A stretch of DNA of 64,000 nucleotides from Nocardiopsis sinuspersici (lineage in GTDB: Bacteria > Actinomycetota > Actinomycetes > Streptosporangiales > Streptosporangiaceae), in assembly GCA_008638415.1 (NCBI GenBank), contig VWVT01000010.1, positions 248,001-312,000 of the forward strand, written 5' to 3'. Position numbers and translations under genes: made by a program. Shown in pieces: positions 1-64,000 of the stretch; the first letter of the stretch is position 1, and every line of letters begins with the position of its first letter. The notes beneath the pieces were generated by a model. The model was not told where the DNA came from, searched no databases, and worked only from the letters and a program-made list of their open reading frames with translations.

Positions 1-584
1 TGGCCGGTTACCCCGCGCCCGACGTGGCCCGGGTGAGCGTCCGTGATCCCGAGGGCCGCCCGGTACCCGCCGGAGAGACCGGCGAGATCTGGGCCCTGGG
101 CCCGATGACACCGCTGTGCCACGTCGCCGCACCCGGTCTGGACGCCGAGCGCCGGGCCCCGGGCGGGTGGGTGCGCACCGGCGACCTGGGCCGACTGGAC
201 CCGGGCGGCGCGCTCTGGGTGGTGGACCGCCTGCGCCGGACGGTGATCCGGGGCGGGGTCAACATCTTCCCCGCCGAGGTGGAGCGCGCACTCGGCGCCC
301 ACCCCTCCCTGGCGGAGGCCCACTGCGTACCCGTGCCCGACCCCGACCTGGGCGAGCGCATGTGCGCCTGCGTGTCCCCATCGGCGGGGTCCGCGGCGCC
401 CGCCCCGCGGGAGCTGATCGCCTTCCTGCGCGACGAGCGCGGCCTGGACACCCGCGCGCTGCCCGAACACGTGGTGGTCCTGCCCGAACTGCCGCTCGGC
501 CCCACCGGGAAGGTGTGCACGGCCACCCTGACCCGCGTCGCGGCCGAGGCCGTCGGCGCGCACCACCGACAGACGACACCGTAA
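1..584 (+). CDS. Acyl-CoA ligase/AMP-binding enzyme, C-terminal part (5' end outside window)
   Basis: The reading frame is open from the window edge, so this is the C-terminal part of a longer gene. Visible motifs are the ANL-superfamily ones: a GETGEIW-type strand, the hinge region WVRTGDLGRLD followed by VVDRLRR, the GGVNIFPAEVE motif that opens the mobile C-terminal domain, and a terminal GKV motif supplying the usual catalytic lysine (PLGPTGKV). Such enzymes adenylate a carboxylic acid and transfer it to CoA or a carrier protein; the substrate-binding half is missing, so specificity cannot be judged. The stop at 582-584 lies 10 bases before the following methyltransferase start, so the two are probably co-transcribed. 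Confidence 0.85.
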   Translation, partial: AGYPAPDVARVSVRDPEGRPVPAGETGEIWALGPMTPLCHVAAPGLDAERRAPGGWVRTGDLGRLDPGGALWVVDRLRRTVIRGGVNIFPAEVERALGAHPSLAEAHCVPVPDPDLGERMCACVSPSAGSAAPAPRELIAFLRDERGLDTRALPEHVVVLPELPLGPTGKVCTATLTRVAAEAVGAHHRQTTP

Positions 585-594
585 GGAGCAGCCG

Positions 595-1416
595 GTGACC
601 GACACAGCCGCCGAGACACCCGCCGACGGGAAGGCCTCGCGCTATCTCTTCGACAACCACAGCGAGCACGCCTTCGACCAGCACCGCTTCCTGGCGGCCG
701 CCTACGATCCGATGACCACCGAGCGCCTGGAGCGGACCGGTGTCGGACCGGGGTGGGACTGCCTGGAGGTGGGCGCCGGCGGCGGCAGCGTCGCGCTCTG
801 GCTGGCCCACCGCGTCGCCCCGACCGGGAGCGTGCTGGCCACGGACATCAAGCCCGAACGGATTCCGCACACCCACGGGCTGGAGGTGGTCCGGCACGAC
901 GTCGTCCGCGACCCGCTCCCCGAAGCCGCCTTCGACCTCATCCACTCCCGGCTGGTGCTGCTGCACCTCCCCGAGCGGATCGCGGTCCTGGACCGCCTGG
1001 TGCGCGCGCTCAAGCCCGGCGGGGTGCTCCAGCTCGACGAGTTCGACATCACCTACGGGCCGGGGCTGCTCATGCCCGACGCCGCGTCCCAGAAGCTCTA
1101 CGAGGAGTTCCAGGAGGCCAAGACCAGGCTGATGATCCGTGCCGGGGCCGACCCGGCCTGGGGCCGCAACGCCGCCGAGGCGATGCGCCGCGCGGGCCTG
1201 GTGGACGTCGACCCCCGGCCCCGGCTGGAGCTGTGGGACGCCGACTCGCCGGGGGTGCACCTGATCGCGCACCACACCCGCCACCTGCGTGAGGCGTTCG
1301 TGCGCGAGGGGATGACCGACCGCAAGCTCGCCGACGTGCGCGCCCTGCTCGCCGACCCCTCCTTCCGGGCCTGCTCCTGTGCGGTCTACTCGGTCCAGGG
1401 CCGCCGCCCGAACTGA
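595..1416 (+). CDS. Class I SAM-dependent methyltransferase
   Basis: 273 aa. The SAM-binding motif I is clear (EVGAGGG near residues 58-64), followed by an acidic strand end (ATDIKPE), a post-I motif, and LKPGG-type motif near residue 140, the usual order of Rossmann-fold methyltransferases. The GTG start at 595 has an AAGGAG ribosome site just upstream, overlapping the stop of the AMP-ligase gene, which indicates an operon. The substrate is unknown; pairing with an acyl-activating enzyme suggests a small-molecule acyl or polyketide-like substrate, which is inference only. Confidence 0.85.
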   Translation: MTDTAAETPADGKASRYLFDNHSEHAFDQHRFLAAAYDPMTTERLERTGVGPGWDCLEVGAGGGSVALWLAHRVAPTGSVLATDIKPERIPHTHGLEVVRHDVVRDPLPEAAFDLIHSRLVLLHLPERIAVLDRLVRALKPGGVLQLDEFDITYGPGLLMPDAASQKLYEEFQEAKTRLMIRAGADPAWGRNAAEAMRRAGLVDVDPRPRLELWDADSPGVHLIAHHTRHLREAFVREGMTDRKLADVRALLADPSFRACSCAVYSVQGRRPN

Positions 1417-1462
1417 GGGCCAGGGCCCGGCCGGGATCCGTCGGGTGGGGTCCCACCGCCGT

Positions 1463-1517
1463 GATCTTGCTCCTGGTGGCACTGTCAGCGCTCGACAGTG
1501 CCGCTGGGAGCAAGATC
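1463..1517. terminator. Long imperfect palindrome between methyltransferase and SRPBCC genes
   Basis: Outer arms GATCTTGCTCC (1463-1473) and GGAGCAAGATC (1507-1517) and inner arms GGCACTGTC (1478-1486) and GACAGTGCC (1494-1502) are each perfect reverse complements, separated by a small 4/4 internal loop and a 7-base apical loop. The transcript would form a 20-bp hairpin. Its moderate GC is unlike the other terminators here. It could be a bidirectional terminator, a repetitive extragenic palindrome or a small mobile-element relic. Confidence 0.6.
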
Positions 1518-1604
1518 ATCCCGGTTGGGCATATCCCGGTGAACTCTCGCGGTCACGGCGCTAGGTTCGGGAGACGGAAGTGCCGTCGCGAAGAGGTGGG
1601 GACC

Positions 1605-2078
1605 GTGGGCCGGACGCAACCGCGCAAGGACCAGGGAAGCAGGACCGTTCGGGCGCCCGCGTCGGCGGTCTACGCGGCGATGACCGACCCGGACGCCCTC
1701 GCGGCCTGGCTGCCGCCGGAGGGCATGACCGGACGGACGGAGCGCTTCGAGCCGTGGCCCGGAGGCGGGTTCCGCATGGTGCTGACCTACCTCGACCCGC
1801 AGGCCGGACAGGGCAAGACCTCGGAGTCGAGCGACGTCACCGAGGTCGAGTTCGCCGAACTGGTCCCGAACGAGCGGATCGTGCAGCGGGTCGTCTTCGA
1901 GTCCCCGGATCCGGACTTCGCGGGGACGATGACGATGGTCTGGCGGCTCACCGAGGTGCCCGAGGGCACCCTGGTGGCCGTCGAGGCGACCGGTGTGCCC
2001 CGGGGTGTCTCCCAGACCGACCACGAGGCGGCCTTCGCCTCGTCCCTGGCCAACCTCGCGGCCCACGTCGAACGGTGA
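1605..2078 (+). CDS. SRPBCC (AHSA1-like) family protein
   Basis: 157 aa from the GTG at 1605, which has AAGAGG about 8 bases upstream; a GTG at 1596 is a less likely alternative. The frame stays open back to 1461 but that part lies inside the palindrome. The sequence has the START/Bet v1-like AHSA1 pattern: an early VRAPASAVYAA helix, ALAAWLPP, GGxFRMVLTY and a C-terminal helix (HEAAFASSLANLAAHVE). These proteins bind hydrophobic ligands or act as Hsp90-activator-like proteins; no ligand can be named. It is convergent with the NLR-like gene that follows, with stops about 40 bases apart. Confidence 0.85.
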   Translation: MGRTQPRKDQGSRTVRAPASAVYAAMTDPDALAAWLPPEGMTGRTERFEPWPGGGFRMVLTYLDPQAGQGKTSESSDVTEVEFAELVPNERIVQRVVFESPDPDFAGTMTMVWRLTEVPEGTLVAVEATGVPRGVSQTDHEAAFASSLANLAAHVER

Positions 2079-2117
2079 CCGCCTGTCCGTGGCCACCCGC
2101 CTGCCACGGCGGGCACC

Positions 2118-4241
2118 TCAGCCGCCCGCGGCCCGACGGCCCAGACGTTCCTCGACCTCCTCGGCGCGGGGATCGCCGTGGTCGCGCAGGTGTTCCAGGG
2201 CCGCACGCCACGCCGCCCGGGCCTCGCCTGTGTCGCCCAGTTCGGCGTGGGCGTCACCCAGGCCGAGCAGCGCCGCCGCCCGGCTGTCGGCGTCGTCGCG
2301 TTCCTCGAAGACCCCGATCGCCGCCCGGTACTCCGCCACGGCGTCGGCGGCCCGACCCGAGCCGGTGAGGATCCGGCCGAGGGTGCACCGTGCCCACGCC
2401 ACGCTCCACACGTCGCCGATACCGCCGAACGCATCGATCGCCGTCCGGCAGCGGCCGAGCGCCTCCTCCCACCTGGCCAGGTCCGCGCCGAAGTCGGCCA
2501 GGCTGAGCAGGCACATCGCCTCGCCGCGCCGTTCTCCCGACTCGCGGAAGACCGTGATGGCGCGTTCCACGTATCCGGCCGTGTCGTCCTCCCGCTCGCC
2601 GCGCTGCCAGGCCACCACGCCCAGCTGGCGCAGCGCGAAGCCCTCCACCCACGGGTCACCGGCTTGGCGGTCGGCCGCCAGGGCGAACCCGTAGTGCTGC
2701 ACCGCTGCGTCGGGGTCGCCCAACAGCCACTGGGCGTCGCCCATGCCCAGGTGGTTGCGGGCCGCTCCGAAGGCGTCGTCCGCCTCCTCGGCCGCCCGGA
2801 GGCCGATGGCGTGCAAGTCGCGCCACTCGTGCCAGTGCCGGTGCAGCTCGAAGAGCGGATAGACGCTCGCGGGCAGCCGCCAGGCGGTGTCGTGGTGGCC
2901 GTGGTCCAGGGCGGCCCGTGCCACTGCCAGGAGGTTCGTGCGCTCGGCCTCGAACCAGGCCAGCGTGTCCTCCACGGACGCGAAGCCGGGCAGTTCGTGG
3001 TCCTGTTCCTCCCCGGGCACGACGGGGAAGTTGGGGAGCTCCACGAGCTGGGCCCGGGCGGCGGCGTGTGTGTACCACCGGGCCACCCGTCCGACCGCCT
3101 CGCCCATCGTTTCCGGTCCGTCCTCGGCGCGGACCCGCTCGACCGCGTACAGCCGTACCAGGTCGTGCAGACGGTAGCGGTCCTCACGCAGTCGTTCCAC
3201 CAGGTGCGCGCGGGCCAGGCGGTCCAGGAACCCGCGTGCCCGAACCTGTCGCGTACCGGTGAGCGCGGCGGCGGCTCCGGAGGAGAACTCGGGCCCCGGA
3301 TGGAGGCCCAGATGCCGGAAGAAGCGGGCGGTGTCGTCGTCCAGGGCCTGGTAGGACGCCGTCATCACGGCGCGCAGATCGCTCAACTCGTCCTCCTCGG
3401 CCAGGGCGTCCAGACGGGACTCCTCGGCGGCCAGTTCGTTCACCAGGTCGCTCAGCGTCGCGTCCGGCCGGTCGAGAAGCCGCTCGGCGGCCACCCGGAG
3501 AGCCAGGGGAAGGCGCGCGCAGTGCTCGGCCAGCTCATGTGCCGCACGCGGTTCGGATTCCACCCGCGTTCCGATGGTGTTCCGCAGCAGGGCCACCGAG
3601 TCGACTACGGGGAGGACGCCCAGGGACAGCCGCCGGGCGCCCTCCCGGGCGACGAGCCCAGGTAGCGTGCTCCGACTGGTCACCACGACCATGCAGCCGG
3701 GCGCGGCGGGCAGCAGGGGACGCACCTGTGTCGGGTTGAGCACGTCGTCGACAACGACCAGGAGGCGCTTACCGTCGACTTCGGAGCGGTAGAGGGCCGA
3801 ACGGCCGTCCAGATCCAGGGGGATGCGTTCGGGGGGAACTCCGAGCGCTCGCAGGATCGCGTCGAGCGCCTGTGAGGCCTCGGCACGCGGGCCGGGAGCG
3901 TGCCCGTGCACGCTGGTGTACAGATCACCGTCGGGAAAGAGGCTCCGTGCCCGGTGTGCCCAGTGGACGGCCAGGGCGGTCTTTCCGACTCCCGGCGGTC
4001 CGGCCAGCACCGCGACGGGAACACTCGTCTCCGCCTCGGCTGCCAGCGCGTCCAGCTGTCGCAGGTGAGCGGTGCGGTCCACGAAGCCGGTGGCGGCCAG
4101 GGGCAGCTGGTGCGGTACGCGGACGGGGCGTGCGGGTCGGGAGACGATGTGAACGTCACCATGCACTGTGCCTGCCTGCACCAGGGTTTCCGGGCTGCCG
4201 TGCACGGTGTTCGTGGTCCGGGGGTTTTCGGTGTCTGTCAC
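2118..4241 (-). CDS. NLR-like STAND NTPase (NB-ARC + TPR) with N-terminal RHIM/BASS-like motif
   Basis: 707 aa, GTG start at 4241 with no clear ribosome site. Residues 11-30 carry a short motif with N11, G15, VQAG at 21-24 and G28. An NB-ARC type ATPase follows: P-loop GPPGVGKT at 81-88, Walker B VVVDD at 162-166, sensor-like TSR near 188-190 and LPLALR near 244-249. A winged-helix-like linker (YRLHDLVRLYA) and a C-terminal TPR array fill the rest. AfsR/SARP relatives have the same NB-ARC-TPR core but start with a DNA-binding domain, which is absent here. The short N-terminal motif resembles the amyloid-signalling motifs described on bacterial NLRs, which usually recruit a separately encoded effector. 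Two small genes precede it on the same strand. Confidence 0.85.
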   Translation of the reverse strand: MTDTENPRTTNTVHGSPETLVQAGTVHGDVHIVSRPARPVRVPHQLPLAATGFVDRTAHLRQLDALAAEAETSVPVAVLAGPPGVGKTALAVHWAHRARSLFPDGDLYTSVHGHAPGPRAEASQALDAILRALGVPPERIPLDLDGRSALYRSEVDGKRLLVVVDDVLNPTQVRPLLPAAPGCMVVVTSRSTLPGLVAREGARRLSLGVLPVVDSVALLRNTIGTRVESEPRAAHELAEHCARLPLALRVAAERLLDRPDATLSDLVNELAAEESRLDALAEEDELSDLRAVMTASYQALDDDTARFFRHLGLHPGPEFSSGAAAALTGTRQVRARGFLDRLARAHLVERLREDRYRLHDLVRLYAVERVRAEDGPETMGEAVGRVARWYTHAAARAQLVELPNFPVVPGEEQDHELPGFASVEDTLAWFEAERTNLLAVARAALDHGHHDTAWRLPASVYPLFELHRHWHEWRDLHAIGLRAAEEADDAFGAARNHLGMGDAQWLLGDPDAAVQHYGFALAADRQAGDPWVEGFALRQLGVVAWQRGEREDDTAGYVERAITVFRESGERRGEAMCLLSLADFGADLARWEEALGRCRTAIDAFGGIGDVWSVAWARCTLGRILTGSGRAADAVAEYRAAIGVFEERDDADSRAAALLGLGDAHAELGDTGEARAAWRAALEHLRDHGDPRAEEVEERLGRRAAGG

Positions 4242-4305
4242 AGGGGTCGCATATCGGCGTCGAAACGGGGGATACCTGCGGGCCGGAACCCGGCATTGCC
4301 GGAGG

Positions 4306-4518
4306 TCACACGCCCCTCCGCCGGAAGCACTCGACGGCGGCGAGGACCGTCTCGGGAGACACGGACCGCGGCCTCGCCCAGGGGATCGGTCGGCTTCGCG
4401 AAGCCGGCGTCGTTGAGCCCAGCGCCCTGGACGACGAAGTCAACCGTGTCGCTGAGGTAGACGAGGGGCAGCCCTTGTCCACCGAATTGTCGTCCTTGGT
4501 CAACAGCTCCAGTCCCAT
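4306..4518 (-). pseudogene. Small conserved actinobacterial protein, apparently broken by two compensating frameshifts
   Basis: Read from ATG 4518 the frame begins MGLELLTKDDNSVDKGCPS and then loses sense. After a one-base deletion near 4464 the next frame reads VYLSDTVDFVVQGAGLNDAG and on to GEAAVRV, and after a one-base gain near 4362 the original frame resumes with PETVLAAVECFRRRGV and a stop. Joined, this gives a ~70-aa protein resembling a small actinobacterial family (GCPxVYxxDxGxxVVQG followed by an aliphatic helix) that I recall seeing near XRE/DUF397-type genes. An in-frame ATG at 4548 is an alternative start. Either the gene is decayed or the assembly has two indels. Confidence 0.45.
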
Positions 4519-4560
4519 GGCTCTCCGCTCGGGCTCCGCAGCGTTCATCGGGCCTCGAAG

Positions 4561-4761
4561 CTAACACGGAAGCCTTGCCCCGTAGGGCTTTTGGCCATGT
4601 CCGGCCCATCCCTCCGAATACCTTTGCCGTATCCGCCCCATTTCGTCCTCGTCACCCTCACGCGACGCGCGCACGAGTTGCTTGATGTCAGCGACGGCGA
4701 GCGCGTTGCGCAGGTCCAGGGCTCTTTCTACGGGCGTGGTGTGGTCGCTGTTCTCGTTCAC
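4561..4761 (-). CDS. Small hypothetical protein
   Basis: 66 aa from GTG 4761, no clear ribosome site. The sequence is charged and predicted helical (ALAVADIKQLVRASREGDEDEM), with no recognised domain. It ends 13 bases before the next possible start on the same strand (ATG 4548), so it may head a three-gene unit with the frameshifted gene and the NLR-like gene. Amino-acid composition is reasonable for a real gene but the call rests only on position and composition. Confidence 0.35.
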   Translation of the reverse strand: MNENSDHTTPVERALDLRNALAVADIKQLVRASREGDEDEMGRIRQRYSEGWAGHGQKPYGARLPC

Positions 4762-5033
4762 GGCTTTGGCCCCGCCACGTTCGTGCGCATTCCCCCATGG
4801 TGATTCCTGCCCGCCGTGAAGGAAAGCCCATCAGTCGAACCGCTGTCGGTGAAGCGGGGTCGCCACTCCCGGCCATCCCCGCGACGTCGGTGCGCGGGAC
4901 ATCCCTCCCGGGCTTCCGCGCTGTTCGAGGGCTCCGGAGCGCAGGGCGGGCTCCCCGCCGGCCGACGGACCGGTGAACGGACCCGGTCGGCGGCCCAGGG
5001 CCTGGAAACCCGTGTGCGCGGTCGGGCGACCGG

Positions 5034-5726
5034 TCACGCCTCGGAAGGGCCGGCCGACCCCTCGAGGGTCCTCTCCAGGCCGTCGAGGATCAGGTCCAGG
5101 CCGGGCGCGAACTCGTCGGCGTAGGCGTAGTCCCGGCGCAGGGCGTGGTCGGTGATCATCTCGCTCAGGTGGGGGTAGGCGTCGGCCGGGAAGGCGCTGA
5201 CCATGGCCGTCGCCACGTCCTCCAGCTCCCCGGGCGTGTCGAAGGGCAGGTTCGACTCCTGGAGGACGAACCCGTAGACGTAGCTGTCCAGGGTGGAGAA
5301 CGCCTGGGCGGCCATCGCGATCGGGAAACCCGCCCCGCGCAGGCACCCGATCACCCAGTCGTGGTGCCGCAGCGTCGCCGGGCCGGGGTTGCGCCGCGAG
5401 TCCATCAGGCCCAGTGCCCAGGTGTGGCGAAAGAGCACGGCTCGGGCGGAGAACGCGCGCCGACGCATGGCGCTCCTCCAGTCGGCCGCGTCCCGGGGCA
5501 GGTCGATCTCGGCGAAGACCAGGTCGACGATCCCGTCCAGGATCTCGTCCTTGTTGGCCACGTGGTGGTACAGCGACATCGCCTCGACTCCGAGGTGTTC
5601 GGCCACCTTGCGCATGCTCACCGAGGCGGCTCCACGCTCGTCGGCCACGCGTATGGCGCCTTCGAGGACGCGCTCCCTGCTCAGGGACGAACGGGGCGTG
5701 CGCTGCCGTCTGGGAGTCGGTGTCAC
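5034..5726 (-). CDS. TetR-family transcriptional repressor
   Basis: 230 aa. An N-terminal TetR helix-turn-helix is clear at about residues 15-62 (RVLEGAIRVADERG, SMRKVAEHLGVEAMSLYHHVANKDEIL), followed by a helical ligand-binding domain of the type found in tetracycline-repressor-like regulators (FRHTWALGLMDSRR, FSTLDSYVYGFVLQE). The GTG start at 5726 faces the NAD(P)-binding protein gene across about 160 bp containing two identical 14-bp palindromes. Repression of that gene and of itself, relieved by a small ligand, is the usual arrangement. Confidence 0.92.
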   Translation of the reverse strand: MTPTPRRQRTPRSSLSRERVLEGAIRVADERGAASVSMRKVAEHLGVEAMSLYHHVANKDEILDGIVDLVFAEIDLPRDAADWRSAMRRRAFSARAVLFRHTWALGLMDSRRNPGPATLRHHDWVIGCLRGAGFPIAMAAQAFSTLDSYVYGFVLQESNLPFDTPGELEDVATAMVSAFPADAYPHLSEMITDHALRRDYAYADEFAPGLDLILDGLERTLEGSAGPSEA

Positions 5727-5776
5727 CTGGGGTCTCCGTGAACTACGTCGGTGCCTCGCCGCCCGTCCTTGACGGC

Positions 5777-5823
5777 CTTACAGGTGTAAGGATAGCCTCC
5801 GAGTACAGCCTTACAGGTGTAAG
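5777..5823. promoter_or_regulatory. Two identical palindromic operators for the TetR regulator
   Basis: CTTACAGGTGTAAG occurs at 5777-5790 and again at 5810-5823, exactly 33 bp apart, so both copies lie on the same DNA face. Each copy is a CTTACA-N2-TGTAAG dyad. Their location between a divergent TetR gene and its neighbour makes them very likely binding sites. Confidence 0.8.
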
Positions 5824-5887
5824 GGACGAGGTTCGCGGCCGTACCGGTCCTTCCGGGGCGCCCGCCGGACGAGCGGGAGGGACGCGT

Positions 5888-6646
5888 ATGGACACGCGAC
5901 AGGGACAAGGGAGGGCCGACGGCGGGCCCCGGACGAGGGTCTGCGTCGTCGGGGCCTCGGGCAAGCTCGGGCGGTACATGGTCCAGCACGCCCTGGACCG
6001 CGACTACGAGGTCGTGGGCGTGTGCCGGGAGAAGAGCGTCGGCAAGCTGGCGGAGTTCGCGGACCGCATCACCGTGGTCGCGGGGCCGACGGACGACCGG
6101 GAGGTCATCGGGCGCGCGGTCGCCGGGTGTGACGCGGTCCTGACGGTCCTGGTCCCCTGGGGTGTCCACGGATACTCCTCCGGCACGGCCCAGGCGGTGC
6201 TCGACCTGGCGCCCGAGGGGGCGCGGCTGGTGTTCTCCTGCGGATGGCACATCACCCGCGACGGCAGGGACGTGTACTCGCGCGGGTTCCGCGCCTCCGT
6301 CAGGGTCGTGAGCGTGCTGGCGCGGCTGGTCCGCGCCATCGACATCGACGACCAGGTGGAGGCGTGCCGCCGGATCTTCGACAGCGACGCCCGGTGGACG
6401 GTCGTGCGCGGCAGCGACCTCGAGGAGGGGGAGGGCGAGGGGCTGCCGGTGTGGAGCCGGCACGTCGGCGACCCTGTGCTGGCCAGCAACATCACGCGGC
6501 GGACCGACTTCGCGCTGTTCATGGTGGAGGCGGTCACCGACGACGCACTGGTCCACGAGGCTCCGGCGATCGTCGGATGCCGCACGCCCTCGGCGCTCGC
6601 GCACGCCCGGCCGCCGCGCCCCCACGGGTCTCAGGAGACCCGGTGA
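5888..6646 (+). CDS. NAD(P)-binding NmrA-like protein
   Basis: 252 aa. The N-terminus has a Rossmann nucleotide-binding motif of the NmrA/SDR-a type (VCVVGASGKLGRYMVQHAL), then CREKS at the end of strand 2, and a WTVVRGSDLEEG segment that matches the NmrA-type pattern WTIVRP. There is no clear YxxxK catalytic pair, so it may be an atypical reductase or a redox-sensing protein. ATG 5888 has a GGGAGGG ribosome site 6 bases upstream. It is divergent from the TetR gene and probably its main target. Confidence 0.82.
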   Translation: MDTRQGQGRADGGPRTRVCVVGASGKLGRYMVQHALDRDYEVVGVCREKSVGKLAEFADRITVVAGPTDDREVIGRAVAGCDAVLTVLVPWGVHGYSSGTAQAVLDLAPEGARLVFSCGWHITRDGRDVYSRGFRASVRVVSVLARLVRAIDIDDQVEACRRIFDSDARWTVVRGSDLEEGEGEGLPVWSRHVGDPVLASNITRRTDFALFMVEAVTDDALVHEAPAIVGCRTPSALAHARPPRPHGSQETR

Positions 6647-7064
6647 CCTTATGCGTCCCGAACACGGCGCACATGCGACTGGTCCGTGCCGCCGGCGCCC
6701 TGCTGCTGGTCATGGCCGTGAGCGCGATGTTCGCCGGGGTGGGCGTCCGCGGCCGGACCAGGCGGTGCCCGTGTCCACCGCGCCCCGGCGGGGAAAGCGG
6801 TTTTCCGGCCTGGTGCCCCCGCGCGTGGGAACGGTGACGAGGACTCCTCACATCCGCGCACGCCGCGTGCCCGTCCTCGCCGTTCGACACGCCGCGAGGG
6901 GATCCACGATCCGCGCCGGGGTCCGCGTCTTCCTTTCCGTAGTCGCGCCGCTACCGGTAAAGCGCTTTCCATGTTAGGTTCCCGGCAACCAATTGGCATG
7001 AGAGCGCTCACATACCCCCCCGGATCCGGACACCGCCGTCCGGAGTTCGCACAGAGGAGCAGCG
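6647..7064 (+). other. Intergenic region upstream of ricin/beta-helix gene
   Basis: No convincing gene. A frame from ATG 6673 to 6837 would encode about 54 aa with a hydrophobic stretch (ALLLVMAVSAMF) but then becomes rich in Arg, Pro and Cys, so it is not called. The right end contains two LacI-type palindromes and a GAGGAG ribosome site before 7065. Confidence 0.6.
6958..7012. promoter_or_regulatory. Pair of LacI-family-type operator palindromes
   Basis: AAAGCGCTTT (6959-6968) is a perfect 10-bp palindrome and TGAGAGCGCTCACA (6999-7012) has a perfect GAGCGCTC core with partly symmetric flanks. Both have the central CG dyad typical of LacI-family sites; the second resembles the CebR cellulose-utilisation site TGGGAGCGCTCCCA known in Streptomyces. 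Their centres are 42 bp apart. No LacI-family gene is in the window. Confidence 0.55.
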
Positions 7065-8747
7065 ATGCCCGTCAACCCCCCCGTATTCCCCGGGCCGGCC
7101 CCGGCCGCGCCACCACCCACCCGCGGAACCCGCAGGCCCCTCTCCCGCCTGCGCCGGTTCCTGTACGCCGCCATGACCGTCCTGCTCTGCACGGGCGGCC
7201 TCTCCGCGGTCGCCACCACCTCCGCGCAGGCCGCCGACATCGACACCGGCGCCTACTACGTCCTGCGCAACCAGCACAGCGGCCTGGTCGCCGACGTCGA
7301 GAGCGCCTCCACCGAGGACGGCGCCGAGATCATCCAGTGGAACCGCACCGACCGGCCCTGGCAGCAGTTCCGCTTCGTCTCCGCCGGCGACGGCTACTAC
7401 CGCATCGTCAACCGCAACAGCGGCAAGGCCATCGACGTCTGGGAGCACTCCACCGCCAACGGCGCCGAGATCCGCCAGTTCACCGACCTCGGCGGCGCCA
7501 ACCAGCAGTGGCGCCCGGTCGACACGGGCGGCGGCGTCCAGCTGGTCAACCGCCTCAGCGGCAAGGCCCTGGAGGTCTGGGAGTGGAGCACCACCGCCGG
7601 TGACCGCCTGTCCCAGTACGACTCCCTCGGCGGTGCCAACCAGGTCTGGGACCTGGTCCGCGTGGACGGCGACGGCGGCGGTGACCCCTCCGGCGACTGC
7701 GGCAGCGGCTCCTACCACGCCGAGGCCGTGCTCAACGGCTCCACCTGGACCGCCCGCAACGGCGGGAGCACCGTCTACACCGGCGGCGACATGCTCTCCG
7801 CCATGCGCGCGGCCGTCGACAGCCTCAGCTCCGGCCGCACCTCGCAGGAGCGCGTGGTGGTGCGCGGCTCCGGCTCCATGCCGGGCAACGCCTCGCTCGA
7901 CCTGCCCAGCCACACCTCCCTGGAGGTCTGCGGCACGATCGACGTGACCGGCTCGGTGGGCGCCGACAACGCGGCCGTGCGCATCAGACACGCCCAGGAC
8001 GTCTCCGTCCCCCACCTGTCGGTCACCGGCTCCCCGTACTTCGGCGTCTACGTGCGGACCTCGCGGAACGTCCACTTCGGGCAGGTCGACCTGCGGCTGT
8101 CCAGCGGCCTGGGCATGCGCATCGACAGCCGCGACAACGACGCGGTCCGCGAGGCGCGCGACATCAGCATCGACGACGTCTACGTCTCGGGCACGAACAA
8201 CCACGGTGTGGAGACCTACGGGGTGGACGGGCTGACCATCGGCACCGTGACCGCGCGCGACACCGGCTACTCCGGCCTGCTGCTCAACGACACCGTCAAC
8301 GCCACGGTCGGCCTGGTCGACGCCGAGGGCGCCGGAACCGGCACGGGCTACGCGGCCTTCCGCATGGCCAACCGCAACGGACTGCTCAACGGCGGCTACC
8401 CGACCAACATCCGGGTCGGCGAGGTCCGCGCCCGTGGCGGCGGCCGGGGGATCTTCTGCGTCTCCGAGAGCGGCGGCGCGGTGATCGAGCGCGTCGACAT
8501 CGCCGACACCGGCAGCAACGCCGTGCTGGTCGAGAACTGCCACAACGTCACCATCGCCGAGGAGGGCGGAACGATCGCGGGTCCCGGCGACATCCGGATC
8601 GCGGCCCGCTCCGAGTTCGCCAACACCTCCGACATCACGTTCCAGAACCTGAGGCTGGTGGACACCGCGCTCAACGAGAGCCCGTGCGCGGTCAACACCG
8701 TGGTCCGCGACATCACGTGGAGCAACAGCAGCGACAACACCTGCTGA
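7065..8747 (+). CDS. Secreted ricin B lectin-like / parallel beta-helix protein
   Basis: 560 aa with a long signal peptide (arginines at 32-35, hydrophobic core, probable cleavage after SAQA near residue 56). Residues about 60-205 form one ricin-type beta-trefoil with three QxW-like repeats (WQQF, NQQW, NQVW) and repeated GxxxDVxxxSxxxGAxI units, as in CBM13-type lectins. After a Gly/Asp linker, residues about 220-560 form a right-handed parallel beta-helix (many Nxx/Dxx turns, VRIRHAQDVSVPHLSVTG-like rungs). Such folds occur in pectate lyases and related polysaccharide-acting enzymes, but no catalytic triad is identifiable. Probably a secreted carbohydrate-binding or -cleaving protein. GAGGAG lies 8-9 bases before ATG 7065. 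Confidence 0.85.
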   Translation: MPVNPPVFPGPAPAAPPPTRGTRRPLSRLRRFLYAAMTVLLCTGGLSAVATTSAQAADIDTGAYYVLRNQHSGLVADVESASTEDGAEIIQWNRTDRPWQQFRFVSAGDGYYRIVNRNSGKAIDVWEHSTANGAEIRQFTDLGGANQQWRPVDTGGGVQLVNRLSGKALEVWEWSTTAGDRLSQYDSLGGANQVWDLVRVDGDGGGDPSGDCGSGSYHAEAVLNGSTWTARNGGSTVYTGGDMLSAMRAAVDSLSSGRTSQERVVVRGSGSMPGNASLDLPSHTSLEVCGTIDVTGSVGADNAAVRIRHAQDVSVPHLSVTGSPYFGVYVRTSRNVHFGQVDLRLSSGLGMRIDSRDNDAVREARDISIDDVYVSGTNNHGVETYGVDGLTIGTVTARDTGYSGLLLNDTVNATVGLVDAEGAGTGTGYAAFRMANRNGLLNGGYPTNIRVGEVRARGGGRGIFCVSESGGAVIERVDIADTGSNAVLVENCHNVTIAEEGGTIAGPGDIRIAARSEFANTSDITFQNLRLVDTALNESPCAVNTVVRDITWSNSSDNTC

Positions 8748-8758
8748 TCCGCCGAGAC

Positions 8759-8794
8759 GGCGCCGGGTCCGGCGACGCAGCCGGGCCCGGCGCC
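8759..8794 (+). terminator. Rho-independent-like hairpin after ricin/beta-helix gene
   Basis: A 15-bp stem (8759-8773 with 8780-8794, one G-U pair) closes a 6-base loop, 12 bases after the stop codon. No U-tract, as usual in actinomycetes. The rest of the gap to 9084 has no gene I can support. Confidence 0.75.
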
Positions 8795-9084
8795 GCGCGC
8801 CGTCGTGCCACGCGGCGCGGGAGACCCCCGTGGTAACCCGTAGTAATATTCCAACAGCTCCGGGCGACAGAGCCGCGGGGCGAGCTCCTTTCCCGGTCAG
8901 GGCGGCACCAGGCGAGGACCAATGGCCGGGCCCCGGGGAAAATTCCCGGACAAGACTCGCCCACGTTCGGTTAGCGACTGGTGCCGGGAGTTAGTCCTCC
9001 CAGGTCGTGACGGGTAGGGAGTGTGCGGACAGCGTTGGGGGCGCTCCGGCGCCCCTCTCGACCACGCAACCTTTGGGGGACATC

Positions 9085-9885
9085 GTGGCACGCGATCGCA
9101 CACCCGCAGACCTGATCGGGCACAACGTCCTCGATCAGGAGGGTCACAACGTCGGCAAGATCAACCAGGTCTACCTGGACGACAACACGGACCAGCCGAG
9201 CTGGGTGTCGGTGCACACCGGCCTGTTCGGCAGGCACGAGACCCTCGTTCCGCTGCAGGGCTCCCAGCCCGCGGAGGAGGACATCCGGGTGCCCTACGAC
9301 AAGTCCACCGTCAAGGACGCACCGCACATCGACGCGGACCGGCACATCTCCCCCGAGGAGGAGGAGACCGTCCGCGAGTACTACGCCCAGCACGGCGGCC
9401 CCCCGGTGCAGTCCCAGATCGCGGCACAGGAGGGACGCCACGTCGCCGGGGAGGGCCCCGGACCGCAGACGGCCGCTCCCTCGGGTGCGCCCGCGGGCGA
9501 GACCGACGACGTGTCGGTGACGCGCTCGGAGGAGCGCGTGGACATCGGCGTGGAGCGGCGCGAGTCCGGACGGGCCCGGCTGCACAAGTACGTGGAGAGC
9601 GAGCAGTTCGACGAGACGGTGCCGCTGCACCACGAGGAGCTGCAGGTCGACCGGCGCCCGATCGACGACCCCTCCGCGGTGCCGAGGGACGAGCAGATGG
9701 GCGAGAGCGAGGAGAGCTTCACGCTCTACGAGGAGCGGCCGGTCGTCTCCAAGGAGCAGGTCCCCGTCGAGGAGGTCCACGTCCGCAAGCGCGGCGTCAC
9801 CCATGACGAGCACGTCAGGGGCGAGCGCCGCCGTGAGCGGATCGAGCTGGAGGACGAAGAGGGAGAGCCGCCCACGACCGGTTGA
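9085..9885 (+). CDS. PRC-barrel and DUF2382 (YsnF/AvaK-type) stress protein
   Basis: 266 aa from GTG 9085, preceded by GGGGGA at 9075-9080. Residues 5-85 form a PRC-barrel (DLIGHNVLDQEGHNVGKI, WVSVHTGLFGRHETLVPL, VPYDKSTVKDAP). A Pro/Gly-rich linker leads to a DUF2382 domain at about 150-260 (VTRSEERVDIG, RARLHKYVESEQFDETVPLH, EEVHVRKRGVT). The family is soluble and linked to general stress responses in actinobacteria and bacilli; molecular role unknown. The frame is open further upstream to 9007, but that part does not look coding. Confidence 0.9.
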   Translation: MARDRTPADLIGHNVLDQEGHNVGKINQVYLDDNTDQPSWVSVHTGLFGRHETLVPLQGSQPAEEDIRVPYDKSTVKDAPHIDADRHISPEEEETVREYYAQHGGPPVQSQIAAQEGRHVAGEGPGPQTAAPSGAPAGETDDVSVTRSEERVDIGVERRESGRARLHKYVESEQFDETVPLHHEELQVDRRPIDDPSAVPRDEQMGESEESFTLYEERPVVSKEQVPVEEVHVRKRGVTHDEHVRGERRRERIELEDEEGEPPTTG

Positions 9886-9893
9886 CGGTCCGC

Positions 9894-9923
9894 CTGTCAG
9901 GCCGCCTCCGCGCGGCCTGACAG
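9894..9923 (+). terminator. Terminator hairpin after PRC-barrel gene
   Basis: CTGTCAGGCCGC (9894-9905) and GCGGCCTGACAG (9912-9923) pair perfectly around CTCCGC, 8 bases after the stop. The 3' arm is also part of a competing hairpin with 9925-9942. Confidence 0.8.
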
Positions 9924-9942
9924 GGGCCGCGCGGAGGCGGCC

Positions 9943-10481
9943 GGCGAGCGGGACGCCCGTGGAGACCGTCCCAGGCGGTCAGGAGGACCTGTTCCGTTCC
10001 GACAGGAGGCGGCGGAGGCAGCACACGCCCCCTCGGGGCGTGGCCGCATCCCCTGGCGGCGGAACAGGGGCACACCCGTGAGGACCATCGCCCCGGCCAC
10101 CTCGGAAGACGTCGTCGAACACCTCCGCGCCACCCACTCGGCGGACGGCTCCTTCCGCGAGGGAACGCGCGGGTCGAGAGGCTCGGCGGACGGCCGGGGA
10201 GGAGCCGGGCGAGCCCCGGTACCGGGTCCGCCCGAACGGCGGGGACGTGCCGTCGGTGGTCCTTCCCGACCCGTCCGGGCGGGGGTCGCACCGCATGGTG
10301 GCCTGGCCGCCGTGGAAACGCCTTTCCCGTGCACGCCTCCTGGATGCCTGCGCGGCCGGTCCGCCCGTCGAACAGGTGCCGGGCCGTGCCTGACTCCGCG
10401 GGTCGGCGGGTGTCCCTCCAAGGGGCGGGCACCCGGGGCGCTTAGGCTCGCACTGTCGGTCACCGGCACGGAGGGGGAAGT
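9943..10481 (+). other. Region with a possible decayed gene
   Basis: No intact gene is convincing. A GTG-started frame at 10078 looks coding for about 30 codons (MRTIAPATSEDVVEHLRATH). The next frame then looks coding to a TGA at 10391-10393 (YRVRPNGGDVPSVVLPD, HRMVAWPPWKRLSRARLLDA). A one-base shift between 10165 and 10205 would join them into a ~105-aa protein of unknown family. The final 90 bp before 10482 holds the ribosome site of the amine oxidase gene. Confidence 0.3.
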
Positions 10482-11879
10482 ATGACTGACCCGGGGGACC
10501 TCAGCGAGGAGAGCAGCGCCGAAGGCGAGGGGCCGAGCGGCGGCGGGGGCGAAGAGCACGCGGCCCGGCCGCGCGGACGCGAGGCCGAACCCGGGCGCGG
10601 ACACACCATCGTGGTGGGCGCGGGCATGGCCGGTCTGGCCGCCGCCGACCGGCTCGCCGACGAGGGGGAGCGCGTCACCGTCGTGGAGGGCCGCGACCGC
10701 CTGGGCGGGCGCATCCACTCGATCCGCGAGTGGGAGGGCTCGGCCACCGTGGACGCGGGCGCCTCCTGGATGCGCGGCGAGGAGAACAACCCCCTCGCAC
10801 GGCTGGTCCGTGAGGCCGACATCCGCACGGCCGTGTTCAACCGCTCCACCGAGACCGCCTACGACCCCAAGGGGCGGCGGCTGCTCTTCGACCGCCACCG
10901 CCGCAACATGGAGGACGTCCACCTCCTCAACGAGCACATGTACTGGGACAAGGTCGGCGCCGGCCCGCAGGAGTCGCTGGAGGAGGGCATCAAGCAGGCC
11001 CTCTACGACGCCAACCTGGTACGTGCCCGGGCCCGCGACGCCAACGAGATCGCGCACCGCATGGTCGAGGCCGACCACGGAGCCGACGCCGAGGAGATCG
11101 CCTTCTCCACGGTGGCGGCCCTGCACGAGTTCAGCGGCGACGACGTCGTCTTCCCCGAGGGCATGAGCCAGCTCACCGACCACCTGGCGCGGGGGCTGGA
11201 CGTGCGCCTGGAGCACGTGGCGCTGGAGGTCTCCCACGACGACGGCGGCGTCAGGGTACGCGTGGACACCCCCCGCGGAGAGGACGTGGTGACCGGCGAC
11301 CGGGTCCTGGTGACCCTGCCGCTGGGCGTGCTCAAGGCCGGGCAGGTCGACTTCGACCCGCCGCTGTCCGACGACAAGGTCCAGGCGGTACAGCGCCTGG
11401 GCAACGGACGCCTGGAGAAGCTGTTCCTGCGTTTCGACGAGGTGTTCTGGGGCGACGCCGAGGTCCTCGTGCACCTGGGCACCGAAGAGGGAACGTGGTT
11501 CCACTGGTACTCGGGGCAGAGGGTCCTGGGCGCGCCGATCCTGGTCAGCCGCAACGGCGGCAACGCGGCCCGGTTCCTGGCGGACATGGACGACGCCGAC
11601 GTGGTCGAGCACGCGATGGCCTCGCTGCGCGGCATGTTCCGCAAGGCACCCGACCCGGTCGGCCACCTCGTCACGCACTGGACGGACGATCCGTTCTCCC
11701 GGGGGGCCTTCTCCTTCACGGCCGTGGGATCGAGCGACGACGACCGGGTGGCGCTGGGCGCACCGATCGGGGAGAAGGTCTTCTTCGGGGGAGAGGCCAC
11801 CGAGATCGAGCACACGGCCACCGTGCACGGCGCCCTGCTGTCGGGGCGCAGGGCGGCCGACGACATCCTGGGACTCTGA
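10482..11879 (+). CDS. FAD-dependent flavin monoamine oxidase
   Basis: 465 aa. After a charged, disordered N-terminal tail, a Rossmann dinucleotide motif (VVGAGMAGLAAADRLADEG, about residues 44-62) and the amine-oxidase signature VEGRDRLGGRIHS are clear. A C-terminal FAD-contact motif is present near the end (EKVFFGGEATEIEH, then GALLSGRRAADDIL), as in MAO/polyamine oxidases, which use FAD to oxidise amines and give H2O2. Substrate not predictable. ATG 10482 follows a GGAGGGGGAAG ribosome site. The next gene is on the opposite strand and ends 43 bases away. Confidence 0.92.
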   Translation: MTDPGDLSEESSAEGEGPSGGGGEEHAARPRGREAEPGRGHTIVVGAGMAGLAAADRLADEGERVTVVEGRDRLGGRIHSIREWEGSATVDAGASWMRGEENNPLARLVREADIRTAVFNRSTETAYDPKGRRLLFDRHRRNMEDVHLLNEHMYWDKVGAGPQESLEEGIKQALYDANLVRARARDANEIAHRMVEADHGADAEEIAFSTVAALHEFSGDDVVFPEGMSQLTDHLARGLDVRLEHVALEVSHDDGGVRVRVDTPRGEDVVTGDRVLVTLPLGVLKAGQVDFDPPLSDDKVQAVQRLGNGRLEKLFLRFDEVFWGDAEVLVHLGTEEGTWFHWYSGQRVLGAPILVSRNGGNAARFLADMDDADVVEHAMASLRGMFRKAPDPVGHLVTHWTDDPFSRGAFSFTAVGSSDDDRVALGAPIGEKVFFGGEATEIEHTATVHGALLSGRRAADDILGL

Positions 11880-11922
11880 CCCCGGACGCGGCCCGCCGCA
11901 GGGGCCGGACCCGTGCCGGGGA

Positions 11923-12714
11923 TCAGCTCCTCGACCGGCGCTCCACCGCCGCCACGCCCGCACGGCAGGCGCGCTCCACCTCCCGGTGGTTGCGCAGCCG
12001 CTCCATCAGGCGGTACGGGCGCGGATCCGGTTCGGGGCCGCCGTCGGCGCCGGTGACGCGCAGGGTCTGCCCCGAGAGCGTGCCGGTGCGCGTCCAGCGC
12101 TCCCAGCGCTCGAAGTCGGGGCTGGCCTGGTGGCCCATCACCAGCACCGTGTCGCCCCGCCCGTCCAGGCCGCCGCCGTCACGCGGCCACAGTTCCACGT
12201 CCTGGCCCGGACCTGCGGACCAGTCCTCGGCGGTGACCACGTCCACCCGCACGTCCGAGTCCCGCTCGCGCACCAGGACGGCGTCCTCCGCGCGCTTGCG
12301 GGCGGGAAGCTCGCGGACGCCGTCGACCTTGGTCAGCCGCACGAGGGCGCGCGCCATCCACCACCAGTTCTCCCTGCGGGCCATCAGACTGCCCACACGC
12401 AACCGGCTCGGCGGATGCTTGAGCACCTCCTGCTCCACCAGGTCGCCGCCGAACTCCGTGCCCCGCGGGTCCAGGCTCACGCTGATCGTGCCGGTGGCGA
12501 CCAGGCTCGACCCGTCCGGGCCGGTCGGGGCGCTCACGCAGAAGGCGGCGCGGTCGGGCAGCGAGTCGATCTCGGGAAGGTGGGCCAACGGCAGGGCGAC
12601 GCAGGGCTGGTCCACGAACAGGGGCACGACCGGGACGGCCGCGGGCCCGTCGGCGGCCAACCAGCACAGCTCACCCGCGGAGGAACCACGCCACGCTGTG
12701 GCCAAATCGTTCAC
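11923..12714 (-). CDS. Hypothetical protein, possibly FMN-binding split-barrel type
   Basis: 263 aa from GTG 12714, which has AAAGGA about 8 bases upstream; the frame is open further upstream to 12798 but those codons (MMLWCC...) do not look native. The first half has the alternating hydrophobic strands and a WLAADGPAAVPVVPLFVD segment reminiscent of pyridoxamine-phosphate-oxidase-like split barrels, and WWWMARALVRL near residue 115. No cofactor motif is certain. It is divergent from cstA across a 140-bp promoter region. Confidence 0.7.
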   Translation of the reverse strand: MNDLATAWRGSSAGELCWLAADGPAAVPVVPLFVDQPCVALPLAHLPEIDSLPDRAAFCVSAPTGPDGSSLVATGTISVSLDPRGTEFGGDLVEQEVLKHPPSRLRVGSLMARRENWWWMARALVRLTKVDGVRELPARKRAEDAVLVRERDSDVRVDVVTAEDWSAGPGQDVELWPRDGGGLDGRGDTVLVMGHQASPDFERWERWTRTGTLSGQTLRVTGADGGPEPDPRPYRLMERLRNHREVERACRAGVAAVERRSRS

Positions 12715-12854
12715 ATGTGTCCTTTTCTGTGATGTGCACCTCATGTTAATTTCTCGGGACTGTACTCGAACCGCCGACACACAGCACCACAGCATCACAG
12801 CGCCCGAGCAGCCGCTGTCATCCCCCGTAAGGTGCGCACAGTGAAGGAATCCCC

Positions 12855-14648
12855 ATGCCTGCCGTAGCCGTCCTCCTCGGAGCCCTGGCGCTGTTCGCGC
12901 TCGGCTACCGCTTCTACTCGGCTTACCTGGCCAAAAGCGTCTACGCGTTGGACCCGGCCTTCGTGACGCCCGCGCACTCCTACAAGGACGGCGTGGACTA
13001 CGTCCCGACCAACAAGCACATCGTCTTCGCGCACCACTTCATCTCGGTGGCCGGGGCCGCGCCGATCGTCGGTCCGGCCATCGCGGTCTTCTGGGGGTGG
13101 GGGCCGGCTCTGCTGTGGGTCGTGCTGGGAACGATCTTCGCCTCCGGCGCCCACGACTTCGGTTCGATCGTGGTCTCGGTCCGGCACAAGGGCAAGAGCA
13201 TCGGCGCGCTGGCCAGCGACGTGATCAGCGCCCGGGCGAGGATCCTGTTCCTGCTGATCATCTTCTTCCTGGTGACGATGGTCAACGCGGTGTTCGCGGT
13301 CATCATCGCGGGCCTGTTCATCGACAACCCCGAGGCCGTGCTGCCCACCCTGGTCACGATCCCGCTGGCGATCGGCGTGGGCCAGCTCATCTACCGCCGC
13401 CGCACGGCCGCCCTGCTGCCCTCGCTGGCCTCCCTGGTGATCGTGTACGCCTGCATCCCGCTGGGGCAGGCACTGCCCATCACCGTCGACCCGGTCGCCG
13501 GGGCACTGGGCGTGGAACCCGCTCTGGTGTGGCTGGTGCTGATCTTCACCTACACCTTCTTCACCTCGCGCCTGCCCGTGTGGATGCTGCTGCAGCCGCG
13601 TGACTACATCAACCAGCAGCAGATGGTGCTGGGCCTGATCATCATCATGGTCGGCATCGTCGTGGGCATGGACACCATCCAGGCCCCGGCCTTCCGCGGC
13701 GACATGCCCGAGGGCTCGCCCCCGATCTTCCCGCTGCTGTTCATCACCATCGCCTGCGGCGCCGTGTCCGGCTTCCACAGCCTGGTGGCGTCGGGGACCA
13801 CCTCCAAGCAGCTGGACAAGGAGACCGACGCCCGGTACGTGGGCTATCTGAGCTCCCTGGGCGAGGGAACGCTCGCGGTCTGCTCCATCCTGGCCTGCAC
13901 CGCGGGCGTCATGGTCTTCTCCGCCAACGAGGGAGGCGCCTGGACCGACCTGTACACCGACTGGGCCGCCGCCGGGGCCAGCCCCGCGGGCATGTTCGTC
14001 CAGGGTGTGGCCGGGTTCGCGGCCAACATCGGCATCCCCGAGAGCATCGGCGTGGTCTTCGCCACCGTCGTCGTGGTCAGCTTCGCCGCCACCAGCCTGG
14101 ACACCGCGGTGCGCCTACAGCGCTACACGGTCCAGGAGATCAGCACCATCGCGGCGGACCGGGCGGCCGAGGGCGGCCCCGTGCACCGTGCGTGCCTCTT
14201 CCTGTCCCGCAACATCACCGTCGCCACCCTGATCGCGGTGGGCGTGCCCCTGGTGCTGGCGCTGGTGCCCGGCAACTTCGCCGCCGGGACGCTGTGGCAG
14301 CTCTTCGGCACCACCAACCAGCTCACCGCCGGCCTGGCGCTCGCGGTGATCGCGGTCTGGGTGACCAAGCGCGGCCGCAACCCGATCGCGGTCCTGGTCC
14401 CGCTGGTCTTCCTCGTCGTCATGACCTCCTGGGCGCTCGTCACCCAGCTGATGGGCTTCCTGCGGTCGGGCGACGCCATGCAGACCTTCGTGCTGGCGCC
14501 GCTGGACGTGGTCATCTTCGTTCTGGCCGTCTGGATGACGGTGGAGGCCGTACTGGCCCTGCGCAAGGCCTTCGCGGCCCGACGGGCGGCACCCGGCGAG
14601 CCGAAGGCCCCCGCCGAGGCGGCCGCCGAGGGAACCGAGGACAAGTAG
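12855..14648 (+). CDS. cstA: Carbon starvation protein CstA family transporter
   Basis: 597 aa integral membrane protein with well over a dozen hydrophobic segments. CstA hallmarks are visible: a YRFYSAYLA start, TPTHSYKDG-like TPAHSYKDGVDYVPTNKHIVFAHHF, AGAAPIVGPAIAVFWGWGPALLW, and GTTSKQLDKETDARYVGYL. CstA/BtsT proteins import peptides or pyruvate, mostly when preferred carbon runs out. ATG 12855 follows GAAGGA. The gene is followed at 13 bases by a small gene ending in Cys-Cys, and that overlaps an ArsA-like ATPase gene, so these three form an operon. The C-terminal tail is rich in Ala, Glu and Pro. Confidence 0.95.
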   Translation: MPAVAVLLGALALFALGYRFYSAYLAKSVYALDPAFVTPAHSYKDGVDYVPTNKHIVFAHHFISVAGAAPIVGPAIAVFWGWGPALLWVVLGTIFASGAHDFGSIVVSVRHKGKSIGALASDVISARARILFLLIIFFLVTMVNAVFAVIIAGLFIDNPEAVLPTLVTIPLAIGVGQLIYRRRTAALLPSLASLVIVYACIPLGQALPITVDPVAGALGVEPALVWLVLIFTYTFFTSRLPVWMLLQPRDYINQQQMVLGLIIIMVGIVVGMDTIQAPAFRGDMPEGSPPIFPLLFITIACGAVSGFHSLVASGTTSKQLDKETDARYVGYLSSLGEGTLAVCSILACTAGVMVFSANEGGAWTDLYTDWAAAGASPAGMFVQGVAGFAANIGIPESIGVVFATVVVVSFAATSLDTAVRLQRYTVQEISTIAADRAAEGGPVHRACLFLSRNITVATLIAVGVPLVLALVPGNFAAGTLWQLFGTTNQLTAGLALAVIAVWVTKRGRNPIAVLVPLVFLVVMTSWALVTQLMGFLRSGDAMQTFVLAPLDVVIFVLAVWMTVEAVLALRKAFAARRAAPGEPKAPAEAAAEGTEDK

Positions 14649-14661
14649 CCCGTGACCCCTG

Positions 14662-14973
14662 ATGCGTGAACACCGAGAGGCCGCCGGGCCCGCATCCCTG
14701 AAGCGGGCCTGGCGGCGTACCGTCACCGCCTGGCGCCGCGTCGAGGACTTCCACCAGGCGGTCTTCGACGCGCGCTGGGGGCACGCGCGCAAACGCGAGG
14801 CCCGCACCCAGCAGGACACCCTGCGGGCCCTGCTCATGCTGGAGACCCTGGGGGTGGACAACCCCGTCGCCTACGAGACCCTCGACCTCATCCCGTACAT
14901 GGTCGCCGACCTGCACGAGTGGCACCAGCGGATGGGCCGTGAGGACTTCGGAGCACCCGGAGGCTGCTGTTGA
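14662..14973 (+). CDS. Small CstA-associated protein ending in Cys-Cys (cory-CC-star-like)
   Basis: 103 aa, mostly helical, with FHQAVFDARWGHARKREART, then LLMLETLGVDNPVAYETLDLIPY and a C-terminus ending GGCC. It resembles the small actinobacterial 'cory-CC-star' proteins, which end in CC-stop. E. coli CstA and BtsT also have small partners (YbdD, YjiX) that, from memory, end in CC, so a terminal Cys pair next to this transporter is a recurring theme although the sequences are not clearly homologous. Its TGA overlaps the TTG start of the ATPase gene, which implies translational coupling. Role unknown; metal or thiol chemistry is possible. Confidence 0.75.
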   Translation: MREHREAAGPASLKRAWRRTVTAWRRVEDFHQAVFDARWGHARKREARTQQDTLRALLMLETLGVDNPVAYETLDLIPYMVADLHEWHQRMGREDFGAPGGCC

Positions 14974-15896
14974 CCGAGCCGGCCACCGGCCCCGCCGCCG
15001 CGCCGATCACCTTCGTCGGAGGCAAGGGCGGCGTCGGCAAGACCACCCTGGCCGCCGCGCACGCGCTGGCCCTGGCCGACGCCGGACACCGCGTCCTGGT
15101 GGTCTCCACCGACCCCGCCCACTCGCTGGGCGACGCCCTGGAGGCCCCGCTCAAGGACGAGCCCGTCCAGGTCGCCCCGAACCTCTGGGCCGCCGAGCCC
15201 GACGCCGACGCCGCCGTGCGCCGGCGTATCGCCCAGGTCGCCGAGGACGCGCGCAAGGCCGTTCCCCGGGAGGTCCTGCCCGCCGTGCGCCGCCACCTGG
15301 AGCAGGCGGGGGCCAGTCCCGGCATGGCCGAGTCCGCGCTGGCCGACCTGCTCGTGGACCGCATGGAGGAGGTGGGACGGCGGTGGGACGCCCTGGTCGT
15401 GGACAGCGCTCCCACCGGGCACCTGCTGCGCCTGCTGAACCTGCCCACGCTCCTGACCCCGTGGATCGTGGGCCTGACCCGCCAGCGCGAGCGGGCCCGC
15501 CGCGCCGAGGCCTTCGCCGACGTCGTCGGCGACTCGGCGGAGGAGGACGATCCCCTCACCGAGCGCCTGCACGCCCGCCGCCACCGCCTGGAGCGCGCCG
15601 CCGAGCGCCTGCGCCGGGACGCCGTGGTGCGTCTGGTGACCCTGCCCCGCCGCATGGTGCTCGCCGAGACCGCCCGGGCCGTCGAGCAGCTCACCGGAGC
15701 CGGGTTCCGGCTCGCCCCCGTGGTCGTCAACCAGATCCCGCCGGAGGCCGCGGCCGGGCCCGACACGGCCGAGGCCCTGGCCGCCACCCGTGAGCGCTTC
15801 GCGGCTCTGGGAACGGTGGAGGTCCCGCTCCAGGACGCCGAGCCCACCGGTCCGGACCGCCTGCGCTCCCTGGCCGCCCTCCTCGTGCCCCGCTGA
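14970..15896 (+). CDS. ArsA/Get3-family ATPase
   Basis: 308 aa. The deviant Walker A GGKGGVGKTT (about residues 17-26) with the intradimer lysine, STDPAHSLGDAL switch I and DSAPTGHLLRLL switch II are diagnostic of ArsA/Get3 ATPases. It has one ATPase domain only, so it should work as a dimer like Get3. No cysteine triad for arsenite is seen and no arsB or arsR is nearby, so arsenic resistance is unlikely. TTG start at 14970 overlaps the previous stop and has GGAGG 7 bases upstream. Being in the cstA operon, it may support insertion, assembly or turnover of the transporter or its Cys-Cys partner; that is inference. Confidence 0.9.
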   Translation: MTEPATGPAAAPITFVGGKGGVGKTTLAAAHALALADAGHRVLVVSTDPAHSLGDALEAPLKDEPVQVAPNLWAAEPDADAAVRRRIAQVAEDARKAVPREVLPAVRRHLEQAGASPGMAESALADLLVDRMEEVGRRWDALVVDSAPTGHLLRLLNLPTLLTPWIVGLTRQRERARRAEAFADVVGDSAEEDDPLTERLHARRHRLERAAERLRRDAVVRLVTLPRRMVLAETARAVEQLTGAGFRLAPVVVNQIPPEAAAGPDTAEALAATRERFAALGTVEVPLQDAEPTGPDRLRSLAALLVPR

Positions 15897-15906
15897 GGCG
15901 GCCCGC

Positions 15907-15933
15907 GGCCGGCGGACTCCCCGCGCGCCGGCC
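15907..15933 (+). terminator. Terminator of the cstA operon
   Basis: GGCCGGCG (15907-15914) pairs with CGCCGGCC (15926-15933) around an 11-base loop, shortly after the ATPase stop codon. The rest of the gap to 16156 has no gene I can support. Confidence 0.6.
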
Positions 15934-16156
15934 GGGGAGCCGGGCCCCTCCCGCGCACCGAGGTCGTTTCGGACGGCCCGCGGGGGCCGGGAACCGTGTC
16001 CGGGTATCCCGCGTTGGACAGGGGAGAGGCACCATCGGGGAAGGGCCCCGCGAACGCGTGGTCCACGACCGATCCGAGGCCGCCCTCCGGCCATGCCAGG
16101 GCCGGAGGACCCCGTGACGGCGGGAAACGACCCCTCCGCCCGTTATCGTTGGTGCC

Positions 16157-16957
16157 ATGGGGCGATCCGCGGAAGATGGCAGACTCACGGCGGGGGGCGA
16201 TGTGGTCAGCCCGACGGTCAGTGACCGCGTCTGGACGGTTCCCAACCTACTGAGCATGCTCCGGCTGCTGGGCGTACCGCTGTTCCTGTGGCTCATCCTG
16301 GTGGTCCACGCCGACTGGTGGGCGCTGTTCGTGCTGGCCGCCGCGGGCCTCAGCGACTGGCTCGACGGCAAGATCGCCCGGGCCTGGAACCAGACCTCGC
16401 GCCTGGGCACCGTACTCGACCCGCTGGCCGACCGGCTCTACATCTTCGCCGCCCTGCTCGGCCTGGTCGTCCGCGACATCGTGCCCTGGTGGCTGATGGC
16501 CATCCTCGTCCTGCGCGACGTCGTCATCCTGGGCGCGCTGCCGATCCTGCGCCATTTCGGCTACGGACCGCTCCCGGTCAACTTCGCCGGGAAGGCCGCC
16601 ACACTGTGCCTGTTGTACTCGTTCCCGCTGCTGTTCATCGCGGGATACGCCTCGATAGTCACAGATGTGGCAAGGATTATAGGTTGGGCCTTCGCACTCT
16701 GGGGAACGGCTCTGTACTGGTGGGCCGGACTGCTCTACGCCGTACAGGGACTGCGCCTGATCGCCCAGACCCGCCGCGACGAACGCGCTGATCACGCCGG
16801 AGGCCCCAGGGCCGTCGGGGACAGCGACCCCGTACGCGGGCACGCCACGGATCGACCCGATCCAGCCACACCGGCGACCGCTGACGGTGATCCCGGTGCG
16901 GTGAACGACGGCTCGGACCGGCCGAGCCGTCCGGATCAGGGACGGGCCGGCCCCTGA
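16157..16957 (+). CDS. CDP-alcohol phosphatidyltransferase family membrane protein
   Basis: 266 aa. The family's catalytic signature D-x2-D-G-x2-A-R-x8-G-x3-D-x3-D is complete (DWLDGKIAR, then GTVLDPLAD), set among about five membrane segments. These enzymes transfer a phosphatidyl group from CDP-diacylglycerol to an alcohol such as glycerol phosphate or inositol phosphate. The acceptor is not clear here. The last 60 residues are a polar, disordered tail. Start choice is uncertain: ATG 16157 lies 7 bases after TATCGT (16144-16149) and could be a leaderless start; GTG 16202 with GGGGGG upstream is the alternative. Confidence 0.88.
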   Translation: MGRSAEDGRLTAGGDVVSPTVSDRVWTVPNLLSMLRLLGVPLFLWLILVVHADWWALFVLAAAGLSDWLDGKIARAWNQTSRLGTVLDPLADRLYIFAALLGLVVRDIVPWWLMAILVLRDVVILGALPILRHFGYGPLPVNFAGKAATLCLLYSFPLLFIAGYASIVTDVARIIGWAFALWGTALYWWAGLLYAVQGLRLIAQTRRDERADHAGGPRAVGDSDPVRGHATDRPDPATPATADGDPGAVNDGSDRPSRPDQGRAGP

Positions 16958-17113
16958 GCCGCCGACGGACCGGCTCACCACGAGTCCTGTCGGATCGAAA
17001 GGGAGTGTCGTCTCCGTCATGAGAACATGTCCCACCGCGCGCGACGGCGCGCGCTCCGCGCACCATCCTTCCGTCGCCTTCCCCGACGGCAAGGCCGTAC
17101 GGAGGTATCGGCG

Positions 17114-19660
17114 ATGAGCCAGAACGAAGACACCGCCCCGGAGGGCACCACGCCCACCATGAAGGCCGTCGTGATGGCGGGCGGCGAGGGCACCCGCCTG
17201 CGCCCCATGACCGCCAACCAGCCCAAACCGCTCCTCCCGGTGGTCAACAAACCCATCATGGAGCACGTCCTGCGCCTGCTGCGCAAACACGGTTTCACCG
17301 AGACCGTGGTCACCGTCCAGTTCCTGGCCACCCTCATCCGCAACTACTTCGGTGACGGCGAGGAACTGGGCATGAAGCTCCACTACGTCGCCGAGGAGGT
17401 TCCGCTCGGTACCGCGGGCAGTGTCAAGAACGCCGAGGAGCACCTGCGCGGTGACCCCTTCATCGTCATCTCCGGAGACGCTCTCACCGACATCGACCTG
17501 ACCGACATGGTCCGCTTCCACCGCGAGCGCGGGGCCAAGGTCACCATCGGCCTCAAGCGGGTGCAGAACCCGCTGGAGTTCGGCATCATCATCGTCGACG
17601 AGCAGGGCCGCGTCCAGCGCTTCCTGGAGAAGCCCACCTGGGGCCAGGTCTTCTCCGACACCGTCAACACCGGCATCTACATCATGGAGCCGGAGGTGCT
17701 GGAGCGCGTCGCCGAGGGCGAGGTCGTCGACTGGTCCGGCGACGTCTTCCCCCAGCTCCTGAAGGAGGGCGAGCCCCTCTACGGCTACATCGCCGACGGC
17801 TACTGGGAGGACGTGGGCACCCACGAGAGCTACCTCAGCGCCCAGGCCGACGTGCTCTCGGGCAAGGTCGACGTGGACATCGACGGCTTCGAGGTCTCCC
17901 CGGGCGTGTGGATCGGCGAGGGGGCCGAGGTCCACCCCGCCGCCGTGCTCAAGGGCCCGCTCTACGTCGGCGACTACGCCAAGGTCGAGGCGGGCGCCGA
18001 GCTGCGCGAGTTCACCGTGGTCGGCAGCAACGCCGTGGTGCGCTCGGAGGCCTTCGCCCACCGCACCGTCCTGCACGACAACGTGTTCATCGGACGCGGC
18101 GCCAACCTGCGCGGCGCCGTCATCGGCAAGAACACCGACGTCATGGCCGCGGCCCGGATCGAGGAGGGCGCGGTCGTGGGCGAGGACTGCGTCATCGAGT
18201 CCGAGGCCTACGTCCACAACGACGTCAAGGTCTACCCCTTCAAGACCATCGAGGCCGGAGCGGTGGTCAGCAACAACGTCATCTGGGAGTCGCGCGGGCA
18301 GCGCTCGCTGTTCGGCCCCCGGGGCGTGTCGGGCCTGATCAACGTCGAGATCACCCCGGAACTGGCGGTGCGCCTGGCCAACGCCTACGCCACCACCCTG
18401 AAGAAGGGCGCGATCGTCACCACCTCGCGTGACGTCTCGCGCGCCGCCCGCACGCTCAAGCGCGCCGTCATCAGCGCGCTCACCGCCGCCGCCATAGAGG
18501 TGCGCGACCTGGAGGTGGTGCCGCTGCCGGTGGCCCGCTTCCACACCTCCCAGAGCGGCGTCAGCGGCGGCATCACCGTGCGCACCAGCCCGGGTGACCC
18601 GGAGTCGGTGGACATCCTGTTCCTGGACGGTGAGGGCGCCGACCTCTCGCCCGCCGCCCAGCGCAAGCTCGACAGGGTCTTCTCCCGCGCCGAGTACCGC
18701 CGGGCTTTCCCCGGCGAGATCGGCGAGCTGACCTTCCCGTCCCGCAACGTGGAGAGCTACTCCCACGAGCTGTTGCGCAGGGTGGACACCTCCGGCGTGG
18801 CCGAGGCCGAGCTCAAGGTCGTGGTGGACTGCGCCGGCGGCAGCGGCTCGCTGATCCTGCCCTCCCTGCTGGGCCGGATCGGGGTGGACGTCCTCACCGT
18901 CAACAACCGGCTGGACGAGTCCTCGCCCACCGACAGCGTCGCCAAGCAGAACCGGGACCTGGCGCGGCTGGGCGAGCTGGTCGCCAACTCCGGCGCCGAC
19001 TTCGGGGTGCGGTTCGACCCCGTGGCCGAACGGCTGTCCATCGTGGACGAGAACGGCGAGCTGGTCGAGAGCGGGCGCGCCCTGCTGGTCGTCCTGGAGC
19101 TGGTCTGCGCCGAGTACGGCGGCGGGACGGTGGCCCTGCCGGTGACCACGACCCGGGTCGCCGAGACGGTGGCCGCCTCGCACGGGGTCAAGGTGCACTG
19201 GACGGCCACGGCCACCGACGAGCTGACCAAGGCGGTCCAGGCCGAGGACGACATCATCTTCGCCGGTGACGGCCGGGGCGGCTTCGTCGTGCCGCGGTTC
19301 AGCCCCACCAGTGACGCCATCGCCGCCTTCGTGCGGCTGCTGTCCCTGGTGGCCCGCACCCGCCGCTCGCTGAGCCAGATCGACCGTACGATCCCCCAGG
19401 CGCACCTGCTGCGCCGTTCCGTGCCCACCCCGTGGGCGATCAAGGGGAGCGTGATGCGGTCCGTCGTGGAGGCGGCTGGCGACCGCGAGCTCGACACCAC
19501 CGACGGTGTCCGGGTGATCGAGCCGGACGGCAGCTGGGCCCTGGTCCTCCCCGACACCTCGGAGGCCGTGACCCATCTTTGGGCCGAAGGTCCCAACCCC
19601 GACACCGCGCACCGTCTGCTGGACGAGTGGTCGGCCGTCGTGGAGCGCGCCGAGGGCTGA
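17114..19660 (+). CDS. Mannose-1-phosphate guanylyltransferase / phosphomannomutase-like fusion
   Basis: 848 aa from ATG 17114, with GGAGGT 8 bases upstream. Residues about 14-250 form a nucleotidyltransferase ([43 protein letters not shown]). Residues about 265-370 are left-handed beta-helix hexapeptide repeats. Residues about 380-848 are related to phosphohexomutases, but the usual TASHNP serine loop is represented by TTSRDVSR and the DxDxDR metal loop by DGRGGFV. GDP-mannose for cell-wall glycans and glycolipids is the expected product of the first domain. This three-part architecture is usual for the actinobacterial family. An 18-bp terminator follows. Confidence 0.92.
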
Positions 19661-19666
19661 GCCGGG

Positions 19667-19706
19667 CCGTGTGGGCGCGGGCGGGGGACCGCCCGCGCCC
19701 ACACGG
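19667..19706 (+). terminator. Strong terminator after guanylyltransferase fusion gene
   Basis: An 18-bp perfect stem (19667-19684 with 19689-19706) closes a GGGA tetraloop 6 bases after the stop. Confidence 0.85.
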
Positions 19707-20289
19707 CGGGTGCCGCTCCGCCGGCGCGGGCGGTTCTCCGCGCGGCCGTTACGGCCCGGGCCCGCCGACCGGTCCGGGCATCGGGGCAGGTCACGGCCCT
19801 CCGGTGGGGCCGACGCGAATCCGCGGGGATCCACGCAGAACCAAATCCGTCGGCGGGGCATCAGCACCAGGGCAGGTGTCCTTGTCCGACGGGGGCGGCC
19901 ACCGGCGCGGGGCGGTGCCCCGGGCAGCGGATCCACCGCTGCCCGGCGCGATCGCGCCGGGAGCGCCCACGGCAGGCCGGGGAGGAGCGAAAACCTTCCT
20001 GGACAAGGATATGGTTTAAAGTCGAGTGTTCCCCGGCGCGCCGCGTCGCCCACGGGGCCGGGTATCCCGGCAACGGCGGACACCCTTCACCGGGGGTGAC
20101 AAGGAGTACGACATGGGGGATGAGACCTAGCGAGACCGACGACCGTGTGAGGCGCACCGCTGGCGTGACAGTGGACGTCTCGCCGCGTTCCGGGCGTGGT
20201 GGGGGCCAGGTGCCCGCACGGTGCCCGGTACGCGCCACCGACCAGCCGAATCAAGCACCGCCCCGTGCGGTAGGAGGCCGAGCCGACCT
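19707..20289. other. Intergenic region before the FHA gene
   Basis: About 580 bp with no frame of convincing coding character on either strand. An AT-richer patch near 20000-20025 (GATATGGTTTAAAG) may hold the promoter of the FHA gene, and an AGGAGG sequence lies near 20271. A gcvH gene, which precedes garA in Mycobacterium, is not here. Confidence 0.55.
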
Positions 20290-20832
20290 ATGTCGAGCGT
20301 TTACTGCACGCAGTGCGGTCACGCCGTTGCGGATGATGCCCGTTTCTGCTCCCACTGTGGGACTCCCCTCCGCAAGGCCGAACAGCAGGATCCCCGGCCC
20401 GGCGCTGGCGGGGACTCCGGCGGAGACGTCACGTCGACCATCTCCATCTCCGGTATCCAGGCACTGGAGGACGAGGAGTCCGGTGACGAACTGGGCGGCG
20501 ACGACCCCACGAACCCCGACGCCCTGCCGCCGGGCACGGCACTGCTCGTGGTCAGGCGCGGCCCCAACGCGGGGAGCCGCTTCCTGCTGGACAGTGACGT
20601 GACCACCGCCGGCCGCCACCCCAACAGCGACATCTTCCTCGACGACGTCACCGTCTCCCGCCGCCACGTGGAGTTCTTCCGCCGCGGTGACGGGTTCGGT
20701 GTCCGCGACGTGGGCAGCCTCAACGGCACCTACGTCAACCGGGAACCGGTCGACGAGGCCCAGCTCGGCGGGGGGGACGAGATCCAGATCGGCAAGTTCC
20801 GTATGGTGCTGCTGACCAAACCGCGACGCTGA
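20290..20832 (+). CDS. garA: Zinc-ribbon and FHA-domain protein (GarA/OdhI-like)
   Basis: 180 aa. The start ATG 20290 is followed by a zinc ribbon (CTQC near residue 6 and CSHC near residue 19), a polar linker, and a C-terminal FHA domain with the phosphothreonine-binding residues in place: GRHPNSDI, SRRH and NGTYVN. GarA/OdhI proteins switch 2-oxoglutarate metabolism; when an N-terminal threonine is phosphorylated it is bound by the protein's own FHA domain. The M. tuberculosis ETTS phosphosite is replaced here by TSTIS in the linker, and Mtb GarA has no zinc ribbon. Synteny with the nuclease, MerR and gcvP genes matches Rv1827-Rv1832. Confidence 0.88.
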   Translation: MSSVYCTQCGHAVADDARFCSHCGTPLRKAEQQDPRPGAGGDSGGDVTSTISISGIQALEDEESGDELGGDDPTNPDALPPGTALLVVRRGPNAGSRFLLDSDVTTAGRHPNSDIFLDDVTVSRRHVEFFRRGDGFGVRDVGSLNGTYVNREPVDEAQLGGGDEIQIGKFRMVLLTKPRR

Positions 20833-21005
20833 CGGGCACACCGGGGGCGAGCGCGGGTGCGGCGGGCGGGCCGATGAGGTTTGCGGCCCCCCGCCACAGG
20901 ACAGCTTTGTAACGAAGGGTGCCGATTTCGCCCTCGGGTCCTGATCCACAGGAGGAGCAGGGACGAGCGCCCATCCGGCATGACGACTCGTGGGACGGAG
21001 ACGCT

Positions 21006-21479
21006 GTGAAGCACATGGAGGTCGTCGGCGTCCGGGTTGAGATGCCCTCGAACCAGCCGATTGTCCTGCTCAAGGAATCCGATGGGGACCGTTACCTGCC
21101 GATCTGGATCGGCGGAGTGGAAGCGACCGCGATCGCGCTGGCCCAGCAGGGCGTGGCCCCGGCCCGGCCGCTCACCCACGACCTGCTCCGGGACGTGCTC
21201 GACGCCCTGGACACCGGACTCGAGACAGTCAACATCACCGGTCTCAACGACGGCATCTTCTACGCCGAACTGGTCTTCAGCAACGGCGTGGAGGTGAGCG
21301 CGCGCCCCTCCGACTCGATCGCCCTGGCACTGCGGACGGGCACACCCATCTACGCCCACGAGGACGTGATCGCCGAGGCCGGGATGCCGATACCGGACGA
21401 GCAGGAGGACCAGGTCGAGGCGTTCCGGGAGTTCCTGGACAACATCTCGCCCGAGGACTTCGGCAGGCGTACGGAGTAG
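21006..21479 (+). CDS. Bifunctional nuclease family (BFN/DUF151) protein
   Basis: 157 aa from GTG 21006 (ATG 21015 is the next candidate). The family core is unmistakable: EVVGVRVEMPSNQPIVLLKE, YLPIWIGGVEATAIALAQQG, RPLTHDLLRDVL, and ARPSDSIALALRTGTPIY. Some plant and archaeal members are reported as nucleases; in actinobacteria the role is not known. Equivalent to Rv1829 by order. In Mycobacterium a MerR gene (Rv1828, ftsR) lies between garA and this gene, but here only about 170 bases separate them. Confidence 0.9.
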   Translation: MKHMEVVGVRVEMPSNQPIVLLKESDGDRYLPIWIGGVEATAIALAQQGVAPARPLTHDLLRDVLDALDTGLETVNITGLNDGIFYAELVFSNGVEVSARPSDSIALALRTGTPIYAHEDVIAEAGMPIPDEQEDQVEAFREFLDNISPEDFGRRTE

Positions 21480-21499
21480 GCACCGGAGCGACCCCTCCC

Positions 21500-21525
21500 G
21501 GGACCCGCACCCGCGTGCGGGTCCC
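21500..21525 (+). terminator. Terminator after bifunctional nuclease gene
   Basis: GGGACCCGCAC (21500-21510) and GTGCGGGTCCC (21515-21525) pair perfectly around CCGC, 20 bases after the stop. Confidence 0.85.
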
Positions 21526-21734
21526 ACGCGTGGGCGGCACCGGTGCGAACGCACCGGCGCGGCCGAGAAGGACACGTCGTGACCTGCGGCTTTGTTCCGG
21601 GCGCCGGTGATAGATTGGAGCACGGAAATGGCCGTAGCGATCCGGGCCGAAACCCCGGTCGGCGCACAGGGCGCCGCCGGACGGCTCCGCGACACCAGCG
21701 CCGCGCGCACTTGGCGACGCGCCGCGTGGTGTCG

Positions 21735-21763
21735 TTGACGCTGCCGGTCGGCCGTCCTACCGT
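21735..21763 (+). promoter_or_regulatory. Housekeeping-type promoter of the MerR gene
   Basis: TTGACG (21735-21740), a 17-bp spacer and TACCGT (21758-21763) match the actinobacterial primary sigma consensus well. The start would be near 21770, giving an 80-base leader before GTG 21850. Confidence 0.65.
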
Positions 21764-21849
21764 CAGTCCAGTGGAACCCGCGGCGCACCCGTTCCCTGAG
21801 TGGACATCCCCTGTCGATACCGCCGTGGGACGAGAAGCCGGAGGTCGGC

Positions 21850-22443
21850 GTGGCGGTAGCGGGCGGCGAGCGGGATCCCCATGACAGGCGGTTCGCGCTG
21901 CGGCTGGCAGGGCAGCAGGGCCTACTGTGCGAAGAGGACGTGGTGGCGCTGCCTATGGACGTCGGGTATCGGGGCCCCGCGGCGTGTACCGCTGCCGGGA
22001 TCAGCTACCGCCAGCTCGACTACTGGGCCAGGACAGGCCTGGTGGAGCCGAGCGTGCGCACCGGAGCCCACAACGCCCCCCTGTACAGCCTCCCCGACAT
22101 CCTGCTGCTCAAGGTGGCCAAACGGCTCCTGGACACCGGGATATCGTTGCAGCAGATCCGTACCGCGGTCGACCACCTGCGCGGCCGCCCCGCCCCCGAC
22201 CTGGCCCGCATCACCCTCATGAGCGACGGCGTCAGCGTCTACGAGTGCACCTCGCCCGACGAGGTCGTCGACCTCATGCAGCGCGGACAGGGCATGTTCG
22301 GCCTGGCCCTGGCCAACGTCTGGCACGAGCTGGAGGAGGCACTGGGCGTGGTCCCCGCCGAGGAGCGGACCGACCTGCCCGCCGCGGCGCCCCAGCCCAT
22401 GGACGAGCTGGCCAGGCGCCGCCGGGAGCGCCGTACCGGCTGA
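21850..22443 (+). CDS. MerR-family transcriptional regulator (Rv1830-like)
   Basis: 197 aa, GTG start at 21850 with GGAGG 6 bases upstream. The MerR winged helix-turn-helix follows a ~35-aa N-terminal extension (GYRGPAACTAAGISYRQLDYWARTGLVEPS, then YSLPDILLLKVAKRLLDTGISLQQIR). The C-terminal half (VYECTSPDEVVDLMQRGQGMFGLA) matches the Rv1830 type rather than Rv1828/FtsR. No metal-binding cysteines of classical MerR proteins are seen. Target genes unknown; its conserved position just before gcvP and after the FHA and nuclease genes is typical. Confidence 0.88.
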   Translation: MAVAGGERDPHDRRFALRLAGQQGLLCEEDVVALPMDVGYRGPAACTAAGISYRQLDYWARTGLVEPSVRTGAHNAPLYSLPDILLLKVAKRLLDTGISLQQIRTAVDHLRGRPAPDLARITLMSDGVSVYECTSPDEVVDLMQRGQGMFGLALANVWHELEEALGVVPAEERTDLPAAAPQPMDELARRRRERRTG

Positions 22444-22654
22444 ACCGCCCCTCCGGGCGCGAGGGGGAAGAACCCGCCGCCGGAGCCCGGCCCCGTTCGT
22501 GGAATCCCACAGGAGGGCGCCGTCCCCCCGGTGGAACACCTGACCGGAGGCGGTGCTCGGCACGGCCATCGAGTACCGTCGTAGTCACAACGGGGATGAA
22601 AACCGACATTCACCCTGCTTGTACACATGTACAGACTGTCAGCTGGCTGTCGAT

Positions 22655-22792
22655 GCCGCGCGAGAGAGACCCCGCCAACGGGGCGCCGACGGGGCAATAC
22701 TCCCCAGTAACCTCTCAGGCACCATGGACCGCGTGGAGTAGGCCGCTCTGAAGCCTGGGCACCGCCGTGCCCGGTGACAGAGGGGGAGACCG
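22655..22792 (+). ncRNA. Glycine riboswitch upstream of gcvP
   Basis: Conserved gcvT-motif elements occur in order: GAGAGACC (22663-22670), a short hairpin CCCGCC/GGGGCG, GCCGACGGGGCAA near 22684-22696, CTCTCAGGCACC (22712-22723), GACCGCGTGGA, GCTCTG (22745-22750) and GACAGAGGGGGAG (22776-22788). It sits directly before the glycine decarboxylase gene, the classic target. One aptamer is evident. Two downstream segments can pair with its 3' end in mutually exclusive ways, one close to the gcvP ribosome site, so control of translation initiation is likely. Confidence 0.85.
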
Positions 22793-22839
22793 TGAGGAAC
22801 ACCGCCGAACAGACTCGGCCCTGTCACCAGGAGGTCTCC

Positions 22840-25734
<2,895 letters not shown>

Positions 25735-25751
25735 GGCGCCCGAGGGCGCGA

Positions 25752-25779
25752 GGGGCGCCGGCCTTCGGGCCGGCGCCCC
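25752..25779 (+). terminator. Terminator after gcvP
   Basis: GGGGCGCCGGCC (25752-25763) and GGCCGGCGCCCC (25768-25779) pair perfectly around a stable TTCG tetraloop. Confidence 0.88.
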
Positions 25780-26012
25780 TTCGCGTGCCTCCCCGATGGC
25801 GGGGGAGGCGCTCCAAGGCGCCCGGTGCTGAATCTACGTCGTACAGGTGCTGCTTGTGTTGAGAAGGAACGGGGAGGGGCAGGGAAAGGGGGAAGACACC
25901 CGGCCGACACCCGGGCGCGAGCCGCCGCCCCCGGCGCGACCGCGTTAGGGTTGCGACGACACGGCTCGCGTTCCCACCACACGCACCGACGCCCCCATGG
26001 AAAGCGGAACCC

Positions 26013-27239
26013 ATGACCACGACGTCCGGACCTCCCGCGCGCTCTGGCCCCGCCGACCCGCCCTCGGCCACCGACCCCCAGGACACGGCAGAGCCCGCCG
26101 CGCCCTCGGGGCGGGACGCCTCCGGCCTGTGCGACCAGGCCCAGGACCTCGCCGAGAACGGTCACCTCGCACGCGCCGCCAAGCTCTACCGGCAGGCCGT
26201 GGCGGCCAACCCCCACCCGCACGTGCAGGCCAGGGCCCTGCTCGGCCTGGCCGTGGTCGAGGACCAGCGCGGCGACCCGCCCGCCGCCCGCGAGGCGGCC
26301 CGCCGCGCGCTGGCCACGGGGGACTCGCGGTACGCCCCGCGCGCGGCCCACCACCTCGCGCTCTCCCTGGAGCAGGACGGCGAGGCCGCCGAGGCCGAAC
26401 ACGTCTGGCGCCGCCTGCTCGACCTCGGCGGCCCGGCCCACACCGCCGTGGCCCACTACGGGCTGGCCCGCGCCGCCGAGGAACGCGGTGACACCGACGG
26501 TGCCGAGGAGCACTGGGAGGCGGCGCTGACCCTGCCGCCCGACCCCGACGCGGTCAGCCGACTGCACGCCGCCACGGTCGCCGACGCCTCCCGCGACCTG
26601 GCCGGGCGCCTGCTGGGACGGGGACTGCCCGGCGCCGCCGCGGCGGCCGTCGAACGCGGCCTGTCGGTCGTGGACGACCCCGGGCTGCGCCTGCTGCGCG
26701 CCGCCGCCCACCTCGAACACGCCATCGCCGACGCCGGCGCGGTCGTCGACTCGGAAGGGGGTACGGGGGAGACGGCCGCCGCCGTGGAGCTTCTCGCGGG
26801 ACTGCTCGCCCTGCGCGGGGATCCCGCCGCGGCCGAGCGGGCCTGGCGGCTGGGCCTGGGCGACCGGGACCAGGACACCGCCGAGGAGGTGCGCCGGCGG
26901 CTGCGCAGGGGCTTCGCCACGCCCGAGGAGGAGGGCGGCGAGGCCGGACTCCCGTGGTGGGAGCCCTACCTGGAGGAGGCCGTGGCGACGGCGAGCGCGC
27001 CCGCCCTGGCGGGAGAGCTGTTCGCGGTCATCACCCGGATGCACGCCCTGCTGGCGGTGCCGGTGGTGGAGGGGGAGTCGCGTCCGGGCGCGCTGCGGAC
27101 CGCGATGGAGCAGGCCGTGCGCACCCCGAGCGAGCTGGTGTGGGGCCCCGGCGTGCACGCCGACTTCCGACGTCGGCTGAGCGAGGCGACGGGCGGTCGG
27201 GACGTGCTACCCGAGGGCTGGCCCGAGAACGGGGGATGA
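26013..27239 (+). CDS. Tetratricopeptide-repeat protein of unknown function
   Basis: 408 aa, cytoplasmic. After a Pro/Ser/Ala-rich N-terminal 40 residues, TPR-like helix pairs run through most of the protein (LAENGHLARAAKLYRQAVAANPHPH, ALLGLAVVEDQRGD, and similar pairs around residues 110-170 and 200-290). The last ~80 residues are a separate helical region (ELFAVITRMHALLAVPV) without a recognised domain. ATG 26013 has a GGA 5-7 bases upstream. It stands alone between the gcvP terminator and a minus-strand gene. Protein-protein scaffolding is the likely role. Confidence 0.8.
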   Translation: MTTTSGPPARSGPADPPSATDPQDTAEPAAPSGRDASGLCDQAQDLAENGHLARAAKLYRQAVAANPHPHVQARALLGLAVVEDQRGDPPAAREAARRALATGDSRYAPRAAHHLALSLEQDGEAAEAEHVWRRLLDLGGPAHTAVAHYGLARAAEERGDTDGAEEHWEAALTLPPDPDAVSRLHAATVADASRDLAGRLLGRGLPGAAAAAVERGLSVVDDPGLRLLRAAAHLEHAIADAGAVVDSEGGTGETAAAVELLAGLLALRGDPAAAERAWRLGLGDRDQDTAEEVRRRLRRGFATPEEEGGEAGLPWWEPYLEEAVATASAPALAGELFAVITRMHALLAVPVVEGESRPGALRTAMEQAVRTPSELVWGPGVHADFRRRLSEATGGRDVLPEGWPENGG

Positions 27240-27326
27240 GCGGTCCCGGAGCGTCGGCGCCCGGTCCCGCGGGGCCGGGCGCCGCTTTCCGACCGCGTCC
27301 CCGTCGGATGTGGTCCGCTCGCGCGC

Positions 27327-27515
27327 TCAGGCGGCGACGCGGGGCCGGTGCGGGGCGACGGACACCCCGTCGGGGAGCAGTTCGCCGGTGTCGTCGAAGA
27401 GGACGACGCCGTTGCAGAGCAGACTCCAGCCCTGTTCCGGGTGACTGGAGAGGACCCGGGCCGCCTCGCGGTCGGTGTCCTCGAAGGACGGGCAGGGAGG
27501 TTCATGGCTGCACAT
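27327..27515 (-). CDS. DUF5999 family small protein
   Basis: 62 aa from ATG 27515. The whole sequence matches the small actinomycete family starting MCSHEPPCP, with DREAARVLSSHPEQGWSLLCNGVVLF, and ending GELLPDG...PHRP. Two N-terminal cysteines and one in LLCNG suggest metal binding, but function is unknown. The frame is open upstream to 27563; the MCSH start is chosen by family length. Confidence 0.82.
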   Translation of the reverse strand: MCSHEPPCPSFEDTDREAARVLSSHPEQGWSLLCNGVVLFDDTGELLPDGVSVAPHRPRVAA

Positions 27516-27700
27516 GGGTCTGGCCTTTCGATCCACGGGTGCTCGTCGTTGAGCTGAAGCCAAGGGTAGTGGCTCACATCACATGCTTGTTGCGGTTTGG
27601 AGCGGACGAGCGGCCCTGTCGCCGTCGTCCGCTCTCCCCCTGTGGGACACCCCCAGGTCAGCGGCGGTTCCCGCCTGTCCGGATCCGGACGGAAAGAAAC

Positions 27701-29149
27701 TCAGTACCCGCCACGGGTGCGGCGTGCCGCCGGGCGGCTGCGCATTCCGGCGCCCGCCAGACCGCCGCGCTGGAAGGCCCGTACCAGCTCGCCGCCGAGG
27801 TTGACCCCGGCGCCCAGCGCCAGGCCCACCATGACCGCCTCCGCCAGGCTGAGCAGGCCCGCCACCGCGCCGATCTCCAGGTTGTCGGTGCCCTGCGTGA
27901 TCTGGATCAGCCCCCGGTACAGGATGCTTCCCGGCAGCAGAGGCGCGATCGAGGGCACCAGGTACGGCAGCACCGGCCTGTGCGCGCGCCGCGCCAGCCA
28001 GTGGCCCACCATGCCCACCGCGATCGCGCCCACGACCGTGCCCACCACGGGCGGCACGTCCAGCAGGGAGCGCAGGCCCGCGTAGATCACCCAGATCATC
28101 ACGCCGAGCGCGCCGATGGTCGGCAGCATGCGGGGCGGTACCGCGAGCGAGATCGCGAACGCCATCGCGATCCCCGCCGCGCCGACCAGGACCGGCAGCT
28201 CCAGGGAGGTGCCCGCCGAGGGCAGGCTGTCCAGGTCGATGCCCACGCCCAGGCGCCCCGCGGTGTAGGCGACCACGCCCACACCCGAGACGATCGCGCC
28301 CAGGATGAAGAAGGTCTCCAGCAGACGGGCCGCCGCGGACACGTAGGTGCCGCTGATCCCGTCCTGGAGGCTGGCCACCAGCGGACGGCCGGGCAGCAGG
28401 GCCATGATGTTCCCGGTGATGATCGCCCCGGCCTGCAGCCCCAGGTCCAGCGTGCTGCTCACCCACAGCATGGCCACGCCGATGGTCGCCGCGACGATCG
28501 CGGCCGCCGTCATCTGGTAGAACTCCGCGACGCCGCGCTTGGCCAGGAACACCGCGGTGCGGTCGCCCAGCACGGTGGCCATGAACGCCACGGCCGCCAC
28601 GACGAAGCCACCGCCCACCATGAGGCCCGCGCTGGAGGCGATGAGGCCGAACCCGATCGCGATGACCCAGTTCGGGTAGGGCATGCGGGCGCGCCGGATC
28701 TGCTTCAGGCGGGCGGCGGCGTCCTCCAGCTCCAGCAGCCCCAGCGCGGACTCCTGGACCAGCGTGTGCAGCTCGTTGACGCGGAAGTAGTCCAGGGCGC
28801 GGCGGCGCACCACACGCTCGCCGGTGATCGGGTGGTGGTCGCCGCCGGGGTGGATGGACAGGGTGATCGTGGTGAAGGTGACCGAGACCTCCGAGCGGGG
28901 CAGGTCGAAGGCGACCGAGAGGCTCAGCATGGCCTCGCTGACGGTCTCGGTGCCCTCACCGCTGGCCAGCATCAGCTCGCCCGCGCGCAACACCAGGTCG
29001 ATGGCGCGTGCGTCAGGGAGGTCGACGTCCTCGTCCTCTTCGAGGCCGTCCGGGGTCAGCTCGCGCTCGTGCGCGGCCCGCCAGTCCCGCATCCTGCTGA
29101 GCAGGCGGTCCTCGCTCGGGGGTACGGGCCGCTCCCGCTTGCTTGGCAT
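27701..29149 (-). CDS. Threonine/serine exporter ThrE family protein
   Basis: 482 aa. The N-terminal cytoplasmic domain (about 45-165) has the family pattern: LVLRAGELMLASGEGTETV, then VTFTTITLSIHPGG and VRRRALDYFRVNEL. About ten membrane segments follow, with the ThrE-type loop ITGNIMALLPGRPLVASLQDGISG and a second PSIAPLLPGSILYRGL. Corynebacterium ThrE exports threonine and serine. Single-polypeptide form with both halves. ATG 29149 has GGAG upstream. Confidence 0.9.
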   Translation of the reverse strand: MPSKRERPVPPSEDRLLSRMRDWRAAHERELTPDGLEEDEDVDLPDARAIDLVLRAGELMLASGEGTETVSEAMLSLSVAFDLPRSEVSVTFTTITLSIHPGGDHHPITGERVVRRRALDYFRVNELHTLVQESALGLLELEDAAARLKQIRRARMPYPNWVIAIGFGLIASSAGLMVGGGFVVAAVAFMATVLGDRTAVFLAKRGVAEFYQMTAAAIVAATIGVAMLWVSSTLDLGLQAGAIITGNIMALLPGRPLVASLQDGISGTYVSAAARLLETFFILGAIVSGVGVVAYTAGRLGVGIDLDSLPSAGTSLELPVLVGAAGIAMAFAISLAVPPRMLPTIGALGVMIWVIYAGLRSLLDVPPVVGTVVGAIAVGMVGHWLARRAHRPVLPYLVPSIAPLLPGSILYRGLIQITQGTDNLEIGAVAGLLSLAEAVMVGLALGAGVNLGGELVRAFQRGGLAGAGMRSRPAARRTRGGY

Positions 29150-29428
29150 CCCTGTCTCCGTTCCCTCCCCGCCTGTACACCACGGTGGTCGGCGCGTTGA
29201 TCAAACCCTTGAGGGGACGCGGCCCGAGGGGGCCGGGTTCGCCCGGAGCGGGGGCGGTGGCCGGTGAGTTCGATCACCGGGACATCCTGTCAAGCCGTGT
29301 CGCCCTCCGACAGCGACGCGCCGGGGCCGTGGGGGCGGCCGCGGACCCCCGGAGGGTTCTGCCCGGGGGCCCGGGGATGTACTCGGAGGAAGGACCCCGG
29401 CGCCCCGGGGCGGTCCCCGTGCCCCGGT

Positions 29429-30133
29429 TCAGCGGGAGGGCGGCCCGGCGTCCTCGTCGAGCTGCCCCGGGCGGACCAGCCCGTGTTCGTAGGCGTACAC
29501 CACCGCCTGGACCCGGTCGCGCAGCCCCAGCTTGGTCAGGATGCTGCCCACGTGCGACTTGACGGTGGTCTCGCCGAGGACGAGGTGGGCGGCGATCTCG
29601 GCGTTGGACCACCCGCGCGCGAGCAGCCGCAGGACCTCGTGCTCGCGGGCGGTCAGCGGGTCCTCGCCGTCCCCGGAGCCGGACGAGGCGGCGGGCAGGA
29701 GCGGGGCGAAGCGGTCCAGCAGGCGGCGCAGCACCGGCGGGGAGACGATCGCCGAACCGTCCGCGACCACCCCGACGGCCGACACGAGTTCGGCGGGCGG
29801 CGCGTCCTTGAGCAGGAACCCGGTGGCGCCCGCGCGCAGCACCTCGACCGCGTACTCGTCCAGGTCGAACGTGGTCAGGGCCAGTACCCGTACCCGGTGG
29901 TCCAGGGACCGCGCCCACGACACGATCTGCCGGGTGGCCTCGATGCCGTCCATCCCGGCCATGCGCACGTCCATGAGGACGACGTCGGGCAGCAGGCTCC
30001 GGACCGCGCGGACCGCCTCGCGGCCGTCGGAGGCCTCGCCCACCACCGACAGGTGCGGGTCGGACTCCAGGATCATGCGGAAGCCGGCGCGGACGAGGGG
30101 CTGGTCGTCGACCAGCAGTACTGAGACGGGCAC
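29429..30133 (-). CDS. LuxR/NarL-family response regulator
   Basis: 234 aa from GTG 30133 (no clear ribosome site, possibly leaderless). Receiver domain at 1-120 with the acidic pair VDDQ, the phosphoacceptor in LMDVRM and the conserved lysine in FLLKDAP; LuxR helix-turn-helix at about 155-220 ([43 protein letters not shown]). These normally work with a sensor histidine kinase, but none is adjacent: the next gene on the same strand is a nuclease. It is therefore an orphan here. Confidence 0.93.
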
Positions 30134-30188
30134 AGGAGTGATTGTGCCGCATCCGGGGACCGGTCCGCGGTCCGCCCGGGCCCCGGGC

Positions 30189-31043
30189 TCAGGCCTCGGG
30201 GGAGGGGCCCGGGCCCGGAGCCGGGTCGGTGGCGGCGGGGGAGCGGACGGGCAGGGGCGGCGGGGTGCCGCCGAACTCCGGGCACAGCGCCTGGTGCTCG
30301 CACCAGCCGCAGAGCTTGCTCTTCCTGGGCTCCCAGACACCGGCGCGTCCGGCCGCCTCGATCTGTGCCCAGACGTCGGAGATCTCCGTCTCGGCGGCCC
30401 GCAGTTCGTCCTCGGTGGGGTCGTACCAGCGCACGGCGCCGTCGCCGCCGAGGTAGACGAGCTGGAGGCGGGTGGGGACGACGCCGAGGTCGCGCCAGAT
30501 CATCACCGCGTAGAAGAAGATCTGGAACCGGGCCTTGTCCTCGAAGCGGGGATGGGGCGACTTGCCGGTCTTGTAGTCCACGATCCGGATCTGGCCGGAG
30601 GGGGTGACGTCGAGGCGGTCCACGTAGCCGCGCAGCTTGAGCCCGGTGGGCAGGGACACGTCCATGCGCATCTCGCGGTCGCGGGGCTCCAGGGCGGCGG
30701 GGTTCTCCAGGTCGAAGTAGCGCTGGACCAGGGCGCGGGCCGACTCCAGCCAGGTGTCGCGCTCGGCCTCGTCGGCGAAGAGCTCCTCCAGCTCGGGCTT
30801 CCTCTCGCGCAGCTTCCTCCACTGGGGGTCGACGAGGCCGAGGGCGTTGCGCGGGGTGCGCGACTCGGCGGGCAGCTCGTACAGGCGCTCCAGGCAGGCG
30901 TGGACGAGGGTTCCGCGCAGGGCCGCCGCGCTGGGCGCCTCGGGGAGCCGGTCGATGGTGCGGAAGCGGAACAGCAGGGGGCACTGAAGGAAGTCGGAGG
31001 CCCGGGAGGGCGAGAGGGCGGACGGAAGGAACGCGGTGGTCAT
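30189..31043 (-). CDS. RecB-family PD-(D/E)XK exonuclease with iron-sulfur cysteines
   Basis: 284 aa. An N-terminal [18 protein letters not shown] motif supplies the first cysteine, [14 protein letters not shown] the active-site His, YVDRLDV and [10 protein letters not shown] the catalytic Asp and DxK, and [14 protein letters not shown] the last three cysteines of a Cas4/AddB-like 4Fe-4S staple. Single-strand DNA exonuclease activity in repair is expected. This gene neighbours trmI and the proteasome ATPase in many actinobacteria (Rv2119-Rv2115c), and here the site-2 protease gene diverges from it at about 110 bp. Confidence 0.92.
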
Positions 31044-31151
31044 GTGACGAGCCTATGAGAAGGCCGTGACAGGTGGGAGCCGGAAGCGGGGAGAGGACGC
31101 CGGGCCCGGACGTGCCGGTGGAGCGCGCCGGGCGGGCCGTAGGCTGGGGGC

Positions 31152-32306
31152 GTGACGACCGGTAGTGACCCATCATCGCCCCGATCCCGCAGCCGTTCCG
31201 CGAAGCCGGGGCTGCTGATCGGCCGCCCCTTCGGCATCCCCGTCCACGTGACGCCCTCGTGGCTGATCGTGGCGGTGCTGATCACCCTGGTCTACGGCGG
31301 CATCGTCCAGGACCGTCTGGCGCTGGGCCCCGCCGCCTACCTGCTGGCGTTCGTCTTCGCCGTCCTGCTCTACGTCTCGGTCCTGGTGCACGAGCTCGCC
31401 CACTCGGTGGTCGCGCGCATGTACGGCCTGCCGGTCCGGCGCATCGTGCTGTACGTGCTGGGCGGGGTCTCCGAGATCGAGCGCGAGGCGCCCACACCGG
31501 GCCGCGAGTTCTGGATCGCCTTCGCCGGCCCCCTGTTCTCCCTGCTCCTGGCCGCGTGCGGATTCGGCCTGTACCTGCTCGCCGACCCGTTCAGCGTGGT
31601 CGGTGAGCTGCTGTTCCAACTGTGGATCGCCAACCTGCTGGTGGGTGTGTTCAACCTGATGCCCGGGCTTCCCCTGGACGGCGGGCGGCTGCTGCGCGCC
31701 GGGGTGTGGAAGCTGACCGGCAGGCCCTACCTGGGGAGCGTGGCCGCCGCCTGGGGCGGCCGGGTACTGGCCCTGGTGGTCGTGTCGCTGCCGTTCGCGT
31801 TGGCCTGGTCGGCGGGTGGCGGGCCCAGCCCGTGGACCGTGGTGTGGGGCCTGGTCCTGGGCGGCTTCATGTGGATGGGCGCCACGGACGCGTTGCGCGC
31901 CGCCCGGATGCGTGAGCGGCTTCCCCGCCTGCGGGCCCGTGACCTGGCCCGGAAGGCGGTGACGGTGCCGGCCGACACCCCGCTCGCCGAGGCCCGGCGC
32001 CGGGCGCTGGAGGCGGGGGGCGTGGAGATCGTGGTGACCGACTCCAGCGGAGCGGCGACCGCGATCGTGCATCCGGCGGCGGCCGAGGCGATCGCCGAGG
32101 AGCGTCGGGCGTGGGTTCCGGTGTCGAGTGTGGCCCGGGCGGTCACCGCGCACTCACTGGTGCCGGTGGGGCTTGAGGGGGAGGAACTGCTGAACACGCT
32201 CACCAGCCATCCGCTGCCCGAGTACCTGGTGGTGACGGAGGACGGCGGTGTGCGCGGAGTGCTGCGGGCCACGGACGTGAACGCGGCGGTGTCGGGCCGG
32301 ATCTGA
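31152..32306 (+). CDS. Site-2 protease family (M50) membrane metalloprotease with CBS domains
   Basis: 384 aa, GTG start at 31152. The zinc motif HELAH (about residue 80) lies in a membrane helix, and NLMPGLPLDGG (about residue 175) supplies the third ligand. The membrane part has about six segments and is followed by CBS-like repeats (ARDLARKAVTVPADTPLAEARRRAL, LPEYLVVTEDGGVRGVLRATDV). This is the Rip3/SpoIVFB-like class that cuts membrane-embedded substrates such as anti-sigma factors; the substrate is unknown. Confidence 0.92.
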   Translation: MTTGSDPSSPRSRSRSAKPGLLIGRPFGIPVHVTPSWLIVAVLITLVYGGIVQDRLALGPAAYLLAFVFAVLLYVSVLVHELAHSVVARMYGLPVRRIVLYVLGGVSEIEREAPTPGREFWIAFAGPLFSLLLAACGFGLYLLADPFSVVGELLFQLWIANLLVGVFNLMPGLPLDGGRLLRAGVWKLTGRPYLGSVAAAWGGRVLALVVVSLPFALAWSAGGGPSPWTVVWGLVLGGFMWMGATDALRAARMRERLPRLRARDLARKAVTVPADTPLAEARRRALEAGGVEIVVTDSSGAATAIVHPAAAEAIAEERRAWVPVSSVARAVTAHSLVPVGLEGEELLNTLTSHPLPEYLVVTEDGGVRGVLRATDVNAAVSGRI

Positions 32307-32428
32307 GGCCGCCGCCGCGGGGCCGGGCGGCGCGGGTCCGCGGGGACGCGTGTCGGCGGGCGTGTACCGGCGGATGCACCAGCGGAGCGCGCACCGGTGG
32401 CCCAGGACGTGCCCGGCGGGCACACGCC

Positions 32429-32902
32429 CTAGCGACGGGCTCCATCGGGCCACAGCACCGACACCGGGCGAAAGAGCGAGCGCGCGTAGGCCACCACGTC
32501 GGCGGTGCCGCCGGGGCCCCGCGCGGGTCGGCCGTCCCAGACGGCCACGAGCTGGTCGCAGCGCCGCACGAGCAGCCTTCCGGCCTCCATGTGCGCCTTT
32601 GACGTGGACTCGGTGTGCGGTAAATCGTGGACGAGGACGGCCTGTGCCAGCAGGCGGTCGTAGACGGGGTGGTGCTCCTCCGGAAGCGCCTCCCGGTAAC
32701 CGGCGGCCGGGACGACCGCCTCCAACGGCGCTCCGGCGGCCAGGACCGCCTCGGCGAAGACGGCGTCGGCGCCGTCGGCCAGACAGGACAGGCCCACCAT
32801 CTCGCAGCCGTACGGCTCCAGGTGCGCGGAGACCAGCTCGGCGACGGCTCCGCTCACCTCGGGGGACAGGGCTCGGTGGCCGGTGACTCCGATACGAATC
32901 AC
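32429..32902 (-). CDS. SLOG-fold (DprA/LOG-like nucleotide-ligand) domain protein
   Basis: 157 aa from GTG 32902, with GGGAG upstream. Motifs: IGVTGHRAL at the N-terminus, LSCLADGADAVFAEAVL, HTESTSKAHMEAGRLLVRRCDQLVAVWDG and a C-terminal GGTADVVAYAR. This Rossmann-like pattern fits the SLOG superfamily, whose members bind or process nucleotide-derived ligands. It follows the XRE-TPR gene by 32 bases on the same strand, so the two are probably one operon. Confidence 0.75.
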   Translation of the reverse strand: MIRIGVTGHRALSPEVSGAVAELVSAHLEPYGCEMVGLSCLADGADAVFAEAVLAAGAPLEAVVPAAGYREALPEEHHPVYDRLLAQAVLVHDLPHTESTSKAHMEAGRLLVRRCDQLVAVWDGRPARGPGGTADVVAYARSLFRPVSVLWPDGARR

Positions 32903-32934
32903 GAAATCTCCCTTTTGTTCGCTTCGCGGCTCTT

Positions 32935-34263
32935 CTACCCGGAAGCGGTGACACCGGTAACCAGCGACGTGAGCTGTTCGTCCAGGTCGGCCGCACAGCG
33001 CGTCCGCGGCCTCGGGTACCGGCGCCGGAAGGACCGCACCCGTCCGATGACCCGCTCCGACTCGAACCGCATCCCCGTGGCCAGCGCCTCCCGGGCCAGG
33101 CGGAACGCCTCGTCCACGTCGCCCGCCTCGGCGTGCGCCGAGGCCAGCTCCACCTGTAGTACGGCGGACTGCTTGGCGTTGGCCGCCCTCGGGGCGCACG
33201 CCTCGGCGAAGGCCCGGCGGGCGTCGTGCGGGCGGCTCAGCCGCACACCCACCAGGGCCCGGTAGCCGGCGACCTTGGCCTCGTCGAAGGCGAACACCCA
33301 CGGCCAGGGCGGGTCGGTGTTGGCCGACCGGGCCGCCTCCCTCTCCGCCCGTCCGATGGCGCGCACGGCGGCCGGGCCGTCGCCGACCCCGGCGTGCGCG
33401 AGCGCCTCCACGCAGGCGAGCCAGGCGCGGGCGGTGGGGTGGGCCGAGGCGCCGAGGACGTGCCCGGCCTCCTGCACCAGCCCCAGGCCCAGGTGGGGAT
33501 CCTGTGCGGTGTCGGTCTCGAAGGCCGCCAGGGAGCCCAGCATGTACACGTCGAGCAGGCGTGTGCCCGCCTGCCGTGCACGGGCCACCGCCGTGCGGTA
33601 GTACGTGCGGGCCGATCCCGTGTCGCCGCGGTCGGCGTGCAGCCAGGCGGCGAACCCCGAGGCCTCGCTGGCGGCCGCACTCAGGTCCGAGTGGAACGGT
33701 GTCCCGTGCGCCTGCGCGAGCATATGCTCGGACAGATGCACGTGCGCCACCGCGCTGGGCAACAGGTGGCGGGCGGGGGAGTCGGCGTCCATGCGGCGCT
33801 GGCCCCCGGTGATGGAACGCAGGGCTGAGGCCGTCGTCTCGTTGACGCATCGGTGGCCCGCCGCCCGGGCGCCCGCCGGCGCGGCGGCCGTGGCGGCGGT
33901 GGCGGTGAGCAGGGCACTCGCGGCGACCGCACGCCCGAAGTCGCGGCGTCTCGTGGTGTCCACCCCCTTCTCTGCGGAACCGGCCCGGGGAGGGCCGTCG
34001 CCGAAACGCAGCAGGTGCAGCGGGACACCCAGTCGTCGGGCGAGGTCGTGTACCTGGCTGATGGTCAGTGACTGCTGGCCGTTGACCACGCGCGAGACCC
34101 AGCTCTGGGAGTAGTCGATCGCGCGGGCGAGGTCGCCCTGGGACCATCCGCGTGCGGTGCGCACGCCCTCGATGACCGAGGCCATGTCACAGGTGGCCAG
34201 GGCGCTCGCCATGCGAGGCCGCGTCCACAGGTCCGGTGGAAGAACGCCGTCTGGTTGGGGCAT
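32935..34263 (-). CDS. XRE-family helix-turn-helix regulator with TPR-like C-terminal region
   Basis: 442 aa. A Cro/CI helix-turn-helix at about 30-85 (GVRTARGWSQGDLARAIDYSQSW, SLTISQVHDLARRLGVPLHLLRFG), an Ala-rich linker, and a long helical TPR-like region to the end (YYRTAVARARQAG, AGHVLGASAHPTARAWL, EAFRLAREALATGM). The ATG at 34263 has no ribosome site; TAACCT (34275-34270) ends 6 bases upstream, which fits a leaderless transcript. Such regulators often sense a signal through the TPR part. The SLOG gene follows closely and a divergent hypothetical gene precedes it. Confidence 0.88.
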   Translation of the reverse strand: MPQPDGVLPPDLWTRPRMASALATCDMASVIEGVRTARGWSQGDLARAIDYSQSWVSRVVNGQQSLTISQVHDLARRLGVPLHLLRFGDGPPRAGSAEKGVDTTRRRDFGRAVAASALLTATAATAAAPAGARAAGHRCVNETTASALRSITGGQRRMDADSPARHLLPSAVAHVHLSEHMLAQAHGTPFHSDLSAAASEASGFAAWLHADRGDTGSARTYYRTAVARARQAGTRLLDVYMLGSLAAFETDTAQDPHLGLGLVQEAGHVLGASAHPTARAWLACVEALAHAGVGDGPAAVRAIGRAEREAARSANTDPPWPWVFAFDEAKVAGYRALVGVRLSRPHDARRAFAEACAPRAANAKQSAVLQVELASAHAEAGDVDEAFRLAREALATGMRFESERVIGRVRSFRRRYPRPRTRCAADLDEQLTSLVTGVTASG

Positions 34264-34413
34264 GAGCTTAGGTTAGGGATTCCGTGCGGCCTTGGTGGCT
34301 ATGTGTGAAAAAGAAGGGGCCATGCGGGATACGCATAGAGTCGCCCACCCCCCTCTCCGGTACGGCAGAGTGCAAGAGTCGTTGGTCCCGGAAAGCCTGG
34401 GAGGGGAAGTCCC

Positions 34414-34797
34414 GTGACCGTTGAGACCCCGGCTGTGGGAAGCCCGAGTCTGAGATGTGCCCTTGGCGCGACCGGTACACCCGGTACGGCCGGGGCGGCG
34501 GACCGCGTGGAGCTGGCGGGCCTCGCCCTGCGGGGCCTGGCCGCGGAACTGCGTTCGCGGGGGGTGGAGGTCCGCGAGGACGGCGCGTTCGGCGCCGTCG
34601 ACGCCGGCCCCAGGGCCCGGCCCCAGCGGGCCCTGCTGCGGCCCCACCGGGGCGGCCTGTGGTGGTGGATGCGCTGGCCGCTCCAGGACGGGGTGCCGCC
34701 GTCGCTGGCGGGGGTCCCCCTCTCGCCGGTCGCCCGGACCTCCGACGCCGCGCGGCGGATCGCGGGCGCCCTGTCCGTGGCCGTCGGCGACACCTGA
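34414..34797 (+). CDS. Hypothetical protein
   Basis: 127 aa. GTG 34414 has an unusually good GGGAGGGGAAG ribosome site. A conserved-looking core reads LAGLALRGLAAELRSRGVEV, then LRPHRGGLWWWMRWP and ARRIAGALSVAVGD. No domain is recognised. It is divergent from the XRE-TPR gene across 150 bp. The small size and Trp-rich centre resemble small proteins encoded beside XRE regulators in actinomycetes, but the match is not specific. Confidence 0.65.
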   Translation: MTVETPAVGSPSLRCALGATGTPGTAGAADRVELAGLALRGLAAELRSRGVEVREDGAFGAVDAGPRARPQRALLRPHRGGLWWWMRWPLQDGVPPSLAGVPLSPVARTSDAARRIAGALSVAVGDT

Positions 34798-34971
34798 GCA
34801 CGCGCGGGCCGTCGGTCCGCGCTCATGCGGGCGCGTGTGTCGTCCGCGCCCGGAAGGCGGGCGGGGCCCGGGTTCTCCCCGAAACCCAGTCTCCCTCTGC
34901 GCGGGGCCGCCCGGCCTCGCCCGCCCTCCACACGGCACCGTCCGGCGGTCCCTCCTCCCGGGGCCCGTGAC

Positions 34972-35796
34972 CTAGCCGCCCGCCGCGCGGAACTCCCCCG
35001 GCGTGATCCCGTAGTACCGGCCGAACCACCGGGTCAGGTGGCTCTGGTCGGCGAACCCCGCCAGTGCGGAGGCCTCCGCCAGCGACGCCCCGGCCGCGAT
35101 CAGCTCCCGGGACCGCCGCAGCCGCAACTGCCGCTGGTAGTCGCTGGGCGCCATTCCCCGCACCATGCGAAAGGCCCGGTACACCGCGAAACGGCTCCGC
35201 CCGGCCGCCGAAGCCAGCTCCCCGGCTCCCACGTCCTCGGGAAACCTCTCACGCAGCACGGCCTCCACCCGCGCCGCCACGCGCCCCGCGTCCGGGTCCG
35301 AGATCCCCGCCACCGCCGGACGCTCCGTCGCCCCGCGGCACACCGTCGACATCACCGCACCGCGCAGTGCCTCGTCCACGGCCAGCCCGGAGCCCTCTCG
35401 CGACAGCGCCGTGTACAGCCCGCGCAGCGCCGCGGCCAGCGCCGGGTCGCGCACCACCGGATCGGCGAACAGCGGCAGCCCGGCCCGCCCCTCGGCGGCG
35501 TCCGCGAGCACCTCCCGCACCAGTTCCGGTCCGATGTGCACGATCCGGTAGGTGAATCCCAGCTCGCCACCGGCGTGCCCGTCGTGCGGGTCCTCCGGGT
35601 TGAAGGCCAGCACCATTCCGGACACGCTCGCGTGCGCGCCGCCCCGGCAGTTGAACGCCTGTACCCCCGACTCCGTCACCCCGAACGAGTAGGCGTCGTG
35701 GCTGTGCCGGTGGTAGGCGTGCCGCTCGAAGTGCGCGTGCATCGCCTCCAGCGGCCGCTCGGGCGACCTCCAGTACCTGGCCCAGTCCTGTGTCAC
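34972..35796 (-). CDS. AraC-family transcriptional regulator
   Basis: 274 aa from GTG 35796 (GTG 35814 is possible). The N-terminal half is an AraC-type cupin (HYHRHSHDAY-like HAYHRHSHDAYSFGV, and NPEDPHDGHA). The C-terminal 100 residues are the double helix-turn-helix (VGAGELASAAGRSRFAVYRAF, SLAEASALAGFADQSHLTRWF, GITPGEFR). It is divergent from the DUF2000 gene with about 75 bp between, a pairing that occurs repeatedly in actinomycetes, so that gene is its probable target. Confidence 0.92.
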   Translation of the reverse strand: MTQDWARYWRSPERPLEAMHAHFERHAYHRHSHDAYSFGVTESGVQAFNCRGGAHASVSGMVLAFNPEDPHDGHAGGELGFTYRIVHIGPELVREVLADAAEGRAGLPLFADPVVRDPALAAALRGLYTALSREGSGLAVDEALRGAVMSTVCRGATERPAVAGISDPDAGRVAARVEAVLRERFPEDVGAGELASAAGRSRFAVYRAFRMVRGMAPSDYQRQLRLRRSRELIAAGASLAEASALAGFADQSHLTRWFGRYYGITPGEFRAAGG

Positions 35797-35870
35797 GCCC
35801 CCATTGTCCGGCACCGCCGGCGCGCACCAGCGTTCAAGACCGGGAACGCCGGCTCCGCCACCATCGGCAC

Positions 35871-36281
35871 ATGCGTTTCGACACCAAGATCGCCGTGGCC
35901 GTGCGCGAGGACCTGGCCGCGTGGCAAAAGCTCAACGTCGTCGCCTTCCTCAGCAGCGGCATCGCCCACTCCCGGCCCGAGTCCATGGGCGAGCCCTACG
36001 AGGACGCGTCCGGCAACACCTATTCGCCGATGTTCCGCGAACCCGTCCTCGTCCACGCCGCCGAGTCGCGGACCCTGGCCCGCACACTCGACCGCGCCCG
36101 CTCCAGGAACCTGCCCGCCGCGCTCTACACCGAGGAGCTGTTCAAGACCGGCAACGACGACGACAACCGCGCCGCCGTGCTCGCCGTGGCCGCGGAGGAC
36201 CTGAACCTGGTGGGTGTGGCCGTGCACGGTCCCAGGGGGGACGTCGACAAGGTGTTCAAAGGCCTGCGCCTGCATCCCTGA
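35871..36281 (+). CDS. DUF2000 family protein
   Basis: 136 aa from ATG 35871. Family pattern: KIAVAVREDLAAWQKLNVVAFLSSGIA, then NTYSPMFREPVLVHAA, and AALYTEELFKTGNDDDNRAAV. Structural relatives have a peptidyl-tRNA hydrolase 2-like fold, but no catalytic role is established. No good ribosome site is present, so the mRNA may be leaderless or nearly so. Regulation by the divergent AraC protein is likely. Confidence 0.85.
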   Translation: MRFDTKIAVAVREDLAAWQKLNVVAFLSSGIAHSRPESMGEPYEDASGNTYSPMFREPVLVHAAESRTLARTLDRARSRNLPAALYTEELFKTGNDDDNRAAVLAVAAEDLNLVGVAVHGPRGDVDKVFKGLRLHP

Positions 36282-36320
36282 CCCCGGCCGGTTGGCGCCG
36301 TCCGGGCCGTGCGCGGTCCC

Positions 36321-37085
36321 TCAGACGGTCTCCGTCTCGACGGCGGCCAGGGCGGCGCCGACGATCCCCGCGGTGTTGCGCAGCGTAGCGGCCACGGTGG
36401 GGGTCCGGATGTCCAGCAGGGGGAGGAACTTGTCCGCGTCGCGGCTCACCCCGCCGCCGACCACGATCAGGTCAGGCCACAGCAGGTCCTCCACCACCCG
36501 GTAGTAGCGGTGCAGCCGCTCGGTCGCCCACTCCCGGTAGGACAGTCCCTCCTCGTCCTTGGCCGCGGACGAGGCCCGCGTCTCCGCGTCGTGGCCGTCG
36601 ATCTCCAGGTGCCCGAACTCGGTGTTGGGCACCAGCCGCCCGTCCACCACCAGGGCGGAGCCGATCCCCGTGCCCAGGGTCGTCATCAGCACCACCCCCG
36701 ACACCCCCTTGGCGGCGCCGTAGCGGGTCTCCGCCACGGCCGCGGCGTCGGCGTCGTTGAGGACGCGGACCGGATGGCCGGTGGCCTCGCGGAACAGCTC
36801 CCCCGCGTCGTAGCCGATCCAGGCCTTGTCCAGGTTGGCGGAGGTGCGTACCACTCCCTGCTGTACGACGCCGGGGAAGGTGACGCCCACGGGCGCCCCC
36901 GCCGTCTCGGGGAAGTACTCGGAGATCTCGTGCACGATCTCGGCCACCGCCTCGGGGGCGGACCGCTCCGGCGTGAGGACCTTCTTGCGCTCCTTGAGGA
37001 ACTCGCCGGTGGCCAGGTCGACCGGCGCCCCCTTGATCCCGCTGCCGCCGATGTCGATTCCCAGCCCCGTGGTCAGCTGTGACAT
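36321..37085 (-). CDS. ppgK: Polyphosphate glucokinase
   Basis: 254 aa from ATG 37085, with GGGAG about 10 bases upstream. ROK-family motifs: [15 protein letters not shown] phosphate-binding N-terminus, [12 protein letters not shown] with the catalytic Asp, [22 protein letters not shown] and a C-terminal [16 protein letters not shown]. The length and [11 protein letters not shown] motif are those of actinobacterial PpgK, which phosphorylates glucose with polyphosphate or ATP. Confidence 0.93.
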
Positions 37086-37298
37086 GGGTAGTCGTCTCCC
37101 GTGGTCATCGTGTGGTGGACGGGCGTCGTCACGGCCCCGCAGGCTGATACTGCCCCGGCGGGCGGCTCTTCGCACGTGCCGCCGCGGCCCGGTCGGCGCG
37201 CCCGGCCGGCGACCGCCGCGCCCCCGCGCGGCACCCGCCGGTTCGCCGCGGTACCGGAAGGCCGATACGCTGGGCGATTGCCCTGCCAACCAACAGCG

Positions 37299-38345
37299 AT
37301 GTGGAAGACGAGAGCGACGTTGACCGGTATCCATGGCCGCCGCGGCCCCTTCACCGACGGCGACACCGTGCAGTTGACCGACCCCAAGGGTCGCATGCAC
37401 ACGACCACACTGCGCGAAGGCGGCGCCTTCCACTCGCACAAGGGCAAGGTCGACCACGACGACCTCATCGGACAGCCCGACGGCAGCGTGGTCCGCTCCA
37501 ACACCGGCACGGCCTACGTGGCGCTGCGCCCCCTGCTGATCGACTACACCCTGTCGATGAAGCGCGGTGCGACCATCGTCTATCCCAAGGACGCCGCCCA
37601 GGTGCTCGTGGAGGCCGACATCTTCCCGGGCGCGCGCGTGGTGGAGGCCGGGGCGGGCTCCGGCGCCATGTCCAACTGGCTGCTGCGCGCGGTCGGTGAA
37701 CAGGGCATGGTGCACTCCTACGAGCGCCGCGCCGACTTCGCCGAGATCGCCCGCAAGAACGTGGAGCGCTTCCACGGCGGTCCGCACCCGGCCTGGAGGC
37801 TCACGGTCGGCGACCTGGTCGAGGAGCTGGACGAGACCGACGTCGACCGCGTCTTCCTGGACATGCTCGCCCCCTGGGAGTGCCTGGACTCGGTCGCCCG
37901 CGCCCTCATCCCCGGCGGCCTGGTGTGCTGCTACGTCGCCACCACCACCCAGCTCTCGCGCGTGGTGGAGGAGCTGCGCGAGGACGCCCGCTTCTACGAG
38001 CCGCGCTCATGGGAGACCATGCTGCGCACCTGGCACGTGGAGGGCCTGGCGGTGCGTCCGGACCACCGCATGATCGGTCACACCGGGTTCCTGGTGGTCG
38101 CGCGCCGTCTGGCCGACGGCGTCGAGGCCCCCGACCGCCGCCGCCGTCCGGCCAAGGGCGCCTACGGCAAGGACTTCACCGCCGCGCGGGAGCGCGACCG
38201 CGAAGCTGCGGCCGGTGGCGCGCCGGAGCCGGCCCCGGTCGGGGAGGCCGGGGACACGGCCGCCGACGCGAAGGCGCCCGGGGTGCCCGACGGGTCCGGA
38301 GCGCCCGAGACGCCCGGGGACCCCGACTCCTCCGCCGACGAGTAG
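37299..38345 (+). CDS. trmI: tRNA (adenine(58)-N1)-methyltransferase
   Basis: 348 aa from ATG 37299; TTG 37320 is a later option. An N-terminal OB-like part ([15 protein letters not shown]) precedes the methyltransferase domain, with [32 protein letters not shown] as the SAM motif and [13 protein letters not shown] as motif IV. The enzyme methylates A58 of tRNA in the T-loop as a tetramer. The C-terminal ~60 residues are a low-complexity Ala/Pro/Gly/Glu tail beyond the usual family end. It precedes the proteasome ATPase gene, as in M. tuberculosis (Rv2118c). Confidence 0.93.
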
Positions 38346-38684
38346 GCGGCGCCCCCTCCCCTCCTCCGAGCCCGCCCGGGCACACCGGACTCCGCAGCGG
38401 ACACCCTCCGTACGGCCTCGCGGATCCTTGCCCGGGCGGGCTCCGGCGTACCCGGAAAAGCCCGCTGACGTGCGCCGAAAAGAGCGCCGGCATCCGTGGG
38501 GCGCTTGCCCCGGGCCGGACGCGGAGGTTACTTTCTCATTACGTCGGGTCATCCGGTAGCACTCTGACCTGTGATGACGCAAGACTCGGAAATGAGGCCT
38601 ACGACACTCGTCCTCCCCGGGAGGTTAGGAAATGGGCGAGGGTAGGTAGGCTCCGATGTAGTTCCTCATAGGGAGGTGGCGGAC
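38346..38684 (+). promoter_or_regulatory. Leader region of the proteasome ATPase gene with long inverted repeat
   Basis: No gene is evident. GAGCCCGCCCGGGCA (38368-38382) and TGCCCGGGCGGGCTC (38429-38443) are a perfect 15-bp inverted repeat separated by 46 bases; it may end trmI transcription. The rest should contain the ATPase promoter; GGGAGG (38671-38676) is its ribosome site. Confidence 0.6.
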
Positions 38685-40445
38685 GTGGCCGAGCGCGACG
38701 ACGAGCGTCAGAGCGACCGGGACCGTGAAGTCGCAGAACTCACGGCCCAGGTCTCCTACATGGAAAAGGAACTCAGCGTGGTCCGGCGTAAGCTCGCTGA
38801 TTCGCCCCGGCATGTACGCCTGTTGGAGGAACGGCTACGGGAGGCCCAGGCCAACCTCGCCGCCGCCAACGGTCAGAACGAACGGCTCGTCTCCACTTTG
38901 AAGGAGGCGCGCGAGCAGATCGTGGCGCTCAAGGAGGAGGTCGACCGGCTGGCCCAGCCGCCCTCCGGCTTCGGCGTCTACCTGGGCTCGCGCGAGGACG
39001 AGACCGTTGAGATCTTCACCAACGGCCGCAAGATGCGGGTCAACGTCAGCCCGTCGGTGGACCTGGACAGCCTGCGGCCGGGCCAGGAGGTCATGCTCAA
39101 CGAGGCCTTCAACGTCGTCGAGGTGGAGTCCTTCGAGACCGTCGGCGAGGTGGTCCTGCTCAAGGAGATCCTTGAGGACGGCGACCGCGCCCTGGTGATC
39201 TCCCACCACGACGAGGAGCGGATCGTGCGGCTGGCCGAGCCGCTGCGCGACGAACCGGTCCGTCCGGGGGACTCCCTGCTGCTGGAGCCGCGCTCGGGGT
39301 ACGTGTACGAGCGCATCCCCAAGTCCGAGGTCGAGGAGCTCATCCTCGAAGAGGTCCCCGACATCGCCTACACCGACATCGGCGGCCTGACCGGGCAGAT
39401 CGAGATGATCCGCGACGCGGTCGAACTGCCCTACCTCTACAAGGAGCTGTTCTACGAGCACCAGCTGCGCCCGCCCAAGGGCGTACTGCTCTACGGTCCT
39501 CCCGGGTGCGGTAAGACGCTCATCGCCAAGGCGGTCGCCAACTCACTGGCCAAGCAGGTGTCCGAGCGCACCGGCCGCGACGTCGGCAAGAGCTTCTTCC
39601 TCAACATCAAGGGCCCGGAGCTGCTCAACAAGTACGTGGGCGAGACCGAGCGCCACATCCGCCTGGTCTTCCAGCGTGCGCGTGAGAAGGCCTCCGAGGG
39701 CACCCCGGTCATCGTCTTCTTCGACGAGATGGACTCGATCTTCCGCACCCGCGGCTCCGGTGTGTCCTCCGACGTGGAGAACACGATCGTGCCCCAGCTC
39801 CTCAGCGAGATCGACGGTGTCGAGGGCCTGGAGAACGTCATCGTCATCGGCGCCTCCAACCGCGAGGACATGATCGACCCGGCGATCCTGCGGCCCGGCC
39901 GCCTGGACGTCAAGATCAAGATCGAGCGGCCCGACGCCGAGGCGGCACGCGACATCTTCGGCAAGTACATCACCCCCGACCTGCCGCTGCACGACGAGGA
40001 CCTCGCCGAGCACGGCGGTTCCGCCAAGGCCACGGTGGACGCCATGATCCAGCGGGTCGTGGAGCGCATGTACACCGAGGGGGAGGAGAACCGCTTCCTG
40101 GAGGTCACCTACGCCAACGGTGACAAGGAGGTCCTGTACTTCAAGGACTTCAACTCCGGCGCGATGATCGAGAACATCGTCGACCGGGCCAAGAAGATGG
40201 CCATCAAGGACTTCATCGACCACCAGTCCAAGGGGCTTCGGGTCTCGCACCTGCTCCAGGCCTGCGTGGACGAGTTCAGCGAGAACGAGGACCTGCCCAA
40301 CACCACCAACCCCGACGACTGGGCGCGGATCTCCGGAAAGAAGGGCGAGCGCATCGTCTACATCCGGACCCTGGTCACTGGCAAGAAGGGTACGGACTCC
40401 GGGCGGAGCATCGACACGGTGCCCAACACCGGCCAGTACCTGTAG
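38685..40445 (+). CDS. arc: Proteasome-associated AAA+ ATPase (ARC/Mpa)
   Basis: 586 aa. GTG 38685 is chosen because the GGGAGG site lies 8 bases upstream; GTG 38676 overlaps that site. Order: N-terminal coiled coil (about 15-85), two OB folds (about 85-225), then the AAA module with GPPGCGKT Walker [11 protein letters not shown]alker B, and arginine-finger region [11 protein letters not shown]. The C-terminus ends GQYL, the motif that docks into the 20S core and opens its gate. It binds pupylated substrates with its coiled coil and unfolds them into PrcAB. Length and architecture are normal. Confidence 0.97.
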
Positions 40446-40467
40446 CGGCGCACGCCGAGAGCGCTTC

Positions 40468-40497
40468 GGGGGCCGACCGGACCACCGGTCGGCCCCC
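40468..40497 (+). terminator. Terminator after proteasome ATPase gene
   Basis: A perfect 13-bp stem (40468-40480 with 40485-40497) around ACCA, 22 bases after the stop. Confidence 0.88.
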
Positions 40498-40868
40498 TCG
40501 TGTGCCGCGACCGCCTCCGGCCCCGTGCTGGAGCCCGTCTCGTTCGGGTTCTCGGCAGCCCGGCCGGGCGTCGACGGTCGGGCGGCCGGTGCCGGACGGA
40601 CTGTGGGAGCTGTTCCGGCGGGCGGTGCCCCGAGCATCCACCCGGCCTCAGGGCGGTGGACGGCGCTGACACGGCGATGCCAGGAACACCAGCGCGGCCA
40701 TGGGCGGGGTGATGTGCCTTCACCACGTCCCACCCCTGTGACGAAACGGACCCCTCCATGAACGTCCACCTCCAGGTGTCCACGACCGGGACCCGCGAGC
40801 AGGCGGTGAAGCCGACCAAGCCTGTGGTCGTGGCCCGCCTCTCACCAGAGGGGCGCCATGCGCCGGGG
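40498..40868. other. Intergenic region without a supportable gene
   Basis: About 370 bp between the proteasome ATPase terminator and the convergent sortase gene. A plus-strand frame from 40525 to 40761 (78 aa) has no recognisable content and poor coding character. Confidence 0.55.
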
Positions 40869-41558
40869 TCAGGACTGGGGGGCCAGTTCCGCGTAGATCA
40901 CGGTGTTGCTCCGGTAGCTGCGCGTGGCCTCGTCGAACCGGCCGCCGCACGTGATCAACCTCAGCTCGGGGCCGCCGCCGGTGGGTCCGTAGACCCGTTC
41001 GGTCGGGAAGTCGTCCTTGGGGTGCTGCTCGACCGCGTACACGGTGAAGCCGACCGTGGTCTCGTCGGCGCGCTCGACCCGGACCGTGTCCCCGGGCTGG
41101 AGTTCCCCCAGGCGGTAGAACACGGCCGGTGCGGTCCGTGAGTCGACGTGGCCGCCGATGACCGCCGGTCCCGACTGGCCGGGCGAGGGCCCGTGCTCGT
41201 ACCAGCCCACCGCGTCGTAGTCCTGGGGCGCCTCGATCTCGCCGTCCGGTTCCAGCCCCAGCCGGACGACGTCGTCGACGTCCACTCCGATCGCCTCGAT
41301 CTCCAACCCCACCGGCGCGGAGTGCGGTAGCGACCGCGCGTGTGCCCGGGGTGAGGGCGGGGAGGTGCGTGCCACCTCTGGCCCGTCCCCCGTGCTCCGC
41401 TGGGACTGGGCGCTGTGGCCGGGCGGCGCCGGCGCTTCGTCCTGGCCTGTGGTGAGGGCGAAGGCGATCAGCAGTGCCCCCGTGGTCGCGGCCACGGCGA
41501 TGGCCGCCGCAGAGCCTCTGCGGCGGCCATCCCCGGCACGTGGGCGCTCAGCGCTCAT
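40869..41558 (-). CDS. Class F sortase
   Basis: 229 aa from ATG 41558; GTG 41588, only 5 bases after the stop of the CHRD gene, is an alternative giving 239 aa. An N-terminal membrane anchor (AAAIAVAATTGALLIAFAL) and a Pro/Ser/Arg linker precede the sortase barrel. The catalytic histidine is in GGHVDS, the cysteine in LRLITCGG and the arginine in EATRSY, all in place. Class F sortases of actinobacteria have few proven substrates; the adjacent secreted protein with a C-terminal membrane helix is the natural candidate. Confidence 0.92.
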   Translation of the reverse strand: MSAERPRAGDGRRRGSAAAIAVAATTGALLIAFALTTGQDEAPAPPGHSAQSQRSTGDGPEVARTSPPSPRAHARSLPHSAPVGLEIEAIGVDVDDVVRLGLEPDGEIEAPQDYDAVGWYEHGPSPGQSGPAVIGGHVDSRTAPAVFYRLGELQPGDTVRVERADETTVGFTVYAVEQHPKDDFPTERVYGPTGGGPELRLITCGGRFDEATRSYRSNTVIYAELAPQS

Positions 41559-41593
41559 CGGCCGAGTGTCCGGACTGCGCGTGCCCACTCATG

Positions 41594-42355
41594 TCAACGG
41601 CCCTGGAACATCCGCTTACGGGCCAGGAACCCCGCACCGGCCACAGCCACCAGGGCCGCGCCGGAACCGAGCGCCAGCGCGTCCAGGCCCTCGGAACCGG
41701 TACCGCCACCACCCGCGGCCATACCGCCCTCGGGCGCGGGGGTGAGCTTGCCGCACGTGGCGGGGTCGGTGGCCTCTGCGGGCAGCTCCGGATCCAGGTC
41801 GCTGGCGCCACCGCCCTCCGCGTCGTACTCACCGTTGCCGTTGTAGTCCACGCCGTGCTGGACGATCACGGCCTCACCGGCCTCGATCGCGGAGGCCACG
41901 TCCGCGGACACCTCGAAGGTCCGCTGGTAGGAGACGTTGCCGTCAGCGTCGGCGGCGGGGAAGCGCTCGACCGCCAGAGCGCTGTCGGGCGAGGTGTCGC
42001 CCTCGGTGGTCAGTGAGGCCTCGATCCCGCCGTAGGAGGGCTGTCCCTCGGAGGTGCTGAGGCGGTCGTCGTCCTCGACGTCGTCAACGGCGTCCGAGCT
42101 CGGGCACATGTTCGTGCCGCCGATGTGGAAGTGCTGGGCGTGCGGCTGTTCGGCCAGCAGCCCGGAGGTGTCGATGTCGACGGTGACCCTGGTGCCCTCG
42201 ACCGTCACCGTGGAGGTGCCGCTCGCACCGGAGTCGTTGAGCGGAGCGAGGTCGGCGTGCAGCGTCGTCGACTCATCGGCCCAGGCGGGCGACGCTGCGG
42301 TGAGTGCGCCGACGGGCAGAGCGAACGCCAGCAGTGCCAGCTTTCGGTTCTTCAT
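41594..42355 (-). CDS. Secreted CHRD-domain protein with C-terminal membrane anchor
   Basis: 253 aa from ATG 42355, with GGGAG upstream. Signal peptide ends near AWADE. Residues about 28-190 resemble a CHRD domain (LHADLAPLNDSGASGTSTVTV, AQHFHIGG, FEVSADVASAIEAGEAVIVQHG). A Gly/Pro-rich region leads to a hydrophobic helix (LALGSGAALVAVAGAGF) and the basic end ARKRM. That is the layout of a sortase substrate, but no LPXTG-like motif is visible before the helix. It probably shares a transcript with the sortase gene. Confidence 0.85.
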   Translation of the reverse strand: MKNRKLALLAFALPVGALTAASPAWADESTTLHADLAPLNDSGASGTSTVTVEGTRVTVDIDTSGLLAEQPHAQHFHIGGTNMCPSSDAVDDVEDDDRLSTSEGQPSYGGIEASLTTEGDTSPDSALAVERFPAADADGNVSYQRTFEVSADVASAIEAGEAVIVQHGVDYNGNGEYDAEGGGASDLDPELPAEATDPATCGKLTPAPEGGMAAGGGGTGSEGLDALALGSGAALVAVAGAGFLARKRMFQGR

Positions 42356-42466
42356 GGGTTCTCCCTCGAAACAGCCCCGGCTCCGTGGTGGAACCGGGGC
42401 GGTGAGATGAGTGTTCGGGCCACATACCCCCAGAAATAAATCCACATACACCCCATTCAAAGACAT

Positions 42467-42495
42467 AAGCTATTCTTTATCGCCAAAGCAGACAA
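42467..42495 (-). promoter_or_regulatory. Probable promoter of the CHRD-sortase operon
   Basis: On the minus strand TTGTCT (42495-42490), a 17-base spacer and TAGCTT (42472-42467) fit the primary sigma consensus, inside the only clearly AT-rich stretch of the window (about 42425-42525). The leader would be about 105 bases. Confidence 0.5.
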
Positions 42496-42886
42496 AACCA
42501 CATAAACCATATTTTTATCCCCGGTCAGGCTTGGGATGAATTGCTGGTGCGCTTTCCGTGTCTTGGGGGTCACTAGGAGATCCCGACCGAGCAAGTGGCA
42601 CAGCGCCGGTCCCGCTGACGGCGGTGAGTGGCGAACAGGCCGGCGCCGGGGCCGGTCTCCTGCCCGGAGAGCACCCTCATCTGTGCAGCACGCGGTCGCT
42701 GTGCTCCGGTCACGCCCTGTTGAGCGGAAGCCAGTCATCGCCGCGGCCGCTGCCGGGGCCACATCAGCGAAGCTCCGTCCCCACCCGGATCCGAGGTTGA
42801 CTGCTGCTGAGTGCCATCGACACGATCAGGCGCTGTGGTCCAAGCGCGCAGGCAGCAGAGATAGTCACAGCAGGCCGGGGTGCACC

Positions 42887-43078
42887 TCACGGGGAGGGGT
42901 GGAACCCGGACGTGTCGGCTTCTTCCGCGGTCTTTCTTGCGTGGTGCCACGAACACAGCGACTGGAGGGCTCCCACCCGGTGGTCGTCGCGGTCGCGGAT
43001 GCGGTCGGCGTCCGTGCCGTCCTCGGCGCAGGTGCCGCAGTCGGGCACGCGCCGCCGGTCGGCCCGGGGAGACGGCAC
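42887..43078 (-). pseudogene. HNH endonuclease-like fragment
   Basis: 63 aa from GTG 43078. The core CGTCAEDGTDADRIRDRDDH followed by VGALQSLCSWHHARKTAEEA matches the end of small HNH nucleases (CxxC, a divergent H/D region, then LCxxHHxxKT). The usual D-H-I triplet reads D-R-I and the N-terminal part is missing, so it is likely a remnant of a phage- or plasmid-type nuclease gene. Confidence 0.45.
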
Positions 43079-43121
43079 ACCCGCAGGTCGGCCGGGAGGG
43101 GGGCTGAAGTAGGTTGTGGTG

Positions 43122-45134
43122 ATGCGTCCCCCGTTCCCCGCGACCGCTGTCCGCCGCGCGCTGTCGTTCCTGACGGTGCCGCTGCTGGCCGTTCTCGTGG
43201 TGCTCCCCGCCGCCCCCGCCCACGCCGGTCCCGAGGACCGCCCCGAGGGCGGGGTGAGCGACGCCGAGTACTTCGCCGGACTCCTGGAACAGCGGCCCGA
43301 GGGCGAGGCGGTCGTCGTCCACGAGTCGCTCGCGGGCGACTACGACCTGGCGGAGCTGGAGCGGAGCCTGAACGACTCGTTCGGCCGGCTGGACGTCCCG
43401 TACCACGTCGTGGCCAGCGCCGTCCCGGAGAACGCGTCCTGGGGCCGTCCCTTCCTCTCCGCCCTGCAGGACCGTGTGGGCGAACCCGGTCTGTACGTCC
43501 TCCTGAAGCCGGGGGCCTCCCGGGTACAGGCGATGGCCCGGCAGGTGGACCTGCCCGTGGAGGAGGCGGACCGGGTGCTCTCCTGGGAGAGCGCGTTCAC
43601 CTACTACACGCCGCTGGACACGATGGCCGACACCTTCGTGGACACGCTGACCGCCCCCGACCTCGCCGAGCGGGCCGAGCCGCGGTGGTACGCGGCCCTC
43701 CCGGCCGGCTGGTGGCTGAAGCACCGCATCGACGAGCTGGGGCTGAGGACCGTCAGCGGCCCGGCGGCTCTGGGCGAGGCCACCGCGGTCACCGCCGGCA
43801 TGACGGTGACGGTGTGGCTGCTCCTCACCGCGGTCCGCTCGGGGAGGCGCGGCCGGGCCACCGCGGTGGGGCTCACCGCAAGGCCGCCCGGGGACCGGGC
43901 CCTGGCGGCGGGCAGGACCCTGGTCCTCCTCGCGGGGACCGCCACCGTGGCCGCGTCCCTGATCCACCTCAACACCTCGGCCCTGCCCAAGGAGGAAGAG
44001 CAGGTGGGGCCGCCCCGGCCCTCCCTCGCCCCCTACGTCACCTCCACGGTCCGGGTCGACCGGGTCGCCGCGCAGATGCGGGACGATCCCCTGTACGTGG
44101 ACCCCCTGGCGGGGGAGAGCGCGGAGGCGCTGTCCGGGATCGCCGAACGCGTGGCCGGCATCGAACCGCCGGTCTACACCGCGGTGCTTCCCATGAGCCG
44201 GTCCGACGAGTCCGGCGGCGACCCGGAGGTCTTCGCGCACGCGCTCCACCACGCCATGGACGAGAACGGCGTCTTCGTCGTCGTGAGCGCCGAGGCCGGA
44301 ACCGCCCCCGAGGTGAAGGCGGCCCTGTTCGGGGTGGCCCTTCCCGAGGAGGCCGGACGGTATCCCCTGACGGACGTGACCGGAACCCGGTTCGACTACA
44401 CGGCCGCACAGGCGCTGGACGAGCTGCTGGACGAGCTGGAGAAGGTGTCGGCCGCTCCGGAGAAGGAGCCACCGGTGCCGAGCTGGATCGAGTGGGGGAC
44501 CGAACCGGCCCCCGAACCCTCGAAGCTGTCCGAGTTCGCCTCCGGGGACTTCGGCAAGGCGCTGTTCGCGGTCGGCCCCCTCTCCGCTCTGGCGGTCCTC
44601 GCCCTGGTGTGGTCCGCGCTCGGCGCCGTGACGCGTATGGACACCGTGCCCGGACGCCTCCTGCGGCCGCGTGCCGACCGGGCGGTCCGCCGCGCCGCCA
44701 AGGCGGTCCAGAAGGCTCCGGCCGACCGCGCCGGCCTGGACGGGGCTCTGCGCGAGACCGACGCGGCCATGGCCGTCCTGGGCGGTGAACCGGACGAACT
44801 CGACCTGGTCGGGGTCGTGGTGCTGGCGGACCGCGCGGTGCGCCGGCTCGACTCCGATCCCGACACCGCGGCCGGGGCCGGGGCCCCGGTCTGTATGGTG
44901 AATCCCCTGCACGGCCCGTCGGTCCTGCACGGCCCCCGCCACCGGCAGCCCGTGTGCGCCTCCTGCGCCCTGCTGTCGGACCGGATGCGCGAGCGCCGCA
45001 CGCTCAGGGTCGCCGTCCCCCCGGGCGGGCGCCGGCCGCACCTGGAACTGGACCGACGGTGGGTCGTGACCGGATACGGGGCCGGGGGCCGACTCGACGC
45101 CGAAGACCTGATGGGGGAGTCCCATGTTCGCTGA
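43122..45134 (+). CDS. Membrane protein with duplicated TPM-like ectodomains and CxxNPLHG/CxxC cytosolic motif
   Basis: 670 aa from ATG 43122. Signal peptide ends AHA near residue 35. A first extracytoplasmic domain (about 40-200) is followed by two membrane helices (near 225 and 270) and a second, related ectodomain (about 295-440) with LYVDPLAGES, PVYTAVLPMS and NGVFVVVSAEAG, resembling TPM/YgcG-type domains. A third helix (KALFAVGPLSALAVLALVW) leads to a cytosolic tail with CMVNPLHG and CASC, a possible four-residue metal site. The next gene, overlapping by 11 bases, encodes a shorter version. Function unknown. Confidence 0.8.
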   Translation: MRPPFPATAVRRALSFLTVPLLAVLVVLPAAPAHAGPEDRPEGGVSDAEYFAGLLEQRPEGEAVVVHESLAGDYDLAELERSLNDSFGRLDVPYHVVASAVPENASWGRPFLSALQDRVGEPGLYVLLKPGASRVQAMARQVDLPVEEADRVLSWESAFTYYTPLDTMADTFVDTLTAPDLAERAEPRWYAALPAGWWLKHRIDELGLRTVSGPAALGEATAVTAGMTVTVWLLLTAVRSGRRGRATAVGLTARPPGDRALAAGRTLVLLAGTATVAASLIHLNTSALPKEEEQVGPPRPSLAPYVTSTVRVDRVAAQMRDDPLYVDPLAGESAEALSGIAERVAGIEPPVYTAVLPMSRSDESGGDPEVFAHALHHAMDENGVFVVVSAEAGTAPEVKAALFGVALPEEAGRYPLTDVTGTRFDYTAAQALDELLDELEKVSAAPEKEPPVPSWIEWGTEPAPEPSKLSEFASGDFGKALFAVGPLSALAVLALVWSALGAVTRMDTVPGRLLRPRADRAVRRAAKAVQKAPADRAGLDGALRETDAAMAVLGGEPDELDLVGVVVLADRAVRRLDSDPDTAAGAGAPVCMVNPLHGPSVLHGPRHRQPVCASCALLSDRMRERRTLRVAVPPGGRRPHLELDRRWVVTGYGAGGRLDAEDLMGESHVR

Positions 45135-46431
45135 GCACCGATCCGCCCGCTTCCGGCCGGCCGTGGCGGCGGCGCTTCTGGCCGTCGCCCTCGTGCCCGC
45201 CGCGCCGTCGGTCGGCCGGGCCGACACGGTCCAGGAGGAGATGAGCGCGACGGAACGGGTCGTGGCCGAGCTCGAGGAGTCGCCGGTCCACGTCGACCCC
45301 TCCTACGCGAGTGCCTTCCCCGAGGAGCTCGCCCAGGAGATGGGGCAGCGGATCACCGAATCCGGCGTGCCGCTGCGCGTGCTGGCCGTCCCCCTGATCG
45401 AGGGCGGGGACTGGAACGGCCAGGCGGACCTCATGGCGGCGGCCGTGCACGACAGGATCGGCGGCGAGGGGCACTACCTGGTCCTGGACGGGGAGAGGCT
45501 GTCCGGGCACGACTTCTCCACGGGGAGCGCGACCCAGGTGAGCCGCGGCTTCTACGCCTCCCAGGCCGTCTCCATGGAGATGGGCTATGACGCCCCGGTC
45601 GCGGAGCGCGTGGAGAGGGCGGTGGAGGTCGCGCTGTCCGACGACCCCGAGGGGATCTACACCGCCGCCGACGAGCAGCGGCGGACGGGGGTGTCCGACT
45701 GGTACTACTCGCTCGGGCCGGGCACGTACGCGCTGTTCACGGTGCTGCCCTGGGTCCTGGCCGGACTCGCCCTGCTCGGGCTGGGCGTGGCCCTGTTCCG
45801 CTGGCGCAGGCCCCGCAGGGCCCCGTCGCTGCCCCAGCACGCCGCCTTCGACAACGCGAACCAGGCCCGCAGGGACGAACTGGCCGACAGGGCCGGGAGG
45901 GAACTGGTGGAGGTCGGTGAACGGGTGGGCGCCGCCGTGCCGGCCGCCGACGACCCCACCGCGGTCGAGGCGCTCCACCAGGCACTCGACGCACACGCGG
46001 CGGCCCGCCGGGTCTACGACGGGCTCCCCGAGGAGGGGGCGCTGGCCGACATCGCCGGGGTGCTGGTGCTGCTGGACGCGGCGGAGGACCACATCAACCG
46101 GGCCGTCCGCCCGTCCGGTCGCCGGCGCTCCACGCCCGTGCGCTCGCACTGCTACGCGAACCCGCTCCACGGGACCGTCACCAAGATGACGCGGTGGCGC
46201 GAGTTCGGCGGGCGCGGTGACGTCACGGTGCCGCTGTGCGCACCGTGCGCCGGGGCCGTCCGCGACCGGCGGCGTCCCACCGTCCTGCCCGCGCGCCACC
46301 GCGGCCGTGAGGTCCCCTACTACGAGGTGCCCGCGGAGGAGAGCGTGTGGGCGGCCACCGGCTACGGGACGCTCCGGAAGGACCTGGTCGACCGGATCCT
46401 GCGCGGCGACCACGAGGCCGGTCCGCGGTGA
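45124..46431 (+). CDS. Membrane protein, paralogue of the preceding gene product
   Basis: 435 aa. Signal peptide to about residue 33. One ectodomain (about 40-195) with PVHVDPSYAS and a GEGHYLVLDGERLSG segment that corresponds to the second ectodomain of the upstream protein, one membrane helix (TYALFTVLPWVLAGLALLGLGV), a helical cytosolic region with LVLLDAAEDHINRAV, and the same end module: CYANPLHG, then CAPCA, followed by WAATGYGTL as WVVTGYGAG in the neighbour. ATG 45124 overlaps the upstream stop, which implies coupled translation and joint function. Confidence 0.82.
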   Translation: MFAEHRSARFRPAVAAALLAVALVPAAPSVGRADTVQEEMSATERVVAELEESPVHVDPSYASAFPEELAQEMGQRITESGVPLRVLAVPLIEGGDWNGQADLMAAAVHDRIGGEGHYLVLDGERLSGHDFSTGSATQVSRGFYASQAVSMEMGYDAPVAERVERAVEVALSDDPEGIYTAADEQRRTGVSDWYYSLGPGTYALFTVLPWVLAGLALLGLGVALFRWRRPRRAPSLPQHAAFDNANQARRDELADRAGRELVEVGERVGAAVPAADDPTAVEALHQALDAHAAARRVYDGLPEEGALADIAGVLVLLDAAEDHINRAVRPSGRRRSTPVRSHCYANPLHGTVTKMTRWREFGGRGDVTVPLCAPCAGAVRDRRRPTVLPARHRGREVPYYEVPAEESVWAATGYGTLRKDLVDRILRGDHEAGPR

Positions 46432-46435
46432 CGGC

Positions 46436-46472
46436 GGGGCGCCGGGTCCGGTACCGCCGGCCCCGGCGCCCC
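46436..46472 (+). terminator. Terminator after membrane protein pair
   Basis: GGGGCGCCGGG (46436-46446) and CCCGGCGCCCC (46462-46472) pair perfectly with a 15-base loop, 4 bases after the stop. Confidence 0.75.
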
Positions 46473-46633
46473 GTCCCGGCGCCGGGACACCCTCCGCTCC
46501 GACGGGAAGTTCCCGGGCGTGCCGTGTGCCCCCTCAACGCGTGGATACGGTCCGACCTGGGATGACAGTAGTGTGCCGCCTGTCGCGAAACGCCCGGGAA
46601 CACGGCACTTGGGCCACAATTGGCGCGTGGGCG

Positions 46634-46661
46634 TTCAAGACCGGGCCACGGTGGATAACCT
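46634..46661 (+). promoter_or_regulatory. Probable leaderless promoter of dop
   Basis: TAACCT (46656-46661) ends 6 bases before ATG 46668, and TTCAAG (46634-46639) lies 16 bases further upstream. No ribosome site is present, so transcription probably begins at the start codon. Confidence 0.5.
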
Positions 46662-46667
46662 CTCACC

Positions 46668-48185
46668 ATGAGTGTGCGGCGGATTATGGGTATCGAGACC
46701 GAGTACGGGATCTCCGTGCCAGGCAACCCCGGGGCCAACGCGATGGTCACCTCCACCCAGGTGGTCAACGCCTATCTGGCCGCCTCGGCGGCTCGGGCAC
46801 GGCGTGCCCGCTGGGACTTCGAGGAGGAGAACCCGCTACGTGACGCGCGCGGCTTCGACCTGACACGTGACGTGGCCGACCCGACCCAGCTCACCGACGA
46901 GGACCTGGGACTGGCCAACGTCATCCTCACCAACGGCGCCCGCCTGTACGTGGACCACGCCCACCCCGAGTACTCGGCGCCGGAGGTCACCAACCCGCGT
47001 GACGCGGTGCTGTGGGACAAGGCGGGGGAGAGGGTGATGGCCGACGCCGCGGCCCGGGCTGCCGCCACGCCCGGGATCGAGCCCATCCAGCTGTACAAGA
47101 ACAACACCGACAACAAGGGCGCCTCCTACGGCTGCCACGAGAACTACCTGATGAACCGGTCGACGCCCTTCGGGGACATCGTCCGCCACCTGATCCCCTT
47201 CTTCGTCTCCCGGCAGGTGGTGACGGGCTCGGGCAAGGTCGGCATCGGCTCCGACGGGCAGGGCACCGGGTTCCAGATCTCCCAGCGCTCCGACTTCTTC
47301 GAGGTCGAGGTGGGGTTGGAGACCACCCTGAAGCGTCCCATCATCAACACACGGGACGAACCGCACGCCGACCCCGACCGCTACCGGCGGCTGCACGTCA
47401 TCATCGGCGACGCCAACATGAGCGAGATCTCCACCTACCTCAAGCTGGGGACGACCGCGCTGGTGCTGTCGATGATCGAGGACGGCTTCCTGAGCGCGGA
47501 CCTGTCCCTGGAGACCCCGGTGGCCGACCTGCGGGCGGTCTCGCACGACCCGGGCCTCACGCACCGGGTGCGGCTGCGCGACGGGCGTCGGATGACCGCG
47601 CTGGAGCTGCAGTGCGAGTACCTGGACCAGGCCCGCAAGTACGTGGAGGACCGCTTCGGCACCGACGTGGACCCCGACACCGCCGACGTCCTGGACCGCT
47701 GGGAGTCGGTGCTCAACCGCCTGGGCGGCGACCCGATGGACCTGGCCACCGAGCTGGACTGGGTCGCCAAGCTCAAGGTGCTGGAGGGCTACCGCTCCCG
47801 TGACGACCTTGAGTGGTCGCATCCGCGCCTGCAACTGGTGGACCTGCAGTACTCGGACGTGCGGGCCGACAAGGGGATCTACAACCGCCTGGCGGCGCGC
47901 GGGCGGATGCAGCGCCTGCTGGAGGAGCCGGATGTGGTATGCGCGGTCACCGAGCCGCCGGAGGACACCCGGGCCTACTTCCGGGGACGCTGCCTGGCCA
48001 AGTACGCCGACGAGGTGGCCGCGGCCTCCTGGGACTCGGTGATCTTCGACCTGCCGGGTTACGACTCCCTGCAGCGGGTGCCCACCCTGGAGCCGCTCCG
48101 GGGGACCAAGGAGCACGTGGGGGACCTGCTGGACGCCTCCGACACCGCCGCCGACCTGGTCTCGGTGCTCACAGGCGGGCGCTGA
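46668..48185 (+). CDS. dop: Pup deamidase/depupylase Dop
   Basis: 505 aa. Glutamine-synthetase-like fold shared with Paf[11 protein letters not shown] with the metal-binding glutamate near residue 10, [21 protein letters not shown] with the catalytic Asp, [19 protein letters not shown], and INTRDEPHA. The Dop loop is present ([14 protein letters not shown] and following, about 40-75) and distinguishes it from PafA. Dop converts the C-terminal Gln of Pup to Glu and removes Pup from substrates. In relatives pup follows directly; here an S1 protease gene on the other strand and about 1 kb intervene. Confidence 0.97.
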
Positions 48186-48202
48186 CCCCGTACACGGGCG
48201 TC

Positions 48203-48231
48203 CCGTGCGCCGCGGGCACCGCGGCGCACGG
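48203..48231. terminator. Convergent terminator between dop and S1 protease, first hairpin
   Basis: A 13-bp perfect stem (48203-48215 with 48219-48231) around GCA, 17 bases after the dop stop. A second hairpin abuts it. Confidence 0.8.
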
Positions 48232-48261
48232 GGACACGCGCCGCCCGGCGCCGCGTGTCCC
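48231..48261. terminator. Convergent terminator between dop and S1 protease, second hairpin
   Basis: GGGACACGCG (48231-48240) pairs with CGCGTGTCCC (48252-48261) around an 11-base loop; it could serve either gene. Confidence 0.7.
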
Positions 48262-48321
48262 GCACACGGGCGTCCCCCGCCCGCGCCTGCGCGCGGACGG
48301 GGGACGGATCAGGGAACGGGA

Positions 48322-49473
48322 TCAGCTGGTGCGGATGCGCACGCCCCAGGAGTTCACCATCGGCATGACCTCCTGGTAGTAGGTCGTGCCGCCGGAGGAG
48401 CAGTTGCCGGAGCCACCGGAGGTGACGCCCTGCGCCTGCGAACCGGAGATGAACGAACCGCCGGAGTCACCGGGCTCGGCGCACACGTTGGTACGGGTGA
48501 GCGAGTAGACGGTGCCCTGCGGGTAGCGCACGGTCTGGTTGCGGGCCTGGATGGTGCCGCAGTGCCAGCCGGTGGTGGAGCCGGAGCGGCACACGGCGGA
48601 GCCGACCGGGGCCTGGCTGGTGCCGGTCACCGACTGGTAGCCGCCGTTGTAGCGGGAGACCAGGTTGTGCAGGGTGAAGTTGGACGTGCCCCGCACGAAG
48701 GCGGCGTCGTTGCCGGGGAAGACCGACCGCTCGAAGGTGCCGCGGCCGTTGCCGATGGTGACGCCGGTGCCGACGGTGCCGCAGTGGCCGGCGGTGACGA
48801 AACCGGGCTGGCCGGAGCTGTTGGTCGCGGGGAAGCCGACGGAGCAGCGGCCGCCCATGTAGTAGGCCACGCCGCCGACGATGTCGGCGTAGGTCTGCGG
48901 GGTCTCGCCGGTCTCCTCCACCTTGACGGCGGAGGCGTCCACACCCGCGTCGGCGAGCAGGGCGTCGACGTCGGCCTCGGAGCCTTCCAGCACCTCGACC
49001 ACGACGGTGTCGCTGGCCACGTCCGGGTACCAGCCCAGGACGCCCTCACGGACCTCGGCCTCGTTGAGGTCCTCGACGACCTCGGTCAGGCCCTCGGCGC
49101 CGTGGGAGACCACGGTGGCCTCGGCGCCGGCGGCCTCGACCGCCTTGACCGCCGAGTCGTCGGTCACCAGGACGGTGAGCTCTTGGGTTTCGGTGTCGAA
49201 CAGGGAGCCGCCGTAGGCCTCTCCTGCGGCCTCGGTGGCCTTGGCGTCGGTGTCGATGGCGGCTTCCTGCGCCTCGAGGAGAGACTCGGCCTCGAACGGG
49301 GACAGGTCGAGGTCTCGCTCGATCGCCTCCAGCATGCTGGACGCGTTGTCGTCGGCGACGGGGGTCTGGGGTACGGGTCCGGTCGCCGCGAGGGCTCCCG
49401 GAGCCATGGACAGTGCCAAGCCGAAGGCCAGTGCTCCTGTGCCGACGGCGGAGATAACGGGGGAGGGTCGCAT
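48322..49473 (-). CDS. Secreted S1 (chymotrypsin-like) alkaline protease precursor, Nocardiopsis NAPase type
   Basis: 383 aa prepro-enzyme from ATG 49473, with AAGGA upstream. Signal peptide ends near ALAA-TG (residue 29). An alpha-lytic-protease-type pro-region spans about 35-195 (LDLSPFEAESLLEAQEAA, VVVEVLEGSEADVDALL). The mature enzyme begins at ADIVGGVAYYMGG; the catalytic triad is His in TAGHCG, Asp in GNDAAFVRG and Ser in EPGDSGGSF. Six cysteines can form the three disulfides of this group. From memory it is very close to alkaline proteases of Nocardiopsis used as feed and detergent enzymes. Confidence 0.95.
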   Translation of the reverse strand: MRPSPVISAVGTGALAFGLALSMAPGALAATGPVPQTPVADDNASSMLEAIERDLDLSPFEAESLLEAQEAAIDTDAKATEAAGEAYGGSLFDTETQELTVLVTDDSAVKAVEAAGAEATVVSHGAEGLTEVVEDLNEAEVREGVLGWYPDVASDTVVVEVLEGSEADVDALLADAGVDASAVKVEETGETPQTYADIVGGVAYYMGGRCSVGFPATNSSGQPGFVTAGHCGTVGTGVTIGNGRGTFERSVFPGNDAAFVRGTSNFTLHNLVSRYNGGYQSVTGTSQAPVGSAVCRSGSTTGWHCGTIQARNQTVRYPQGTVYSLTRTNVCAEPGDSGGSFISGSQAQGVTSGGSGNCSSGGTTYYQEVMPMVNSWGVRIRTS

Positions 49474-50541
49474 GGGTCCTTAACTCTCCAGGGGGATTGA
49501 CGGGGGGATCGGGGCTTCCATTCCTGTGGGTACGTAAAGCCCCTTTCGAGGGCCGGAGTTGGTCCGACTCCCGAAGTTCACCGAGACATCCGGTAAACGA
49601 TCCCTAACCATAAGTGCACACTTTGTTGGTGAAAAGACCCTCTTGGTGTAGATCCATTCAGAAGGGGAGGGGATGGTCCCATGACCCCTCGTTTGGTGAT
49701 GGCTACGCGTAGTCGCCGTCCGTGCGACCTCCCGATCCTCGCATTCGCGTGATCACGGATCGAAACGGCGCTATGTACGCAAGGGGTGTTCTGTGGCCGG
49801 ATGCGGACACTGGTACCGGGTGCCATCGGTGATCATCCGGCTACATGGGTGTAACTCCGGAGGTCACGGGTCCCCTCGAGGGGAGAAATGACCGGTTCGG
49901 TATGCGCACGAAAGGGCGCATGCCTGGCCGGAAGCGGTCGCGGCCGCTGTCCCGCGCCCGCGGCCACGCGTGCACGCGCGGTCGTGACCGCTCCGGCGGC
50001 CCCGGTCCCACCCGGCCTGGCGGCCCGCCGGCGCGGAACCGTCCGAACCGGATCCGTCGGTCGCGGGAGTCCGGCCGAACGGCGTCCGCCGTTCGGCCGG
50101 CGCGCCTCGTCGCCGACGGCACCGACGCACGGACGCGCCATTCGCACGGGAGGGGGAAGTGCCCTGCGATATCAGCTTCGTAGCGCACTATGCGGCCTGT
50201 GGTGGCGGTCTGTTTGACCTTGGGGTTTTTGGCTAAGGTTGATTTCCGTCCACAGGCCCATGGGTAACGCAGGGGGTGCGGAGCGGCCGGACGCGGACAC
50301 CGCCCGGGTCCTCCGCCCGTGGCGGGACGGAGCGCGAGAGCGGTCCCGGGGGTCGGAGCGGCGCTCCGCCTGACACGCCCGGAGCGCGACCGGCACACGT
50401 ACGGGCACGTGCACGGGCATACGGACGGTCCAAGGTAACTAGCGAGTATCGGGCACCGGGAAGGGGGTTGAGGCGCCCGGTGTTGGGCCAAGATAAGGGC
50501 GAGAGCCCCGAACGGGGAGCCCGAACGGGAGGTAGGAAGCC
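49474..50541. other. About 1.07 kb without a convincing gene between S1 protease and pup
   Basis: This unusually long gap contains the protease promoter region (AT-richer, 49575-49680) and the pup leader. A plus-strand frame at 49888-50217 (109 aa, AGGGGAG before its ATG) has fair third-position GC but no recognisable domain, and is overlapped by equally long frames on both strands. TTGACC (50214-50219) and TAAGGT (50234-50239) could be promoter elements of pup but their 14-base spacing is short. A small RNA or control region is possible. Confidence 0.5.
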
Positions 50542-50745
50542 ATGGCGACGAAGGACACCGGCGGTCAGAAGCACACCTCGCGCCGCGACGAGGAGGTCGA
50601 GGAGACCGAGGCCTCGACCGACGTCCAGGAAGGCAAGGAACAGCTGGACGAGGACGTCGACGACATCCTCGACGAGATCGACGACGTGTTGGAGAACAAC
50701 GCCGAGGACTTCGTCCGGCAGTTCGTGCAGAAGGGCGGCCAGTAG
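50542..50745 (+). CDS. pup: Prokaryotic ubiquitin-like protein Pup
   Basis: 67 aa, acidic, N-terminally disordered, with the ARC-binding coiled-coil segment ([20 protein letters not shown]) and the conserved tail [14 protein letters not shown]. Since it ends in GGQ, Dop must deamidate the Gln to Glu before PafA can ligate Pup to lysines. ATG 50542 follows AGGAAG. It is close to prcB but separated by 167 bp. Confidence 0.97.
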
Positions 50746-50912
50746 TCCCCGGCGGCGGTTCGCTGACAGCGCATTCCAGCGCGGCCGGCCCCGCCGCACG
50801 CAGGACTAGGGTCAGTCCCAACGGCCGGAACACGGTCCGGCCACAGTCAACAAGAACAGAGGCGTCCCACCCGCCCCCAACACAGGGGTGGGACGCGAGT
50901 GGAGGGAGTCGC

Positions 50913-51755
50913 GTGTTCGAAGGGTTCGAGGGCGGACGGTTGCCTGCCGCTTTCATGAGTGCGGGGACCTCGTCCTTCACCGAGTTTCTCAGTTCGGTCA
51001 GCCCCGAGATGCTGCCCGGACACAAGCTGCCCCCGGGCGGCGGGACCGAGCACCTCACTCCCGACGCCACGACCATCGTCGCCCTGACCTTTCCCGGGGG
51101 CGTGCTGGTGGCCGGTGACCGCCGGGCCACACAGGGCAACGTCATCGCCAACCGCGACATGGAGAAGGTGTTCCGCACCGACGAGTTCTCCGCGGTGGCC
51201 ATCGCCGGTTCGGCCGGGATCGGCATCGAACTGGCCCGCCTCTACCAGGTGGAGCTGGAGCACTACGAGAAGATGGAGGGCCGGTCGCTCTCCCTGGAGG
51301 GTAAGGCGAACAAGCTCTCCCAGATGGTCCGCGGCAACCTGGGCATGGCCATGCAGGGCTTCGTCGTCGTCCCGCTCCTGGTCGGCTTCGACGAGAACAC
51401 CGAACAGGGCCGGGTGTTCAGCTACGACGCCGTCGGCGGCCGCTACGAGGAGCACCGCTACCACTCCATCGGGTCCGGCTCGGTCTTCGCCAGGGGATCG
51501 GTCAAGAAGCTCTACCGCGAGGACCTCGACCAGACCGGCGCCACCAAGGTCGCCCTGGAGGCCCTCTACGACGCCGCTGACGACGACTCCGCCACCGGAG
51601 GCCCCGACCTGCACCGCAAGATCTTCCCCCTTGTCGACGTCATCACCGAGGACGGCCACCGCCGCCTGTCCACCGAAGAGGTCGCCCGCCTGGCGACCGA
51701 GGTGGTCGAGGGACGCGCGGCCAACCCCGACGGCCCCACGGCCCCGTTGGGCTGA
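50913..51755 (+). CDS. prcB: Proteasome subunit beta
   Basis: 280 aa with a propeptide of about 52 residues that is removed to expose the catalytic threonine (T53 in [11 protein letters not shown]). Other active-site elements are present: DRRATQGN with Asp, the lysine in [10 protein letters not shown], and SGSVFARGS near the C-terminal third. The second half ([22 protein letters not shown]) is typical of actinobacterial beta subunits. GTG 50913 follows GGAGGGAG. The beta rings carry the proteolytic sites of the 20S core. Confidence 0.97.
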
Positions 51756-51808
51756 GCCGCCCCGTCCCCAACCAGACATCTCCCGACTAGGTAAGGAAAC
51801 GATCCGCG

Positions 51809-52570
51809 GTGTCGATGCCGTTCTACGTCGCCCCCGAACAGCAGATGAAGGACAAGGCGGACTACGCGCGCAAGGGTATCGCGCGCGGCCGCAGCGCCGT
51901 CGTCCTGCAGTATGAGGGCGGCATTCTCATGGTGGCGGACAATATGTCCCGCACCCTGCACAAGATCAGCGAAATCTACGACCGCATCGGCTTCGCCGCC
52001 GTCGGGCGCTACCCCGAGTTCGAGAACCTACGCCTGATGGGTGTGCGCTTCGCCGACGTGCGCGGGTACCAGTACGACCGCCGCGACGTCAGCGGGCGCC
52101 AGCTCGCCAACATCTACGCCCAGACCCTGGGCACCGTCTTCAGCGAGAGCCTCAAGCCCTGGGAGGTGGAGATCGTCGTCGCCGAGGTCGGCGACGCCGC
52201 CGACGAGGACGAGATCTACCGCATCACCTTCGACGGCTCCATCGTGGACGAGCAGGGCTTCGTGGCCGTGGGCGGCTCCTCCGAACACGTGTCGGACGTG
52301 CTCAAGGACCGCTTCGCCGCCGACGCCTCCCTCAGCGCCGCCCTCAACGCGGCCACCCACGCCCTGGCCCGGGAGAACGGTGAGGAGCGCGAACTGGAGG
52401 CCTCCAACCTGGAGGTCGCCATCCTGGAACGGGCGAGGCAGCACCGCAAGTTCCGCCGTATCCACGGCCGACGCCTGACCAGGCTCATCGAGGAGGGCAA
52501 GGCCAACGGACGCGCCGCCTCCGGAGGCGGGACCTCCGGTGCGGACACCGCGGACGAGGCCGACGAGTGA
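51809..52570 (+). CDS. prcA: Proteasome subunit alpha
   Basis: 253 aa, GTG start at 51809 (ATG 51815 is possible). N-terminal gate residues MPFYVAPEQQMKDKADYARKG with the usual YARKGIARG helix, then VVLQYEGGILMVADN, LHKISEIYDRIGFAAVGR, and a charged C-terminal tail. Non-catalytic ring that docks the ARC C-terminal GQYL motif. It starts 53 bases after prcB. Confidence 0.97.
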   Translation: MSMPFYVAPEQQMKDKADYARKGIARGRSAVVLQYEGGILMVADNMSRTLHKISEIYDRIGFAAVGRYPEFENLRLMGVRFADVRGYQYDRRDVSGRQLANIYAQTLGTVFSESLKPWEVEIVVAEVGDAADEDEIYRITFDGSIVDEQGFVAVGGSSEHVSDVLKDRFAADASLSAALNAATHALARENGEERELEASNLEVAILERARQHRKFRRIHGRRLTRLIEEGKANGRAASGGGTSGADTADEADE

Positions 52571-52586
52571 CCTGGAAACGATGATC

Positions 52587-52617
52587 CCGGTGCGGCGCGA
52601 CCGAGGCGCCGCACCGG
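52587..52617 (+). terminator. Hairpin after prcA
   Basis: A 12-bp perfect stem (52587-52598 with 52606-52617) around a 7-base loop. A second hairpin follows. Confidence 0.8.
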
Positions 52618-52623
52618 ACGGGC

Positions 52624-52657
52624 GGGTGCGGACGGCGAGGCCCCGTCGTCCGCACCC
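52624..52657 (+). terminator. Second hairpin between prcA and pafA
   Basis: GGGTGCGGAC (52624-52633) pairs with GTCCGCACCC (52648-52657). Together with the first hairpin it suggests pafA is not simply read through from prcA. Confidence 0.65.
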
Positions 52658-52682
52658 GGTGACGGGAAGTTGGTGAGGCCGC

Positions 52683-54041
52683 GTGGAACGACGGATCTTC
52701 GGGCTGGAGAACGAGTACGGGGTCACGTGTACCTTCCGGGGACAGCGCCGCCTGTCTCCCGACGAGGTCGCCCGCTACCTCTTCCGCAGGGTGGTCTCCT
52801 GGGGGCGCAGCAGCAACGTGTTCCTGCGCAACGGCGCCCGTCTGTACCTGGACGTGGGCAGCCACCCCGAGTACGCCACCCCCGAGTGCGACAACCTCGT
52901 GGACCTGGTGGCCCACGACAAGGCCGGTGAGCGCATCCTGGAGGGGCTGCAGGTCGACGCCGAGCAGCGCCTGCACGAGGAGGGCATCGCCGGGGACATC
53001 TACCTGTTCAAGAACAACACCGACTCGGCGGGCAACTCCTACGGCTGCCACGAGAACTACCTCGTCGGACGGCACGGCGAGTTCGGCCGCCTGGCCGACG
53101 TGCTCATCCCCTTCCTGGTCACCCGACAGATCGTCTGCGGTGCCGGAAAGGTCCTACAGACCCCCCGCGGCGCCCTGTTCTGTGTCAGCCAGCGGGCCGA
53201 GCACATCTGGGAGGGCGTCTCCTCGGCCACCACGCGTTCGCGCCCCATCATCAACACCCGCGACGAGCCCCACGCCGACGCCGAGCGCTTCCGCCGCCTG
53301 CACGTCATCGTCGGCGACTCCAACATGAGCGAGACCACGTCCCTGCTCAAGCTGGGCTCCACCGACCTGGTGCTGCGGATGATCGAGGCCGGTGTGGTCA
53401 TGCGCGACTACACGCTGGAGAACCCCATCCGGGCCATCCGCGAGGTCAGCCACGACATGACCGGACGCCGCAAGGTGCGCCTGGCCAACGGCCGCGAGGC
53501 CAGTGCGCTGGAGATCCAGCGCGAGTACCTGGACAAGGTGCAGAGCTACGTCGACCGGCACGGCACCGACGCCACCGGCAAGCGCGTCCTGGAACTGTGG
53601 CAGCGCACCCTGGAGGCGGTCGAGACCCAGAACCTGGAAACCGTCTCCCGGGAGATCGACTGGGTCGCCAAGTACCTGCTGCTGGAGCGCTACCGGGACA
53701 AGCACGACCTGTCCCTGTCCTCTCCGAGGGTGGCCCAGCTCGACCTGACCTACCACGACATCCACCGCGACCGCGGGCTGTTCTACCTGATGCAGAACCG
53801 CGGCCAGATGGACCGGGTGGTCGGCGACCTGAAGATCTTCGAGGCCAAGTCGGTGCCGCCGCAGACCACGCGGGCCCGGCTGCGCGGCGAGTTCATCCGC
53901 CGCGCCCAGGAGCAGCGCCGCGACTTCACGGTGGACTGGGTGCACCTGAAGCTCAACGACCAGGCACAGCGCACCGTGCTGTGCAAGGACCCCTTCAAAT
54001 CGGTGGACGAGAGGGTGGAGAAACTCATCGCCGGAATGTGA
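52683..54041 (+). CDS. pafA: Pup-protein ligase PafA
   Basis: 452 aa from GTG 52683. [13 protein letters not shown] metal-binding start ([12 protein letters not shown]), [21 protein letters not shown] with the catalytic Asp, [28 protein letters not shown], and [17 protein letters not shown]. It lacks the Dop loop. PafA phosphorylates the C-terminal Glu of deamidated Pup and joins it to substrate lysines. Confidence 0.97.
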
Positions 54042-54060
54042 GCCCCGAATCCGGGGGTGT

Positions 54061-54110
54061 GTTCCGCGGGTACCGCCCGTCGCAGGTGGGACGGGCGGTA
54101 CCCGCGGAAC
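54061..54110 (+). terminator. Very strong terminator after pafA
   Basis: A 21-bp perfect stem (54061-54081 with 54090-54110) around GCAGGTGG, the longest uninterrupted stem in the window. The remaining 158 bases before the next gene have no U-tract but should hold the FKBP gene promoter. Confidence 0.9.
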
Positions 54111-54268
54111 ATGCCCGGTGGGTCCGGCGCGCCCGGGAACTTCGTGGAGCGGTCGAAAAGGCCGCCTGTGGCGGGGTTACGGTGTTCGTGACGTTCCCGG
54201 GGGTGGTTACGGCCTTTCTTTTCGGTAGTGTGAGCCTGTCCTGAGCCGGAAATCAGAGGTTGTGACTC

Positions 54269-55399
54269 ATGCACCGACGTGCTGCCGCCCTCGCGGTGCC
54301 GCTGACCGCCATCACCCTGGCGGTCTCAAGCTGCGGAAACATCCCCGAGGAGTGGCGTACTCCCGCTTTCCTGCGTATGGGAGAGGAACAGCTCGACTCG
54401 CGGATCCCCACCGTCACCGGTCCGGTCGGTGAGGAGCCGGAGATCACCTTCCCCGATGTGAAGCCCCCGGACGAGGAGCTCTCGGGCATCGTCAGCGAGG
54501 GCTCGGGCGAGGACGAACTGGTGCGCGCCGACGACCTTCTGATCGCCAACGTCGTCCAGTACCAGTGGACCGGTCCCGGCGAGGGCGAGCCCGTCGAGGG
54601 GCAGTCCAGCTACGAGACCGGCGCTCCCGACCTGATCCGTATGGAGCAGATGCCCGAGCAGATCAGCGACGTGCTGGTCAACCAGCCCGTCGGCAGCCGG
54701 GCGGTGTACGTCTTCCCGCCGCTGACCGAGGAGGAGAGGAACCAGGCCGAGCAGTCCGGCCAGCCCGCTCCCGAGGGCGCCAGCGTCCTGGTCATCGACC
54801 TGATGAACCGCTACAACAAGGGTTCGGTCGTGCCCGGGGAGCAGACCACCGACGGCGGTGACGGTCTGCCCACGGTGACCCAGGAGGGCCACAGCGCGCC
54901 CAACATCGAGGTCCCCGACACCGACCCGCCCGAGGAGCTGGAGGTCGTCCCGCTCATCGAGGGCAGCGGCGACAAGGTGGAGAAGGGCCAGCAGGTCATC
55001 GTCCAGTACACCGGTGTGCGCTGGGAGGCCGACGAGAACGGCGACCACAAGGCGTTCGACTCCACGTGGAGCCGGGGCGGTGAACCGTTCGACACCACGA
55101 TCGGTGCGGGCGCGGTCATCGAGGGCTGGGACAAGGGCATCGTCGGACAGCCGGTCGGCAGCCGCCTGCTGCTGGTCGTGCCCGGCTCCATGGCCTACGG
55201 CGAGAACGAGGAGGAGGCCATGGGCGCCCCCGCCGGGACGCTGGTCTTCGTCATCGACGTCCTGGGCGCCTACGACAACCCGCCGCCCGCCGAGCCCGAG
55301 GAGGGCGCTGAGGGTGCCGAGGGCGAGGGCGCGGAAGGCGGAGGCTCCGCCGAGGAGCAGGCCGACGCACCCGAGGAGGGTGGCGGCAACGAGGAGTAG
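54269..55399 (+). CDS. Lipoprotein with two FKBP-type peptidyl-prolyl isomerase domains
   Basis: 376 aa. A lipoprotein signal peptide ends at AVSSC (Cys 22). The second FKBP domain (about 225-345) is canonical: VVPLIEGSGDKVEKGQQVIVQYTG, AFDSTWSRGGEPF, VIEGWDKGIVGQPVGSRLLLVVP and LVFVIDVLG. An earlier region (about 85-185) has the same outline (LIANVVQYQWTG, ISDVLVNQPVGSRAVYVFPP, SVLVIDLM) but lacks several active-site aromatics, so it is probably a degenerate copy. The tail is Glu/Gly/Ala-rich. Likely an extracytoplasmic folding factor on the outer face of the membrane. Confidence 0.9.
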   Translation: MHRRAAALAVPLTAITLAVSSCGNIPEEWRTPAFLRMGEEQLDSRIPTVTGPVGEEPEITFPDVKPPDEELSGIVSEGSGEDELVRADDLLIANVVQYQWTGPGEGEPVEGQSSYETGAPDLIRMEQMPEQISDVLVNQPVGSRAVYVFPPLTEEERNQAEQSGQPAPEGASVLVIDLMNRYNKGSVVPGEQTTDGGDGLPTVTQEGHSAPNIEVPDTDPPEELEVVPLIEGSGDKVEKGQQVIVQYTGVRWEADENGDHKAFDSTWSRGGEPFDTTIGAGAVIEGWDKGIVGQPVGSRLLLVVPGSMAYGENEEEAMGAPAGTLVFVIDVLGAYDNPPPAEPEEGAEGAEGEGAEGGGSAEEQADAPEEGGGNEE

Positions 55400-55425
55400 C
55401 CCGCTCCCACACCCCTGAACGCACA

Positions 55426-55460
55426 CGGGCCCCCGCGGGCAACGAACCCGCGGGGGCCCG
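55426..55460 (+). terminator. Terminator after FKBP lipoprotein gene
   Basis: A 14-bp perfect stem (55426-55439 with 55447-55460) around CAACGAA, extended by 3 bp after one mismatch. About 230 bp without a gene follow. Confidence 0.85.
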
Positions 55461-55691
55461 CGTGCGCTCCCACGGCACCTCCAGAGGCCCGCCCTCGGCC
55501 GCGGACACTCCCGCCCGTCGCCCTCCACCACCCTCAACGGTCGGCCTTCGACCGCGGTCCCTCCCTCTTCGTCACCCTCCGCCACCCTCGACCGTCACGC
55601 TTCGCGTGCAGACACACCTTTGTGCCCTCCCTGGCCCGTATCCGGGCGGTGCGTAGAGTCGAAACATCGGCGGACAGGGGAGGGGAAGCTG

Positions 55692-56822
55692 ATGTCGGAC
55701 CGGCGACGCTACTGCTACGTGTCCGGACTGGGCCTCGGCGCTCCGGCGCTGGAGGAGCTCTGCGCACAGGGCCGTCCACCGAGTCTGGTGGTGTCCTACC
55801 CGGCCGAACTCGCGCACCGCTCCGGCTACCTCGACTACGAGGCCGTCACCCGCCGGCACGAACTGCCGCACCTGCGCGCGGCCGACCTCGACTCCGACGA
55901 GGTGGGCGAGGCCCTGGCGGAGCACGGCGTCGACCTGATGGTCGTCGCGGGCTGGTCCCAGCCGGTCCACGACCACGTCCTGTCCTCCCTGCCGCTGGGC
56001 GGGGTCGGCCTGCACCCCGCCCCGCTGCCCGTCGGGCGCGGCGGGGCACCCATCCCGTGGACCATCCTGCGGGGCATGCGCTCCAGCGCCGTCACCCTCT
56101 TCCACCTGGGGGGCGAGACGGGCAGCGGCGACATCGTCGACCAGGCCTGGTTCGACGTCGAGCCCGACGCCACCGCCACCGGCCTGTACGAGCGCGTCGG
56201 CCGGCTGAAGTCGGAACTGCTCGTGCGGCACCTGGACGGCCTCCTGGAGGGCAGCGCGCCCCGGCGCCCGCAGACCGGCCACACGTCGGTGTGGCCGCGG
56301 CGGCGCCCCAGCGACGGCCAGATCGACCTCACCGCGTCCGGAGGCGACGTGGACAGGATGGTGCGCGCGCTCGCCGACCCCTATCCGGGGGCGTTCGCGA
56401 TGTTCGGCGGCGCGCGGATCACGCTGTGCGCGGGACGGTTGGCCGGCCGGCTCTCCGAAGGTGCGCCCGGCCAGGTGGTGGCGACCGGGAACGGACGCCA
56501 GTGGGGGATCACCTGCGGGGACGGCACGGTGTTCGTGCCCGAGGCGCTGCGGGTGGACGAGGGGGTACGGGCGGAGCCGACGTCGCTGGCCATGTTCCGG
56601 CCGGGCACCTTCTTCGACGCGCCCTCACCGCACATGCTGGCGGCCACCCGCCGGTCGCCCGTGCCCGGCCAGACACAGGAGTCGGCGGGCCAGACGGTGC
56701 CCCCGGCCAGAAACGCCGCGGAGGACGCCTCGGACAACACCGCGGATCCCACGGAGGCGGCCGGTCCGGGGCTCGGCTCCGGTGTCATGACGGGTGACCC
56801 CAGCCCGGCGGACCAGCGCTGA
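55692..56822 (+). CDS. Methionyl-tRNA formyltransferase-like protein
   Basis: 376 aa from ATG 55692, with AGGGGAAG upstream. The formyltransferase core is at about 60-185: VDLMVVAGWSQPV, GVGLHPAPLPVGRGGAPIPW, and GGETGSGDIVDQ. His and Asp of the catalytic triad are present but the Asn two residues before His reads Gly, a variant I believe is shared by a separate subfamily. A C-terminal OB-like domain (QVVATGNGRQWGITCGDG) follows. The last 60 residues are disordered. It probably formylates an amino-sugar or other amine rather than initiator tRNA, which is inference. Confidence 0.8.
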   Translation: MSDRRRYCYVSGLGLGAPALEELCAQGRPPSLVVSYPAELAHRSGYLDYEAVTRRHELPHLRAADLDSDEVGEALAEHGVDLMVVAGWSQPVHDHVLSSLPLGGVGLHPAPLPVGRGGAPIPWTILRGMRSSAVTLFHLGGETGSGDIVDQAWFDVEPDATATGLYERVGRLKSELLVRHLDGLLEGSAPRRPQTGHTSVWPRRRPSDGQIDLTASGGDVDRMVRALADPYPGAFAMFGGARITLCAGRLAGRLSEGAPGQVVATGNGRQWGITCGDGTVFVPEALRVDEGVRAEPTSLAMFRPGTFFDAPSPHMLAATRRSPVPGQTQESAGQTVPPARNAAEDASDNTADPTEAAGPGLGSGVMTGDPSPADQR

Positions 56823-56897
56823 CACAGGACCCACGGCCCTGCCGGGCACCCCCGGTCCAGGGCACCCCCGTCCCGCGCGGGAGGGGACGGGGAACGG

Positions 56898-57986
56898 CTA
56901 CGACAGGTCGGCCGCGTGGCGGCCCGCCGCCGCGGCGCTCAGGAAGGCCGCGCGGTCCTCCTCCAGTCCCCGGCCCATCGTCGACACCTTCACCGGCAGT
57001 GCCCGCACCGCCTCCTCCAGGCCGTCGACGCCCACCTCCACCAGGTCGTGCCGGTCGCCCAGCGCCCCGGCCTGGGCGCGCACGCGCTCACCGAACACCC
57101 CCGGCAGCAGCGGTACCACCACCTGTGCCCGGGCCAGCGCCACCCGCCCGTAGGCCGTCAGGCTGTGGTGCGACACCCCGCGGTGCCGCTCGCGCGCGTC
57201 GGCCTCGCTCACACGCAGCGACGCCACCGGGAGCCCGCCCAGCACCGCCGCCGCGTTCACCGCCTCGCCGCACGAGACCCCGGAGAACCCCCACGGGGTC
57301 CCGGTGCCCAGGTTCCCCGGCCCCTGGCACACCACCGCCACGTCCGCGCCCATCACGTGCCGGGCCGCCAGCAGCCCCGAGTGCACGGTCACCGCCTCCA
57401 GGTCACCGCCGAAGGACTGGCCCGTGGTCACGCACCCCGCCAGCAGCCCCTCCTCGCGCAGAGCGCCCACCAGTCGCGAGAACGCCGCGGGCAGCGCGCC
57501 GCCGTCCAGCATCACGTTGACGATCCGCGCCCCGGGCCGCCGCGCGCGCACCCCCGCCACCACGGCGGGCAGCGCCGAGTGGAGGTCGGCCACCACCACC
57601 GGCATTCCGTCCACGTCCTCGGCCGAGCGCATCACCCCGTGGTACGGGGAACCCTGCTCGTCGGCGCCCAGGACGGTCGCCTGCAGCGGCGTGTACCGGG
57701 CCTTGACCAGGTGTCCGGGCCCCTCCCGGTCGGCGGGCAGCCGGTCCGGTACGGCCACGACCAGCGCGTATCCCCCCGTGCCCAGTCCCAGGTCCAGGGC
57801 TCCGGTGTTGAGCAGCACGGTGTCGCCCACCTCGGGGGAGCCCACCAGTTCGGTGTAGGCCAGCGCGCGGCACGTCGCCGACCCGTCCGTCCCGCCGCCG
57901 GCGGACTCCACCGCGACCGCGCACAGGACGGCCCCGGGCCAGGAGGGAAGGATCTGACGGACTTCGCCGCGACGCCACCGGATCAT
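56898..57986 (-). CDS. DUF3866 family protein
   Basis: 362 aa from ATG 57986; the frame stays open much further upstream because it overlaps pafBC in antisense. The family pattern is clear: MIRWRRGEV start, LNTGALDLGLGTGGYALVVA, KARYTPLQATVLGADEQ and VVCQGPGNLGTGTPWGFSG. Function unknown. TACCGT (57999-57994) lies 7 bases before the start, with no ribosome site, so it may be leaderless. It is divergent from pafBC, a pairing I recall from other actinobacteria. Confidence 0.88.
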   Translation of the reverse strand: MIRWRRGEVRQILPSWPGAVLCAVAVESAGGGTDGSATCRALAYTELVGSPEVGDTVLLNTGALDLGLGTGGYALVVAVPDRLPADREGPGHLVKARYTPLQATVLGADEQGSPYHGVMRSAEDVDGMPVVVADLHSALPAVVAGVRARRPGARIVNVMLDGGALPAAFSRLVGALREEGLLAGCVTTGQSFGGDLEAVTVHSGLLAARHVMGADVAVVCQGPGNLGTGTPWGFSGVSCGEAVNAAAVLGGLPVASLRVSEADARERHRGVSHHSLTAYGRVALARAQVVVPLLPGVFGERVRAQAGALGDRHDLVEVGVDGLEEAVRALPVKVSTMGRGLEEDRAAFLSAAAAGRHAADLS

Positions 57987-58082
57987 GCCTGGCACGGTAC
58001 CGTCGTTGCTGAACCGGCCGCGGGACGACGCGCCAGCGTGCCCCGCCCGGTACATCCACCACGGTCGAGAAGGGTGCGGACG

Positions 58083-60137
58083 ATGTCGCGCAGGAAGACG
58101 GAACGACAGCTGAACCTGGTCATCTGTCTGTTGTCCACGCGCCGTCACCTGACCGCGCAGGAGATCAGGCAGACGGTGCACGGCTACGCGGAGGCGGAGA
58201 CCGAGTCGGCGTTCAAGCGGATGTTCGAGCGCGACAAGCGCGAACTGCGCGACAGCGGTATCCCCATCCAGGTGGGCACCGGCGACGCCATCAGCGGCGA
58301 GGAGGGCTACCGCATCTCCCGCTCCGACTACGAGCTGCCAGAGATCGAGCTCCTGCCCGACGAGGCACTCGTCCTGGGCCTGGCCGCCCGCGCGTGGCGG
58401 CACGCCTCCCTGGGCGAGGCCGCCGCCAACGCCCTGTTCAAGCTCCGCTCCGCGGGGGTTCCGGTCGACAGCGAGGCCGCGCCCGGCCTCACGCCGGCCA
58501 TGCGCACCGACGAGCCCTCCTTCGGCCCCGTCTGGCAGGCCGTCCGCGACCGGCGCCCCATCTCCTTCGGCTACCGCAAGCCCGGCCAGACCGAGACCGA
58601 GAACCGCGAGATCGAACCCTGGGGCATCGTCAACCTGCGCGGCCACTGGTACGTGGTCGGCCACGACCGCGTCCGCGGCGCCCGCCGGGTCTTCCGCCTG
58701 GGCCGCGTCCGCGGCGAGGTGACCGTCCTGCGCGACGGCCCCGAAGTCGTCATCCCCGAGGGCGTCGACCTGCGCTCGGTGGTCGCGGGGCAAAGGGCCG
58801 AGCCCGAGCGCACCGCCGTCCTGCGGGTGCGTACCGACTCCGCGCACGCCCTGCGCCGCAGCGCCCTGCGCGTGGTCCCCGGCGAGCGCGACAGCTCCGG
58901 CGTCGGCTGGGACACCCTCACCTACCCCTACGCCGACACTCCCGACCTCGTACGGCGCGTGGCCTCCTTCGGCTCGCGCGCCGTCGTCGTCGAACCCGCC
59001 GAGGCCCGTGAGGCCTCGGCCGCCCACCTGGCGGCCGTCGCCGAGGCCGAGCCCGCCGCCACCGCGGCCCCCGACGGCCTCGGCGCGGCCGAGGAATCCG
59101 GAGCCCCCGCGCGCGGCCCGCGCTCGGCCGACCAGCTGCGCCGCCTCCTCATGCTCGTCCCCTACGCCCTGGGCCGGGACGTGCGCGTGCCCGAGGTGGC
59201 CCGGCACTTCGGGCTCAGTGAGAAGCAGGTGGTCGCCGACCTCAGCCTGCTGTGGATGTGCGGCCTGCCCGGCTACACCCCCGGTGACCTCATCGACGTC
59301 GACCTCGACGCCGCCAAGGAGACCGGCGAGATCATCATCGGCAACGCAGACACCCTCGCCCAGCCGCTGCGCCTGACCGCCGACGAGGCGGCCAGCCTGG
59401 TCGTGGGCCTGTCGCTGCTCGAAGCCCTGCCCGAGGCGGAGGGCCTGGAGGTCGGAGCGCTCAAGAGGGTCGGTGAGAAGCTGCGCGCCGCCGCCGGGGC
59501 CGCCCTGGGCTCCCTGGCCGACTCGGTCCAGGTGCGGCTGGAGGGCGACGAGCAGGTCGCCCGGACCCAGCGCCGCTGCGCCGACGCGCTGGAGACGGGC
59601 CAGCGCCTGCACCTGCGCTACCTGTCGGGCTACCTGGACCAGGTCACCGAGCGCGACGTGGATCCCATGGGCCTGGTGGTGCAGGACGGCTACCCCTTCC
59701 TGGAGGGCTACTGCCACCTGCGCCGCGACGTGCGCCTGTTCCGTCTGGACCGGGTCCTGGAGCTGACCGTCCTGCCCTACGCGGCCGAGGTGCCCGAGGG
59801 CGTGGGCCGCCGCGACCTGTCCGGCGGCGTGCTCCAGCGCTCGGACCGCGACGCCGAGGTCGTCCTCGACCTGGAGCCCACCGCCCGCTGGGTGACCGAG
59901 GACTACGTGTGCGAGTCGGTGGCCGAACTGCCGGGGGGAGGGATCCGCGCGACCCTGCGCACCCCCGCTCCCGCCTGGGTGGTGAGGCTGGCGCTGCATC
60001 TGGGGCCGCAGGGGCGCGTGGTGTCTCCCGAGGCGCTCGCCGAGGAGACGCGTGCCGAGGCGCGGCGGGCCCTGGAGCACTACCGCGCACCTCAAACCTC
60101 TCCGAAATTGGTCGAGACCACTTCGTCGCCCGAGTGA
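58083..60137 (+). CDS. pafBC: PafBC: fused WYL-domain DNA-damage transcriptional activator
   Basis: 684 aa single open frame from ATG 58083. The PafB half (about 1-330) has an N-terminal winged HTH (RQLNLVICLLSTRRHLTAQEI, AFKRMFERDKRELRDSGIPI) and a WYL domain (NREIEPWGIVNLRGHWYVVGHD, VFRLGRV). The PafC half (about 345-684) has its own HTH-like region (QLRRLLMLVPYALGRDVRVPEVARHFGLSEKQV) and a second WYL domain (DVDPMGLVVQDGYPFLEGYCH, LFRLDRVLEL). In Mycobacterium these are two adjacent genes forming a heterodimer; fused forms are known in some actinobacteria. PafBC activates RecA/LexA-independent DNA-damage genes and may sense single-stranded nucleic acid through WYL. Confidence 0.95.
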   Translation: MSRRKTERQLNLVICLLSTRRHLTAQEIRQTVHGYAEAETESAFKRMFERDKRELRDSGIPIQVGTGDAISGEEGYRISRSDYELPEIELLPDEALVLGLAARAWRHASLGEAAANALFKLRSAGVPVDSEAAPGLTPAMRTDEPSFGPVWQAVRDRRPISFGYRKPGQTETENREIEPWGIVNLRGHWYVVGHDRVRGARRVFRLGRVRGEVTVLRDGPEVVIPEGVDLRSVVAGQRAEPERTAVLRVRTDSAHALRRSALRVVPGERDSSGVGWDTLTYPYADTPDLVRRVASFGSRAVVVEPAEAREASAAHLAAVAEAEPAATAAPDGLGAAEESGAPARGPRSADQLRRLLMLVPYALGRDVRVPEVARHFGLSEKQVVADLSLLWMCGLPGYTPGDLIDVDLDAAKETGEIIIGNADTLAQPLRLTADEAASLVVGLSLLEALPEAEGLEVGALKRVGEKLRAAAGAALGSLADSVQVRLEGDEQVARTQRRCADALETGQRLHLRYLSGYLDQVTERDVDPMGLVVQDGYPFLEGYCHLRRDVRLFRLDRVLELTVLPYAAEVPEGVGRRDLSGGVLQRSDRDAEVVLDLEPTARWVTEDYVCESVAELPGGGIRATLRTPAPAWVVRLALHLGPQGRVVSPEALAEETRAEARRALEHYRAPQTSPKLVETTSSPE

Positions 60138-60197
60138 GGCCCAGACGTTCACCCGGGGGCGAGGTGCGGTCCATGTCTGAAGGGATAGGGTAAAAGC

Positions 60198-60383
60198 GTG
60201 ATCGTCCTCGCTGTCCTGTTCGGTGCTGTCGCGGCCGGACTCGTCGTCATCGGTGTCCTCGCACTACGTGTGCGCCGTGCGGCGGACGTGTTGTCGGTGG
60301 CGGTGGCCCGGGCCTCGGACGGGTACCGGACGAGCAGCGCTGACCTGCGTGAGCGCGTCGGCCGAAACGGTACGGGGCCATGA
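60198..60383 (+). CDS. Small membrane protein
   Basis: 61 aa from GTG 60198, with an AGGG-type site upstream. One N-terminal membrane helix (IVLAVLFGAVAAGLVVIGVLAL) followed by a basic amphipathic helix. It lies between pafBC and tatA on the same strand. A TatA-like layout of helix plus amphipathic helix is notable, but it lacks the TatA Phe-Gly hinge. Function unknown. Confidence 0.6.
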   Translation: MIVLAVLFGAVAAGLVVIGVLALRVRRAADVLSVAVARASDGYRTSSADLRERVGRNGTGP

Positions 60384-60449
60384 TGACCCCGTGTCCGAAT
60401 GCGCGTACCATCGAAGGCGCTTGGTCGCGCCCCACAGAGAGGTAGAACC

Positions 60450-60776
60450 ATGGGACCGTTCAACGGACCTACCATCGCCATCCTGGTGATCCTGGCCATC
60501 CTGCTGTTCGGAGCCAAGAAGCTTCCGGACCTGGCCCGTTCCCTGGGGCGCAGCGCGCGCATCCTCAAGGCCGAGAGCAAGGGCCTGATCGACGAGGAGA
60601 ACGACACCGAGGAGGCCAAGGACGCCCAGCACCAGCAGGCCTCCTCCCCGCAGCAGAACGCGTCCGCGGAGCCGCAGCAGCCCCAGCAGCAGCCGCAGGG
60701 CTACCCGCAGCTGCCCGCGGGCCAGCGCATCGTCAGCGAGTCCGGTGAGGCCACGCACCGCACCTACGGCAACTAG
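60450..60776 (+). CDS. tatA: Twin-arginine translocase subunit TatA
   Basis: 108 aa from ATG 60450, with AGAGAGG upstream. One membrane helix ([12 protein letters not shown]), the [16 protein letters not shown] hinge and amphipathic helix with the conserved Phe-Gly pair, and a Gln/Pro-rich cytosolic tail. TatA oligomers form the passage for folded proteins together with TatC. Confidence 0.96.
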
Positions 60777-60900
60777 CACGGGAACCGGTCGAAGCGCGGA
60801 CCGGGGCCTCGCGGTGTACCGCGCGGCGTGACGCCGCGCCCCGGCCGCAGGCACCACCCCCCACCGGCGCGGGCCGAAGGAGATAGAGAGTGACCGCACG

Positions 60901-61770
60901 ATGAGGGCACGAAGCCGGGCTGGCAACCCCGAGGCCCGGATGCCGCTCATGGAGCACCTGCGCGAGCTGCGCAGCCGCCTGACGAAGGCGGCGATCGCTC
61001 TCGTGCTGGGCGCCGTGGTCGGCTACCTGGTCCACGACCTGGTGTGGGACTTCCTGGTGGAGCCCTACTGCTCCCTCCCCGAGTCCCAGGTGAGCGGTCC
61101 CGACGACTGCTCCCTCATCGTCACCGGCCCCTTCGACGCCTTCTTCGTCGCCTTCAAGGTCTGGCTGTTCGTCGGAGCCCTCGTCTCCGCGCCGTTCTGG
61201 ATGTACCAGCTCTGGGCCTTCGTCGCCCCGGCCCTGCACGGCCGCGAGAAGCGCTACGCCTACATCTTCGCGCCGTTCGCCGCGGTGCTGTTCGCCGTCG
61301 GCGCGGGCCTGGCCTACTACATCACCTCCTACGCGCTGACCATGCTCTTCGGGTTCCTGCCCGAGGACGCGGACCCCTTCCTCACCATCGGCGAGTACCT
61401 GGACTACATGCTCATCATGATGGGCATGTTCGGTGTGGGCTTCGTGCTGCCGCTGCTGGTGGCCCTGCTCAACATCGCCGGGATCCTGCCGCACGAGGCC
61501 CTCGCCAAGTGGCGCCGCGTCATCGTCTTCGGCGCGTTCGTGATCGCGGCCGTCATCACCCCGGCCGAACCGATCTCCATGCTCGCCCTTGCCGTGCCGC
61601 TCGTGGTCCTCTTCGAGCTGGCCGAGCTGTTCGCCTTCCTCAACGACCGGCGCAAGCGGCGCGACGACCCCTACGCCGACCTGGACGACGACCAGATCTC
61701 GGAGATGGACGAGACCCCCTCGCCCCTGGAGGATCCCGATGTCGGCGAGCAGTCCGGGAAACGCTCCTGA
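60901..61770 (+). CDS. tatC: Twin-arginine translocase subunit TatC
   Basis: 289 aa from ATG 60901; the AAGGAG site near 60877 is rather far, and ATG 60940 (MPLMEHLRELRSRL) is an alternative start. Six membrane helices. The conserved MEHLRELRSRL N-terminus that helps bind the Tat signal, FLVEPYC, and FAPFAAVLFAVGAGLAYYI are present. A charged C-terminal tail follows. Located 124 bases after tatA. Confidence 0.96.
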   Translation: MRARSRAGNPEARMPLMEHLRELRSRLTKAAIALVLGAVVGYLVHDLVWDFLVEPYCSLPESQVSGPDDCSLIVTGPFDAFFVAFKVWLFVGALVSAPFWMYQLWAFVAPALHGREKRYAYIFAPFAAVLFAVGAGLAYYITSYALTMLFGFLPEDADPFLTIGEYLDYMLIMMGMFGVGFVLPLLVALLNIAGILPHEALAKWRRVIVFGAFVIAAVITPAEPISMLALAVPLVVLFELAELFAFLNDRRKRRDDPYADLDDDQISEMDETPSPLEDPDVGEQSGKRS

Positions 61771-61878
61771 GCCGTCCCGGCCATGCCCTAGGGTCGTGCG
61801 TTGGGCGGTGGCCGGTGGCGCCGCCCCGCCGGTCCGGGGGTTCCCGGCCGAGGACGGTCGTTGGGAAGAGGAAGTTCG

Positions 61879-62301
61879 ATGAGCGAGCAGACCGAGGCCG
61901 GGCGGGAGCTCCCGCCCGAGGCCATGGGCAACGAGAAGTGGCACGACACCACCGACGCGGTCTGGATGCGGTCCTCCCTGTCCAAGGAGGAGTCCGAGGC
62001 CGTGGTCGAGGTCGCCACCTTCGACGACGGCTTCCGCGCCGTGCGTGACGGCAAGTCCCCCGAGAAGGGCACCCTGTTCTTCACCCCCGCCGAGTGGGAG
62101 GCCTTCGTCCTGGGCGCCCGTGACGGCGAGTTCGACATCCCCGAGGAGTACCTCACCGAGGAGGAGCGCCGCATCCAGCGCGGCGAGGCCGACACGGAGG
62201 CCGCCTGGGTGCCCTCTCCGCTGAACACGCCCAAGGCTATGGAGGAGTACCATCGCCGCCAGCGCGAGGAAGCCGAGCAGAAGCAGTCCGAGGGTTCCTA
62301 G
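61879..62301 (+). CDS. DUF397-like protein
   Basis: 140 aa from ATG 61879, with GAAGAGGAAG upstream. Residues about 28-85 resemble DUF397: VWMRSSLSKEESEAVVEVATFDDGFRAVRDGKSPEKGTLFFTPAEWEAFVLGARDGEFD, which keeps the W-x-x-SS, VEVA, VRD and FTPxEWxAF pattern but lacks the usual NCVEVA cysteine. DUF397 proteins usually sit beside XRE regulators; here it is alone after tatC. Confidence 0.8.
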   Translation: MSEQTEAGRELPPEAMGNEKWHDTTDAVWMRSSLSKEESEAVVEVATFDDGFRAVRDGKSPEKGTLFFTPAEWEAFVLGARDGEFDIPEEYLTEEERRIQRGEADTEAAWVPSPLNTPKAMEEYHRRQREEAEQKQSEGS

Positions 62302-62400
62302 CAGCCCCGCGCGCGCACCCGGGCGCGAGGGTGTGCGGGCGACCTCCGCCGCCCCGTACACCCTTCGTCCCCCTGGTCCCCCGGGTAGCTAAGGACTCGC

Positions 62401-63297
62401 ATGCCCCCTCACATCGCCCTCCTGGTCAACCCGCACTCCGGTCGGCGCCGCGCGGCCGTCCTCGCGGTGCGGCTGAAGGAGGCGCTGCGCGACGCCGGAG
62501 CCCGCGTACACGTCTACACCGGCCGCTCGGCGGCCGACAGCCGTCGCATGGCCCGCCTGGCCGCCGCCGACCGGCCCGACGCCCTCGTGGCCGTGGGCGG
62601 GGACGGGCTGGTCCACCAGGCGCTGCAGGGGGTGGTGGGCACCGGTGTCCCCCTGGCCGCCGTTCCCGCCGGAACCGGCAACGACATCGTCCGCGCCTTC
62701 GGCCGCCCGCGCGGGTCGGTCCACGACACGGCCGCCGCGATCCTGCGGGGCCGCACCCGTCCGACCGACGCCGTGCGCCTGAGCCTGGCCGACGGCACCC
62801 GGCGCTACTTCCTCAGCGTTTTGGCCTGCGGCTTCGACGCCCGGGTCAACGAGCGGGTGAACGCCCAGCGGGTCCGGGTCGGCCGGGCCGGGTACGTGGT
62901 CGGGCTCATGGCCGAACTGCGCTCCTTCCGTCCCATCGACTACGAGATCGACGTGGACGGCCGCCGCATCGCCGAACCCGGCATGCTCGTCGCGGTCGGC
63001 AACACCTGTGCCTACGGCGGTGGCATGCGCGTGTGCCCCGACGCCGAGCCCGACGACGGCCTCCTCGACGTGGTCTTCGTCCGCCAGGCCCGGCTCGGCC
63101 GCTTCCTGCGCCTGTTCCCGCGCGTGTTCAACGGCAGCCACACCGGTCTCGACGAGGTGGTGGTCGAACGCGGACGCACCGTCACCATCCGCGCCGATGC
63201 GGGCGCGGCCTACGCCGACGGAGAACGCATGGGCGATCCGCCGCTGGTCTGTGAGGTCGTGCCCAAAGCGGTCGAGATGTTGGAGCCGACCTCATAG
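62401..63297 (+). CDS. Diacylglycerol kinase-family lipid kinase
   Basis: 298 aa from ATG 62401. NPHSGRRRA start, the nucleotide-binding VAVGGDGLVHQALQGVVGTG, AAVPAGTGNDIVRAFG, and a C-terminal EPDDGLLDVVFV pattern place it in the DagK/YegS family. Members phosphorylate diacylglycerol or related lipids. It is just upstream of helY. Confidence 0.92.
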   Translation: MPPHIALLVNPHSGRRRAAVLAVRLKEALRDAGARVHVYTGRSAADSRRMARLAAADRPDALVAVGGDGLVHQALQGVVGTGVPLAAVPAGTGNDIVRAFGRPRGSVHDTAAAILRGRTRPTDAVRLSLADGTRRYFLSVLACGFDARVNERVNAQRVRVGRAGYVVGLMAELRSFRPIDYEIDVDGRRIAEPGMLVAVGNTCAYGGGMRVCPDAEPDDGLLDVVFVRQARLGRFLRLFPRVFNGSHTGLDEVVVERGRTVTIRADAGAAYADGERMGDPPLVCEVVPKAVEMLEPTS

Positions 63298-63309
63298 GCT
63301 GGAAGCCAT

Positions 63310-64000
63310 ATGAGTAGTCATGCTGAGCGGTACGCCGCCTTCCGTCGGCGCCAGGAGGCCTCCAGCGCCGCCATCGAGGCCTTCCAGGGCCTCTACGGGT
63401 TCGAGTTCGACCCGTTCCAGATCAGGGCGTGCAAGGCCCTGGAGAGCGGCCACGGGGTGCTGGTGGCCGCGCCGACCGGCTCCGGCAAGACCGTGGTCGG
63501 GGAGTTCGCCGTGCACCGGGCCCTGAACGAGGGCACCAAGTGCTTCTACACCACGCCCATCAAGGCGCTGTCCAACCAGAAGTACAACGACCTGGTCAGG
63601 CGCTACGGCGCCGACCAGGTCGGGCTGCTGACCGGGGACAACAGCGTCAACGGCGAGGCGCCCGTGGTCGTCATGACCACCGAGGTGCTGCGCAACATGC
63701 TCTACGAGGGCTCGGCGACCCTGGGCGGACTGGCCTACGTGGTGATGGACGAGGTGCACTACCTCGCCGACCGGTTCCGCGGCGCGGTCTGGGAGGAGGT
63801 GATCATCCACCTGCCGGAGTCGGTGAGCATGGTCGCCCTGTCGGCCACCGTCAGCAACGCCGAGGAGTTCGGCGAGTGGTTGCAGCAGGTGCGCGGTGAC
63901 ACCACCGTCATCGTCGACGAGAAGCGGCCCGTGCCGCTGTGGCAGCACGTCATGGTCGGTGACCGCATCCACGACCTGTTCGTGGACATCGAGGAGCCCT
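63310..64000 (+). CDS. helY: DEAD/DEAH-box RNA helicase HelY (N-terminal part, cut by window end)
   Basis: Open frame from ATG 63310 to the window edge (about 230 codons). Motif I APTGSGKTVVGEFA, motif Ia TTPIKALSNQKYNDL, TGDNSVN, motif II MDEVHYL and motif III SATVSN are those of Ski2/Mtr4-like helicases. Gene order pafBC-tatA-tatC-helY equals Rv2096c-Rv2092c. Expected full length about 900 aa; the rest is outside the window. Confidence 0.94.
   Translation, partial: MSSHAERYAAFRRRQEASSAAIEAFQGLYGFEFDPFQIRACKALESGHGVLVAAPTGSGKTVVGEFAVHRALNEGTKCFYTTPIKALSNQKYNDLVRRYGADQVGLLTGDNSVNGEAPVVVMTTEVLRNMLYEGSATLGGLAYVVMDEVHYLADRFRGAVWEEVIIHLPESVSMVALSATVSNAEEFGEWLQQVRGDTTVIVDEKRPVPLWQHVMVGDRIHDLFVDIEEP

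Follow-up and report, generated by a model that had tools for sequence, protein, structure and literature searches.

A singleton glycine riboswitch ahead of gcvP with a conserved helix over the Shine-Dalgarno sequence and P5 as its candidate competitor

Overall organization of the gcvP leader

By the window we mean the whole 64,000-nucleotide stretch of Nocardiopsis sinuspersici DNA analysed here. Its gcvP leader (22655-22842, forward strand, as for all features of this leader) belongs, by the sequence features that we tested, to a known class, the type-1 singleton glycine riboswitches with P5 tracts, in which one aptamer is followed on its 3' side by a ghost aptamer. Comparison with related leaders gives good support to B:B' (GGAGACC:GGTCTCC) as a helix that would cover the Shine-Dalgarno sequence, and the P5 pseudoknot (UCCCC at 22701-22705 with GGGGA at 22783-22787) looks a better candidate for the competitor of B:B' than the A:A' pairing on which a first-pass annotation of the sequence had relied.

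That annotation had placed a glycine riboswitch upstream of gcvP and derived a translational switch from two mutually exclusive pairings. On checking the sequence, we found all of its named segments where it had put them, including A (GGTGACAG, 22773-22780), B (22785-22791), A' (CTGTCACC, the complement of A, 22821-22828) and B' (22833-22839), in the order A-B-A'-B'. Its model as a whole is borne out in part, in that the riboswitch, the translational platform and B:B' stand and A:A' does not. The Rfam covariance-model search returned RF00504 at 22651-22741 (+) with 56 bits against a gathering threshold of 32, and a scan of 22560-22900 gave no second RF00504 aptamer at E ≤10. The sole aptamer found presumably binds glycine.

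The gene downstream (22840-25734, +), with a GTG start at 22840-22842, encodes the glycine cleavage P protein according to its profile matches (PF02347, 629 bits; PF21478, 197 bits). An alternative in-frame GTG at 22792 was rejected as the start, because the start codon lies at varying distances from CAGAG (59-62 nt) and at least six congeners lack the codon at 22792. As for the neighbourhood (20221-25734), it comprises an FHA/zinc-ribbon protein, a bifunctional nuclease domain protein, a MerR-type regulator and gcvP, an arrangement that may resemble the garA-gcv region of other Actinobacteria. A simple scan of the leader revealed no intrinsic terminator, which agrees with the translational expression platform that had been proposed and fits the preference for translational control reported for Actinobacteria in the available part of PMC6944388; the same preference is stated for direct translation attenuation in that of PMC2258182.

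Leaders compared

We read 140 leaders, made up of 40 from the window's genus (window included), which give 39 distinct rows, and two further sets of 60 and 40 loci. The 60 loci were taken from 73 strong GcvP matches (two duplicated earlier ones and 11 were left out), and the 40 loci came from 39 genomes, out of 111 that gave a match. After 15 leaders without a recognised start or P1 end were dropped, at least four of which (L173, L189, L190 and L191) have no aptamer core at all, 125 remained. Helix permutations were performed with 85 leaders, namely the window and 84 loci from other genera; L158 was dropped from this set for its short spacing, and L141 is anchored on the wrong CAGAG, so its B window is wrong there. 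A second set of 38 leaders was hand-picked to spread over the clades.

The ghost aptamer and its surroundings

Downstream of the aptamer, the putative ghost P1 pairs CUCUG (22746-22750) with CAGAG (22778-22782) and encloses a stem-loop (22753-22775, GCC:GGU and GGGCAC:GUGCCC) defined by folding and pair counts. Neither this ghost aptamer nor the P5 pseudoknot figured in the first-pass model, which had regarded segment A as part of the conserved aptamer end; what holds of this is that A takes in bases of the ghost stem and of the adjoining 3' strand of ghost P1. All of the 39 distinct genus rows have the same ghost P1, and 97.5% of the cells of the ghost helix are paired. In the stem-loop, one pair is changed on both sides, a number that shuffles reach in 295/500 cases, and the pair 22753:22775 goes from G-U to G-C in three rows. 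Moreover, a CTCAGG-type second core occupies the ghost position in some more distant relatives, and eight relatives scanned with Rfam each gave one aptamer above the gathering threshold. The fold of the whole leader does not contain the Rfam P1 of the aptamer.

In 93% of cases, type-1 singletons control glycine cleavage genes (PMC6944388, available part). Like them, the gcvP leader has one RF00504 aptamer, a degenerate 3' stem with a conserved P1 and a glycine cleavage gene downstream; nothing was found that sets it apart from the class as that part of the paper presents it, and the Shine-Dalgarno platform is described here.

Upstream of the aptamer, there is a block conserved in the genus (22568-22617), which reads ATCGAGTAC.GTCGTAGTCAC and then GGGGATGAAAACCGACATTC.CCCTG; bases 22591-22595 and 22613-22617 could form a stem of 5 bp. 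Among the next 18 leaders, ATCGAGTACGGTCG occurs in two and a near copy in three others, and the second half of the block was not seen by eye in any of the 18. Between block and aptamer lies a near-palindrome, TTGTACACATGTACA (22619-22633), found by eye as an exact copy only in the window and three others of the 40 rows, with variants elsewhere. The genome also has a second glycine riboswitch (L001, reverse strand, at about 1500-1800) with two aptamer-like cores, preceding a frame that resembles gcvT. Here, the tract after P1, GGGAGGATGG, pairs with CCATCCTCTC, which ends right before the Shine-Dalgarno sequence, and the platform therefore differs from that of gcvP; the P3b elements CCTCCCC/GGGGAGG are kept.

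The B:B' helix over the Shine-Dalgarno sequence

The B' arm (22833-22839) consists of the last GG of the Shine-Dalgarno sequence (AGGAGG, 22829-22834, invariant within the genus) and the spacer to the start codon. B and B', with their seven Watson-Crick pairs, are identical in 40/40 genus leaders, the window included. Across 15 neighbouring genera, all of the 17 leaders whose GcvP is nearest to that of the window (73-81% identical over the compared N-terminus) have B:B' with 6-8 contiguous Watson-Crick pairs, which upholds the annotation's view that the helix buries part of the Shine-Dalgarno sequence and the start flank. One further leader, with a GcvP likewise 73% identical (L116), has only four pairs. 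In the set of 85, at least six pairs are found in 36 leaders and fewer than six contiguous pairs in 49, and the covering helix is thus not universal. Farther from the genus, it comes in compensatory types with both arms changed: GGAGGCC/GGCCTCC (L163, L164, L194, L195, L196 and L198), GGAGGC/GCCTCC (L169 and L183), GGAGCC/GGCTCC (L158 and L180) and GAGGAAC/GTTCCTC (L187).

More formally, the mean longest Watson-Crick helix between cognate B and B' windows is 5.06 pairs versus 4.36 when partners are permuted, and none of the 5000 permutations reaches the cognate value (85 leaders). For the hand-picked 38, the values are 4.61 and 4.23, with 19/5000 permutations reaching the former, and four comparison window pairs in that set gave 698 to 4825 of 5000. 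By duplex energy, three comparison windows themselves reached 28, 66 and 133 of 5000 (the fourth, 3254); we relied on Watson-Crick length because base composition inflates the duplex-energy permutation.

Within the genus, the B:B' pairs never vary and there is no compensatory change in the helix or its interior, and therefore the genus rows neither support nor oppose B:B'. Scored for covariation as a whole, the nested structure does no better than shuffles either (128/500). In the minimum free energy (MFE) fold, the interior of the hairpin (22796-22828), in which segment A' falls, is paired at 22796-22797:22827-22828, 22799-22801:22822-22824 and 22804-22808:22815-22819; 99.0% of its cells are paired in the genus and no pair is changed on both sides. 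A compensatory change between ACA:UGU in the genus and GCA:UGC in six neighbours was read by eye, as MAFFT misaligns that stretch.

Two further sequences were noticed around the hairpin. A Shine-Dalgarno-like AGGAA (22795-22799) inside it is kept in 40/40 genus leaders; most leaders of the neighbouring genera have AGGAGC or a like sequence in its place. In 12 leaders of the family, GGTCTC(C) complementary to B stands upstream of the Shine-Dalgarno sequence; these also have a pyrimidine-rich sequence at the Shine-Dalgarno sequence, and the upstream copy, with which B pairs in place of B' in several family members, could form an extra competing helix.

The putative P5 pseudoknot

P5 would join the loop of the P3b stem-loop (22698-22709, UAC-UCCCCA-GUA, invariant within the genus) to the G tract GGGGA, and the P3b C tract is indeed complementary to this G tract, which lies directly 3' of the last P1. 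A pattern search finds the two tracts together, CCCC in P3b and GGGG after P1, in 120/125 leaders. When the other five were read by eye, two proved to have UCCCC/GGGGA and to have been missed by the pattern, L181 has CCCC/GGGG and L179 has CUCCC/GGGAG, and L167, from another genus, has CCUCUCC/GGAGAGG, a compensatory change on both sides of P5. The genus of L167 was followed further with 30 loci, of which one (L222) was unreadable. All 29 others have seven P5 pairs in the best window (15 with seven Watson-Crick pairs, 14 with six and one G-U); GGAGAGG occurs in 14, one G-U in 14 and the usual CCUCCCC/GGGGAGG in one, counts that are of sequences, not of independent events, and may include loci that are not gcvP leaders. 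P5 does not vary in the genus of the window; its covariation is thus seen in a single distant genus and may go back to few events. By eye, the complementarity between G tract and Shine-Dalgarno flank is weak in the loci of that distant genus, and the output mechanism there must differ.

P5 and B have G22785, G22786 and A22787 in common, and therefore P5 and B:B' cannot both form fully. In the available part of PMC13104608, which follows Torgerson et al. 2020, P5 is a feature of glycine ON switches and is reported absent from OFF versions. The likeness of the gcvP leader to the tandem ON switches described there lies in the P3b C tract and in a G tract directly after the second P1, here the ghost one; the leader differs in being a singleton and in having its G tract also in the helix that covers the Shine-Dalgarno sequence.

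Proposed switch mechanism

The elements of the scheme that the sequence and its comparison with relatives show are the aptamer, ghost P1, B:B', the conserved P5 tracts and the overlap of one tract with B. Without glycine, B would pair with B', and the long hairpin closed in this way would occupy half of the Shine-Dalgarno sequence and the spacer as far as the GTG. When glycine is present, the aptamer and the ghost aptamer would dock, and in the docked state the P3b loop would capture the G tract right after ghost P1; by taking the 5' end of B, P5 would weaken B:B', free the ribosome site and turn gcvP translation on. P5 presumably depends wholly or largely on glycine for its formation. Likewise presumed is the ON sign, from the reported behaviour of gcv switches (PMC13104608 and PMC5829553, available parts) and from the reports that link P5 to ON switches. 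A block of translation may also lead to Rho-dependent termination in the gcvP leader, by analogy with the mycobacterial Mbox, for which such termination after a translation block has been described (PMC12810186, available part).

P5 was represented in the fold solely by blocking its nucleotides. With five nucleotides blocked, the predicted cost of opening the start region of the window falls from 14.4 to 11.2 kcal/mol (10.1 with six). The 40 genus leaders have a median of 11.65 without and 8.71 with the block (at least 1 lower in 35/40), and the 17 neighbours one of 10.99 without and 7.89 with it (at least 1 lower in 14/17); farther away, the cost is more than 0.5 lower in 21/32 other leaders of the family and 15/30 of the class. 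These drops are partly built in, because the block itself removes B:B' pairs. Moreover, a four-pair remnant (GACC:GGUC) and the interior hairpin stay in the blocked model, and the probability that the Shine-Dalgarno sequence is unpaired goes from a genus median of 0.40 to 0.31 (0.40 to 0.37 in the window). Since the block does not fully uncover the Shine-Dalgarno sequence and leaves remnant pairs in place, we regard the scheme as probable and no firmer than that.

In a more general reading, which we find possible and slightly less probable than its opposite, the near-invariant G tract after P1 would be the whole switch in many actinobacterial gcvP leaders, held by the P3b C loop in the on state and by the Shine-Dalgarno flank in the off state. 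P5 would then be, at that same tentative level, the competitor of the expression platform, beyond a structural extra. We gave this reading less weight because the opening cost drops in only half of the class leaders.

Alternative explanations

Instead of P5, an extension of ghost P1 (22743-22744 with 22784-22785) into B could give the glycine effect, and the MFE fold does add two such pairs past a mismatch, reaching G22785 or its neighbour. We consider this improbable, in that the extension overlaps B by at most about one nucleotide and that the bases directly 5' of CUCUG vary among genera where the G tract hardly does. Moreover, the MFE fold contains both ghost P1 and B:B', and we rejected them as a mutually exclusive pair.

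Two other alternatives involve A:A'. Together with B:B', A:A' provides the sole perfect Watson-Crick helices of at least 7 bp within 22655-22842. As coincidences within one sequence, such helices are none too rare: when the 188 nt are shuffled with dinucleotides preserved, an 8-bp helix arises in 619/2000 and a crossing 8+7 pair in 230/2000, and for the 102 nt of 22741-22842 these counts are 250/2000 and 30/2000. The reality of the pairings therefore depends on comparison with relatives. The annotation had expected both complementarities to be kept in related gcvP leaders, which holds for B:B' and fails for A:A', whose longest helix has at most four contiguous Watson-Crick pairs in 17/17 neighbouring-genus leaders.

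Among the leaders compared, A:A' is confined to the window's genus, where it is paired throughout (G-U allowed) in 36/39 distinct rows and no pair is changed on both sides. In the three broken rows (L079, L082 and L090), C replaces U at 22775, which breaks A:A' and keeps the ghost pair 22753:22775. In helix length, cognate A and A' do no better than permuted ones (2284/5000; for the hand-picked 38, 2387/5000). Duplex energy gives the cognate pairing a slight advantage in the full set (182/5000) and without the window's clade (116/5000), and none for the hand-picked 38 (1115/5000) or in the window's clade (2628/5000). Forcing A:A' puts the fold about 8.6 kcal/mol above the minimum, which has ghost P1 and B:B' together. 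In local folds, A' pairs inside the B:B' hairpin with a mean probability of 0.378 (40 genus leaders) or 0.448 (17 neighbours), and with A at 0.000, in a model that cannot represent pseudoknots. On fold energy, pairing in relatives, row breakage and permutation, we thus rejected A:A' as a regulatory helix, and its complementarity looks incidental.

An H-type pseudoknot, in which A:A' and B:B' together lock the Shine-Dalgarno sequence without ligand and ghost P1, once formed with glycine, undoes A:A' and so eases the lock, would be allowed by the A-B-A'-B' order, would make use of the exclusion between ghost P1 and A and would have the correct sign (ON). It has little chance of being right, as it depends on the genus-limited, uncompensated A:A', and its helices of 8 and 7 bp would have to be connected by short loops of 4 nt each (22781-22784 and 22829-22832).

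Still less probable is the two-state model of the annotation, in which A:A' leaves the Shine-Dalgarno sequence free and B:B' covers it. Its perfect 8-bp complement crosses B:B', most genus rows pair throughout, the overlap of A with ghost P1 makes glycine control conceivable and the energy permutations lean slightly its way in two of the sets above; against these stand the neighbouring leaders, the permuted helix lengths, the energies in the other two sets, the uncompensated and broken rows and the forced fold. The sign is also wrong. A is mostly the 3' strand of ghost P1, so A:A' would form only with ghost P1 open, that is, without glycine, and the two-state model would therefore have glycine switch gcvP off, contrary to what is reported for gcv switches. 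A glycine OFF switch built on the compatibility of ghost P1 and B:B', which together form the computed minimum, is very improbable, as gcv switches are reported to be ON (PMC13104608 and PMC5829553, available parts) and the P5 tracts that OFF versions reportedly lack (PMC13104608) are present in the gcvP leader. We retain P5 as the favoured competitor of B:B'.

Comparison with known systems

In Streptomyces griseus, the gcv genes are activated by glycine, as PMC13104608 and PMC5829553 report from other work (available parts), and its gcvP and gcvTH riboswitches (Tezuka and Ohnishi 2014, via citing papers) share with the present case an actinobacterial gcvP leader and, on the scheme proposed here, activation by glycine. 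The tandem translational ON switch of Neisseria gonorrhoeae gcvT (PMC13104608, available part) is alike in that, without ligand, sequence of the 3' aptamer pairs just before the start codon; unlike the window's leader, in which the tract after ghost P1 does the pairing, it uses P3/P1 nucleotides of aptamer 2, which pair with -1 to -11. In the literature searched, with key original papers outside it, we met neither a link of P5 to Shine-Dalgarno control in Actinobacteria nor a mention of the P5 G tract doubling as the 5' arm of a Shine-Dalgarno helix, and we claim neither as unpublished.

A:A' shows that neat complementarities in a single sequence can be by-products of other conserved elements. 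If the proposed mechanism is true, the P5 of glycine riboswitches would gain a direct job in gene control, and there would be a scheme for how actinobacterial glycine switches that lack a terminator reach the ribosome site.
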